This document shows positions 1 through 64,000 of a stretch of 64,000 bases of DNA, one piece after another (position 1 is the first letter of the stretch; the number at the start of each line of letters is the position of its first letter). The stretch comes from Saururus chinensis (lineage: Eukaryota > Streptophyta > Magnoliopsida > Piperales > Saururaceae). Location of the stretch: NCBI GenBank assembly GCA_035235625.1, contig CP141147.1:11893001-11957000 (forward strand), given 5' to 3'. The notes below the pieces were generated by a model that worked only from the letters and a program-made list of their open reading frames with translations, was not told the origin of the DNA and did not search any database. The position numbers were made by a program, and so were the translations under genes.

Positions 1-349
1 CTCAAACAAATCCAAAGACATAATATATCACAAGTCTAAAACAAGAACCACTCCACAAGGGGTTCTAACATCATAAGAAAATAATAAGAAAGTCATGCAA
101 AGTCTAGAGGCCTCCAAGCCTAATCCCAATCTCTCCCCAAGCGTTCCTTATACAGAGGATCCTACCCGACTGCATGTCACACCATGCAGCCGCAAAACAA
201 AACAAGGAAAGTGGGGTGAGTTAAAAACTCAATAATGGTTTGAATACAACTATAATAATAAGAAAACATGACAGCATGGCAGTGTAGCAATTCAGATCCA
301 TAATTAACATGCTATATGATGATGCACTAAAGTAATGTTCAATTAAATA

Positions 350-1520
350 TTTTACATTTTGAATTGCAATCCTATTTTGTGTTAATTCATTGCTGATTTA
401 GCTATTTATGTTTTGAATAAGTTAGTTGGACCTTAATTGAGTTTACATGTCTAAACAGGCTTTAACAGGATCCAACTGGAAGAGGAAGTTAAGCCCAACT
501 ACCCAAAGCTATTTAAAAGTCAAGAATGGGCTCCTAATTGTCTAAACATGCATGGAATGATCGAACACAATCTTGTGGACCCATTTGATTTGAGATTTGT
601 ATGAATATAACTAAATTAGGAAAGAAGCTGATTCAGACAGATTGACACAGCCTTAGTATTTAGATCATATCTTTTTATGTATAATTCGGATTGATACAAT
701 TATGGTGGCAATGGAAAGAAGACTTCCGTGGCTACAAGTGTTATTTCAGGAAGCAATTCTAAATTCTGAAGATATATGGGTCCAATCAGGCAATCAATCA
801 AGATGCAATCTAGAGATATGATTTCACTTTCCTCTTTGAAGCAACCCCTTCTATTCCTATAAATAGAGGGGTGGACATGATAGATGGATCATCTCTTTGG
901 AGCTATCTTCTCCTATTTTCTTCTCTCATTTTGTATTTTTGTTTTTAGTTTTATTGTAATGGCTTTCTAAAGCTCTCAAGCTAAGGTTAGGAATGAAGCT
1001 TGTACTTGATGTTTAATGGATACTTTGATTCAAATAAGTTCTTTATCATTTTAAATTGATGTTTCATATTTAAGGAGTTTATAATCTATATAATTCTTTG
1101 ATTCAGCGTTGACGAAAGGCACGCCGAATGCTTATAATTCCCTGTGATTATATACTTAATACTTTCACATAGTAAACAATCAATTACTATTGTTCTATTT
1201 CAAAGTTCTTTAAAAGATAAATTTTCCGATTGAGACAAATTTTCATTTGATCTTAATTGAGTTACCATTTGAATGAAGTATACATTAGAGATTTATTGCA
1301 AGTGGATTTTCGATGCCTTAGCACTTTCTCTTTGATTGTCTCTTATTATCTATTTTACTTTCCTTCTCTATTCTATTCTCTTCGTAATAGTTTTCTGTGT
1401 CACATAAGGCTTTCCCTGTGGATTGACCTTGTTTACTATTGTTGACAAGTAAAAAAAAAAGAAATCTGAACTAGACTCCTTCATAGTCTTAGTTTGGACG
1501 TAACAACACTATACCACTTT
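350..1520. repeat. LTR-like insertion, probably Ty3/gypsy
   Basis: The block interrupts the surrounding long repeat. It carries phrases typical of the 3' part of plant gypsy LTRs, such as 'gaaaggcacgccgaatgc' near 1115 and 'tccctgtggattgacc' near 1410. It ends in a short A-run (1449-1458) and 'gacgtaacaaca'. I could not fix either border or a target duplication. The 62-aa ORF at 1257-1445 has no recognisable domain and is probably fortuitous. Confidence 0.3.
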
Positions 1521-1694
1521 CTGATCATTTTTTAGCTAAAACCCTTATTTAACATTAATATAAGAGCTAGCATGCATAAGACATACCTATCAAGTCAAGT
1601 CATAAATATTCAAGTTATAACCTAACATGCATCTTACATAGGTATCTATTCATATCTATTCAAATCAAGCATGATAATCTCATAAATCACATAA

Positions 1695-2230
1695 GAAGTG
1701 TCTTTTACACACTTTCTAATCATACATTCATATCACATAAACATGCATAATAGTGTCTCATTCACACACTTCTAATCATGCATTCATATCACATAAACCT
1801 GCATAATAGTGTCTCATTCACACACTTTCTGATAATGCATTCATATATCACATAAACCTGCATAATAGTGTCTCATTCACATACTTTCTGATCATGCATT
1901 CATATCACATAAATCTGCATGAGATGTATCTCTAACATACATTTCATATCATTTAGAATATCACATATACCGCATGAGAAGTGTCTCTACCACACATTCA
2001 GATCATGCATTCAACATCATATAAACCTGCATGAGATGTATCTCTAACATATATTTCAGATCATTTAGAATATCATGTATACCACATGAGAAGTGTCTCT
2101 ACCACACATTCAGATCATACATTCAACATCATATAAATCTACATGAGATGTATCTCTAACTTACATTTCAGATCATGCATTAACATTCTCATTCATCGTG
2201 CATGTAAAAGTGTCTCACACACACTAGTCT
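1695..2230. repeat. Tandem repeat, about 60-bp unit
   Basis: Successive units read 'agtgtctcattcacacac', then 'tcatgcattcatatcacat' and 'aaacctgcat'. Later units drift to 'atgtatctctaacatacatt' plus a 'cagatcatgcattcaacatc' variant. At least eight units can be followed by eye. The array lies within the long LTR-like repeat. Confidence 0.7.
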
Positions 2231-2261
2231 AACATGCAAGTCCATACACAGAGAGAATAAA

Positions 2262-2515
2262 CCTACTCTTCAAGGCCGAAGCCCTCAAGTAAACCCATAT
2301 CAAATAGACATGCTCCTCAAGGCCAACGCCTTTGAGCAACCCCTACTCCTCAAGGTCAAAGCCTTCGAGTAAACCCTGCTGCTCAAGGGCAAAGCCTTCG
2401 AGCAACCCCTGCTCCTCAAGGCCAAAGCCTTCGAGCAACCCCTGCCTATCAAGCCTAAACTCCCGGGCAACCCTGCTTGTCAAGACTAAAGTCCCAAGCA
2501 ACAATACCTAGTAAG
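2262..2515. repeat. Tandem repeat, about 33-bp unit
   Basis: The unit is 'ctcctcaaggccaaag' followed by 'ccttcgagcaacccctg', repeated about seven times. Two or three central copies are nearly identical and the edges are degenerate. It is more GC-rich than its surroundings and lies inside the long LTR-like repeat. Confidence 0.75.
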
Positions 2516-3007
2516 CCGGTGCACTCGGACAAACTAGCTAGATTCTCAGGGTCCAGATCATCTCAATATTTAATCTCATCCGCAGGACAAGTATACATCT
2601 TGTCCCTACATGACTCAATTTGACTCGACTCAACCCGGGAGTATATATGTTCCACATAGGAACTTAAATAGAAAACATGTCCTTTTAGACCAACCAAGTT
2701 CCGATTAATTCAAGAGAATTAATCCAGCACGCATTCTCAATCATTGCATACAATCAATCAATTCCGGTTAAACATCGGTAAAACTATGTTCATGAACACC
2801 AATCTATGATGCATGATACATCCATAAGCAAGAACTACGTGGGTTCCAACACATGGAACATGCTCCCAATCAGTCCCTCATGCATCATAATCAAAGCATA
2901 ATTAACTATAATTTCATAGTAGATTCCCCATACGTGTGTGTATTCATGCATATTTTAAGCACATGACCAATGCTTGACATAAACTCATAAGACAATATAT
3001 ACATGCT

Positions 3008-4258
3008 TGTGGAAGATGATGTCATCAACTAATGGAGACATATATTATATTAAGGGGTAATATAAAGGTTGTAAGAGAGATATGTGATTGGCTAGAGACA
3101 ATAAAAGGAAATGTGGCTCAAGAGAAAAAGGAAAGAGTACAATACATAATGTGATAAAAGAGGAAGGATGCAGTCTGACTTGTGTAATGCTGAGAAGGAA
3201 AAGGAAAGTGGATTCTTGGTCTGTATGTACCCTCCATATTCAAGCAGTCCAACTAGTCAATTAATGGAAAGGGAACCAAACAAAATCAATGAAGACGATT
3301 TGAATTGAAGTTATTGGACCCCATTTCCACTCACATAAGATTTGAATGGTCTTGTGCTTGGAAACTACTAAGGCTAAATAAAGAAAGAAAGCTCCGTCAT
3401 AATGAGCTCTCTCTCCATCACCTGGGACATTTTTTTTTTACAACTTCTAGCAGGGTGAGAACACCCAGCCAAAGGAGGTAGTTGGGGGAGACAAGCAGCT
3501 AACAATGGAAAGCAACAACCAATGTTTAGAGAAAGAGAGAGAATGAATAAGAAGAGAAGAGGAAGCCAGTTTGCCATGTCATCAACAATGCGCATGCAAC
3601 CAATGACTTCTTCAAATTAACTTTCTTCTCCTACATTCATGGCTTACTAAACTCATTGCCAAGGCTTAGATTATATTCTACCTTATTTTATTTATGTTTT
3701 GAATTGATGTAAGACTTCATTTCATATGTTTAATGAGAGCTTCATTTTTTTCAATTCTATGCGCTCGAGAGAGGGTAGGGTTGTTCAATAGATACAATTG
3801 AACTTAGGATCACTCGTGTCCTAGAGGAGGGAATGCACTCTGAGGTGCTTTTTGAATGAATTTTTATTTTTATTTGAAATCTATGCTCGAGAGAGATAGG
3901 TTTCCCAAATTTTTTTAATCATTTCATATGCGCATGTCTAAGAGAAGTAAGCACAATTTTTTGTTGTGTGTTTCCAAGGGGAACATGAGAGATACATATA
4001 TTAGAGACTTATAAATTCAAGCAGAGATAAAATTAATTGTTTAGGGTAGATTTGATACCTTGGTGCTCTTTTACATTGATTTTTCGTTACACCCATACTC
4101 GATTTTAGTTAATTGAAATCCATTTATTTGCTTGAATTAGTTAAGTAATATTTTAGATTTAGTTTAATTGAATCAATCCTTGTGAAATCAACCTCATTTG
4201 GCTGCTTTTGTAATTTTCATTCGTGCACTTCCGAGTATACTTGGTAAGTTTTACATCA
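3008..4258 (+). repeat. Ty3/gypsy LTR, 1.25 kb
   Basis: The block starts TGTGGAAGATGATG and ends TTTTACATCA, so it has TG...CA termini. It is followed directly by a degenerate plant gypsy primer-binding region (4260-4285). It contains 'ctcgagagag' motifs and a late T-rich stretch common in such LTRs. It interrupts the long LTR-like repeat. A second LTR of the same element was not found in the window. The 73-aa minus-strand ORF inside it (3374-3595) is not a credible gene. Confidence 0.6.
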
Positions 4259-4259
4259 T

Positions 4260-4285
4260 GTTTTGCCACTGTTGTTGGGGATTGA
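4260..4285 (+). other. Degenerate gypsy primer-binding site
   Basis: The sequence 'ttttgccactgttgttgggg' resembles the plant gypsy signature TTTGGCGCCGTTGCCGGGG, which follows the 5' LTR in Athila/Tat-like elements and is usually assigned to a tRNA primer. It has several substitutions. Its place immediately after a CA-ending LTR supports the reading. Confidence 0.5.
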
Positions 4286-4999
4286 GTGACTATTCAACCA
4301 AGTTCTAAGATTTTGCTTATCATACTTCTTAATATTAAGGCTTTTGCTTAGTTTACCAATCATTAGTTTATAACTTATTTTTATTTTGTGTCCTTGTAGG
4401 ACTTTAAATTAGGATATCAAAGCAGGAGCAAGCGGAAAGGGGCAGAATACAATAGAATTTCAGCAACACTACATCTTGCAATTAATTAGCAAACATATTT
4501 ACAATTCAGGGAAGCAGTTAAGCAGTTCAAAAGACAAATTTATATTCACATTTGCATGATATTTGATGATTGATATTGCTGAAATTCATGATCCATGGAT
4601 TTATAATTTAATGATGCATGTTCAAACATGACAACGATAACTTTTGTCATTTCAATTGTTCATATATGCATGTTGCCATTCCTACTGCTAGTGTTTTTGT
4701 GTTGATTGTGTAACAACTTGCTTTTCTAATCTTAGTAGTGTACAAGCTACAAATTCATATATTAGATACATCTTGTTGAGAAATAAATCACTTCTACAAG
4801 CCATTCTAGCTGCCCAACAAATCTAAAGTAAACTTTCACAAGTTTCTTGCATGTTTTGCTAAAATTCGTCTTGGCTAAAAAATTCTATCGCATAGCATAT
4901 TATTTGGGACTTAATTTGAACCTATTTTCTTGATGAGATTCATGCTTAAAAGCTATAGATTAATATTTGAGTGTTTTCTCATTATGATGATTGACTTGT
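4286..4999 (+). repeat. Gypsy internal leader, non-coding
   Basis: This is AT-rich sequence between the primer-binding site and the inserted solo LTR at 5000. It contains 'tttgtgtccttgtagga', a phrase seen in plant gypsy leaders. There is no open reading frame of note. I infer it is the 5' untranslated part of the element whose LTR precedes it. Confidence 0.4.
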
Positions 5000-6259
5000 T
5001 GAAAATTTAATATCCATATAAACGACCTAGCAGATCACTAGATTGCTCTTATTCTAGCCTCTTTTGTGAAATTTTTTTTATCAAGCAGAACAAAGAAAAC
5101 CTAATGTTGTCTCAAATAACACACATGAAATATCAATCAATCAACCATTAATCAGTCTACACATGGATACAACAATTTGCGTGAAAAAACCCAACTAGGG
5201 TATAAACCACAATAGTTCAAAAGGAACCAAATCAATACACTAGAAACTAAGACTTTATATGGACAAAAGCAAACCACCAACCTTGTTTAGACTCTAATAC
5301 AAGTAAATCTTGGTTTGATCATTGTTGTAGGCCTTCATGTCTTCTATAAGTACATAAAACTTTCTCCTCCTTGCCTTGTCTCTGTCTCATTCTAGTCTTC
5401 AACAAGCACCTTTTGTTGTCTTGACTCTGGCTTTATGAAATTCTTCAATCTTCCATTAAAGACATGCTAAAACTCCTCTTTGAATGTTCTGTGTATAACC
5501 TCCTTTACCTATGGATTGTCTTTTTAAATTCACCGTTGATCTTCAATACAAGGCTCAAGCAAATTCTCCTTTGGAAAACAATAAGCAAAGGTGCAAACAA
5601 TCTTTTTCTTTTCTCCTCTAGGTTTTTCTCTCTGAAATTTTGTGATTTCATAACCCTTATATAGCTGTATAAGTCGGTTCAAGACATACTTAAATAAGGA
5701 AGGATTTAGAAATAAGACTAATTGTATATGAGTCAGGTAAACTATCCTTAACATGATCTATCATTCTAAATAGTGATCGATTAGTTGCTATTTTTAATAT
5801 GTACAATTCTTCAATCAATTGATCGATTACAAGAGCAATTAATGGATAACTCTCAACTTTGTTGTGCATAGGGATTAATCTAAAGGCGATTAATCATTTT
5901 CTTGTTCATTATATGCATCGATTGATCATTCTGATTGTATTTTGATATTTTTGCCCTTTTTACTATAAAACCTTATGACACTTTTGTAATCACTTCTCAA
6001 CCTTTTCAAAGTGATTTATGTATGCCAATATGATTTGGATAAGTATAAAAACCCTTCACATTCTTCAGTCATTTACCTTAATCAATAATAACACGTCTAT
6101 TCTTAATTTTCAAGTCTATCAATTCAAAATTTGACTCGACCAAAATAACCTCAAATCAGACTTTAAGACTCATTACATACATATAGTTCCTTGACATAAT
6201 TTTGAGAAAGAAATTAGCCAATAAATTAGACATATGACCCTCACATCGAGATGCTTGTA
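5000..6259 (-). repeat. Solo LTR of the LTR-A family (copia-type)
   Basis: The left edge 'tgaaaatttaatatcc' and 'actagattgctc' match the reverse complement of the LTR-A 3' end seen at 26940-26975. The right edge 'ctcacatc...cttgta' matches the reverse complement of the LTR-A 5' end 'TGTAAGAATGTGAG' at 24797. The length (1260 bp) agrees with the well-bounded copy at 49182-50444 (1263 bp). It has the family's 'gcgtgaaaaaacccaact' block and GATCGAT-type motifs. No target duplication is clear. Confidence 0.65.
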
Positions 6260-6422
6260 AAAACCTTTTAGTGGTCTCATCTCCCTTGGCATGTACATGT
6301 GGGTTCTCTTTCAGACTTTCACGTGATAGTACAAAGAAGCAACGAAACCCCGACTCTCATTAGCTTGATTAAGTGGAGCTCAAAAAATCAAATAAACATA
6401 TTAAAAAACGTAGGGGTAGAGT

Positions 6423-7400
6423 TGTAACAACCGTGAATTTTGGAATGATTTTCTGTCTCTAATCAAGCTATTTTACTAGTTTTTAGTAATTTTAAATTAT
6501 TTAGAGTAGATATTTGGTGAGTTTTTATATGGGTGTGTTAGATCTTGGAGAAACGAGTGTAACGAGCCTTGAACCACGCAAATCAAACATCGGGGTCGAA
6601 AGTTATGGCCTTAGGAACCACTTAAAAAGTATGAGATAACCTACCCATGTGGGTCTAGTTTTGTTGAGTTTGTCTATACAAGCATAATGGTACAAAGATT
6701 GAGTAAATCAGAGTCTGGGAGAGAAAATTATGCGGGTTTAAAGTTTTTGAAATTTTTTTAAAAATAGAAATATTATTTATTGCATTAGCTGGCATTAGAC
6801 ACGAGTAGGGTGTGTGTCAGCGTGCTGACGCCCACAAGATGTGTGTCAGCACAACGTGCGACACGTGCATTATGCACGAAGTGTGGCGCTCTGACCGCGC
6901 AACAACTGGATCCTAAATGGCCGCTGGTGTGCGGTACATGGCCGGAGTCTATGCCATGTACATGTGGCATAGGCAAACCACCTTACACACCAATTTAAAG
7001 GCATGTGAGCTTTAGATTTCGAGTTTCTTCTCTCCCACACTCCTCAAACTTCATTTATCTCATTCGAAGTCATTTTAAGTCCGTTGAGAGTCGTTCAAGA
7101 TGTGTTCTTACCTAAAACAAGCATTGGACATTGTGGCGAGGCTATTTTTCTTGTTGGTAACCTCTAAAGCCCAAAACGTGGATGTCCAAATGCGTGGAGT
7201 CTGGCGCGTCATCTTCCAACTTGTGTGGAGAGTAAGGAAGGGGTTTTTATCCTCATTGTGCCTTCCTCCTCACCATGTCCACCATGGTGCTCACTGCATC
7301 CCAGAAGTTGGGTTTCTTTCAATGAACAAAGATATAACTTATTATTCTCAAATGGATTTCATACACAATGTGTGTTGAAATGCATTTTATTTTAAAATGG
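6423..7400 (+). repeat. LTR-like block beginning TGTAACAACC
   Basis: The opening 'tgtaacaaccgtgaattttg' is like the start of many plant Ty3/gypsy LTRs (TGTAACACCCxxxAATTT). The right edge is not resolved. The centre (6785-7000) is comparatively GC-rich and open on both strands by chance. The small ORFs at 6810-6998 and 7100-7378 show no recognised domain. Confidence 0.35.
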
Positions 7401-7715
7401 GCACATGTGTAATTTCTAACTCATGAATCTTATTTCCCTATGAGTTTATACAAATTTCTTATAAATCAAATTCACGGGATATACATTACCAGACATAAAA
7501 GTGATTCATCAATGAATTTAATTAATCAAATTAAGGTAAATCACAATTTACTACACCCAATAATCTTCTTCTCCTTCTCAAGCAACTATGGCCCTACCTT
7601 CTCTCCCCATGGCCTTTGCCTCCCCTTCTCCTCCTCATTATTCTCCTCTTCCTCATTCTTCTTCTTCTTCTTCTCCTCCTCCTTCCTAACAACCGCGTGA
7701 GTCATAATGAATTGG

Positions 7716-8348
7716 TAGGGCTGTTCATGGATGTCCATTGTCCGTATGTCAGTCAGTGTCCGCGTCCATTTTTAGATAGAATGGACTTTTTTTTCGTTTG
7801 GGCCGGACACGGACAAAGTTTTTTGTCCGCGCTAATAGGGAGCGGATACGAATATACCCTTGTCCGTGTCCACGGACATCCACGTCTGCCACTCTTACCT
7901 AATATTCCCTTAAATATAGTTGTAATTATTACTAACTATTAGAAAAAAATAAAATTCAGTTCCTATGTAGTATCTTAGGACAGTCCTAATATGTTACATA
8001 GGTACTTGACAACTTAAAAACATGAATCTAATACTTATGTATCATGTTAGAACAGTCCTAACATGCTACATAGGCACTGGACAGTTTAAAAATATAAATC
8101 CATAACTTATATAGCATGTTAGGATAATCTTAATATACTACATATGTATTAGATAACTTGAAAACATAAATCTAGTACCTATGTAACATGTTAAGACAAC
8201 TTTTACATGCTATAAAGTGCTAAAAAATTTAGGTATTTAAATATTTGTCCATGTCCATAGCGGATGGACTTGGATAAAATATAATACAAACTAAGGAAGA
8301 CACGGACAACCCTTTGTCCATGTCCGTTTCCGTCCGTGAACACCCCTA
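7716..8348. mobile_element. hAT-like MITE, 633 bp
   Basis: The left end TAGGGCTGTTCATGGA pairs with the right end, whose reverse complement reads TAGGGGTGTTCACGGA. Inside both ends are repeated 'gtccgtgtcc'-type words. No transposase is present. TAGGG/CCCTA termini fit hAT-type MITEs, but I did not find an 8-bp target duplication, so the family is inferred. A tandem array occupies 7957-8221. Confidence 0.6.
7957..8221. repeat. Tandem repeat, about 72-bp unit, inside the MITE
   Basis: Four units share the order '(t)acctatgta..atgttag', '(g)acagtcctaa', 'atgctacatagg' and 'acttaaaaacat(g)aatct'. The last unit is partial. The array accounts for the length of this MITE. Confidence 0.7.
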
Positions 8349-8511
8349 GCCATGACCCCACTGTGCTTCGCCTCCCCCCCCCAACTCATGCCTTTGTTGG
8401 GAAGGAGAATGGGGAGGCACAACCCAAGGAAGCCAAAGAGGAGGTCAAGTTGGTGGCATTGTAAGGGGAGTGAGGAGGGCCTGCCAATACCAAAGAAGAA
8501 GAAAGAAGGGC

Positions 8512-8529
8512 GGGGGGGGGGGGGGGGGG
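8512..8529 (+). repeat. Poly(G) run, 18 bases
   Basis: Eighteen uninterrupted G residues follow a purine-rich AAGAAGAAG stretch. They sit directly left of the direct-repeat copy at 8530. Length variation or assembly error is likely at such a run. Confidence 0.9.
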
Positions 8530-8777
8530 ATTTGGAAATGAGAAAAAATTTGCATATAATGAGTATACATGAGAGGTTCTAAAAAATTTAGAGTAAACAA
8601 GATATGGGGTACCTAGAACTTTTCTAGGATCCATATAACAATGCTCTAAATAAAAAGCTTTAATTACTCATGAAAGAGATTTTGTTCATCAATAAGTGGT
8701 CCATACCAATGTTGGGGTTCATTGTACAGTAACAATGAATCCTGAAGTGGGAGGGCCAAATGAAACATGGGGTTTGG
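8530..8777 (+). repeat. Direct repeat D, left copy
   Basis: It shares ordered blocks with 15178-15518 in the same orientation: 'aaatgagaaaa', 'aatgagta', 'gagaggttctaaaa', 'tgctctaaataaaaag', 'tagtaacaatgaat' (here 'cagtaacaatgaat') and 'gtgggagggcca'. Homology stops near 'gggccaaatgaaac'. The right copy lies just upstream of the BBE-like promoter, so this copy resembles a detached distal promoter segment. Confidence 0.75.
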
Positions 8778-8789
8778 GGGGTAGTTTGG

Positions 8790-9635
8790 ACTGCTTCGGA
8801 TCGGCTGTGATACACTCCCACCCACCTGGGTGGGAGTGCCCAATGAAAACATGACATGTTGCCAAGTAACTGAGGAGACCGGGTTAACCGGCAACCTGGG
8901 TGAAGGTGGGTTTCGGATCTGGTTTGGGGTCGTCGGGCGAACCAGGCGAAACTCTTTTATCAGAGCCGATCGGGAGGAGTGCTCTTCACAGAACCTAGCC
9001 CTAAACTCCCGCTCCCACTTGGTGACCAAAGAGGAGGTGATCGACGTTTGAGAAAATTTCTTAGGTAGCAACTTTCTCAGGGGCATCCGGCACATAAGAA
9101 ACGAAATATCTGGTGCACTTTGTTGGTGCTCACTCCTGCAAGTCTTTCTGATTCCCGTTCGATAGTCAAAAATTCATATCGTTTAGGTACAACAAACGAA
9201 CTTGAGATGCAGATGTGCTTATGTATTGTTTATTTTGTCTCTATCCGTAATTACAGTGGAAAAATAGAACTTGATTGTTTTTCTATTCCATTTTCTTTCA
9301 CAGACAATTATCTGGGTTTTGATTGTTCCGCATTGTGTTTATTGCGAGTTTCAGTGACTGCTCCATCCCAGATTCTTTAAAGAATAGAAAACTGGATTTT
9401 ATGCTTTTTACCACATTTCTCTCGACTTGCATTTCGTTTGTTCTTATTTTTTGATCGGCTTTCTTTCAGCTTAGCACACTTCTATATGTCGGAGAGAAGA
9501 AACTGCATATGCTTTGTGTTTTTTTTTATTTTTGAAGCTGAAGTCTTAGATCGCCAAAGTGAGGCCTTTTCATCTCCTGCAAATAAAAATTATGCTGTCC
9601 ACAGCCTCTTGTCCGTTCTTCACTGTTGGAGCTAT
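8790..9635 (+). repeat. Inverted-repeat arm, left
   Basis: It pairs with 14345-15165 in reverse complement over most of its length. Exact matching blocks include 'gatcggctttctttcagctta', 'aaagtgaggccttttc', 'ctttaaagaatagaaaac' and 'gaagagcactcct'-type words. Differences are scattered substitutions and small indels. The outer tip has the near-perfect palindrome CACTCCCACCCA-cc-TGGGTGGGAGTG. Small ORFs in the arm are shared by both copies and show no recognised domain. Confidence 0.85.
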
Positions 9636-12115
9636 GGATCATTGATTGTAGCCAGCTGTCTCATGAACCGATTACATCCGTGATGCAGAGACCTATAGTT
9701 TTTGTTCAGTTGTTCTTGTTGGACATTCCTCTTCGCCCAATGAGAAAGTTGTTAAATGCTTGTTGAGGTGGGTTGAGCAGAAACTGAGTTGAGAGTTGAA
9801 ACCATTTAGATGGAAGGTTAGTTTGCATTTTGCTGACTCGCCTAAGTGGCTTGTGATGCTTAGTACCACCATTGTACACACTCCCGAAGTATTGGAGAGC
9901 TAAAGTTTCTAGTGAGTTTGAGGAACGTACTGTTTGCATTTGCCCATCTGGTCACTTGGAGTCAGTCACCTTTGTTTATTGGGTAACTGGCTGCCTGCAA
10001 GTTGACAAGTAGATGCACAATTATGGTTCAGAAATTTATGTTTTGTAAGAGCAATCTTATCAGCAAAGCAAGCATCTCTTTACAGGAGTTGCATTTTAAT
10101 GTAACCAAATGAAACAAGTTGAGTCAGTCTTGTTGTTTAGAGTGTTCCATCTAATAAAGGTTGGAGATAGCTAATTCTGCTAATGGTGCTTTACATGAAT
10201 GTTAATAGTGAGTTAGTGTTTTCTCACTTGTGGTAGAGATATGTTGTATCTCTGCTGATGGAAGGGCCATCCCAAGATATTAGTCCATTATGAATTCATC
10301 TAGATTATATAAAGTTTGTGGTCTTCGTTTCTGTGATGTCCTCTATATTGGGTGGTATAATTTGCAGAATGGACGAAGTAGCAATGGCAGTTCCATTATC
10401 CGAAGGCCCGAAGAGAGTTAACTTAGACAATGCAAGTAGAGTTGTAGTGAAGCACATTGAAGAATTTGTGTTAACATTTTCAGATCTGCCAACTTTCTTT
10501 GTTGCTGCTACATCCTCTGCTCCAGCTTCTTAAGCACAAGTAGCAGAAGCAGCACGGATACAAGAAGCAGGGCATCTAAGATGCAGGAGATTATTAGTTT
10601 GTCATCTCTTGTCTTTTAATACAAGATTTGTGTTGTTGCATATTTATACAGAGGAATACCGTGTGCTTGTACACATGCACGTACATCACTATTTGTGTCT
10701 TTTCTCTTCTTATGGGTTGTTTTTACAAAATATTCAGTAGAGCTGAGATTGGGAGATTTGTCACCATACTTCAAAATCCTTCTTTTGTCATGCGAGCTTT
10801 GTGCTGCATTTGCTCTTCTTCAGGTGGATATTAACTATGTTTTTTAGCTGTGGGTTATTACTTACATAAAGATTGTCTTGTAGTTCTCTTCCTAGTTGGA
10901 CATTTTATATCTGTATGGATTACAGATATGCCTTTTATGTATTGAACCTACTGATGTAACTTGGCAACGAGTTTCACTCTTTAGTCTTTAAAGAACGTTG
11001 TTAATACTTCTAACTTCTACAGTTCACCATTCCTGGTGGGAGGCATGCTATGCACCCTGCAGACCTCCTGCAAAAAGCAGGAGCTGAGCATATTCTACGA
11101 GCTGCTGCTACGGCAACAACAACTCTCCTATTGAAGCCAAAATATTTGCAAGGATAGTACTTAGAAACCTTGAACACCACTAGATAGAACACCCAATCTA
11201 ACATCTGATGGAGGGGGTGATCTGAACTCTATCATGCAATATTGGGGTGACATTCAATTTTGGTCTTGGCTTTTACTCCATCTATGCAGCTGCGAAGTAC
11301 GCTGATCCCAATCTTTGAGCTTGGTCTTGGAAGCTGAAGTTCTAAATTTGTCTGTTTAGGAAATTAAGGTGGTTTTGGTTTGTTATAGTGATCAAATGAG
11401 ATAATATTATTTTTATTTATATTGGATTGTAATTATTGATGTATAAGGGCATAGGGCGAGTGACTGTTGAGGCAAGGACCTGCAATTGTTCTTTTTGAGT
11501 CTTTTAAATATGCTTGTATTTGTTGCCACATTGTGTGCTATTATCATGAATTGTTGATTTATTTATCCGTGATTAGCGATATAACTTTGTATCATGCTTT
11601 TGTCGAGGATGATTCTCTTTTTTATTTCTTGATTTCATGAATGTTTTGTGCTTCATGGTTACAAAACTCTTGGATTGTTCCGTTCTAAAAAACTTATGGT
11701 CCTCATGAGGGATGTTGTCCAGGATATCCTCCATCAATGGGAATTGTGGATCATAAGAAATTGACAGAGTATGTGTTAGCACACATTAGCATAATTGATG
11801 CACTAGCGCACGTGTGCAAACATCGATCCTCATGATTGATAGCTCCTACTTGGTATGACCAAAAATGCTTTTAGCCCCATCTTGAGGGATGATCATTTTC
11901 TGATTTGCTCAATTGAACTAGAGCTAGTCCCTTGTGTTGAGAAGATTTTTAAATGTGCCACTTTGCAATGAGCCCAAAATGAGCCCCTTATTGCATAGAG
12001 ATGCGACCTGGTTATCCATTAAAAAGGTTAGAAGGTAACTCGGTACAACCAATTCTTGTGTCACGCACCGTTATGCAATAGGTAGATTATTTTAGGTTCA
12101 ATACCCCTCATTGGG
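9636..12115 (+). other. Interior with possible captured gene fragments
   Basis: The sequence reads like plant exon and intron pieces rather than transposon. A stretch ending 'ataatttgcag' precedes an open segment at about 10368-10533 (MDEVAMAVPLSEGPKRVNLD...). 'acttctacag' near 11020 precedes an open segment to 11157 (FTIPGGRHAMHPADLLQKAG...) that ends in TAG. A further 'ctatgcag' near 11288 precedes a short open tail ending ADPNL and a stop. I do not recognise the source gene or genes. The rest is AT-rich with no long open frame. Confidence 0.35.
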
Positions 12116-12149
12116 GTGGCTGAATCGGGAGACGTCAGATTCATATGTC

Positions 12150-12635
12150 ACATTTGTTGGAGCAATATCGTTCATGAACCTTGGAGTAATATTGCTCTAA
12201 CATTGCCGCAGTATCGCTCCAATGTTGCTCCAACATTGCTACTATTAGAACAATATGGCTCCAACATTGGAGCAATATCGCACCAATGTTGGAGCAATAT
12301 TGCTCCAACATTGCTACTGTTGGAGCAATATCGCTCCAACAATGGCGCAATATCACTCCAACGTTGGAGCAATATTGCTCCAACATTGCTACAGTTGGAG
12401 CAATAACGCTCCAACATTGGAGCAATATCGCACCAATGTTGGAGCAATATTGCTACTGTTGGAGCAATATCGTTCCAACATTACCGCAATATCGCTCCAA
12501 TGTTGGAGCAATATTGCTCCAACATTGCAGCAATATGGCTGCAACATTGCTCCAATGTTGGAGTGATATTGCTGTAATGTTGGAGCAACATTGGAGTGAT
12601 ATTGCTGCAAGTTTAGAACATTATTGCTCCAACAT
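12150..12635. repeat. Minisatellite with palindromic core GGAGCAATATTGCTCC
   Basis: The motif 'ttggagcaatattgctccaa' and variants (caatatcgc, caatatggc) recur about every 15, 31 or 44 bases through nearly 500 bp. The core is self-complementary, so both strands carry the same words. That explains overlapping open frames on both strands, with peptide repeats such as SNIAPTLEQY and LEQYCSN. These frames are not evidence of a protein gene. A smaller diverged block lies at 14096-14360. Confidence 0.9.
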
Positions 12636-14095
12636 GTTCTTCACCATTAATTTGTTCCATATATTTACAATTTTAATAGTGGAATTTAGCGCATTAAAAT
12701 GGTTGGTATAGCAATAGTCAAACTGTACCTTTTGAAAAGGATTAATTTCTTTCATATGAAGTGTTTTCAAGTGATAATTTACAAATGAAACTTTTAAATT
12801 AAATTTCAAAACCAGAGTTCATTAGAGCTTTGATGATCATGCTTAAATCATCTTTTGACATCCTCTTGTTCCATTGTTCAACACTTATTTGCTTCTATGT
12901 ACCAGTTCTCTACCATATGAATAAACTTTTTTTCTAGAATGTAGGATTCAAGAAATAATAGTACTTAAAAATGCTTAAGGCTTTCTTCATGCAATAGACA
13001 AGGTAGCAGTTCATGCAAATGCACAAATACACTAGATTAACAAGTATATTACATATATTTCATGAAACTACAACAGTGCTTTAATATAAGGCAAGTTACA
13101 AAATTGTGCCACAATTGACTTCAGTAAAAATTGTTTTACATATTTAACCCAAAAGACCATCAGCATAACCCCTCTGACCCTCAAGCAACTTCAGCCGATG
13201 AACGCTTTGCCACTAAACTTTGTACTAATCTGATAAAAAAATAATTTAATGAAGAATTTTGCTCAATAATATCTTCAAAAAATACTCTTCCTAGTGCAGC
13301 TCAGAACAAGTTGCCAAAAAAAATTGATGATAATCATAAACATGAAAAAATGGTGCATTAGCCATTAATAGACTATGAAACGCTACCATGATATTACTTT
13401 GGTGAACCTAGACACTTTGGGTCCACCTCAACAACATAAACTTGCACTCGGTTAGTAGCAATTGCAATAACTATAAATTTGGTCTTGTTCTGTAGATTGC
13501 TTCTCGTCATGGTCTCTGGCCACTATTAAAAATTTCATGCATGTCACCTTCAATGATAATTCACAAATACCTTTTTCATCTAGAGGTTTCAATCAGCCCA
13601 CTATTAGAAATTTATGCCAGTTCTCAGCATTGAACAAGAAAAAAAATGAAAAACAAAAGCATAGAAATAACCTGAAATTGTAAGTTAGTGGGGAGGTAGT
13701 TCCATTGAAGTGCGAAAGAGGGACAATTAAAGGTTAAAAGAAAATTCCAACAAGGGCAATTCTATAGTTCTGTAACACAGAGCAAATCATAATATTCCTA
13801 AGTTCAACAAGTGAATATCAATATAAACATAAATGGTGGATCACACAAAAACATCTAAAATGGTTTCAAAAATCTCAAGAATATATAATAGCCGATGGAA
13901 TAAGAACTCCTTCAAAGTACTTGTTCATCTGTCATATGCAAGTAAGCAACAATATAATAAACTAGCTCATCATCTACTTGTTGCTGCCTGTAACATAGTT
14001 GCCAAATCAGTTGCTTGTCTAACTATAAAGCTTAGAAAATTATGGTCAGATTCCAATAATGAAAGTTCCATCAATAGGTTTATGGTTGCCAAAAA
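12636..14095. other. AT-rich interior, no recognised feature
   Basis: It lies between the two minisatellite blocks. Several short ORFs exist (longest 88 aa at 13833-14099), with no domain I recognise and no flanking signals. I see no transposase, tRNA or further repeat here. Confidence 0.5.
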
Positions 14096-14360
14096 ATGAT
14101 AGGAGCAATATTACTCGAACCCTGCAGCAATATTACTCCAAGACTTATACAAATTAAAGGCATCAAAATCATCGAACATTTTAGGTTGGAGAAATATTAT
14201 TCACACCCTGCACCAATATTGCTCCAAGACTTATATAAATTAAAGGCATCAAAATCATCGAACATTTTAGGTTGGAGCAATATTGCTCCAACGTTGGAAC
14301 AATATTATTACAAGGTTGCAGCAATATTACTACAAAGTTGCAGCAATATTGCTCCAACAA
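14096..14360. repeat. Second palindromic minisatellite block with an 80-bp duplication
   Basis: 'gcaatattgctcca' variants recur as in 12150-12635. Two copies of a longer unit ('agacttatacaaattaaagg' then 'catcaaaatcatcgaac' and 'attttaggttgga') lie in tandem at about 14140-14278. The block abuts the right inverted arm. Confidence 0.8.
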
Positions 14361-15165
14361 TGAAGAACAGAGAAGAGGCATTGTGATTTGCAGGAGACGA
14401 AAAGGCCTCACTTTGGCGATCTAGGACTTCAGCTTCAAAAATAAAAACAAACATAGAGCATATGCAGTTTCTTCTCTCCGACATATAGAAGCGTGGTAAG
14501 CTGAAAGAAAGCCGATCAAAAAATAAGAACAAACGAAATGCAGGTCGAGAGAAATGTGGTAAAAAGCATGAAATCCAGTTTTCTATTCTTTAAAGAATCT
14601 GGGATGGAGCAGTTACTGAAGCTCGTAATAAACACAATGCGGAACAATCAAAACCCATAAATTGTCTGTGAAAGAAAATGGAACAGAAAAACAATCAAGT
14701 TCTTTTTTTCCACTGGAATTAAGGATAGAGACAAAACAAACAATACATAAGCACATCTGCATCTCAAGTTCGTTTATTGTACCTCAACGATATGAATTTT
14801 TGACTGTCGAACGGGAATCAGAAAGACTTGCAGGAGCGAGCATCAACAGAGTGCACCAAATATTTTGTTTCTTATGTGCCGGATGCCCCACAGGAAGTTG
14901 CTGCCTAAGAAATTTTCTCCGGCGTCGATCATCTCCTCTTTGGTCACCGGGTGGGAGCGGGAGTTTAGGGCTGGGTTCCGTGAAGAGCACTCCTCCAGAT
15001 TGGCTCTGATAAAAGAGCTTCGCCCAACTACCCCGAACTAGATCCAAAACCCACCTTCATCCGGGTTGCCGATTAACCCGGTCTCCTTAGTTACTCGGCA
15101 ACATGTCCTGTTTTCATTGGACACTCCCACCAGGGTGGGTGGGAGTGTATGACAGCTGATCCGAA
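14345..15165 (-). repeat. Inverted-repeat arm, right
   Basis: This is the reverse-complement partner of 8790-9635. The inner edge is near 'ttgctccaacaatgaagaac'. The outer edge is near 'gctgatccgaagcg', after a palindromic tip with CACTCCCACC/GGGTGGGAGTG. The two arms differ by scattered substitutions, so the duplication is not very recent. Confidence 0.85.
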
Positions 15166-15177
15166 GCGAGTTTGGAC

Positions 15178-15518
15178 AGTGAAATGAGAAAATTACACAC
15201 ACACATACACATATATTATTATTATAATAATAATAATAATAATTATTATTATAATAATAATAATTATTATAATTATAATAATAATAATTATAATTATAAT
15301 AATAATGAGTACACAAGAGAGGTTCTAAAAATTTTAGAGGAAACAAATATGGGTTACTGAGAAGTTTTCTAGGGTCCTTACAACCGTGCTCTAAATAAAA
15401 AGTTTTTAAGTCACCAGGAAAGAGGTTGTGTTTACCAATAAGTTAACCATACTAATGCTGGTCATTGTATAGTAACAATGAATTTTATTTCTCCCAAGTG
15501 GGTGGGCCATGGGAAACT
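15178..15518 (+). repeat. Direct repeat D, right copy, interrupted by an ATT microsatellite
   Basis: It is homologous to 8530-8777 in the same orientation. It is longer because an ACAC/ATT microsatellite has expanded between 'gaaatgagaaaa' and 'aatgagtacac'. It ends at 'gtgggtgggccatggg', about 25 bases before the TATA-like box of the BBE-like gene, so it forms the upstream promoter region of that gene. Confidence 0.75.
15206..15306. repeat. (ATT/AAT)n microsatellite
   Basis: About 100 bases of imperfect ATT and AAT triplets switch strand sense several times, so the tract can fold on itself. It is preceded by an ACACACAC stretch. The Tyr/Asn-rich ORFs on both strands here are artefacts. Confidence 0.95.
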
Positions 15519-15543
15519 TACTTACAATGAAGGGCACAAGGAT

Positions 15544-15552
15544 CTATATAAA
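15544..15552 (+). promoter_or_regulatory. TATA-like box of the BBE-like gene
   Basis: 'ctatataaa' lies about 60 bases before the chosen ATG at 15605. A start site about 30 bases downstream would give a short leader. It also shows that the in-frame ATG at 15509 lies upstream of the core promoter, and that the one at 15563 is too close to it. Confidence 0.6.
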
Positions 15553-15604
15553 CACGAAGCAGATGAGTAATACAAGAGTCTTGCCCCATCAACAGCCAAG
15601 AAAA

Positions 15605-17191
15605 ATGGGCTTTTCTTTATGCAAAGCTTTAGCTATGATGTTCTTACTCTTTGCTTCATTCTCGTATGCACTTCCACCTCCCGAGCAAGCAACATTTGTC
15701 CAGTGCCTTCACCATTATTCATCATCTTCTGAAAACATTTCACAAACCTTGTATTTCCCAAATACCACTTCTTATACTTCTCTTCTTCTGTCTACCATAC
15801 GCAATGACAGGTTTCTGTCATCTCCGGCCCACAAACCTCCTCTACTTATAGTTGCACCAACATATGATTCAGAAATTCAGGCATTCGTCCTCTGCTGCAA
15901 GCAACACAGCATCGAAGTTAGAGTGAGAAGCGGCGGGCATGACTTCGAAGGCCTATCGTATCGATCGCCTAACCCGTTTATTATCATTGATCTTTCAAAG
16001 TTCAACTCCATCAATATTGATACGGAGGAATCCACAGCATGGGTCCAATCTGGTGCAACTCTGGGTGAATTATACTACAAAATTGCTGAGAGAAGTAGCA
16101 TACATGGGTTCCCTGCAGGATTGTGCCACACCATTGGAGTTGGAGGACATTTTAGTGGAGGAGGGGTTGGAACGATGATGAGAAAATTTGGCCTTGCAGC
16201 CGACAATCTTTTGGATGCCTACTTAGTTGATGCTAATGGAAGACTCTTGGACAGGAAATCAATGGGTGAAGATCTATTTTGGGCCATCAGAGGAGGTGGA
16301 GGATCAAGCTTCGGGATCATCATCTCATGGAAGATCAAGCTAGTTCATGTTCCCCCTATTGTTACTGTTTTCTCCATTGTCAGGACATTAGAGCAAGGTG
16401 CTGCTAAGCTGGTGAACAGATGGCAACATATTGCAGACAAACTGGATGATAACATATTCCTTACTGTCCAACTGCGTGCTGTAACTGAAAAAACAGGAAC
16501 AATCCAAGCTTCATTCAGAGCTTACTTCCTTGGGAATATCGATCAGCTCCAGCTGCTGATGGAGAAGAGCTTTCCGGAGTTGGGAATGCAGCAAAAAGAC
16601 TGCACAGAAATGAGTTGGATAGAATTGGTATTATATGCTGCAGGCTTCCCTAATGGAACAGCCAAAGAAGCACTATTGGGCAAAGACTCTCCCTACAAAT
16701 CAGCATTCAAGATCAAGTATGATTATGTGAATGAGCCCATCCCTGAACTGGGGTTTGAAGGGGTATGGAAGCTTTTGATGGAAGCATCAGGTATGGCAAC
16801 TCTAGTTTTGGATCCAATGGGTGGGAGGATGAATGAGATTTTGGAGTCTCAGATCCCCTTTCCTCACAGAGAAGGCAACTTGTACAATATACAGTACCAG
16901 GCATTTTGGCAAGATGATAGTGATTCTGAGAAGCAACTGGACTGGATCAGGAGAATATATGGCTACATGGGTCCTTATGTTTCCAAGTCTCCAAGGGGGG
17001 CATACCTCAACTGCAAGGATCTGGACTTGGGCAAGAATGAGAAAGGAGGAAATACAAGCTTCTCAAAGGCTGAGACATGGGGCCTCAAGTATTTCAAGGG
17101 TAACTTTAGGAGATTGGCACATGTGAAGAGCTTGGTGGATGAGGGCAATTTCTTTTGGAATGAACAGAGCATTCCACCTTTGGATCCCTGA
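15605..17191 (+). CDS. BBE-like FAD-linked oxidase, single exon
   Basis: Secreted or vacuolar flavoprotein of the berberine-bridge-enzyme-like family, whose members oxidise alkaloids, monolignols, oligosaccharides or other small substrates. The substrate here cannot be told. The 528-aa product, usual for the family, has a hydrophobic signal peptide (residues 1-22), an FAD-binding domain (about 75-250) and a C-terminal BBE domain (about 460-520). Both residues for bicovalent FAD are present: His112 in SGGHDFEGLSY and Cys174 in PAGLCHTIGVGGHFSGGG. PFPHREGNLY (418-427) and the NEQSIPPL tail are typical. The C-terminal motif reads YLNCKDLDLG, with Cys470 where Tyr is commoner. The frame is open upstream to 15509, but the TATA-like box at 15544 favours the start at 15605, followed at once by the signal peptide. 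It is intronless, as many relatives are. The promoter abuts a transposon-like inverted repeat. The family call is firm; the function is not. Confidence 0.93.
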   Translation: MGFSLCKALAMMFLLFASFSYALPPPEQATFVQCLHHYSSSSENISQTLYFPNTTSYTSLLLSTIRNDRFLSSPAHKPPLLIVAPTYDSEIQAFVLCCKQHSIEVRVRSGGHDFEGLSYRSPNPFIIIDLSKFNSINIDTEESTAWVQSGATLGELYYKIAERSSIHGFPAGLCHTIGVGGHFSGGGVGTMMRKFGLAADNLLDAYLVDANGRLLDRKSMGEDLFWAIRGGGGSSFGIIISWKIKLVHVPPIVTVFSIVRTLEQGAAKLVNRWQHIADKLDDNIFLTVQLRAVTEKTGTIQASFRAYFLGNIDQLQLLMEKSFPELGMQQKDCTEMSWIELVLYAAGFPNGTAKEALLGKDSPYKSAFKIKYDYVNEPIPELGFEGVWKLLMEASGMATLVLDPMGGRMNEILESQIPFPHREGNLYNIQYQAFWQDDSDSEKQLDWIRRIYGYMGPYVSKSPRGAYLNCKDLDLGKNEKGGNTSFSKAETWGLKYFKGNFRRLAHVKSLVDEGNFFWNEQSIPPLDP

Positions 17192-18700
17192 AATATCAAA
17201 AAAATTAGTACTCAGTCCCAAATTAGTAGATACATTCGGATTTTCAAAATGAACTATATTTAGTCTATTTTAGAAAATCAAATATAACTATTAATATAAG
17301 GGGGAAAAAGTATTATTAGCAATATTATCTACTCTTAAGTGTGGAATTTGAATAATTGCCTTCCAACTTGTGGAAAGGTTTCTTTATTCTGCAACGCTTT
17401 GTCCAAAATTTGAGTACTCCCAAAATGAATAAGGTGTGTATGACTGAATATTATTGGCGGATTCTTGGGGTTTTCATGTGTTGAAATGAGATGAAAGCAA
17501 TAGCTGAGTTGAGCATACCAAGAAAGAGAAATATATATTTAAATGACATTTCATGTATTGAAATGTCTATGTCATTTCATGTGTTGAAATGACATAGACG
17601 GCCCCCCATTAACCAAAAGAAGATAACATATATTCTCCCGGTTCCACATTAATAACTTTATTTGATTTTTCAAAATAAACAAATCAATGGAGCTATTATT
17701 GTATGATAGAGGGCATAGTAATATTGTGTGAGGTATTGATGTGGGACAGAGAGAGTAGTGGTGTTATGTGTCCTTTTGGATCTATTCTCATGGCCACAGC
17801 CAACATGCAAATCGTAATTGTGTTGAGGCATCCAGCATGTACGGTTGGTTGGATTTTTCCTTGTCTAAGGGAGAGGTCCCATGGTAGAATCCTGCCCGTG
17901 GCATTTAGTTTGTATATGTGAATAGAGGGTGCATGAGTTTTTTAGTATATAATAAAGCGTATTTATTTCAATATGAAAAAATGTTGAAAAGCACCCTAGT
18001 ATGAGCCCAACCATTTATCATCAAATTGAATATTTGGACATGAATTTGGTGTCTATCATATATAGATTCTGTAAAAAAAAAGAAATATATATTTAAAATA
18101 AATTTTCTTGGTGACTTAATATTACTGGCTCTATATGAGTTAAGTGTTAAACACAGTTCATATTTTTTTTCTTAATTAATATTTTTTCATGCCCGAAAAA
18201 AGAGCATTGTGTTACAAATTAAATAAATGCCTTGGTTCGACCTCTTCTGGTATGGTTAAACCAAGAAAGAGAAAAATACAAACTTGATTGAGCTACATTG
18301 CCTAAAAAGAAAGTTAATTTTTAGAGCAGTTTGTTACTTGTAAGTTTTAGAAATGATGACAAGCACGATTTTTGTCTGGTCCTTAAGTAGTAGAAAAAGG
18401 TCAACTTAATCAAATTGCATTGATTAAACAAAGCTTATTTTATAATACAATTTATTACTTGTACGCTTTAGAAACCATGACAAGCACATAATGAATTACA
18501 AAAGAAATTTGTCCCATCCCATAATTGTTAAATCGTGGGATTGCCAAATTAGAACATGTGAAATCACATGTATGTATGGCCTTAATTCTAAGTATAAAAC
18601 CGTGCTTCTTAATGTATAAAATTTGAGACATTGAGTCAATATTATGTATATTGATTGTTGCTGGTTGAATTCTACAACTTAAGTATCGAAACTAGCTAGT
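17192..18700. other. Intergenic region downstream of the BBE-like gene
   Basis: This is AT-rich sequence with no credible gene; the 72-aa ORF at 17703-17921 has no domain. 'aataaa' at 17950-17955 is a possible but distant poly(A) signal. A hairpin lies at 17566-17600. Two related blocks of about 80 bp at about 18288-18365 and 18405-18490 ('ttgttacttgtaagttttag', 'atgacaagcac') form an imperfect direct repeat. Confidence 0.6.
17566..17600. repeat. Perfect 15-bp hairpin
   Basis: GTCTATGTCATTTCA (17566-17580) and TGAAATGACATAGAC (17586-17600) are exact inverted repeats with a 5-base loop. A related weaker hairpin 'acatttcatgtattgaaatg' precedes it. It may be the relic of a small foldback element. 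Confidence 0.85.
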
Positions 18701-18707
18701 AAAAGGA

Positions 18708-18807
18708 GTTGGAAGATGAAGATTTGGTGAATCATTAAAACCAGAGTTTTGGTAAATAATCATACAAATACTACTCACAATGATTCACCAAATCTTCATC
18801 TTCCAAC
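18708..18807. repeat. Perfect 27-bp inverted repeat with 46-base loop
   Basis: The left arm 18708-18734 starts GTTGGAAGATGAAG. The right arm 18781-18807 ends CTTCATCTTCCAAC. They are exact reverse complements over 27 bases. Transcribed, this would give a long stable stem. A MITE relic or a small hairpin-RNA precursor are both possible; no target is known. Confidence 0.9.
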
Positions 18808-18810
18808 TGC

Positions 18811-18843
18811 TTATATAAGGAGTTTTGGTAACTCCTTATATAA
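18811..18843. repeat. Perfect 13-bp hairpin adjoining the 27-bp hairpin
   Basis: TTATATAAGGAGT (18811-18823) and ACTCCTTATATAA (18831-18843) are exact inverted repeats with a 7-base loop. They begin 4 bases after the previous hairpin. 'aaaggagtt' before the first stem and 'gagttttggta' in both structures suggest a common origin. Confidence 0.9.
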
Positions 18844-19424
18844 TTTATTTATTATTTTCTAAAAAAATTAGAGAATTGGGTGATGAGATCCTCAAAATGA
18901 TTCACCACTATTGATGTCATGGTGAACCACCACGGGTATTTTGAAACTTACCCAAGCTCTGAGATGCCTTAGCATCCCTGTTATAACCTTTAAGTTGTTT
19001 ACTAACCCTTTTTATTTTCACTTCTTATCTTGCTTAAATGTTATAGCCTTTCCCATACTTGACCTAACTCACATAGGAATCAAGCAGTGAAAATATGTAG
19101 CCATGATAAACAATGATCATATATCACTAGATAATGAAAGTCCTCAATACATAATTTTCAAAATAAATGGTTTTTGTGCAATAACAAAATGTAGCACACT
19201 ATACATACGAAAATATACTAACTCTTACCTTGTTAACCCGAGAGGAAAATACTCAGTCCGACCCCATTATTCATATGAGTAGTATAAAACATGCTTATAA
19301 AACAATTGGCTAAACGGTAAGAGTCCAAAAAAAAAAACATGGATCAAGTCCAAAATTGTTTTGAGATCAAGAAGAAATGGTTTTGTTGCTAAAAAACACA
19401 TTTAAATGCATATCCACAGAACTG
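18844..19424. other. Intergenic, no recognised feature
   Basis: AT-rich sequence with no open frame or repeat that I can support. Confidence 0.5.
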
Positions 19425-19427
19425 TAA

Positions 19428-20193
19428 GGGTCTGTTTGGATTGGTGGAAACTGGGAGAGAGGGAAAGAGAAAGATAAAGTGAATCCAAGTGAAAGAGAAA
19501 CTTGGATATTCCTAAAAAATTTCTATTATTTGGTTGCACAAATGATGTTAGAGAAAATTGACAGTGACAATGATGGTAGTAGCGGTTGTGGTAGCGGTAA
19601 TGGTGGTGGTGGCGGCAGTGGTGGTGGTGGCGGCGGCGGCGGTGACAGAGATGATGGTAGTGGTGGCGGCAATGGTGGGTGGTGGTGGCAGCAATGGTGG
19701 TGGTGTCGGCGGTTGGTGGCAGCGGCGGCGGCGGCGATTGTGGCGACAGCAATAGTGGTGGTGATGGTGGCGGCGGTGGTAGTGGTAGCAACGGCGGTGG
19801 TGGTAGCGGTGGATGCTGTGGTGGTGATGGTAACAACGATGGTAGTGATAGTGGTAGCGGTGGTAGGGGTGGTGATGGTAGTGGCGACGATGGCAGCAGT
19901 GGTGGTGGTGGTGACATCGGTGGTGGTTGTGGCAGCGGTGGTGGATGCGGCGATGGTGGAGGCGGTGACAATGATGATGGTGGTAGTAGTGATAAGACAT
20001 AAGTCTCTAGTACGCTAACTTTCTCCTGAAATCCATGGGTTGATGGGTGGAAAGTTTTTGGGCTAATTTTTCATCCATTTTTTCGAGTTTTCACTCTACT
20101 TTCTCTTTCCCCGTTGAATGAAACAGTGAAAATTGGGGAATTTGAAGAAGATTTCTTTCATTTCCCTCACTTTCCACCAATCCAAACAAACCC
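19428..20193. mobile_element. PIF/Harbinger (Tourist-type) MITE, 766 bp
   Basis: The ends are inverted repeats: left GGGTCTGTTTGGATTGGTGG, right reverse complement GGGTTTGTTTGGATTGGTGG, extending imperfectly for about 30 bases. Both sides are flanked by TAA (19425-19427 and 20194-20196), the 3-bp duplication of Harbinger-type elements. No transposase is present. The interior is dominated by a GGT/GGC expansion. Confidence 0.9.
19575..19990. repeat. (GGT/GGC)n imperfect trinucleotide tract
   Basis: About 420 bases of GGT, GGC, GAT, AGT and similar triplets. Open frames occur in most frames on both strands, coding Gly-, Val- or His/Pro-rich peptides. They have no codon bias or domains and are artefacts of the repeat. 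The tract lies inside the Harbinger MITE. Confidence 0.95.
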
Positions 20194-20196
20194 TAA

Positions 20197-20639
20197 AATT
20201 TGACTAATGTAGCTTGCTAAAATTATAATAAATAAATACTTTATACTAAAATTCTAAAAAATAAAGAGTAAAAATAGAATCAAAATCAATCTTGCAATAA
20301 TTGTCCTCGATAAAAAGCACAATGAAAAACGGTTTTGATAGAGTTGGAAACTAGAGACAAGGGCAATTAATATAAAATATTGTATGGAGAAAAGAGAACT
20401 TTTCAATAACAAATACTCGAGTTAAGTCCATGAAATTCATACTAGAGTGGATTCTAGATGTCTACTAACTCCCATAAAAATTTCAAATCAAAACTCAATG
20501 CTAATTAATTTACATAATTTCAATTGTGTAGAGAAAACTAAATTGAATTAAATAAAGAAAAATATTAAGTAAACCTTAAAATGAATTTTTAGCAAAATAC
20601 TACACTTGAACATCGTATGGAACTTGAACAATAAGAATC
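20197..20639. other. AT-rich, no recognised feature
   Basis: I see no open frame and no repeat that I can assign. Confidence 0.4.
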
Positions 20640-21009
20640 AAATAAGGAGTCAACATAATATGAGTTAATTGTTAAGCTTGAAAAAAGAAGATATGAATTA
20701 ATTATTTATAGAGAAAATTCGTGTTTTTGTTAAAACTTGATTAATCTTATACTTAGTGAAACAGTTAAATTATGTATTTATTTGTTTCTTAGTATAGTAT
20801 TATGTGAGTGTTTTCTTCTTTTTGATGTGCAGGTTAATTGCAGGTTCAAGACTATGCCACATTAGAATTTGTGAGTTATATACTAAAGAGGAGAGTCACT
20901 GTCATTGTTGTCTAATTTGTCTAAATCTAATTATGCACTATTGAGTTATATTTTTTTTTCAGATTAAAGGGTTGTGGTGGTTTGTTACAAAATAGCCACA
21001 AGGGAAGAT
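20640..21009 (+). repeat. Copia-type 3' internal fragment before LTR-A
   Basis: It shares ordered words with 24440-24796: 'atttgtctaaatctaattatgcacta', 'tttgttacaaaatagccac' and a purine-rich end just before the LTR, all in the same orientation. It is non-coding. Confidence 0.6.
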
Positions 21010-21715
21010 TAGAAGAACATATATATGTGTGTCCGTATGTCATGTATTGGCTTATTTTCATCATCAAAATAATGTTATGAATGTATGCAATTTTGAGCCA
21101 TTATAAGTCTGAAGATCACATTCTAAAGATGGAGTTGAAGGAAGACTCAAATTCGTGTTTCATTAGGTAAAAACATATACACACATAACATTCACACACT
21201 TTAGTGTAAAAGAGACATTCAGAGAAAATGTGGGTGAGAAGTGGAGACTATTTGAATGAAAATTCAAATTTTTGTTCAGAGCGATTGATCTCTCGCTTGC
21301 ACTGATTGATCGGTCTTGAATGCTTTTACATGGTTCTCAAAAAATTCATGATTTAATGATTGCCAGTTTGGTTCAATTGATTTACAGGTTGAAAGTTTAT
21401 ATTAAAAATTTAACCAAAATGAGGGTGATCAATTGTTGAACCAATCAATCACTTGGTGAACTATTCAATTGTTGGGCGAGCCAATCGATCATTGTGAAGA
21501 GCTGATTCAAAAATATATGGAACTGATAAATCACCCTGTGGGCCGATCGATCAATGTGATACAAGATTGCCTAAATTACCTTTCTGGGTTGATTTAGATT
21601 CCTAGTTGAGGTAAACTACCTTTTGAGACTTGGGGATTCTATAAAAGATTTTTGGAATGTCAGTAGTGGAGAAAGGAAGACTTGGAAAAGTTAAAGAACT
21701 TGTGTGGAGTTTCTC
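21010..21715 (+). repeat. LTR-A, 5' part, truncated by CACTA-derived sequence
   Basis: It matches 24797-25370: 'gtattggct', 'aatgttatgaatg'/'aatgtaatgagaag', 'ctaaagatgga', 'actcaaattcgtgtttcatt', GATCGATCA-type words, and 'cttgtgtggagtttctct'. It breaks off where CACTA-derived units begin at about 21720. Confidence 0.7.
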
Positions 21716-21719
21716 TAAA

Positions 21720-22640
21720 GGTATTAGCAACACATACACCTATGGGTTGCTGCTACTACCTTGTGTATTGGCAATGCATATTCTTATGCATCGTGAGTAC
21801 ATTTATTTCATTTATATTTATTACTTTCAAAATATCATCTTTTATAAAAAATTAAATTCTCATACTCTCCCTTCTCCTCCTCTAAACCGGGTCCCATGTT
21901 GACATGCATGAGAAAAAGAGAGGGAAAGAAGAGAATTAAAGGAAAGAGAGAAGCAAGAGAGAGAGAGAAGAGGATGAGAGATAAGAGACAAGAGAGAGTA
22001 GGAGAGAGAAAGGGAGAGGAGAGAGAGTGTAGAGTAGAGAGAGGAATTTAATTATTATTTTTTTAGACACATAGGAATATGCATCACAAATACGCGAGGT
22101 ATTAGCGATGCATATACCTATGCATCCCTACTCCCTTGTGTTTTGGCAACACATATTCATAAGCGTCACTAATACATTTATTATATTTATTATTTATTAT
22201 TTTTAAAATATAATATCTAATATTTTAAAAAAAATTTAAATTACTTTCTAACTCTCTCCCCTTTCCTCCTCAAATCTAGGGCCCATGTTAATGTGTGTGA
22301 GAAAGAGAGGAGAAAGGAAAGAGGGAGGAAAAGAATAGAAAAAGAGAAAGAGAGAAGAGAGAGAGATGAGAGAGAGAAGAGAGAGAGAAGAGAAGGAAAG
22401 AAGAGAGAGGAGAGAGAGAGAGATGAGAGAGAGAAGAGAGAGAGGAGAGAGAGGAGAAAGGAGCGATAAGAGAGGAGAGAGGGAGAGGATAAAGAGACGA
22501 GAGAAGAGATAGTGGGTAGAGAGATAGGAGAGAGGATTTTATTTTTAAAAATAATACTATTTGCGACGCTTATGAACAAGTGTTGCAAATACGAGCCTTA
22601 TTTGCGATGATCATCTATAAGTGCCGCAAATGTTTTAATC
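21720..22640 (-). repeat. Two inverted copies of the CACTA-derived 450-bp unit
   Basis: Each has the paired 'attagcgatgcatat'/'atgcatc' hairpins, an AT spacer, 'gggcccatgttaatgtgtgtg' or its variant, and a long GA-rich tract (21905-22045 and 22295-22540). This is the reverse complement of the units at 52135-63060. The Ser/Leu-rich minus-strand ORF at 22241-22588 is the CT tract read through. Confidence 0.8.
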
Positions 22641-23519
22641 CAGCTCCCCCGCCCTCTCTTCTCTAGCTCCGGCGATGGGCCCCCCAACAGCAATGGCTTC
22701 TTGTCCACCAGACCCCGGCCCCTTCATTTAACATTCCCTCTCCTTCCTGCTTCCTCCACCCAAAATGAGGGTAGGTAAAAAGCCTCTCTTTGCCGGTGAA
22801 GGCCATGTTTGAGTGGAGGCGCTCGAGCTAGAATGACAACTGAACTGGAAAAGAAGCCCCTCTATGATGGCAAAGGCATTGGCAGTAAGTTTGAGTAGCA
22901 TCCTCATTGGAAGCCTATGTTGACCCCCTATGACTACCCCCTCGCAGCCCCATCATGATAGACGGGTGGGTGAATTCACAAGATTGCCTCATTTGCATCC
23001 ATCTCGCCACTCGGTTCCTTCCCTCCTTTACCTCCACTCCCTTGCCTTTCCCACGAGATTCGCCTCAGCCTGCTCATGATGGTTATAGTTTCCTTCTTCC
23101 CGCCCCGCAACCACCCCTCCCTCTCTGCCCCGGCTCTGCCTCCGCTAGCCGCAACCCCTTCTTCTCCCCCCGGTCTGTGGAGGCAGAGGAGGGGCTCTAG
23201 CTGGCTCTGCTCGCAATCGCGCTAACCCAGCTATGCCTTTGCCAACCGTGACCTTGTCTCTTCTGGCCCCTTCCCCCCTCCCCCAACCCCCGGTCTTTGG
23301 AAGTAGAGGAGGAGCTCCAGCCGTCTCCTATGGCCGGAGCCCCTTCCTACCCCTCTACTCCCCTGTCCCCCCTGCTCCCCTCCGATGAAGCGGGGAGGGG
23401 CTCCGACTCCTCTAGCCATAGCCCCCCCCACTCTTTTCCTCCAATTGTCGGAGGAGCCTGAGCTCCTTCCCACCTCCCCTTCCCATGCCAGAGTAGGGGC
23501 TCCGGTGGGATTTTTTTCA
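22641..23519. other. GC-rich block inside the CACTA-type fragment
   Basis: The base composition is strikingly unlike its surroundings (C-rich top strand). A 30-bp phrase beginning 'ccggtctgtggaggcagagg' (near 23170) recurs as 'ccggtctttggaagtagagg' (near 23289), giving a degenerate repeat of about 119 bp. ORFs at 22955-23200 and 23231-23527 are Pro/Gly-rich and unrecognised. It may be captured promoter or 5' exon sequence, as in the other CACTA element (43960-44420). No source gene was recognised. Confidence 0.5.
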
Positions 23520-24005
23520 ATTAGCAATGCTTTTAAAAGCCTCGCTAATAAACATTTTTATTATTTTTCAAACATTTTCTTTATTAGTGATTCTTTTGAA
23601 AGTGTCGCTAATAATACTTTTTATATTTATTTTTTATTACTAACATTTTTCAAAGCGTCACTAAGAATATTTTATTATTAGCAACACTTTTAAAAGCGTT
23701 GCTAATAATTTTAAAAAAAATTTCAAAATATTTTTATATTATTGACACTTTATCACTAACAATTTATTATTTATGACACATGTGAATAAGCATGGCTAAT
23801 AAATTACTATTAATGATGTGTTATAAAACATTGCAAAAAAGTTGCTTATTAGCGACACAATGAAAAGTTTCTTTAATAGTAGTGTTATTAGCGATGTTTT
23901 TTCATATGCGTTGCTAATAAGTAATTGCGACTGTACTATTAGCATCGCATTTAGCGGCACTTTAATGACTATTAACGACACTTTTAATAATTTTTTCTTG
24001 TAGTG
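23520..24005. repeat. CACTA subterminal repeats and right terminus
   Basis: Inverted and direct copies of 'ttagcgacactttt' and 'aaaagcgtcgctaa' variants are packed up to the terminal 'cttgtagtg'. This arrangement is typical of plant CACTA ends, where the transposition proteins bind. Confidence 0.75.
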
Positions 24006-24796
24006 TTTGCCTAATTAGTAGAGGAGAATAATTTTTTTTTACTATATTATCCATTGAAATGTTGATGATTATTTTCAATGATTATCGTATAGTTGTGGAC
24101 TTGAAGTAAAGCACTTTTGAATTTTTTATTATTATGAGGCTTGTATCTTGTAATTCTAATTTTTCGGTCAAGTGGCTAATAAGATTATGTTATGCTTATG
24201 TGGGATACACGTGATTATGGTATACTGAACGTTAGAAAGTGTGATCATCAGATAATAATAATATATGGTGACCAAAAAAACTTGTTTTTAACTGAAAAGG
24301 TTGTATCCTTGATTCTCCTTTAAGTGGATTTTAAATGTGGTTTCAAAATTTTAATATTTTTTTTCTCAATTTTATTTATTTCTTACCTTGATTTCCTTTT
24401 TCTATTTGTGACAAAAAGGGGGAGAATTTTGGGTTATAAAAAACCTTACATCTTGAGTGTAGACGACTTATAGAGAGTTTGATAAAGAAGAACTACGTTG
24501 AAATGTTGAATAGAGAAAATTTCATATTTGGGTTAATCTTTTGCTTACTTGAGTATTTAACTTATGTGTTTACTTTTTTCTTGGAGGAGTATTATGTGGG
24601 TCTGTTCTAGTTTATAATGTGTAGGTAGATTATAGGTTGAAGACCACACCAAAATAAGATTGAGTATTATAGATTAAGGGGGAATGTCTTTATTAGATAA
24701 TCTATCTAAATCTAACTATGCACTATATAGTTGTAATTTTTATTTCTCATATAACGGTTTGTAGTGTTTTGCCACAAAAAAGCCAAAGGTGGATAT
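24006..24796 (+). repeat. Copia-type 3' internal region, non-coding
   Basis: It matches the reverse complement of 36227-37200, for example 'ttatgcttatgtgggatacac' against the antisense of 'gtgtatcccacattaagcataa'. It ends in a purine-rich 'gccaaaggtggatat', a polypurine tract just before the LTR start TGTAAG at 24797. Confidence 0.65.
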
Positions 24797-25850
24797 TGTA
24801 AGAATGTGAGTATCCTTTGAGTATTGGCTGATTGTCGTGTTCAAAACAATGTAATGAGAAGTGTATTTTTGAGTCCGTTCACAGTCTAAAGATGGACTTA
24901 TAAAGGTGGAACAAAAAGAAAACTCAAATCCGTGTTTTCGTTAGGTAAAAATGGACACACATCACATTAAAACATTTTAGGGTAACAGAGACGTTAGGTA
25001 AAACAATGATGAATTTTGGATTTTTAAATAGTGAAAAATTAAATTTTCAGAAAAAATGACATAATGATCAATCGGTTTTGTAGAGCGATTAATTGACACC
25101 TGAAATTGCTATGTACGAAACGAAGCCAAGAGTTAGCGATTGATCGGAGTGTTGAAACGATCGATCGGTTTCGATGGATCAGTTTAATAGTCATAAAGAA
25201 AAATATAGGAAGAGATCGGTCGCCCTGTGGAAATGATCAATTGTTGGAATGGCAAGTTCCTTAGGTTTGGTTACTATTCCAATTTTGAGACTTTTTCAAT
25301 GGAGTTAGAATGTGATTGAAGAAGAGATAAGAACTAGAAAACTTTGAGAGTTTGTGTGGAGTCTCTTCAATGGAGTTTTGAGAGAGTTGTCTTCTAAATT
25401 GTGAGAATGTCTACCATAAATCAAAAAGAGTGATTAGAGGTGAGATTAAATCACAAAATGCATGGTGTTTTCTGAAGCTTGCTACTCAAAAGATCAAGTG
25501 AATAGAAGATTTGTTCCAAGGAGGAGATGAAAGATCTATGTTGATCGAGAGAGCACAAAAGAGAAGAAGATCAAGCTATGGTAGGTAAACAACAAAGGAT
25601 TGGTTGATTTAGAGTGTAGGAGTGGTGTGAAGATCCAGCTATCTTGAAGAAAAAGAAGTTGTCTTTTGTATATGTAATCGGTAATTCTATAATCTTAAGT
25701 TTACATAGTGCATAATTAATCTAGACAAAGTGTCCCGTGGTTTTTCCCTAGTTGGGTTTCCACGTAAAAATTTGTGTGTTTTGATTGCTAATTTGATTGC
25801 AAATTTTTCATTAGAGCGGATTGAAATTGAAAATGTTTAATTGAAAAAAT
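24797..25850 (+). repeat. LTR-A copy, 3' end missing
   Basis: It starts TGTAAGAATGTGAG directly after a polypurine tract. It includes GATCGATCGGT-type words and 'gggtttccacgtaaaaattt'. The expected LTR-A 3' end (...ACTCTCA) is not reached before the sequence diverges near 25850. Confidence 0.65.
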
Positions 25851-26329
25851 TCTAGGTTTAATTTTTTTAAAAGAAAAAAATAAATCTTTTGACTTGATTA
25901 TGAGTTTGATATACTTTATTTTCTCCATTTGTCTATGCCACACACAGTCCAAAAATGCAATAGAGGAAGCTGATGAGCCATGGTGGATGCCGTCTTGAGC
26001 CATCAGATGGGCTAGTACGAGGAGAATTGCCACACTCGCATGAGATTAGCCGATTAGGTCACACACAAAATGGGCATTTGGAGTTAAAATCTAGTTATAG
26101 TGACAAATGAAGATAGCGGTGGACATGGACAAGCTGTGTCTGCAATTGTGTCTAAAACAACTAACCAAAACAACTGTCTGCAGACACGTATGTGTCTATG
26201 AAGATAAGCCAAAATTGTCCATTTTAAAAGTGGAAGGACATGGATATGGATGGATGGCAGACAAATATTGTTTATTTACAACCCTAATAAATGCTATGTT
26301 GTGACAAAATTAAAGAGAGGAAAACCTAT
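25851..26329. other. Unassigned insert between LTR fragments
   Basis: It contains words such as 'ggacatggatatggatgg' and 'tttacaaccctaataaatg' that resemble an hAT-type MITE end, but I could not match two ends. The 81-aa minus-strand ORF at 25788-26033 shows no known domain. Confidence 0.3.
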
Positions 26330-26975
26330 AAAATATTAGAGTAGAAAGGAGAGTCTTTTACACATTTTTTTCCTAGAGAATTTATAAAAGAGCTTGAAGA
26401 AATTGTTCATGGTTAATTCATGATGATACACAACTAAAGTGAGAAGATTTTACATAACAAATTTTAGAGGAAAGTTAGAAAAATTCTTCAAAGGAGTAGA
26501 ATAATCTAAAGAGGTAAATCAACAAACAAGAAGTGAGTCTTTGTTTAAGTTGTTAGAAGAAGACAAAGAGCAAAACATGAAGAAGGAAAGTTTCAAGGAT
26601 TTAAGGAGGAAGAATTGAATACCAACATCATCAACAAAGAAGATTGAACAAAGGAGTTTGTGTTAAGTCTAGATGTTGGTTGGTTGTTTTGAGTCTTGTA
26701 AGATCTATATCATTCTAGTGCATTAATTTACCATTTGCTTGAGACTACTGTGGTTTTTTACCCTACTTGGGTTTTTTCACTTAAAAATCCTTGTGTGGTG
26801 GTGTGGTGTTTATTCTTAGCTTGATGATTGATTGATCATGAATGAGAATTAAATATTACAGTTTGTTTTTTCCACTTCAACATAAATTTCTACGCATTGA
26901 TTACTTGCGAAAGTGCAATGGTTAGGAGCAATCTAGTGATTAACTACAGCTACCTAGTTGGATACTAAACTCTCA
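26330..26975 (+). repeat. LTR-A-like 3' portion, 5' LTR of a copia-like element
   Basis: It matches 32750-33105 ('aagagcttgaagaaattgtt', 'aactaaagtgagaagatttt', 'gaggtaaatcaacaaa'). It ends 'tagttggatactaaactctca', which recurs at 36040-36062. The gag relic begins about 300 bases later in the same orientation, so it is probably that element's 5' LTR. Confidence 0.6.
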
Positions 26976-27270
26976 AGTTGTAGTTGAGGATTTTAATTTC
27001 ATTTTGATTTATGTTATGAATCTATTTATACATGGTAGTGCATCTTAAGTTTGCTTAATTTTCCTAGAAAATGATTTCTAGTGTTAAATATCTTGTGCTA
27101 GGGCTTGATCACTTAAAAGTGTGTTTAGTTTACTTATTTTTCTCTTAGAATTACTTTCTAAACTTGTTTATTTGTTTGATTTAGTTTGTTAGTTTACTTA
27201 CTCTTATATTTCTCCTTACTTTGAGTATTTAAATTTTGTTGCTTGGGTGATTTAAGTTTCTTTAATTTTA

Positions 27271-28900
27271 ATGGCTATATCAAATAATTCAATGAATGAA
27301 TATGAAGATTTTGGTAATCTAGTGAATCATCCACCATTGTTTGATGGACAAAACTTTTCATATTGGAATAAGAGGACGAGAGCTTTTATTCAATTACTTG
27401 GTGACAATGCTTGGAAAGTACCATCAAGCGGTGATTAATAGTTGGAATCCTCCAATGAACAAAGACAAAGATGGAAATTCAATCTTAAAAGATGAAATTG
27501 AATGGGATAAAAATAAAACAAAACTTGCAAATCAAAAAAGTAACACCCTTAGTGCATTGTTCAATGCCATAGGAAAGTCATAACATAGGTTAATCTCAAA
27601 TTGCACATCCGCTAAATTTGCATTGGAAAAATACGTGAAGTATAATGAGGGAATTGAACTGTCAAATTATCTAGGTTACATATGCATAACCTTGAATTTA
27701 AAAACATGATAATCAGTGAAGATGAAATTATTTATGAATATTATACTAAGATGTCAGACGTAGTTAACACTCATGATCAATTAGGAGAGACCATTTCTGA
27801 TTACCTAGTTGTAAGAAAAGTGTTAAGGTCCCTGTCCTCGAAATTTAAAATTAAGGTGACAACAAGTAATAAATTTATCTTAGACATTGAGCAACGAGTT
27901 GGGAACCTTAGAACATTTGAGATGCAAGAAGACCCTTATGAAAATAAGAAAGATTGTTTAAAAAATCTATGGGAAAACAAACTGCCCTTAAGGCATCTAA
28001 GAGAACTTCCAAAAAGAATAATGCTTTGAATACCTTAGGAGAATCAGAAGAATTGGAGGATGATGAAGAATTAATGCTCTTGTTAGCCAAAAACTTCAAG
28101 AAATTTATGAAATGTCAAAACTTTGGGTTTGGGAATAAGGGTTAAAATTGAGGGAAGAGGCAAAGGGATCTGAAAGATGAGAGGCAAAACAAATAAGACA
28201 AGAAGAAGATAAAGTATTTTGAATGTGGTAAGTTAGGTATTTTTGCTACTATTTGTCCTAACAATAATTCGTATAATTCTTCTGATGATAAGCTTAAGAA
28301 ATCAAAGGGTTTTGATAATAAGAGAAAGGGCAAGGTGCTTTAAGCAACTTACTTTGACAAGAGTTCTTCTAAAGAAGATGCGATGTGTAACTATATTGTT
28401 TTCAATGTAATGGTGAAGGAATATAGTCCTAGAGAAGAGTCTTATGAGTCAACTTCTCTTGAAGAGAACTCAAAGTCTGACTTTTATTTTAATGAGTATA
28501 AGGGGTTCTTCCAACAATTCTTAGTTTTGACTATGAAAACCAAAAGCCATGAGAGAGAGTTGAAAAAGACAAATGATGAATTAGTCATATCTTCTCAAGA
28601 GGCAAAATAGTTTAGTGGAGTTGAACATCAAACCTGAGAGAGAAGTGAAATGACTTTTAAAATGACCTTGAGAATGAGAATGAGAAGTCTAGTACTCTCA
28701 ATAGAGAACTTATGTCCTCTATAGAAAAATTAGATGGATTTAAGAGTGAGAAAAAGAAGTATGAAACCATAATGAGTGTTAGTCAAACCAACAAGATCAG
28801 TTTAGGTTTTAAGAATTACTTGATTACCCCCTTAGCAAAACCTACTATCATTGTGAAGTCTAAAGAGAGTGACAAACAATCTAGATAGTGCCTAACCCAC
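27271..28900 (+). pseudogene. Ty1/copia gag relic (UBN2-type)
   Basis: Capsid-like gag of a plant copia element, decayed. It begins MAISNNSMNEYEDFGN and soon shows HPPLFDGQNFSYWNKRTRAF, the usual 'PPxFDGxNYxxWK' opening. A frameshift near 27420 leads to INSWNPPMNKDKDGN, then KLANQKSNTLSALFNAIGKS and a stop, then ISNCTSAKFALEK. Later blocks are YYTKMSDVVNTHDQLGETIS and RKVLRSLSSKFKIKVT (in 27682-28029). A degenerate zinc knuckle at about 28215-28260 (FECGKLGIFATICP) lacks the first Cys and the His. At least two frameshifts and several stops make it non-functional. No pol follows. The assignment rests on motif order and is secure at superfamily level. Confidence 0.85.
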
Positions 28901-31109
28901 CTACGACAAAAGGAAAAGGAGTAAGGATACATTCTACTAGTGTGGGTGTATGTGACATATGTCATATGATCCTATACTAGAGAGTGCCCAAAAAATCCTC
29001 CTTTCAAATGTAGATCAAAGAAGAAACAGAAAAAGCACACCACCCACCAAGTTTATGAAAGAAGATGAAGAGACAATGGTTGAGGAAGATTGATCTTCAA
29101 GTATTGAAGGATTAATTACAAAAAACAAAGAAGAGCACTTTAGATTGCCTTAGGATAGGTTGGCTAGGCAAGGCTGTAGATTTTTTATTTTGTAAGGAAA
29201 GAGATTTGATGATTTAATTCTTTTGATCTTTTGGGCCAAACATATTTCAGTTTTATCACATTTTTCTTTGGTTATATGTCTTTCATTCATGGTTTTTGAA
29301 TTGAAAAAAACAATGGAATATGAAAAAAAATAAAATAAAATAAGTGTAGCTTTTGCTTGTTTTTGCAATTGGCTTTGATTTTGTTTTTTATTAGTTAAGC
29401 TCTTAAGAAAAAAGAAAATTAGTTTTCTTTTAAGCTGAAAATCAACATGATTTTTTGTCAAACATACCTCAACGAAGAGAAGGATACACAAATGAGAATA
29501 AAGATCAATTTGATTTTCTTTTGCTTAATGTTGCAATTCTCTATTTTTAAAATTTGTACACACATGTTAAGACCAAGGTCACTTTTATGTACGAAAATTA
29601 AGAGAGAATTCTTAAACAAAAGTTGACTTAGGGATTTGGATTCTAGTGGAGTCTTAATGATCAAATTGGAGGATCTTATGCTAGATTTTTATGTATAATA
29701 CAAAATAAACAATAAAATGTCATGTAATGTACTTTATGTTTGTGTCTTATTCACATCAATAGTTTTATTTAAAATAGAATTATTCTCATAAAGATGAAGG
29801 GAAAGGGAAACTAACTTAGGTCGGCTTAGGCTAGTGTGAAGCTCACATCCGCTTGAAATTTAGAAAAATAAATGAAAAATAAAAAGTAAATAAAAAGAAA
29901 TAATAAAGTAGATAGGATTTGAAAAAGCCAAATCCTATAAAATTAATTTGAGAAAAAATATCATAACTCAGAAAAGATATGGACATATACTTATTGATCT
30001 TTTCATTGTTTTACTTTTTAGAAGATGATGTACATAGTTTCTAGATAAAGTGAGTTGAAAAATGAGAACTTTGTCTTTACTAGGGCCTAAACAAACTTGT
30101 TTCAGTTTCAATAAGACTAATCTTGCTAGATTTAGGCTTAAAAGAGATAAGAGTTAATAACTTTGACATTGCTTCAATAATTAATCCAAGATAGTTAATG
30201 TGTCAAAAGGAATAAAATAAAATTGACAATCACATTACAAGGTAGTTGACTAATCTAAGGCAAGGTATTAATGAAAATTAATTGTAGACGCACTAAGGTT
30301 AAAGGGAAATTAATTGAAAAACTATCAAAAGGAGCTCAACTATGCTTATTTTTAATGCTTAATTTTTAATTTGAGTTTTAACTATAAGAAAATTTTTGTT
30401 TCGATGGTAAATGTTTAGAATGTTCTTAATTTTTTTCATTTTAGATAAATCAAAAATTCAATTTTTCTCAAGATTGATCAATCGATCCTCAAACGATCGA
30501 TCGCTAGTAGAGTTTTCCCACTGAAGCTCTATTTTAAAATTTGGCCGAAGCTCATAAGCCCCTCATTTCACTCCAAACTATTCAAAAGTGAGTGTAGGGA
30601 CAATTTTGCTCTGTTTTGCACGAGAAGACATCATCTTTCACTGTCAAAATCAAGATTTCCTTCATGGCCACGGTATATTCCAAAACTATTTTTTGAATTT
30701 TAGTAATTTTTAATGGTATTCGATGATTTTTAAACATTGGGATTGTTAGATATAGCTTGATCTACATTTTCAAATTTTATATGATTTGAACCATCAAACT
30801 TTGAGATTTAATGAAAATCCAATTTGTTTTCGAGTTCTCATTTCAATTTGAGAGTTTATCAAAATTGGGTGTTTTTTTTTATCAAAATTCAGTATAGATC
30901 CAGTTATGACTTTTGTTCTTATCATTGATATCTATTTTATATGAAAATTTGAAGTCGCACAAATTTTTTTTAGGGTTGTATTTAATTTCAAAATTCTAAT
31001 TTTTACCATACATTTTGATGATTTTTGAAATTCTAGGACTTTATTTATGTTTATTGATTTGTTCCCAGTTATATTTAGCCCTTTTTTTGTTTTTTTACAA
31101 TGAATTTAG
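28901..31109. other. Internal non-coding region of the copia-like element
   Basis: Where protease, integrase and reverse transcriptase would be expected, the sequence is AT-rich with no such motif in any frame. The antisense ORFs at 29150-29664 are Lys/Phe-rich and unrecognised. A 'gatcgatcgctag' word lies near 30497, as in LTR-A. Confidence 0.5.
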
Positions 31110-32090
31110 ATGGGGCGAACAAAGAAGCAAAAGCTAACTAGTGATTCAGGTTCAGGTTACCTTGGTGCATCATCTAGTGAGGGCAGAGTTAGGCTTATAC
31201 GCTATGAGCATAGTGTCATCCATGCACCCTTAGAGATAGCCATGGATTGGATATAAGCTCATCCATACTGGATGAATTACTTTAGGACAATCTCTACATC
31301 AGATTCAACAGTCTACTTATGTCTAGTTAGATAGTGATATTCATCCCTTAGATTGGATGATAATGAGGATCTAGTAAGAGTTGCTAGAGGTTCACAAGTT
31401 TGTTTCAAGCCTCAGATCACTGTCGAGGTTATTCGATGTGAGAGCAAAACATTCATGTATCCACATTTTGTTGGATATGTTTTTCCATGAGATAGTGAGA
31501 TGACTCGAACATTGATTAGACATCCAAGAGGTAGAGAGCTTGATGTTCCACTTCTTGCACAACTTATAACTACCAATTTTCGTTTGTTGCATGTCATTGC
31601 TCAATATGACATCTGGAGTGCTAGGAAGGAGAGGGTTGATCATATGATGGCAAGGGTTTTATACTTCCTTGCACAGCCAGAGCTAGAGTTAGAACTATTA
31701 TCAATCATTGTTGGTCATATAATGACCTTTTTCATGGACATACGCACGAGATGCTACCATAACCATACATTTTTTGTTGGATTTTCACATAAGTTCATAT
31801 TAGGATCCTACGAGGTGAGCCGAAAATAGTTGGGATGGGTCCTATAAATGCTGTTGTGCATTGTCGTATAATGTCTCATCACAAGGGATAGGAGGGAAAT
31901 CTAGAGGAGCTTTAGGTACTAGCTTAGCAAAATCAGCTAGACCAACATGTTATATATGTAGTGTTTCATGCATTTCTAGATGCCATACTTTAGAGACTTG
32001 CAGGCATTAGACAGATGCTTCATGACAAATTTCCACAAGTAGAGACTGAAGGGGAGATGTGTGATATTGATGGCAATGATGGAGATGCTT
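31110..32090 (+). pseudogene. Retroelement-associated ORF, unknown function, broken
   Basis: It opens MGRTKKQKLTSDSGSGYLGA and runs through several stops. The best part is VCFKPQITVEVIRCESKTF, then a block with PRGRELDVPLLAQLITTNFR and LLHVIAQYDIWSARKERVDH (31500-31829). A diverged copy with the same order (VIAQYNILSARKVRVDKMM) lies at 63230-63790. The layout 'RLLHxIIxHNI...' followed by an LxxxIxxHI block recalls the 'putative plant transposon protein' ORFs of plant retroelements. That is from memory of the family and is not proven here. It sits between a gag relic and a 3' LTR, so it may be cargo or an extra ORF of a pol-less element. Confidence 0.5.
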
Positions 32091-32339
32091 GATATTTTTT
32101 TATCACCTCGTTAGGTTTTCTTTGTCTTCGACTTATTTCAGTTTATTTCATATTTCATTTGACTATGACATGTATTTTTAAATTGATTGTATGTTTATAG
32201 ATATGTGATGGAGGTGTTTTACTTTGAGGATTATTTCTTTTCATGTCTTATGATAATATTTATGACTTGATTGTGCTTAATTGAGTATTTTTGTTTATTA
32301 TTGCTGATTTTTTATCTATTTGTGTCAAAAAGGGTAAAA

Positions 32340-33105
32340 AACCTTGAGTATGTAAACTAGTCCTAGAAATCTGATTTGATGTAGATGTGATCAAGTCGGG
32401 ATTAGAATTGATGAACTTGAAAAATAGGAGCAGACTTGTTCTTATAGATCAAGACTGAAGACTAAAGTATATGGCGGTTTAAGTGGGTTATTAAGTGCGC
32501 ATTCTCATACATATGTCACTTGGAGAAGTTTCAAAAGTATAATATCATTGATCGATCACTAGACAAGATAGAGAAGCAAATGATCGATCAACACATGAAT
32601 CAACGCTTTGTTAAACAAAGCAATGAATCGCTAGCGGTTTTAGTTGCCCCAAACAAGCCTTTCCAGAATAGTTTTTTTTCTTAGTTGAAGTCAAAGAGCC
32701 AATTCGACTTGGAGACCTATATAAAGGCTAAGTTTTGGCGAATTTTAAAAGAAAAAAGCCTAAATTTTTTTTTGAGAAGAAACGAAAGTCCTTTACATAT
32801 TGTTTTAATAGAGATTTAACAAAAGAACTTGAAGAACTTGTTAATGGTGAAATAGATAATTAATAAAATAGCTTGAAGAAATTGTTTATGTTTAATTTAT
32901 GTTGATGCCCAACTAAAGTGAGAAGATTTCACACAAAAAAAATCAAAGGATTGTCAGTAAAATTCTTCAAAGAAGTTCAAGAATTTGAAGAGGTAAATCA
33001 ACAAATAAGGAGACTTTGTTTGAGCTGCTAGAATAAGAAGACAAAGAGTAAAACACTAAGAGGGAAAGCTTCAAGGATTCAAGAAGAAGAATTAAAGGTC
33101 AACAT
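32340..33105 (+). repeat. LTR-A-like 3' LTR, first part
   Basis: It matches 26330-26640 in order and orientation and carries 'tgatcgatcactag' and 'atgatcgatcaac' words. It is broken at 33105 by the long LTR-like repeat; its last 75 bases resume at about 35986. Confidence 0.6.
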
Positions 33106-35985
33106 TGTCACGCCCCACCACACCCTCCTTAACCCGAACTTGTTCCAAGAAGGTGGGACATAGCGCGGCGAAGCAGAAAACTAACCCATCCTGGGTTCTG
33201 ATCAAAGTACACAGCACGTGCCCTTTGTTCAAAAGTAAATAACTATTTTAGTTAAACACAACACTCACAAAATCTATAATAAACATAGTCTTAAGCCTAA
33301 GGATGCAACATATCTAAAGACATCATAGGCTATCCAAATTATGAAATAAAGTCAAGATAAAGATCAACATATCACATGACAAGTCTAAAATAACCCAACA
33401 TATAGTGCCCTCTCATGGTGCATGCCCATCTTCAAGCTCGACATAAATACCATCTAGAGTACCTGCATGACACAACATATATCCTCAAAATAAAACCACC
33501 AACAAAAGAGGGGTGGGCTTAGTTAAGTAAGGGTCTTAAATCAAAATATAAACTCATGATAACACTATATGCATTCTTCCCATAAAAGTCAATTTAAACA
33601 TGCATCACATATCCATTCTCTACACGTGTGCATCATGAGATAAATCATGTTCTATATACACACTCACACCACCTATGCGTCATAGGTTTATTCATAATTC
33701 ATAATATATATGCACACCCTGTGCAATCATTTAAGTTTCATGGTTCATTCACATCCTGCATGAGGCAAGTATCAATATTCACATTCACCCTACATAATCA
33801 AGTGTATCAAACCACATTCCATCCTACATGTTCAAATGTAATAATTTTATATACATCATATATAACATAAGCATCATTGTTCCTACACAAACTGTGTTAG
33901 TGAGCATCTCACAATAGAAAAAACAACCCTACTTATCCTGGTTGAAGCACAAGCAAACCTGCTCACACTAGAAATCCTAACAAGGAAGTCTAAATTCCTG
34001 AAAAGGAAAACTAAAGTAGTTTGGGTAAATCTCTAATGGTGCAAGTACCGCTTGGTAAAGCGGTGCACATGGACAAATGAGCCTTGATTCTCATGTCTAG
34101 AAAGACTCAGTCAGGGATAAAACTTGTCCTTAATGGAACATAAAATACCATTTAATGGACTTAATAGACCATCCTTTTGGATGTAAAGCCGATTTAATAA
34201 ATCTCTGATGAGGCTAATATGGAAAATTACAGCATCCAATCAACTAATCACGGTTAAACATGAGTAATCTTCACTTACAAGTCATGCTCATGATGTATGC
34301 AATATGATACATATGTGATAAATGTTTAATGACTACAGGCATAAGTAAAGATAATCTAATTAGTCTTAATATGCACAAAATATGGTCCATTTAAGACAAA
34401 TAAAACCATATAAGTGTGAGTAAAAATATACATATGTGGTTGTGTTCATATTTGAGCTAAACAAGTGGAACATGGTTCATACACAATTAATGTGACATGT
34501 GTAAGTATTCATAATTCATCATGGTCATAATCTACTAGAATCTTGGAATAAATATGAAAAAATCATAGAAATACCACTTAAAATTACACATATACTCATT
34601 TATCTCATGCTAGCCTAAGTAGATGTTTTAGCATAATCACAACATGCAACTTGTACAATTTAGGAAAAATAGTAAATAAACTCCAATCAACGTGAAACTT
34701 TAGAGACACCTACATCATAGTCTTAATTAACATAAAAATAAATATCATATGAAAATAAGTACGAAAAATATTTTTTTTTATTTAATTGATGAGGTTGTGC
34801 AGTTCTACTAAAATCGTCGACCTTCAAATTTGTAACCATGCCATTGAATTAGCGTGCTCTAAACAACTTGAAAATTTTAAAGCATGCTTGTGACACATAT
34901 ATCAATCCATAATAAAAAGAAGGAACCAAAAATTATGTATTTTATCCCTAAACATGCTTCCAAATACGAAAACAGAAAGTTGTTTTACTTTATAGCACGT
35001 ATTGCAAAAACTATAATACATACATATTATTCTTAAAAAATCTAAAAAATTAGGAATATAATCTAGACTTTATAATATATTTTCATAAAATATTTGAGAG
35101 CAAAATTGAATGCAAAAGTATCCAAAACATAGTCATGAATTTAAAAGAGAGAGCTCTTTGGTTTTTGAATGAACTAGTGGCCCATTTGAATGGTTGGCCA
35201 TTTGAAGGGTATGTCATCCCATTCAAACGACCAACCATTTGATCATACCACTTGCGAGCAAATGGTTATAATACAAATGTTAAAATAGTCATCTTCTACC
35301 TCACGAAACCGATTCAGAATTCTTCAAAAAAGCAATAAAAATTCCTAAAACAAAATAGATCTAATATTTTTCATGATTAAACAAAAAGAATAACCATAAA
35401 TTACATATTTTTCATAAATCACCATTACAAATCAAAATGAATCTAGAGCACAAAGAAACCCACAATAATGGCATTTCAAGGAAGAAAACCTCTTACCTCT
35501 ATCAAGGATGTGAATCCCTTAAATGAAATCCTACCCAATAATTAGGGCTTTTGGTTAGTCCTAATAAAAACTAACTAATAAACTCAAATCAACCTTGGAA
35601 ATGATACATTCAAAACCTTCTTAGGTTAAAAATGAAAATAACAAAATTCAGCTTCTAAATCAGAATTAAAAACATGATTTTGAAGGAAGAAAACTGAGAA
35701 TCCAAACAGGTAAAGTGAAGATAGAGATGATTAACACAAAATTTGGAAGATTAAGGGGTGATTAAGATGGAAAACTTTATCTTAAGAAGGGTTTCTCCTT
35801 TGGGAAATAAGGGTAGACCTTAGCCTCCCTCCTATTTTCAACCCTTCCCCATTTGGAAAATAGCTAGGATTTTCTTTTTATAATATGGTTTATGGACTTG
35901 GAATTGAATGGTTGGGCTAAAAAATAGGTGAAAAGACCCTAAGTGACTATTCAAGTGCACTCCTGAATAAAAAATGAATCTAATC
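33106..35985. repeat. Long LTR-like repeat (about 2.9 kb), second copy
   Basis: It begins TGTCACGCCCCACCACACC and includes 'tgggacatagcgcggcgaag', wording typical of plant Ty3/gypsy LTR starts. It ends near 'aatctaatcacaca'. It shares ordered blocks with 1-3007. It lies within an LTR-A-like 3' LTR. There is no coding sequence, and no clear target duplication. I infer a solo LTR of a large gypsy element. Confidence 0.5.
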
Positions 35986-36062
35986 ACACACAATCCCACT
36001 CAAAAAAGAATTGAATAGTCTAGTAATCAACTATCTCCATCTAGTTAGATATTAAACTCTCA
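35986..36062 (+). repeat. LTR-A-like 3' LTR, last part
   Basis: 'tagtaatcaactatctccat' and 'ctagttagatattaaactctca' match the end of the 5' LTR at 26938-26975. About 300 bases expected between the two parts of this LTR are missing. Confidence 0.6.
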
Positions 36063-36063
36063 T

Positions 36064-36226
36064 GAGCGTATGTGTGTACGTGTTTTTACCTGTTGAAACA
36101 CTAATCTAGTATGTTGCTCTGCATCATTTTCAACATGTATTGTGACTCGAGATTTACACACATCTCACATTGTTTGGATCACCGAAAAAAAGCTAGTATA
36201 ATATATATGGCACATCTATTCTTACA
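36064..36226 (-). repeat. LTR-A fragment, 3' LTR of the antisense copia element
   Basis: It ends 'attcttaca' at 36226, the reverse complement of the LTR-A start TGTAAGAAT. The antisense polypurine tract 'atatcccctttggc' follows. Only about 160 bases of the LTR remain; the rest is replaced by the sense element on the left. Confidence 0.65.
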
Positions 36227-37640
36227 ATATCCCCTTTGGCTATTTTGTGACGAAACACTATAACCCATCTATCTATAAAAAAAAATTTGCCACTCATTAT
36301 TCCATTAGTAAAATTGAACCAAATTATTCAACTTAACAATGACCCTCTCCTTTAATATATGACTCACAAATCCTAATGTGGGGTGATCTTCATCTTGTAA
36401 TAAAAATGTACATCCTAAAACAAGAACATACTTGCATAATTTTGTCCAAAACAAATCAATGTCCAAGTAAAGTTTGTTAATAAGAATCAAGCAAACCAAT
36501 TCTAATTTTCTCCCATTCAATAAACACACAATTCTTTTGTTTCAAGCTATTTGTAAGTTATATCTCCCTTCAAGTCCACAAAATTATTTCTCCACCTTTT
36601 TGTCATGAATTGGTGAAGGTAAAAAAAAATGAAGGAAAGAAGAAGAAGAAATAAAGAGAAAACATCAAAGTTGAAAGCCGCATTTAAGATTCAAAATAAA
36701 AGAAAGTCAAAACTTTTCCAAAAAACAAATTGTTTGAAAATCATATAACAAAATCATGAATGAACACAATTATCCAAGTTTTATGAGTCCACATTATGTG
36801 TATCCCACATTAAGCATAATATAATCCCATTAGCCATTCGACTAAAGAATTAGAATTTCAAGCAAGAAATCTCATCCTAGTAAGATATGCCAAGGTGTTT
36901 TACATAATGCTAAGAACTATACCATGATCACTCAAAAATACTCATTCATGGATATCAATGGATAATTTAGTAATAAATAATTATTCCCTTCAACTACTTG
37001 GCCATTGAGTTCATAAAGAAACTTAACCCATAGTTGCTCACTATTTAATAATTGATTTACATAGAATCAAAATTAAATAACAAGTATCAATGTGTCAATA
37101 CAATGTGTATTTATAATTTTGACCGTCTACATGTTTCAATATATGGATTTTTCTATTTGTATCAATAGGCTATCTTCAACTTTTTCTTAGGTCTCATGAC
37201 CTTGCACTTTTCATATTTTTCAATTCATTGCATTTCCAGTGTCAAGGGGATAATAACACTAACACTAACACAAGACAACTCTTGTAGGCGGCCTTTTTCA
37301 TTATCTTTCTAAGAACTATATTTTTGCAAATATTTATATAAGATATCCAAATAAAACATAAACATTAAATCTCATACAATTTGCAAAGGAATCCGAACTA
37401 ATTTAGAGTGACGAGAGAGAGAAGAGAGAGGGGAGAGAGAGGAGAGGAGAGGAGAGAAGAGAGAGGGGAGAGAGAGGAGAGGAGAGGAGAGAAGAGAGAG
37501 GGGAGAGAGGGTAGAGAGAGAAAGAAGGTAGGGAGAGGAGAGACAAAGAGAAGAGAGGCTAGAGAAAGAAGAGAGAGAGGAGATAAAAGAGAGAGCAGAG
37601 GGAGAGGAGAAAGAGTAAATAGAGAATTTATCAGCTATTG
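36227..37640 (-). repeat. Antisense copia 3' untranslated internal region
   Basis: It is homologous in reverse complement to 24006-24796. It includes a GA-rich tract (37407-37620) in which GAGAGAGG and GAGAAGAG words alternate. The Arg/Glu-rich ORF at 37408-37641 is this tract read through. Confidence 0.6.
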
Positions 37641-40600
37641 ATCAAGATTGAAAAGGGATCAATCAGGAAAGAATAAAATAATGTCTAATATCAATATGTT
37701 TTGTACGAGTGTTGAACAAGATTTTGAGAAATTTTTATTGAACTTAGATTATCATAATATAAAGTCATCTTGCCTTGACGTATTCCATAATCAAATAACA
37801 TCCATTTCTACCATATTAATTGTGTACAACTACTACCAGTAGCTATATATTCAGCTTCAATGGTTGATAGGGAAATACATATTTGTTTTTTAATGATCTA
37901 AGAAATAAAATAATTTCCTACATAAAAACATCTTCCTGAAGTACTATTTATATCATCTACATTTCCTTACCAATTAGCATCTAAGTATCCTACTAGTTCA
38001 AAAGTTGTGTTAAATAGAAATCATAATTTATATCATGTAGATGTACTCACATATTTTATTATTCTCTTAACAACAATCATGTGCTATTCTTTAGGATCAT
38101 TTTGATATCTAACACATACTCCTACACTTATACAAATATTTAGATGCTTCTATAGAAGGTTTGTTCAACATATTTACCTAAGGCATCTTTACATAACTTA
38201 ACAGAAGAATACATAGGTGTCTTGGCATGTTTTCATCTTGAAATCCAAACTTTTTCACAAGATCCTTAACAAAGTTTGATTGTGAGATAAAAATTCTATA
38301 ATTAGTTTATTGTACATCCAAACCAAGAAAATAAGTTAGCAAACCTTCCATACTAATTTCAAATTCCTTACCCATCTCTTTTGTAAAAGCTTTAGCTAGC
38401 TCCTCATTTGTTGAACCAAATATGATTTCATTCACATAGATCTATGTCATCATAATATGTTTTTCATACTTCTTCACAAATAATATCTTGTCAACACCTC
38501 CTCTTGTGTAACCCTACTCTATCAAATATTTTGTCAATATATCATAGACATGGTCTTAGTGCTTGTTTCAATCTAGACAAAGGTTTATTCAATTTTTGCA
38601 CATAATCATGATGATGAAGGTTAATACATCTTTAGGTTATTTGACATAGACTTTGTCTTTCTAGTATCCGTTTAGAAAAACACTCTTAACATCCATTTAA
38701 TGTGCTTTGAAATTTAGATAACATGCCATATCAAGAAGAAATCTATTAGATTTAAGTTTAGCAACATGAACAAAAGCTTCATTAAAAACAATATCTTCTA
38801 CTTGTGTATGGACTTGAGCGACTAATCCTGCTTTGTTTCTTACCATATTACCTTGTTCATCTGTCTTGTTCTTGTAAATCCACTTTGTACTTATAACATT
38901 ACATTGCTTAGGTCTAGGGACAAGAAACAATACATCATTCCTAGTACATTATCCTAGTTCCTCTTGCATTGCACTTACCAATTCCCATCAATAAGAGATA
39001 ACCAAAAAATTTTATTTGTTCTTCTAATTGACATCTTGTTCTCACTCTTTCATTGAGGTCACCAATCACATTGGTTTCAAGATTATCTTTTTAAACCTAA
39101 TTAGGTACTTGACCATTTTGAACTTATGGTTCTTCCACTTTTTAAACTTCAACCTATTCTTGTTCTTTATCATCGGCATCACTAAACACATTATCTAAAT
39201 CATCTGAATCATAACAATCATTAACATTTTATCTTTCCCATACTGACTATTTTGTGTTTCAAAAATAAGTGCATCATTCACAACCACGTTGAAAGTTTTC
39301 GTAAGAGTTTGAGTTCTTTTGTTGTAAATCCTATATGCCCTACTCGTCAAAATATATTTAAGGAAAATTCTATCATCAGTCTTACTATCAAATTTATCTA
39401 AATTTTCCCTATCTCTTAAGATATGACAAGGACTTCCAAAGACTAAAGTATTTGACTGTAGGCTTTTTATTATTCCACAACTCATAAGTAATTTGCACTG
39501 TGCCAGTTTATAAATAGACTCTATTGAGGGTGTATGTAGTAGTGCTTATAACTTCTACCCAAAAGTATTTAGCTAAATTCTTTTTATTCTACATAACCCT
39601 AGCCATTTTGTGTTTACTATGACTATTTTTTCTTTCAACTATTTTATTTTGTTGAGGAGTTTTAAGGGCTGAGAACTCATGATGAATTTCATATTTATCA
39701 CAAAATTCTTTAAAACTAAAGTATGTGAATTAACCACCTCTGGCACTTCTAATATATTGAGTTTTCACACCACTTTTGTTTTGTATGATAAGGGAAATTA
39801 TTTTAAATGCCTAAAAAACATTACACTTCTCTCTAAGAAAATCTACCTAAATAAATCTTGATAGATCATCTGCCATCACCTAGATGTACTTTTTTCAACC
39901 CAAGGAAGCTATTTGCATTGGTCCTTTAAGGTTCATGTTTATCACCTCTAATAGTCTCGTTAGTTTTTACATGTTTCAGCTTTTTATGATGGAATTTTGA
40001 TTGTTTACCCTTTTGACAAACACCACATAAAAGTTTTTATAAGTTTTCAAAATAGGAGCACCTCTAATTATCCCTTACTTTGTTATTTTTGTTAAATCTC
40101 TAAAATTTGCAAGCCATAATCTTTGATGCAACAAGTATTATCAAGCAATAACAAGTTTGCAGAATAATAGGATTGAGCAAATAATAATTATCATGTGCTA
40201 CTAATCCTTTCACACAAGTCATTCCAAATTTGTCAAAGATATAACAAGCCTTCTTTGTAAATTTGACAACAAAAGCAAAGTCACAAATTTAACTAATGTT
40301 CAAAAGATTAGCTTTCAAACCATCACATACAAAGCATTATCAAAATCAAGCTATCTAAATTCTTTCAAAGTGTCCATCTCATCTATTTTTACTACTTTCA
40401 TATCCAAAGGTAACTTTGTCATTATACTTTACCAAATTTATAACCCTAGATTTGTCATAGCTCATGTGTTTTATTTTCATAGAAGTGTGCACTACATGAC
40501 ATTTCACATCCTCTTTCTTCACCCAAATTGTCTTTGTTTTCAAAAATCCTTGAATTTCACTCAAATTTTCATCATGTTTAGCAATCTCAAGAATCTTTGC

Positions 40601-41281
40601 ATTCACCTTTTGTTCTTTCTTATGATAGCCATTATGAGCAAACATATGAGAAGAACTTGGTGAATTACATTTGTGATTTTTATGTCTATGACTTCAAACT
40701 TTTGCGCTAATTTCTCTTAAGCTTTTCCCCATCTATGTGACTTTTGTAAGCAAGTCATTTTTCACATTGTCTCTGACAAATTATGTTTTCTCACTAATTT
40801 TTCTTGTTTGACTCAATTTTAGTTACTATATTCTTCTTAATTAATTGTGTTCCAACCAAAATTTTAGATTTTGAAATAGTAGCACCATGATTATTCAAAT
40901 CGTTAGCCTTAACAAATTTAGTGATTCCTAGGGAATTTCCATTCTTCTGTCCCACATACCCTAAACCATTTTTGTCACATCCAGATTGACCACATGAAGG
41001 AATTTTATCAAGTTTTTCTTTGTCTTTGACAAAAAAAATTAGTTTTGAATTTGAGGTTTTTAATTGAATTCAATTTTCTTAATGAACTAAATATTTTTTA
41101 TTTTATAAAAAGACTTGTCATGTACAAGTTGAGAATTCTTATATTCCATAGCACAAACGTTTGTTCTAAGCATCTTCAATTCATTAATAACATGATTATT
41201 CCTAACAACAACACAAATTGAGCTAAACAAATATAAGCTAAGCATGATTTTCAATTACATAGTAACCAAAATCAAAATTAA
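37641..41281 (-). pseudogene. Ty1/copia polyprotein relic, antisense
   Basis: Decayed pol with part of gag, read right to left. Near 40930-40968: GLGYVGQKNGNSLGI, the usual gag-protease linker. About 39900-40110: integrase, with GIIRGAPILKTYKN and GPMQIASLG-x-KKYI. At 39300-39450: the post-integrase block CHILRDRENLDKFDSKTDD and SRAYRIYNKRTQTL. At 38697-38930: reverse transcriptase start, VPRPKQCNVISTKWIYKNKT and VRNKAGLVAQ. At 37836-37990: RNase H, with GYLDANW, DDINSTSGRCF and STIEAEYIATG. Many stops and frameshifts occur. A CACTA element (41282-47192) interrupts it on its 5' side, and the 5' gag is missing beyond that insertion. The 3' LTR remnant is at 36064-36226 and the 5' LTR at about 47310-48291. 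Confidence 0.85.
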
Positions 41282-41289
41282 CACTACAA

Positions 41290-41800
41290 CAAAATAGGGT
41301 ATTAGCGACGCTCCAAAGCATCGCTAATACATCAAAAAGCGTCGTTAAAGGTTATTTGCGATGCTTATTGACCGTCGCAATAAGCGTCGCAAATAAACCA
41401 GTCGCTAATACTTAATAATGACAGAAAAATTATTGTGTCGCTAATAGTACCTCTAGCGACGCTTTGCACTTCCGTCGCTAATATATGTTTATTAGTGACG
41501 GTTTCAATACCGTTGCTAAAATGTCATACATTTGCGACGGTTTGATGTATGTCGCTAATTAGCAAGTATTAGCGACGCTTTGCCACTGTCGCTACTAAGA
41601 TATATTAGCGACGATTTCTATTAGCGTCGCAAATAATGTTTGTATTAGCGACGCTCAATTAAATTTTTAAAAAAATATTTACAATAGCAACGCTTCCGAA
41701 AAGCGTCGGTAATACTCCTATTAGCGACGCTTGGTGAGCGTCACTATTGAATGAGTTTAAAATTAAACATTAGCGACGCTCATAAAGCGTTGCTAATGAA
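41290..41800. repeat. CACTA left subterminal repeats
   Basis: About twenty direct and inverted copies of 'ttagcgacgct' and 'agcgtcgctaat' fall in 500 bases. These are probable transposase-binding sites. Almost every copy keeps its CG dinucleotides, unlike the older CACTA-derived array at 52-63 kb, where many have become CA/TG. Confidence 0.9.
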
Positions 41801-42517
41801 CAAAAAAATTTAAAAAAAAATATAATGAAAAGCTAAATAGAAATAAACATTGCATTTTCATTTGTAATTATATCCATACAACCATATCTCGAATACAATT
41901 AAAAATCTCTACTTACAATACAAGTTGAGTTCTTTCCTATTAGTGACATATTTAAAACAAAACTATGTTAGCTCAATTTCAAAATCTTCACTGCCTCCCT
42001 TATCAGCATTTTATCATTTTCCTTCTCTTGTGAGCCTTGTGCATAACAGAAGAGGTCATCTTATTTTCAGAAGTGTGAGCAGCAATTGTATGCATTATTT
42101 CAGAATTCTGTGATGTAAAGAAACAAAAAGGTATAAAACTAAAGTTAGAACACATGTTCAGCTCAAAATATCAAAGAGCGAGCCCCATAAAACCTTTTTA
42201 CATTACAACCATGAGACAATCATAATAATATCCCAATAAGAAATCCTTGTTGCACATTATTAAAAAAAAGTAGAAAATTAAGCCACTCACAAAATCCTAG
42301 TTGTCAACTAAGACCAGCGGTGGTGCTGAAAAGAGTCACAAGTACCTTTGAATAATAATATCAAACAACATCGTCTAATTGCCCCAAAAACATGGCTGCT
42401 CAAAAAGAGAAATATCATGAAAAACTTAAAAAATCAATTACATGACATGCAATACAAAAGCTCCATCATGCCCACATCAAGCTTGAGATATGTTACTTAT
42501 TGTGCTAAAATGCTTAC

Positions 42518-42612
42518 TTTGCCGAAAACAGGAGTAGATTTATAACAGCTTTCAACTTGTCTGAAGAATCTGGAATTGCAGCAGTCAGGATCTTCATAAC
42601 TTTAATACTTAT
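42518..42612 (-). pseudogene. Captured M1 aminopeptidase exon e
   Basis: The exon reads ISIKVMKILTAAIPDSSDKL then KAVINLLLFSA, and matches the ERAP1-like C-terminal region of plant aminopeptidase M1. Splice signals are kept (an AG before, GTAAGC after). The last codon is split so that joining to exon a would give SANKLGWD, as in the real gene, but exon a lies upstream in this element. Confidence 0.85.
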
Positions 42613-42692
42613 CTGGTTAGCCATGAATGCAAAGAAAATTTAGTTTATGAATACAATTTATGAAGATACATTCATATATAAAAAACAATTAC

Positions 42693-42814
42693 ATCAATGA
42701 GCCTTGATAGCACAACATAGTCAAGCTCTTCTCTGTATACATCCATCAACAAAAGCAGATAGGATAGTGGTTGCTCACAAGCTTCACAGAGAGCATAAGA
42801 GTAGTCAAGAATCC
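42693..42814 (-). pseudogene. Captured M1 aminopeptidase exon d
   Basis: It encodes GILDYSYALCEACEQPLSYL and LLLMDVYREELDYVVLSRLID, open throughout. The phase continues exon c exactly (DRF-G-ILD). AG/GT borders are intact. It corresponds to the helix-rich C-terminal half of M1 aminopeptidases, outside the catalytic domain. Confidence 0.88.
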
Positions 42815-42901
42815 CTCAAAATGAAGGAAGTCAAATGAAATACATAATTAGATCAGAATAAAACTAAATAGAAGAAACTGAGAGTAATCAAGATCACTTA
42901 C

Positions 42902-43214
42902 CAAACCTATCTGCTGTGGCTAAAGAATTTGTTTTAATTGCAGCCCTTAGTCTACCTGCAAGCATCTCATCATATTTTACCCTGTAAAAACCAGTCTGGT
43001 CCAAATTAACTTTCACCCACAACTCTTCATCATCAGTGCTTTTTCCTTCAAGCATTATATTTCCATCCAATGATTGGAAAAGGTCAGATATGTCTACATT
43101 TCCAGTCTTACTTTCTAGTAAGAAATTCTTGTTTTTCTTGTTCAACCCAAAAAATAAAGTTAATGGAACAATCCACTGGCCATCCCCGACAGAACCACTT
43201 GCAAAAAATTGTGA
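42902..43214 (-). pseudogene. Captured M1 aminopeptidase exon c
   Basis: The largest captured exon, 313 bp and open. It starts SQFFASGSVGDGQWIVPLTL, continues with ELWVKVNLDQTGFYRVKYDE and ends TNSLATADRFG before GTAAGT. 'GDGQWIVPLTL' and 'QTGFYRVKYD' are hallmark phrases of plant aminopeptidase M1 (puromycin-sensitive type). It lies downstream of where the HEXXH zinc site would be, so no catalytic residues are captured. Confidence 0.92.
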
Positions 43215-43326
43215 CTGCAGAGCAGAGCCAGATTGTCAAATTTACATGTTGGTAAGATTCAGTATTCTTAAAATGAAGAATAGGCAGTAATCACACATAA
43301 AGTAAAATATTCTAAGTATAATGGAC

Positions 43327-43428
43327 CTGCTCAAATTCCAAGATATGATCCTTAAGTTTTACACTGACAAGGGGGTATCCCTGTTGCTTGGTCCAAGTTG
43401 AATTCCTCATCACAGATACATATGCTGC
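43327..43428 (-). pseudogene. Captured aminopeptidase exon b, a fusion of two exons
   Basis: The exon reads AAYVSVMRN and then, without a break, STWTKQQGYPLVSVKLKDHI and LEFEQ. In plant M1 aminopeptidases the AAYVSVM segment follows the DRNTPxLPxDxRK segment near the C-terminus, while WTKQxGYP...LEFEQ lies well upstream of both. The join at about 43401/43402 is in frame. Borders are a good AG acceptor and GT donor. This is the novel junction of the circular permutation. Confidence 0.88.
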
Positions 43429-43510
43429 CTGCAGAACAACTACAAACTAATGATCAGCTGAAACTACAAGTGAGAAAGTCTCAAAACTTAGTAAGATTTC
43501 ATTCAAGAAC

Positions 43511-43688
43511 CTTTCTTGTATCCGCAGGAAGCCGTGGGGTGTTTCTATCATCCAGGAAAATGTGAAAGCAGTTCAGGGCCTCCTTGAGTGTGACATTGTG
43601 GCCAAATAATGCAAAGGCCGTTAGAAGCTCTCCCCTCAATAATGCATTTAAATGGCTTTCACCAGTTACACGATCCCAGCCTAGCTTA
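43511..43688 (-). pseudogene. Captured M1 aminopeptidase exon a
   Basis: It reads (N)KLGWDRVTGESHLNALLRGE, then LLTAFALFGHNVTLKEALNC and FHIFLDDRNTPRLPADTRK before a GT donor. It is open throughout. In the natural gene this exon follows exon e and precedes the AAYVSVM exon. Here it is the first captured exon, followed correctly by AAYVSVM but with the rest of the gene rotated behind it. Confidence 0.9.
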
Positions 43689-43959
43689 CTGGCATAAGAA
43701 TAAAAAACGAAAATGCAACAGTTATGCAATGGTGATCAGCATACCACATTCAAAACCCTATTACAACTGCAAAGGCATTCTTATAACCAGCCTGGTTACC
43801 GCTCCCACCTACTTCAGCCAATCCAGACTGTTGGCATGAAGAAACACAGTTCAAATAGAGAAAAAAAGAGCACATGGAACCACTTACTAGAGATTCACAG
43901 TCCAGCTCCCAGTTTAGACTTAAAATTCTTGCAACGACCAAAATTAATACGAAACTCCA

Positions 43960-44420
43960 GTATTAATTGTGCCAGTTTGAACAGGGGGAGAAACAGGGGG
44001 CGGTCTTCGCCTTCGGACGGACCGACCCTAGGGCAGTGGCTGCATAGAGGCGGACGGGCCAAAGACGGCTGCTTCGTAGAGGCGGACGGGCTAGAGACGG
44101 TGGTGTAGAGGTGGACGGACCAGAGACGGCGGCGTAGGCGGATTCGAAGCCGGAGGGCGAGACCGTGGCGGAGCATGAAGGGTGAGGCAGCGGCGGAGGA
44201 GAGGGTGGTTGTCGGAGGAGAGGATGACGTCGGCGACCGCGACGGCAAGGAACCGGTGGACGCCGTCCAGGATACGGTCGGCGTCTGAGGCGAGGAGTCG
44301 GAACAGGTGAGATCTGGTCGGCGTCTGAGAGAGAGAGAGAGAGGAAGACGGGTTAATAAGCGGGGAAATTTTCGTGCGCGGGGGAATTTCGCCTTCGCGT
44401 GACATTTTTGCGCGCGGTCG
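43960..44420 (-). other. GC-rich, CpG-rich block in the CACTA
   Basis: There is an abrupt change from AT-rich to GC-rich sequence with many CG dinucleotides. A 188-aa minus-strand ORF (43895-44461) and an overlapping 104-aa ORF are Ser/Arg/Pro-rich and unrecognised. The block lies upstream of the captured exons on the same strand, so it could supply a promoter or first exon. It may be captured from another gene or be an element-borne promoter. Confidence 0.45.
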
Positions 44421-46469
44421 ATTTTTTTTAAAAAAAAACTAAAACTATTTACGACGCTCACGTCGAGCGTCGCTATTTGTATGTGTTATTGTACCTAATC
44501 GTCGCGATTACTTCATGTTATTAGCGACGCTCCAAGATGAACGTCGCTAATAGTTTAAATTTAATTATAAAAAAATTTCTCATCTCTCTCCTCTCCATCT
44601 CTTCTCTCTCTCACCCCTCTCTTCCTCTCACTCTCTCTACCCTCTCCTCCCTCCCTCTCCTACTCTCTCCCTCCTCTCTCCTCACTCTCTCTCTCTCCTC
44701 ACTCTCTCCCTCTTCCCTCTCTCTAATTAATATTAAAAAAGATAATATTTAATACAAAATTTTAATATTATTTTTAAAATAAAATATTTAATAAATTTTT
44801 TTTAAAAAATATAAATTAAATTATTCCCTCTCTCTGTAGTTTCTGTCTCTTATCTCATTCTCTCTCTCTCTCCCTCTCCTATTCTCATCTCTCCTCTCTC
44901 TCTCTCCCTTCTCTTCTCTTCTCTTCTCTTCTCTTCTCTTCTCCTCTCTCTCTCTCTTATCTTCTCTCTCCCCTCACTCTCTCTCTTCTCTCTCTTCCCT
45001 CTCTTTAATTAATATTAAAAAAATATAATATTTAATAAAAAAATATTAAAAATTTAAATTAAATTCCTCCATCTCTCAGTACTTTCTCTCTCTTCTCTCT
45101 CCCCTCTCTCTCTCCCTTCTCTTTCTCCTCTCTTCTCTTCTCTCTCTCTCATCTTCACTCTCTCCTCTTCTCTCTCTCCTCTCTCTCCTCACTCTCTCTC
45201 TCCCTCCCCTCACTCTCTCTTATCTTTTAAAATATAATATTTAATAAAAAAAATTAAAAATTTTAAATTAAATTCCTCCCTCTCTTATCTCACTCTCTCT
45301 CTTCCTCTCTCTCTCTTCTCTCTCCCCTCACTCTCTCTCTCCTCTCTCTCTCCTCACTATCTCTCTTTCTCTTTTCTCTCCCTCTCTCTATACCATTTAA
45401 TATAATATGAAAATTTTTAATTAAAATACAAAAAATATATATTTATAACTTTTAGGATGAGTTAAATCAACTAACAAACGACAAAAAATTATACAAAACA
45501 TACTATATATGGATGCATGAGAGAGATATAGATCTAATTGTTTAGGCAATATAAAAAACTAGCTGGCCTGTACTTACTCTTATAACACATACCTTAGATA
45601 GGCAATTTATTATTGATTAACAATTAATAACACACTAGTCTAAAGGGCAAATTATTACCAACTATATATAATTAACAAGAGTACTATGGTCCTAAATAGA
45701 TAAATAAGTTACAAGCCTTCATGTTATCGCAGTAGTAATATTTTTCATAATACTTATATTTATATAATTTAATAGTAATAATAAATAGTTATATTTTACA
45801 AATTTATTACATAATATGATAAATAATTATTTAAGAATTTTATTAATATATTTATTTCATAATTTATATTATTCAAATTTATTATATAAAATATTAAATT
45901 AAATAATAATTTAATTATATTATATATATAATTGATTAAGTATTTCATAATTTGTAAGTAGGAACAACATACACAATATTCTTCTAACATAAGTTGAGAG
46001 ATTAAGTTAAATGTCTTAGCACAAATGTAAAAAACCTAGGTAGTCTTTACTTACATGTTATAACATATACGTCTGTTAGCCAAATTATCATCGATAAATT
46101 AATAAAACTAGTTCCAAATGTGCAAATAAGTCGTATGCCTTCATTACAATATTAGTAATGTTTTTTATATTTATGTTAAGTATTCTATAATATATGTTAT
46201 TTTATTTATAAGGAGGAATTATACCATGATCTTCCTCTAACATAAGTCGAGATATTAAGCTAATTGTCTAGGCCCAATTCTAAAAAACTATTTCTTTAAT
46301 CATGTTATAACACTTCCCATTTTAACCTATTTCCTTAACAAAAAATGCTTAAAATTTTATGTTGTATCTAGAGTTTGGGTAAATACGATCCATAGAAGGC
46401 GATATCAATATGGACTACAAAATTGATAATTATGCGTCAAAATTAAATGTTTCAGTAAATATATAAAGA
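44421..46469. repeat. CT-rich tracts and AT-rich spacer in the CACTA
   Basis: First come inverted 'ttagcgacgctccaagatg' / 'gtcgctaat' pairs, then about 830 bases of TCTCTC tracts separated by 'taatattaaaaaa' spacers, four rounds. This is a degraded version of the 450-bp unit at 52-63 kb. From about 45411 the sequence is very AT-rich, with two related blocks ('cataagt(t/c)gaga(g)attaag' at 45990 and 46240). There is no gene. Confidence 0.7.
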
Positions 46470-47192
46470 AAGTAACTATTAGTGACGGATTTGCAAAGCG
46501 TCACTACAAGTTGGCTTGCGACGTTATTTAAAAAAGTTGCTACAAGTATCATTAAGCACTAAAAGTATCTTTTGTAGCAACACTTCCTAAAACTGTCACT
46601 AATAGCTATTTTTTAAAATTTTAAAAAATTTAAAATATAACTTATAGCGACGCTTTGATCAAGCGTCGCTACAAAACTAACATGTAACGACGCTTTACTA
46701 TAAGCGTCACAAATAAGTCAACTTGTAGCGACATTTTCTGTGAGGCGTCACTAATAAAGCTGACTTGTAGCTAAGCTTTACTCAAAGCGTCGCTAATAAT
46801 ATACTTGTAGCGACGCTTTCCGTAAAGCGTCACTAATAAAGCTGACTTGTAGCGACACTTTACTAAAAGCGTCGCTAATAATATACTTTTAGCGACGCTT
46901 TCTGTAAAGCGTCACTATAAAGCTGACTTGTAGCGACACTTTACTAAAAGCATCACTAATAATATACTTTTAGAGACGCTTTCTTAAAGCGTTGCTAAAA
47001 ATCAGCTTTATTAGTGACGCTTTGCATAAAGCGTCGCTACAAGTGTATTATTAGAGACACTTTTAGTAAAGCGTCGCTAAAAGTATAATTTATTTGCGAC
47101 GCTTTACAAAGTGTCGCAAATGATAGTTTTTAGCGACGCTTTTAAATGCGTCGTTAATAAAAGCGTCGCTAATACCCAATTTTGTTGTAGTG
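46470..47192. repeat. CACTA right subterminal repeats
   Basis: Units of about 65 bp pair 'tagcgacgctttc' with 'aaagcgtcactaataaag' and alternate in sense up to the TTTTGTTGTAGTG terminus. CG dinucleotides are mostly kept. Confidence 0.9.
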
Positions 47193-48291
47193 TAAGTTTC
47201 AATCACACGGGAAAAAACTAAGAATTAATCAAAAAATCCTTAGTTACCACTTGTTGGTTTGTTGGATTATATTTATGGCATAGAAAAAATGAAAAATAAA
47301 GTGCATCTAACTCGCAATTAAGTTACAAGATTTATTATTCCCTTTTAAACAAAATTAAAAAAATTTGAAGATAAAAAAAATGTACAAGAATTTTTACTTT
47401 GAAACCCAACTAGGGAAAGTTTACGAGACACTCTTTGCAAATTAACTATGTACTATGTAAACTCAAAATTATAGAATTACCGATTATATTGACAACATAC
47501 TCATTTTTCTTCAAAGTAGTTTGATCTTTATACCACTCTTGAATTCTAAACCAACCACTCCTTGGGTTTTTACTAGACATAGCATAATCTTCTTCTTTGT
47601 GCTCTCTTTATCAACATAGATCTTTCATCTCCCCCTTAGAATTAATGTTCTATTTACTTGATCTTCTCAGCAACAAGCTTTAGCAAATACCATGTGTTTT
47701 TTGCTCTAATCTCATATCAAATCACTCTTTTTGATTTATAGTAGATATTCTCATAATTTAAAAGACAACTCTAAGAACTCCATTGAAGAGATTCCATAGA
47801 TGCTCTCAAAGTTTCTAGGTTTTTTCCCATCCTCCGTCGTGTTTGAATCCCTTTTCATAGACTCACAAAACTTAAAAGGAAAAGATCTCTATTTTGGAAT
47901 AATAACCAAACCAAAAAAATTTGAATTTGGCAACTTGCCACTCCAATGATAGATCGATTCCATAGGGCGATCGATCGCTCCCTATATATTTTTTCACTAC
48001 TCTTCAAACTTGTCGATCACTTCAACATCCTAGTGGATCACTAACTCTCGGCTTAGTATTACACATAGCAATTTCAGGTACCGATTGATCATTCTAGATA
48101 ATGGGTCAATCATACTCTTAGTTTTCTTTTTTCACTATATAAATCATCAAACTTCACCATTTTTTTACCTTTTTGTTCCACCTTCAGAAATAATCTTCAA
48201 ATTGTAAACTAACTTAAAATACATAATTCATGAAATTATTTTGATCATAATAATAAGCCAATACATGACATAAGCACTCTCATGTTCTAAT
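47193..48291 (-). repeat. Antisense copia 5' region and LTR-A
   Basis: From about 47310 the sequence matches LTR-A in reverse complement: 'gaaacccaactagggaaag', 'aactatgtactatgtaaac', GATCGATCGC words and 'taataagccaatacatgac'. The LTR ends near 'tgttctaat' at about 48291, directly against gypsy coding sequence, so the copia element probably inserted into the gypsy element. Confidence 0.65.
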
Positions 48292-49181
48292 AATGTCAAT
48301 AACATGGGTTGGATCATGGATGTACTTTCTTAGCATAGAAATATGAAAGACATCATGTTTTTTAGCTAAATCTGGTGCTAAAGCTAACTTGTAGGCTACA
48401 AGTCAAATTCTTTCTAATATCTCAAAAGGTCCAACAAAATGTGGGCTCAACTTTCCTTTTTCTCGAACCTCATTACACCTTTGGTGGATGACAATGAACA
48501 ACCAATTATTTCTTAATTAAATAACACTCACCCATGTCATTCCAACTTGTGGGTGTCGTACACCAATGTCCATACAGAGCTTCGTAGGATGTCATTCTAA
48601 TACTTAGGTGTAGCTATTGTTTTAAGAGAATTCAATGAGGCACATAAATTGTTCCTTATTTCCTTTCAACTCAAGTATGCAGGCCAAAGAATTCCTCTAA
48701 TGTTTGAATGTTACATTCAGATTAAACATCCCTTTGATGATGAAGAGTTGTGAAAAACATAGGCTTCATAACCAAAGTTTTTTTTATACTTTTTCAATAT
48801 CTTATTGTAAACCTGCAATTTCTAGTATATACTTTTGTCACAGGTGCTCCATGTAATCTGCTTCCTTCATTATATACACCTCAGCTAAACTTTTTGGTAT
48901 TTGGGTCTATTTAATAGGAAGAATGTGGGCTGACTTATTAAGTCTATCCAATCCATCCAAATTGCATTGTGATTCTTTTGTATTTTGGGTAAACCCTCAA
49001 CAAAATTCGTGGTGATATATTCGTACATTCATTGTGGTATCTCAAGTGGGTTTAATGTCTCGCTGGCTTTGGGTGTGCATCTTTCACGAGTTGACAAATT
49101 AGACATTTTGAAACAAAAATCTCTGATGTCCTTCATCCTATTCAACAAAATTCATACTTTCAAATATTGATACATTTTAGT

Positions 49182-50444
49182 TTTGAGTTTAATATATGTC
49201 TAGAAGAGTATAGTGGATTACTAGATTGCCCCTAGTCCTATTATCTACGAAAGATAAAAACTACGAGTTCTAGTCCCTTTGTGCAAAATTTTCATACGTA
49301 GCGGAATCAAATAAATAATCTCTCAAAACACACTCATGGTGTATCAATCATTCAGACTATAAGCATTCAATCCACACATATAAACGTAACAATTTAACAT
49401 GGAAAATCCAAACTCAGATAAGAAGCCAAGACAATTCGACATCGAAACCAAATCAATGGACTACTACAAGTAAGACAATTTATATCAAAACAGGCAAACC
49501 GCCAACTTTTGTTTAGACTCTAATACAAACTTCATTTGTTTAAATTTCGACAAATGCTTGTAGTTGTCGGCCTTTTAAGTCTTCTTCATCAAGCACTTGA
49601 AACTTCTTCTTCTCTTTACTTTATCTTTGTCTTTTTCTAGCCTTCAACATGCTCATCTTATTATATTAACTTTTGCCTCCTTAGAAAATTTTAATCTCCC
49701 ATCGAAGATATATTGCAACTCATCTTTGAAATCTCTACGTGAAATCTCCTCTTAATTGTGGAAAAGCTTCATGAGTTCACTATTAATCTTAAACTCAAAG
49801 CATCATGTGAATTCCCTTTGAAAAATAATGTGAAAACAATATAAACCCTTTTCTCTAATCTCCTCTAGTATTTTCCCTCTCAGATTTTAATATTTCTTAA
49901 CCCATATATAGCTATTTAAGTCAATTTGCGTCTTTCATTTAAATAAGGAAAGAAATTAAAATTGGAATGGCTTAATTAGGATAACTAGTCTGTGAAATGA
50001 TCGATCGTTCTAAGTAGTGATTTATTGTTCAATGTTTGTTTTGTACACATTACCTAAAGCAATTGATCAATTAAAAATGGTGATCAATTGATAACTCTTG
50101 GCTTTGCTTTACACTGGGCAAAATAAATTGTTCATCGATTGTTCCAATCATTTGTATGTCCAACAATTGATTGTTATGTCTGCATTTTTACCATTCCTCT
50201 AAAATCACTTCTGAAATTTGTCTAAGTGGTTTTGGCATACAAATGTGATCTAAATAACGTGTAAAAACCTTCAACTCTCTTCAGTCTTCTTGTCTTAATC
50301 TATAAGAACATGTTTTGCTCTTATTTTTTAAGTCTGTCAATTCCAAATATTTCTACATGCTAAATGCATATATAAGGTTTTTAGACATAATTTGGACAAA
50401 AAAATTAGCCAATAACCTTGACATATGACTTATATATTCTTATA
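49182..50444 (-). repeat. Solo LTR-A, 1263 bp, in the gypsy pol
   Basis: Flanked by TTAGT on both sides (49177-49181 and 50445-50449), a 5-bp target duplication. Removing it restores the gypsy frame from the 'SQHTNHPCRT' side to 'KMYQ'. Its ends correspond to TGTAAGAAT...ACTCTCA of the family with a few changes. This is the best-defined copy and sets the LTR-A length. Confidence 0.88.
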
Positions 50445-51249
50445 TTAGTTCTACAAGGATGGTTGGTGTGTTGGGAATGATGTACCATCTTCAGCAATTC
50501 TTGCATCAATTCTATATTGTTGGACACTATTAAATTATTTCTTAATCTATTTCTTCCATCTAGTCCATTCAATAATTATGTTTTTTCTGGAAAGTTTTGG
50601 GCTTCCTTGTCTCCTTGTTGGGCATCAATAATCTTTTGGACAACATTGGATTGTATTGTAAATTTAGCTAACAATGGTTTTCCTTTCTTAGGTCACTCTT
50701 CAATGTATAACTCAGTTGTATTGCATACCAAATCACATTCCTTGTCCATCATTTCAGCTGTCAATACCTCCATCTTCTTGCACAGTAGATTGGCCAGCAC
50801 ATTAGCCTTTTCAAGATGATGTAAAATAAAAAAATAATAATCCTTGAGTTATTCTAACTATGTCCTTTGCCTCATAGTTAAGTGTTTTATAGAAAACATA
50901 TACTTCAAACTCTTATAGTTGATAAACACTAGGCATGTTACCCCATAAAGTGGTGCCTCCAAATCTTAAGGGCAAACACCACCACTTCTAACTCAAGATT
51001 ATTGGTTGGATAATTATTTTCATTGGTCTATAATTGTCTTGAAGTTTAAATATCTACTTTCCCATTTTTCATTGATGCACAACCCAATTTCTTCTTCGAA
51101 GCATCACTATATACTACATACCATTCATATCCCATGGGTAAAGCTAATACTAGAGCACTAGTAAGTTTTCTTTTTAGTTTGTGGAAGCTATCTTCACACT
51201 CTTTGTTCCAATCAGATTTGAAATTTGTCCGTGTATACTTTGTCATAGG

Positions 51250-51572
51250 TAGGGACGCAACCAAGTCAAGTACGCGTCAGGGTTTGCCAAACCTAATCCT
51301 GATATTATTTCAAAAATGGTAAAACAAAATCTGACTTGAATAGCTATTTGGGTTGAATTTGAAAACCCAAACCCGACACGTTAGGGAAGGGTCGGGTTTT
51401 ATCAAAATACAAAGAAAATTATCAAAAGATTATATTTATAACCTTATTCGGGTCAGGTTGAGTTGGATAACCTGAAACCCGAACTCGACCTTATCCAAGG
51501 GTTGAATTTGAAACCCATTAGGATCAGGTCAAGTCAGGTTTTACCATTTACCCAAACCGAGTGGCATCCCTA
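51250..51572. mobile_element. hAT-type MITE, 323 bp
   Basis: The left end is TAGGGACGCAAC; the right end reads GCATCCCTA, whose reverse complement is TAGGGATGC. GTCATAGG is duplicated on both sides (51242-51249 and 51573-51580), the 8-bp size of hAT elements. The interior has repeated 'aacccgacc' and 'gggttg' words of both senses. It splits the gypsy reverse transcriptase frame just before MTKYTRTNF. Confidence 0.92.
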
Positions 51573-51616
51573 GTCATAGGTAAATCTATATTAATTGTAG
51601 GTATGTGATTTTGAGA

Positions 51617-52134
51617 GTGTAACATCCACAATTGAGTTACAAGATTTACTTTTCCCTTTAAAAAAATTCACAATAATTTTTCTCTAATTAACATGCACGA
51701 TTTGTATGTGTTCTATCCAACAATTTGTAAACTAATCACCAAACAAACACAGAAGAATTTTTTACGTTGAAACCCAACAAAGAAAAAACCACACGACACT
51801 CTATCTAGATGAACTATATACTATGTAAACCAACCATTACAAGATTACAATTTACAAAGACAAAAGACTCCTTTTTCTCCACATGGTTAGTCTTTCATAC
51901 CATTCTAATTCTAAATAAACCACTCATTGGTTGTTTATTGGCATTGGCTTGATTTTTCTCTTTGTTGTGTTCTAGATCTAATTGAATACTTTATCTCCAC
52001 TTTTAGAATAAATCTTCTTTCTTCTTGATCTTATTAGCACCAATCTTCAACAAAATGTCATGATGCACATGTGTTTTTTTGCACTTGATCTCACCCTCTA
52101 ATCACTCTTTTGATTAAGGTAGACAAACCTTAAT
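51617..52134 (-). repeat. LTR-A, truncated by the CACTA-derived array
   Basis: It matches 47310-47760 in the same orientation ('gagttacaagatttac', 'gaaacccaac', 'gaactatatactatgtaaac', 'tctaatcactctttt'). It stops within the LTR where array units begin. Confidence 0.7.
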
Positions 52135-54285
52135 AACTAGGGTATTAGTGACACATATTCCAATGCATCACAAATATATTTTATTTTTAAATATAATATA
52201 TAATAAAAATTTAAAAAAAATTAAATTCCTCTCTCTAATCTATCTCCTCTCTCTCTCCCCTCTTATCTCTCATCCTCTTCTCTTTCACCTCACACTCTCT
52301 CCTCTCTCTCTTTCTCTTTCCTCTCTTTCTTCTCTCTTTCATCTTTCTCTCTTCTTTCCCTCTCTCTTTCTCTCTCTCCTATCTCTCCTCTCTATCTCAT
52401 AGACATCAACATGGGCCCAGGCTCAGAGGGGGAGAGGGGAGAGATTCTAGAAATTTTATTTTATTTTTTTAAAATTCTTTTATAAGATATTGTATTTTAA
52501 AAATAATAAATATAAAATAAAATAAATTTATTAGTGACGCATAAGAATATGCGTCGCCAATACGCTAAGTAGTAGCAACACAACGGTATTAGTGACGCAT
52601 ATTCCGATGCATCACTGATACATTTTATATTTAAATATAATATGCAATACAAAATCCAAACAAAATCAAAATTAAATTCCTCTCCTCAAATTCCTCTCCT
52701 CTACTCTCCAAACTCTATCTCCTCTCTTTCTCTCTCCTCTCTCACTTATCTCTAATGCTCTTCTCTCTCTTATCTCTCTCCTCTCTCTTTCTCTCTATCT
52801 CTCCTCTCTCGCTCTCTGTCTCTCTTCTCTCTTTCCTCTTTCTCTCTTCTTTCTCTCTCTCGTGTCTTTCTCACACACATCAACATGGGCCCTGACTCTG
52901 AGGAGGTGAGAGGAGAGAGTATGAGAATTAATTTCTATTTTTAGAATTTTTTATAATATATTAAAATTTTAAAATAATAAATAAAATAAATGTATTGGTG
53001 ACACATAAGAATATGTGTTGCAAATACACATGGTAGTAGTGATGTTATATGCATCGCTAATACATAGGGTATTAGTGACGAATATTCCTATGCATAACTA
53101 ATACATTTTATTTTTAAATATAATATATAATAAAAAATCTAAAAAAACTAAATTAAATTCTTCTTTATCTCTACACTCTATCCTTTCTCCTTTCTCTCTC
53201 TCCTCTCATTATCTCTCTCTCTTCCTCTCTCCCCCTCGCCCTCTTATCTCTTATCCTCTTCTCTATCTCTCTTCTCTCTTGTCCTCTCTCTTCTCACTTT
53301 GTGTCTCGCTTCTCTCTTTCCTATTTCTCTCTTCTTTCCCTCTCTCTTCTCTCTCCTCTCTCTCCACTTCTTCCAACGCACATTAACATGGGCCCCAAAA
53401 CAGAGGACGAGAGGGGAGACAGTATGAGAATTTAATTTTATGTTTTTAGAAATTTTTTATTATATATAATTTAAAAATATTAACTATAAAATAAAATAAA
53501 TGTATTATTCACACATAAGAATGTGTCACTAATCTGCTAGGTAGTAGCAATGTATAGGTATTTGCATTTTTATTACTTAGGGTATTAGTGACACATTCCT
53601 ATGTGTCACTAATACATTTTATTTTGAAATAATATAATAAAAATCTAAAAAATCAAAATTAAATTCTTCTTTCTCTACTATCTTTTTACTCTCACTACAC
53701 TCTCTATGTCCTCTCTCTCAGTTTCTCCCTCCTCTCTCTCTCTTCTCTCTTCTCTCTCTCCTCTTGCACTCTTCTTTTCCTCTCTTTCTCACGCACATCA
53801 ACATGGACCTCAGCTCAGAGGAGGTGAGGGAAGAGAGTATGAGAATTTACTTTTAATTTTTTTATAAATTTTTTATACGAGAATTTTTAAAAACTAAAAA
53901 ATTAATTGTATTAGTGACTCATAAGAATATGTGTCGCCAATACACTAAGTAGTAGTGACGAATAGGTATATCTGTTGCTAATATCGAAGGTATTAGTGAC
54001 CCGTATTTTTATGCATCACTTATACAATTTATTTTCAAATATAATATATAATAAAAAAATAAAAAAAATCAAAATTTAATGGCTCTCTCTCTCTACTCTC
54101 AACACTTTGTCTCCTCTCTCTCCTCTATCTCTCTCTTATCTCACATCCTCTTTTCTCTCTCCCTTCTCTCTTTCCTCTCACTCTCTTCTTTTCCTCTCTC
54201 TCCTCTCTTTCTCATGCACATCAACATGGGCACGGCGGGCTCTGAGGAGGAGAGGGGAGAGAATACGGAATTTTATTTAAATTTT
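52135..54285 (+). repeat. CACTA-derived tandem array, left part (about 4.5 units)
   Basis: Units start at about 52140, 52588, 53078, 53579 and 53989. Each has a hairpin 'ggtattagtgacgcatattcc...atgcatcactaatac', an AT spacer, 150-250 bases of TCTCTC, a conserved phrase like 'cacatcaacatgggccc' plus 'gaggagaggggagaga', another AT spacer, and a second pair of 'ttagtgacgcataagaatatg' hairpins. The last unit is cut by the MULE at 54286. ORFs here are CT tract read-through. Confidence 0.9.
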
Positions 54286-54394
54286 GGGTAAATTTTACAA
54301 TTAATGTTAAAAAAATATTTACCAAAATACTAGAGAGATGAAAATAATTACCAAAATAGTGTTCATTTTGGCCACAGAGGCGCCTTTTTCAAAA

Positions 54395-54640
54395 AAGTTT
54401 ATATGATTTCATCCTTCAAGAGTACGAAATCTACTTTTAAGCTGATTTCGTCCTTCCTCTTTAAAACGATTTCGTCCTTCACAAGGACAAATTCAATTAA
54501 CTTGGCTTTTTTTGTTGATGGTTTAATGGGATTTCGTCCTTTAGAAGGGCGAAATCCTCCTAAACAGGATTTTGTCCTTCGAAAGGACAAAATCAACTTA
54601 AAAGTCGATTTGGTCCTTCTGAAGGATGAAATCCTTAGGC
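54395..54640. repeat. MULE left subterminal repeats
   Basis: Multiple direct and inverted copies of 'gatttcgtccttc' and 'gaaggacgaaatc' words alternate. The same words occur at 60420-60740 near the other end. They may be transposase-binding sites. Confidence 0.8.
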
Positions 54641-55910
54641 TACTTACTCACTCGCGAGTTCCCCTCTCGACAATTCTTCATTTTCCCCCTTCGCCAGTTC
54701 TGGTGCTGGTGACTGTTTTCATATAGCTCCACCGTTCGTCGTGAGAAATTAACGATCGCCTTCAATTTTGCGCAGCTCTGCTGTCCACCGTGAGTGCATT
54801 GGTTCGATTTCACCCAGCTCCATCATCTTTTGTGATTGCAATTTTGCCCATATCTGTCGTCCTCCATGAGTGTTTGACTATTCGATTTCACCCAGCTCCA
54901 CCGTCTACAAAGATTGCAATTTGGCCCAAATCTGCCTCGCCCAGATCCACCATCCTTCAAGTGTGAAGTTTTGCCCAAATCTATTTTAGTAGCGGTCTTC
55001 ACAAATGGGAGAACATAAGTGCTCCACTGCTCCTGCTCCCATCTGATTCTATATTTCTGATCCTTCCACCTATTGCATTGTTTCCTATTGCAAGCTCTCT
55101 CACAAACATTATTTTATGACGACTGCTTCTGAGGTGAGTCATCGCTTCATTCTTCTTCTTGTTTAGGCTGTCGTATATTTGGTTAAATGCTTTCAATAAA
55201 TCTCAATTTGTGATTCGTGGGTGTTCGTACTTTTTAATTAAAATGTTCCCTTTCAATTCATCGGTTAATTTGATGCCATTGTGTGCTGTAATATGTTCGA
55301 ATGCAGCTCGATCTTATTTGTGTTAGTTTTTATTTGTGTTGTAATATATTTTGTTTCATGGTCTTTTTGTTTTTGATGGATGTTATTCAGTACTTTTTAT
55401 ATCTCGCTAAGGTGGTCAACCTTTGCTTATATGGACATTGTTGTTCTTTTGCAAAAGTTATGATGTTGTACTAGTTATACGAAGATTTTTTGTGAAAGTT
55501 GTTAGCTTTGTTTGTCCTATGGTTGTTTTCAGTTTTTATTTCTCTAGTTGCTAGATGAACAAAGTTCCTATGGTCATGCTCTTGGCTTGCTGAATTTTGC
55601 ATGCATGAAAAATGTTTGAAGTAGCGGATAATAGATTGAACATTGTATAGAGTAGTTATGATAATGAATTAGAGAAATTTGTTATTTGACTGCATAATCT
55701 AGATATAAGTTCAGGTTTTTAGTGCCAATTGGATCAACCGACATTGGCATAAGCTTTTGGGTGTGACTCTTGTTTACAATTTTCATTGTGTTGATAATAG
55801 GAAAATTCGCTTGTGGTTTTATATATATCAATATAAGTAAAGTAGTTATTTTGATTAATTTTTTAATATACTATTTCTATTATTTATTGGTTAAAATTAA
55901 GTGAATAGAG
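54641..55910 (+). other. MULE 5' leader, non-coding
   Basis: A repeated phrase 'tttcacccagctccac(c/a)gtc' with 'gattgcaatttggccca' occurs three times near 54790-54980. After that the sequence is T-rich with no open frame. It is a probable promoter, leader and intron for the transposase. Confidence 0.45.
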
Positions 55911-56608
55911 ATGGTGGGAGAAATGGTTAGTTTTATGCTTCACCATGAAGGGGTATCAAAGGGATTATTCATCAAGAAACCTTCTACTTATGATGAACTT
56001 AAGATGCAAGTAGCTAGCAAAGTTGGGTGGGATTGAAGGAGATGAAAAATTATTATAAAGTGTCACCTTCCAATATTTGGAACTTGATCAACTCTACTAC
56101 ATGTAGAGGATGAGGCTTCATTTGACAAATGCTTCACTGTTCGTCTCATGTGCTTATGTTCGTGTTATTTCTCGAAAAAAAGCCCCGAGTGCCTAGTGAA
56201 GGCATATTTAAGTAGGAGCTCACACAGGAGCTGTCAAAGAAATGTGAGCAATGGAAGGCACATACAAATGCCAGTAGATGATAATGTAGAGGAAAATTTA
56301 TCCATGACATTAGCATCAAACGGATGCCATAGGTCATCTACACCTATTGACGATTGAAGTGGACCTAATTGGAGGTAAGGCTTCTTAAGATGTAAATCCT
56401 ATGTGAATCTTTAATTATCAATGAACATTAGGATATTGAATTATAAATTTTGTGTGTAATATGTAAGGTACACATCTCATGCACATGAGACATTTAGCCT
56501 TGGAATGTTACAAAGTGGTGCATGGTTTTGAACTCAAAGCTTGGTGGGCATTTATTACCCCTGCACAAGTGTTGGACATACTGGTGTTGGAACATTCAAT
56601 CCATGGTG

Positions 56609-56668
<60 letters not shown>

Positions 56669-58765
56669 AGGCATACAATTTTAGTTATCAAACAAGTGCT
56701 TAGGTAATGAAATTTAATACATGTGTGCTATTTATGTGTATGGGAGCCCATGTCCATGATGATGACGTTGATATAAATGAGTCAATGAAGGTGAAGATAA
56801 TATTGGTGAAGTTAGTGACAAGGAGTACGGTATGAACGAAGAGGGTGCTAGAGGTGAAGAAAGTGCTCAACAAATGGTTGACGGTGAGGGGGATGATGTG
56901 GTAGACAATGCAATTGCCGCAAATGATATGAGTGTGGATGATAATGAGCCACCATACTATGACAAGGAGGAGCCAATCTATGGACATATCACAAATGAGC
57001 AAATAGATGAGGCAGTTAATTGGGACATGGATATGAAAAAATAGAACGAAGAAGAGTTATATCTTGGGTGCATCTTTGAGGATAGAAGAGCATTTATTAT
57101 AGCCTTGAGGGAGTTTGAAATTATGAATCATGTCCAATACAATATTCTATGTGCATAGATGTCAGAATATACAGTTAAGTTCATTGATAGTACTTGCCCT
57201 TGGACATGGATCAATGAGGAGGGGTGTAGGGTACTTTAAATTGAAGACATACGGAGGTGACCACATTTGTAAGAATGCCCAACTTAGCACTAATCATAGG
57301 CAGTGTAGTGCATCATTTGTTTCCAAGGTCATAATGCCCGTCATCAAAGTGGAATTAACTCTCACACCTAGTGATATTATTCAAAGAATGAAGGAGAGGT
57401 TCCACATTGACATTTTTTTATAAAAAAGCATAGATGGCAAGGAATATGGCCATAAAATCCATTTATCGGGATTGGGCTGAATCGTACAAATTGTTACCAA
57501 TGTATCTCATGGCATGAGAATCCCAGTATCGTATATAAGTTGGAGTCTAATCTAGTGGATGATTGCCCATGCAAGAGATTTATGCGGATATTTTGGGCAT
57601 TTGGGTTGTCTATACTAGGGTTCAGCCATTGCATCCCGGTGATTGGTGTCGATGACACACACTTGTATGGTAGGTATCCCAGAGCTCTTATGGTTGCAAC
57701 GGCTACAGACAGGAACAATAGGTTATTTCCTCTAGCATTAAGGATAGTATCAAATGAAGATTATGCAAATTGGAGATGGTTCTTAAGTCAACTGAGGGAG
57801 GATGTACTTATGGATATGAGAAATGTTGTAATCATCTCAGATCAACATAAGGAGCTACAAAAGGACGGTCCTAAAATTTTCCCCGCCATTCTTCTACTAT
57901 TGATATTGCATCCATCACATAAAGGAAAATTTTTTGGAGTATAAAAATGACACAAGAGGACTTGATTGGGGTAGCTACATGTGTGCTAACAGTTGAACAA
58001 TTTGAAGCTAAAATGGACTTGATTGGTCAAGAATGTAAAGGGCAAAACAATTCTTCTCAGGAGAAGGATTACACCCTGAACAATGGTCTATTGCTTACTA
58101 TGGTTTTAGAAGATTTGACATGATGACTACAATTATGGCATAAACTTTCAATAGCATCTTGAAGGGGACACGGGGAATACCCATGCAGGCCTTTGTGTCA
58201 GGTATTTTTTATCGGGTAGTAAAATTCTTTGTGAAACAATCTTGTGCTTCAGACGCCATGGTCACCCCATATACTCCTAGAGAGGAAGGGATAATAAGGG
58301 AATAAATAAATAAAATTGTGGACTATATAGTTCACAGGATCAAGTGCACTAATTACAAAGTGTGTACGTGGAACGAAGCTTGTTGTTAATGTGGTTCATC
58401 GAACTTGTACATGTAATTACCATCAAGTCTACCAATATCTTTGCTATCATCTTCTTGTCATGTGGGGAAAGTGGTGGCAGCCTATATTAGCAGGAGTATG
58501 TTACACATTGATTGCTTATAGAAATGTGTACCTCACACAATTCTACTCTCCTCATGGTCGGGAGTTTTGGGAAAGAGATATTCGAGATGTGTTATTACCG
58601 CCAAAGGCAATAAGACAACCCGGTCACCTATGACCTATTCGTTTTAGGAATACAATGGTCCATGTGACTATGGAGAGAGATGGTAGAGCATGTTATAAGT
58701 GTGGGAGATACAAACAATATGGGCATAATAGTAAAAGATGCACTAACCCTCCCATTGATTGGTAA
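55911..58765 (+). pseudogene. MULE transposase (MURA-type), decayed
   Basis: DDE transposase of Mutator-like elements. Blocks in order: an N-terminal piece MVGEMVSFMLHHEGVSKG with a TYDELKMQV stretch (55911-56030); an acidic segment (56832-57044); a MuDR-type zinc-binding domain with ELYLGCIFEDRRAFIIAL and CPWTW (57050-57210); the MULE catalytic region, VIGVDDTHLYGRYPRALMVA and TDRNNRLFPLAL, WRWFLSQL and VVIISDQHKEL (57540-57860); a SWIM-like zinc finger with CTCNYHQVYQYLCYH (about 58400); and a C-terminal zinc knuckle CYKCGRYKQYGHNSKRC before the stop at 58763. The usual DGTHL reads DDTHL. Stops and frameshifts separate the blocks, so it is inactive. A (AT)n tract lies at 56611-56662. Confidence 0.88.
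56611..56662. repeat. (AT)n microsatellite
   Basis: About 26 uninterrupted AT dinucleotides in the MULE. The Ile/Tyr repeat ORFs here are artefacts. Confidence 0.98.
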
Positions 58766-58849
58766 ACATACAATTAGATTGTGTGACTTTTTATTTTCTC
58801 TCCATTTTAGAAATGACTATATGTTACTAAAGTTCTTATTTCCTTGCAG

Positions 58850-60335
58850 ATCATATGGATCATATGGAGCCTTTTTATGGGCTAGGCCCCTTTGATGAGT
58901 TAGTACTTGTGCAACAAGAGTCACATAGGTTGGCTTCTATTTGGCAAGGAGATGTATTCCCATTGTACATGCATTTGATTTAGTTTTTATGACTATAAAT
59001 TCCATTGGGTTATAATACTTTAACTTATTTTAGGATCCCGAGTGCCTTAAGTCCATGGAGAATTTCAGATACCTACGACAGTGGCCTATAGATGAGCGTA
59101 TTCGGCTATATATTGAGCAAGCTGGATTTGGACACTTCATCCATTTATAGTATGTTCAACTTGATAGGCCTTTGCTCATTTCTCTCGTCAAGGGATGGAG
59201 GAGGGAGACACAGACATTTCACTTACCTTATGGGGAGATGTCCATCACCCTTATGGATCTAGCAGTTCTTCTTGGACTTCTCATTGATGGACTTGCAGTG
59301 ACAGACACGATAGGAGGAGGAGATTTAGATTTAGTAGTCAGACTCCTTAGCAGAGCACCTACTCCTTCAGGGATGCGTGGTAGCCGAGTGAGGTTTAGAT
59401 GGCTATTGGGTGAGATTTGTACACTCCCAGTAGATGCCACCAAGATAGTATCGAGTAGCATGCAGGTGCATATTTGCTTCATCTACTTGGGACTACTATA
59501 TTGGCTGATAACACCAGTAGCCATGTGCATGTCACGTACCTCACCCTCCTTGCGGATTTCAACATGGAGGGCACCTTCACATGGGGTAGTGCTACCCTTG
59601 CGTACATATACTAAGAGTTAGGAAAGCTAGTTAAGCTACAACCTCGGGAATTGGAGGCTGCCTGACCCTTCTTCAAGTAAATGAATTTGTTGAAGTTAGT
59701 ATTTTCTACGTGTACAATTACATCGCATTTTTAAAAATTCTCTTATGATATTTTGTGACATAGCTATGGTTGTGGGAGCATTTACATGTCAATTGACTGA
59801 CTATTGAGATGGGGCACGAAGTAGAGGGTGCTCCATTAAGAGCCAAATATATCTTTTTTATATTATTATATTTTTAATATAGTTTTATGTGGATGTGTTG
59901 AATTTATGTGTTAAATTGGACTCCTTAAGGTGGAATGTTCGGAGGAGAAAGACCAACAATCCACAAGGAGTCCTGCGATTGTATAGAGGAGAGTTAGACC
60001 ACCAGTGCCCTTATCAGGTAATTAAATTTTATTGTCACATGTAATATAATGAATATAAGCTATGTAAGATTATTAAACACTAATTATGCTTATAAATTAT
60101 GCAAGTCATTTAGTAGCCATATTCACCTGAGGCGTTGGCTTAGTTACCTCCTCTTTGTAGAGAGGGAAGGGATGTGTAAATATCTAGAACGCCGTTCATA
60201 TGTTTTGAGATTTTAGAGATGCACGTGCATGATCATGTGATGCACCAATTTAACTTGGAGCAAGATATTCCTCCTCATACAGTAGAATTTATCCATCGGA
60301 ACAATGGACAAGGCTGCCATATTACTGACTTGTGA
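58850..60335 (+). pseudogene. Plant-mobile-domain (PMD) gene in the MULE
   Basis: Plant mobile domain of the MAIN/MAIL type (also labelled 'phosphatase 7 long form homolog'), a module found in host proteins and in plant transposons. It starts after a 'tccttgcag' acceptor: DHMDHMEPFYGLGPFDELVL. After an intron-like gap ending 'attttag' it reads DPECLKSMENFRYLRQWPID, then LDRPLLISLVKGWRRETQTF, HLPYGEMSITLMDLAVLLGL and VRFRWLLGEI. A frame change near 59460 leads to AYLLHLLGTTILADNTSSHV and TYLTLLADFNMEGTF. Later blocks are NNPQGVLRLYRGELDHQCPY (near 59990) and ICFEILEMHVHDHVMHQFNL (near 60230), reaching the usual PMD end. One stop after FGHFIHL and others mark decay. It is coded on the same strand as the transposase. 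Confidence 0.85.
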
Positions 60336-60419
60336 TCCATATGTTGGTTGTGTGGATATTAGTATGTTACATATGATAGTTATACAAGGGTTGCTTTTGG
60401 GATCAATGAATCTTAAAAA

Positions 60420-60786
60420 AAAATTAATTTGATTTCGTCATTTACATGGACGAAATTAGTTTAAACTATGACTTCAGCCAAAAAAGAAAATGCTAGGGGA
60501 GTAGATTTGGTCCTTTCAAGGACGAAATCAACCCAAAAGGAATAATTCATCTTTTGGAAGGATAAAATTTCCCTTATTGGTAGATTTTGACTCCCTCAGC
60601 CTACTTAATCCTTCAACCGAAAAAATGCATGTTAGGCAATTTCGTCCTTCCATGGAGGAAATCGTCCTAAAGAGGATTTCGTCCTTCAAAAGGATAAAAT
60701 AACCTTAAAAGTACATTTCGTCCTTCTAAAAGTAGAAACCATAAAAATATTTCAAAAAAAAGCCATGCAGGTACCAGTGCTTGGCT
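60420..60786. repeat. MULE right subterminal repeats
   Basis: 'atttcgtccttc' and 'aaggacgaaatc' words in both senses mirror 54395-54640 and precede the right terminal inverted repeat. Confidence 0.8.
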
Positions 60787-60875
60787 GGCGCCTCCATGTC
60801 CAAAATGAACACCATTTTTTTTTACTTTTTTCCTCACTCCGCTATTTTTGTTAATTTTGTTAAATAATTTTTCCC

Positions 60876-63060
60876 TAAATTTTTTAGAAAGTTTTTTATA
60901 GGATATTATATTTTTAATATAATAAATATAAAATAAAATAAATTTATTAGCGATGCATAAGAATATATGTCGCTAATAGACTACGCAATAGTGACAATAA
61001 GAATATGTGTTGCTAATACAAGTGGAACTACTGACGCATATTCTTATTCATCACTAATATATTTTATTTTTAAATATAATATATAATAAAAAAATTTAAA
61101 AAACAAAATTAAATTCCTCTCTCTCTCTCTTTCCTCTTAATCTCTTCTTTCCCTCTCTCTTTCTCTCTCTCTCTTTCCTCTTACTCTCTTCTTTCCCTCT
61201 CTCTTTCTCTCTCTCCTCTATCACGCCTCTCTTTCTAATGTTTGTCAACATGGGCCACAACTCAGAGTGGGAGAGGGGAGAGAGTATGGGAATTTAATTT
61301 TAATTTTTTAAAGATTATATTTTAAAAATAATAAATATAAATAAAATAAATTCATTAGCAATGCATAAGAATATGCATCACCAATACACTAGGGAGCATC
61401 GACACATAGGTATATGTGTCGCTAATACCGAGGTTATTAGTGATGCATATTTCTATGTGACTAATACATTTTATTTTTTAATAGAATATATAAAAAAATT
61501 TAAAAATTTAAATTAAATTTCTCTCTCTACTCTCTCTGTCTCTACTCTCTACACACACTCTCTCTCATATCTTATCCTCTTCTCTCTCTCTCTCTCCTAT
61601 CTCTCCCCACACTCTATATCTCCTCTCTCTCTTCTCTCTTTCCTCGTGCTCTATTCTTTCCCTCTATCTTTCTCTCTCTCTCTCTCCTCTCTTTCTCATG
61701 CATGTCAACATGGGCTTGGCTCTCAAGAGGAGAAAGGTGAGTGTATGGGAATTTAATTTATTTTTTAAAAAACATTTATAGGATATTATATTTTTAAAAT
61801 AATAAATACTAAATAAAATTCGTAGATTAGCGGCGCACAAGAATATGTGTTGCTAATAAAATGCTTAGTAGTGACACATAGGTATATGTGTCGTTAATAC
61901 ACAGGGAATTAGTGTCGTATATTCCTATTCGTCACAATACATTTTATTTTAAATATAACATATAATAAAAAATTTAAAATTTAAAAATAAATTCCTCTCT
62001 CTCTCTCTCTCTTATCCCTCATCCTCTTCTCTCTCTCATCTCACTCTATCTCTCTCTTTCTCTCTCCTCTCTCACTTCCCTCTCTCCTCTTTTTCTCTTC
62101 TTTCTCTTTCCTCTCTTTCCCACGCACGTCAACATGGGCCCCGACTCTGAGGAGGAGAGGGGAGACAATATGGGAACTTATTTCAATATTTTTAAAATTT
62201 TTTAGAGGATATTATATTTTAAAAATAATAAGTATAAAATAAAACAAATGTATTGGAGACATATATGAATCTTCGTTGCAAATACAATTGGTAGTAGCGA
62301 TGCATAGTTATATACGTTGCTAATACCTAGGGTATTAGTGAAGTATATTTCTATGTAACACTAATACATTTTATTTTTAAATATAATATATAATAAAAAA
62401 TTTAAAAATTAAAATCAAATTCCTCTCTCGCTCTCTCTCTACTCTCTAATCCTCTCTTTCCTCTCTCTCATCTCTCATCCTCTTCTCTCTCTTCTCTCTC
62501 CCCCTTCTCTATCTTCTTGCTCTCCTCTCTCTCCTCTCTTTCTCATGCATATCAACATAGGCCCCGGCTTTGAGGAGGAGAGAGTATGCGAATTTAATTT
62601 TATATTTTTAGAAAATTTTTATTAGGTATTATATTTTTAAAATAATAAATATAAAATAAAATAAATGTATTAGCACCCATAAGAATATGTGTTGCTAATA
62701 CACTAGGTAGTGGAGACACAGTTATATGCGTCACTAATACCTAGTGTATTATGGTTGCATATTTATATGTGTCACTAATATATTTTAATTTTAAATATAA
62801 TGTATAATGAAAAATAAAAAAAATAAAAATTAAGGTCCTCTCTCTACTCTATATATTCTCTACACACTCTCTCTCCTCTCTCTTTCTCTCTCCTACTTTA
62901 TCTTTTTCATCCTCTTTCTATCTGTTCGCTCTCTCTCTTCTGTCTTTATATACTCTCTCTCCTTTCACTCTCTCAACTCCTTCTCCTTTCTCTATATCTC
63001 TCTCTTTACGCTCTTTCTCCTCTATCTCTCGATGCTTTTGGGTATGCATCACTAATTAGC
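60876..63060 (+). repeat. CACTA-derived tandem array, right part (about 5.5 units)
   Basis: The unit cut at 54285 resumes here. Further units start at about 61020, 61430, 61908, 62328 and 62750. The phrase 'caacatgggc(c/t)' and the following GGAGAGG segment recur in most. Many CG dinucleotides of the hairpins have turned into CA or TG, a sign of age and past methylation. The last unit ends in shortened CT-rich sequence. Confidence 0.9.
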
Positions 63061-63171
63061 ATTTGTGACTGTACTTTTATCGACACATTTAGCGACGCTT
63101 TTTAAACATTGCTAATAATCATTAGCGACACTTTCACAAAAGCATCACTAATAGTTCTTTTTCTTGTATTG
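63061..63171. repeat. CACTA subterminal repeats and decayed terminus
   Basis: 'ttagcgacgctttt' and 'agcgacactttc' words lead to 'tttttcttgtattg' at 63171, a one-base variant of the expected TTTTTCTTGTAGTG terminus. It marks the right end of the element from which the array is derived. No matching left terminus was found near 52135. Confidence 0.65.
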
Positions 63172-63189
63172 TAGGCTGGTTGGATAGCA

Positions 63190-64000
63190 CTCCGTTTAGT
63201 GGATGATGGTGCACTCATAAAGTTGTAAGAGGAGTTTAGGTGAGAGTGACACGTGATGTTATTGCTACTATTATTGGATGTGAGAGGAAAAAGCTCACAT
63301 TTTCAATTGTTGGATATGCCTTCCCACCTAACAATGAGTTGTTTGCCACATTGATGGTTTGCGAGGTCCGGAGCTTGAGGTTTCATTGCCTACATAGTCA
63401 ATGACTATGGAGTTTAGACTACTTCATGTGATTGCCCAATACAATATTTTGAGTGCTAGGAAGGTGAGAGTAGACAAAATGATGGCACTATCGCTACATC
63501 TCTTGACACAGGCTCTTTAGGAGCTTGATCAACCTTCTATTTTATATGGGAGGACTATATAGTTTCTACATGGCCATATACATGAGATGTTGTCATCTCC
63601 ATACATCTTATGTCTAATTTTCACAGTGATGCATGTGAGGTTGCCCAGGGTAGAGCGTACCATGATTGGGATGAGACTTATAGACCTTTTTATCTCATCA
63701 TCAAGGTAATGATCAGGTGGGAAGACATTAGATGATGAGCAGATATTGAGGGCAAGCAGAGTGGAGATGATGAAGAACCTGCTAATTGACATTTTTATTT
63801 ATTATGTGTCACTTTTTATGTATTCCATTTGTTTAAAATTTATTCAACTTGTTTGTGATAATGAGATGAACTCTTGAAACTCGTTTTTATTATGGGATAT
63901 GTGTTGGACATGTGTTGGCTTGTTGTTTAATAATTTCATGTCTATATGTGATGATTATAACTTGATGAAACTTTAATGCATATTTTTATTAATTATTGCT
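63190..64000 (+). pseudogene. Second copy of the retroelement-associated ORF, broken
   Basis: It aligns by eye with 31330-32305. Shared blocks: VTRDVIATIIGCERKKLTFS (as VEVIRCESKTF), VGYAFPPNNE, then RLLHVIAQYNILSARKVRVD, and a following LxxxIxFLHGHIHEM block. Stops and shifts interrupt it. The flanking 3' non-coding sequence ('catgtctatatgtgatgatt...tttttattaattattgct') also matches 32240-32305, so this is part of the same element family, truncated on the left by the CACTA terminus and on the right by the window end. Function unknown. Confidence 0.55.

Follow-up and report, generated by a model that had tools for sequence, protein, structure and literature searches.

Rotated exons of an aminopeptidase gene in a CACTA transposon family of Saururus chinensis point to capture through a circular DNA intermediate

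Introduction

How do the exons of a single host gene come to lie within a transposon in an order that is a rotation of the natural one, with the splice sites kept and with one joint in the middle of an exon? This question is raised by a locus in Saururus chinensis, where exons of a plant M1 aminopeptidase are carried by a CACTA element. The model put forward for Pack-TYPE elements is that they acquire DNA when neighbouring insertions fuse, as set out in the passages on this subject in two papers (PMC8903248; PMC13317346), and section 4 of a 2026 review states that a mechanism by which DNA transposons capture unlinked gene fragments may still be undiscovered (PMC13317346). Here, we describe the rotated piece, its apparent source gene, the site into which it was inserted and its copies in the same genome, and we weigh the routes by which such an arrangement could have arisen. 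The window referred to throughout is the whole stretch of DNA that was analysed, 64,000 nucleotides in length.

Results

A CACTA element carrying five rotated aminopeptidase exons

The aminopeptidase exons of the window lie inside an element bounded by terminal inverted repeats (Table 1), which starts with CACTA and ends with TAGTG, as the CACTA superfamily requires, and which is flanked on both sides by TAA, a target-site duplication of the 3 bp typical of this superfamily. Subterminal repeats of the AGCGACGCT type occur in both orientations close to both ends. With a host gene fragment inside and the source gene of that fragment located elsewhere in the genome (on contig C10), the element qualifies as a Pack-CACTA. 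It holds a single open reading frame of at least 150 amino acids and is presumably non-autonomous. An open frame of 188 amino acids with a GTG start, rich in P, S and R, lies upstream of the rotated exons (43895-44461, minus strand) and is perhaps a piece of a stretch captured earlier, and the interval 44575-45450 of the element is a CT-rich repeated stretch with several direct repeats of 50-130 bp that vary from copy to copy. Elsewhere in the window, at 15509-17191 on the plus strand, a 560-amino-acid open frame resembles, as judged by eye, a berberine-bridge-type FAD-linked oxidase.

Table 1. Features of the element in the window and loci with an unfilled target site (window coordinates unless a contig is given)
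Feature	Position	Strand	Remarks
CACTA element	41282-47192		5911 bp; terminal inverted repeats at both ends
Left terminal inverted repeat	41282-41295		starts CACTACAACAAAAT
Right terminal inverted repeat	47179-47192		ends ATTTTGTTGTAGTG
Target-site duplication, left	41279-41281		TAA
Target-site duplication, right	47193-47195		TAA
Exon a (KLGWD...TRK)	43511-43688	minus
Exon b, chimeric	43327-43428	minus	43428-43398 from downstream AAYV exon, 43397-43327 from upstream WTKQ exon
Exon c	42902-43214	minus
Exon d	42693-42814	minus
Exon e	42518-42612	minus
Block P1	42350-43397	minus	source C10:16224213-16225273/4, blastn 97.2%; part of e-a intron, exons e, d, c, 3' part of WTKQ exon
Block P2	43398-43983	minus	source C10:16223581-16224166, blastn 97.1%; 5' part of AAYV exon, exon a, remainder of e-a intron
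Closing joint of the rotation	43397/43398		T at 43398 common to both source blocks, 1-bp microhomology
Later deletion, window subfamily	43983/43984		about 355-365 bp of other copies absent: 37 bp of opened intron and captured flank
Later breakpoint, left end of P1, window subfamily	42349/42350		6 bp of P1 and captured flank absent
L035	C9:18.72 Mb		unfilled site
L036	C9:17.22 Mb		unfilled site
L037	C5:5.04 Mb		unfilled site
L038	C10:28.07 Mb		unfilled site

The initial annotation had described five minus-strand exons in the order a-b-c-d-e with their splice sites kept, and this reading stands: AG acceptors and GT donors are present at all five exons, and splicing yields an open frame of 269 residues. 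The phase of the passage from exon e to exon a is the natural one, as had been noted (GCA-AA/T-AAG). Aligned to the solved structure 8sw0, a puromycin-sensitive aminopeptidase, the spliced frame follows a circularly permuted order, in agreement with the permutation proposed, its residues 69-236 corresponding to residues 478-638 of the 8sw0 chain and its residues 1-72 to residues 672-741. Likewise, the Pfam domain ERAP1_C is matched in a single stretch (112.3 bits) once the window exons are rearranged to the natural order, and in two stretches (100.5 bits) in their present order. Two limits had to be redrawn. The joint had been placed at about 43401/43402 and in fact lies at 43397/43398, base 43398 being assignable to either side, and the piece taken to span 42518..43688 runs from 42350 to 43983, well past both of these ends.

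The source gene on contig C10

A search of the genome to which the window belongs, with window positions 42518-43688 as the query, returned at least 27 matches (this and the following counts are lower bounds), comprising 24 loci that bear the joint, two source matches in natural order and one remnant of 35 bases beside one of the 24 copies. The two natural-order matches, both on C10, carry both blocks. They belong to a minus-strand gene for an M1 aminopeptidase that is apparently complete, in which Peptidase_M1_N, Peptidase_M1 and ERAP1_C follow one another in this order (exons picked by eye, some joints guessed), and which is the apparent source gene of the captured piece. The comparison with an intact gene that the initial annotation had called for thus yields what was predicted, namely two collinear blocks in swapped order, with the intron continuing across the ends. 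Since the C10 gene is the sole natural-order copy among the genome matches listed, the rotation is not a property of the source gene itself. Within the 26 kb fetched around the C10 source, there is no second copy of the segment. Source and target sequences come from a single assembly, and the allele that actually served as donor may not be identical to the one read.

Closing joint and opening point across the copies

In the element, block P1 (source 16224207-16225273/4) is followed by block P2 (source 16223581-16224203) in the same orientation, their order being swapped relative to the source. The captured segment comprises 1693 bp (source 16223581-16225274); its two ends are joined at a 1-bp microhomology, and the point of reopening is within an intron. 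Each of the 24 fetched copies has the closing joint and, over 40 bases, shows at most one mismatch to the rotated source.

The opening point is best preserved in seven of the 24 copies (L003-L008 and L022), which retain both outer ends, at source positions 16224203 and 16224207, and in which just the CCT between them is missing; this 3-bp gap is a single observation, as its seven copies descend from one event. The right end at 16224203 is also kept in six further copies (L012, L014, L015, L020, L023 and L025), and the remaining ones are trimmed further inward, some of them having lost more than 46 bp. In the window copy, 46 bp of the opened intron are absent between the outer ends, which is a secondary loss because the seven less damaged copies miss 3 bp only. 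The rotation, described at the outset as perfect, is therefore imperfect in the window copy. Among the loci fetched up to this comparison, the opening region is intact in the source alone.

The captured piece retains its introns, and the intermediate was therefore DNA and not cDNA; the kept introns, together with the location of the joint in the middle of an exon, rule out capture through an RNA circle or cDNA. Helitrons, which capture gene fragments and transpose by rolling circles, resemble the present case in that capture, but their ends read TC...CTRR, whereas the edges of the insert read AC... and ...CA without Helitron ends and the carrier is a CACTA element. We therefore reject insertion of a Helitron.

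The target site

Unfilled counterparts of the insertion site were sought by joining the 400 bases on each side of the insert in one copy and searching with the product, and 40 of the 50 candidates were scored. Four loci were read in which both flanks lie close together without the aminopeptidase piece (L035-L038; Table 1), and all four are uninterrupted, reading GTGTTGAAT(C/T)TAATATATC(A/G). In the filled copies L022 and L029 (= L003), GTGTTGAATCTAATA is followed directly by ACTATAG, the beginning of P1, and in the other five copies with a preserved left end P1 is preceded by TCTAATA, the sequence further to the left having been attached by deletion. At the right edge, the P2 end ATACCA is followed by AATCA in 13 of the 13 copies read. 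The insertion point is CTAATA^TATC, where either a T was lost and an A gained or a T was changed to A, so that no more than 1 bp was altered; the T-versus-A difference does not distinguish a replicative step from simple joining.

One unfilled site, L035, appears to sit within a CACTA element of the same family: a match to the family's left end lies at C9:18717439, where CACTATAACAAAAT is read, and the right part of the family matches to about C9:18726130, where the terminus has decayed, the interior between these two points having been read in part. L037, on C5, has open exons and further long reading frames downstream, and is probably the host gene that gave the flank of the insert. This locus and the captured exon fragment resemble, we presume, AUGMIN subunit 6; a Pfam search with the fragment captured earlier returned no family. 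By eye, that fragment keeps the order of L037, unlike the aminopeptidase piece in the same element. Replacement of an intron was also considered, as the flanks of the insert at first resembled an intron donor and acceptor, and was discarded because the unfilled site is one uninterrupted exon.

Spread, divergence and coding state of the copies

The 24 copies, a minimum, are spread over 10 of the 11 contigs, with none on C2 among the genome matches listed. Both termini were recognised in 10 of the 24 (with up to two substitutions in the repeat and, where several left or right matches were available, with the agreeing pair chosen), and the 3-bp flanks are identical in all ten, which implies that the family transposed while it contained the rotated piece. 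Of the 1681 sites compared, 13 distinguish the source from all copies, most of which agree on one base there. Divergence from the source, in substitutions alone, ranges from 0.6 to 2.8% among the copies, and the median between two copies is 2.2%, for pairs with more than 500 sites in common. As the sites that separate all copies from the source are few compared to this median, the data fit a spread that came not long after the capture.

Three copies (L013, L016 and L017) carry a second, internal left terminus similar to CACTACAACAAAAT and preceded by ATC, at L013:2530, L016:3453 and L017:3489 (L013 and L016 on the reverse complement, in element orientation); these are nested or fused elements. 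In L029, unrelated sequence replaces part of the usual left flank to the left of about position 4650, a further capture or fusion in this CACTA family.

The exons had been reported to be free of stops, which is true of the window copy and does not extend to the family. Ten copies have all five exons, and their spliced frame is stop-free in four, the window copy included, and interrupted by stops in six; the lengths of two of the four stop-free copies, L031 and L032, imply a frame shift relative to the source. Summed over the 24 copies, differences from the source amount to 250 of 15409 sites in exons and 377 of 14605 in introns. We nevertheless reject selection on the rotated frame, as constraint in the source lineage alone could yield this contrast and stops are present in six of the ten five-exon copies. 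Nothing in the sequence points to a working product of the rotated exons, and we claim no function for them.

Discussion

We consider it probable, at roughly three chances in four (0.77), that the rotated piece originated through a circular intermediate formed from the C10 segment, which was opened in the e-a intron, inserted at a break in a CACTA element and then spread. According to this scenario, the 1693-bp stretch of the aminopeptidase gene would have been joined end to end, exon to exon, at 1 bp of microhomology to yield a physical circle, presumably through end joining. The circle would then have opened in the e-a intron with the loss of CCT and been placed into a break at CTAATA^TATC, within the exon fragment captured earlier from another gene; as we infer, this break was in the element itself and not in host DNA that was taken up afterwards. 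Through transposition of the CACTA family, the rotated piece would subsequently have reached 24 loci or more, and deletions that came later would have shortened it in ways that differ between subfamilies. The source, the three joints, the empty and the filled target site, the copies and their target-site duplications are all read directly, and they include the features expected of a circle: adjacent source blocks swapped in the same orientation, near-flush outer ends, and an empty acceptor with micro-changes. The proposal that one segment, joined head to tail and opened in the e-a intron, was captured within a CACTA element is thus supported by the source, the joint, the opening point and the empty target site.

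What favours the circle is that one event accounts for all three joints, while its competitors need a coincidence of ends that they do not explain. By any linear route, the first and the last captured base must be source positions no more than 3 bp apart, the chance of which, under our own model of uniform placement, is about 0.0035 with ends uniform over ±1 kb and about 0.014 over ±250 bp. Later recombination within a captured array shifts its length by whole units, and the need for this coincidence stays. It weighs on the idea that the segment was duplicated in tandem at the source and a stretch one unit long was then captured linearly, which would produce the same joint and order, and tandem duplications with 1-bp microhomology are ordinary events. 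The initial annotation had named such copying as an alternative; we regard it as improbable, given that the 26 kb surrounding the source retain no tandem copy, that the matches include no other natural-order copy, and that start and stop would have to coincide within 3 bp (modulo the unit) at the low chances given above. Nor do we find it likely that a gap in the element was filled, by template switching in the course of repair, with two pieces of the gene copied in turn. The 1-bp microhomology agrees with such a process, and captured pieces are known to arise from patchwork filler DNA where breaks have been repaired; yet nothing would force the first piece to start next to the source position at which the second one ends, and a target altered by at most 1 bp is cleaner than filler would lead us to expect.

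Another possibility concerns where the circle landed. The rotated piece could have entered the C5 host gene or other host DNA first, with the element taking it up later together with its flanks, and the exon that forms these flanks is indeed also present in the longer, gene-like C5 locus. That locus is uninterrupted, however, and a CACTA element with the same flanks and without the insert appears to exist at L035, so that this order of events has rather low odds; it would alter the landing place of the circle alone, not the circle itself. An assembly error or an oddity of the window copy, finally, can be practically dismissed, as the same joint recurs at 24 separate loci on 10 of the 11 contigs and the 3-bp flanks agree in each of the 10 copies whose two ends were recognised; the suspicion of a false assembly join at this point is thereby removed.

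A circular intermediate has precedents on a different scale. In cattle, the swapped order associated with colour sidedness (Cs29/Cs6) reportedly arose via a circular intermediate. In human segmental duplications, according to the passages concerned, a swapped order and micro-changes at the joints are the mark of circular intermediates (PMC7450558), and the statement that a rotation as such has not been described as a signature was therefore too wide. The human and cattle circular-DNA duplications resemble the present case in that an order A-B/C-D becomes B-A/D-C, in the microhomology and short indels at the joint and the insertion point, and in requiring one event; they differ in being large chromosomal duplications, whereas here 1.7 kb entered a DNA transposon and was then multiplied. 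Pack-CACTA and other Pack-TYPE elements, as treated in the relevant passages (PMC8903248; PMC13317346), share with our family the CACTA ends, the 3-bp duplication and the host gene fragments inside. However, the fusion model outlined there takes up the DNA between insertions and would keep the source order, whereas the piece described here is rotated and its target was an internal exon fragment. The soybean element Tgm-Express1 is likewise a CACTA element with several host gene fragments and spliceable exons, but the passages on it mention no rotated fragment (PMC1947982). A limited search of the open-access literature, covering titles and the openings of abstracts, found no report of circle-mediated capture of host genes by a cut-and-paste transposon, CACTA elements included. 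Rotation is thus known as a signature of circles, and within this limited search its occurrence in CACTA gene capture was not found described.

In the present case, a single genome provides the donor, the acceptor and the product, each of them readable to the base, and the joints agree with a circular intermediate. Any collection of annotated gene-carrying transposons can be screened for this signature of swapped blocks, flush outer ends and an empty site, and the frequency of the circle route is therefore testable. We tentatively suggest, as a possibility that is as yet rather less likely than its opposite, that CACTA and other cut-and-paste transposons may regularly gain unlinked genes by way of small extrachromosomal circles caught at breaks inside the element, in which case rotated exon order in such elements would preserve a fossil record of circular DNA in plants that could be dated.
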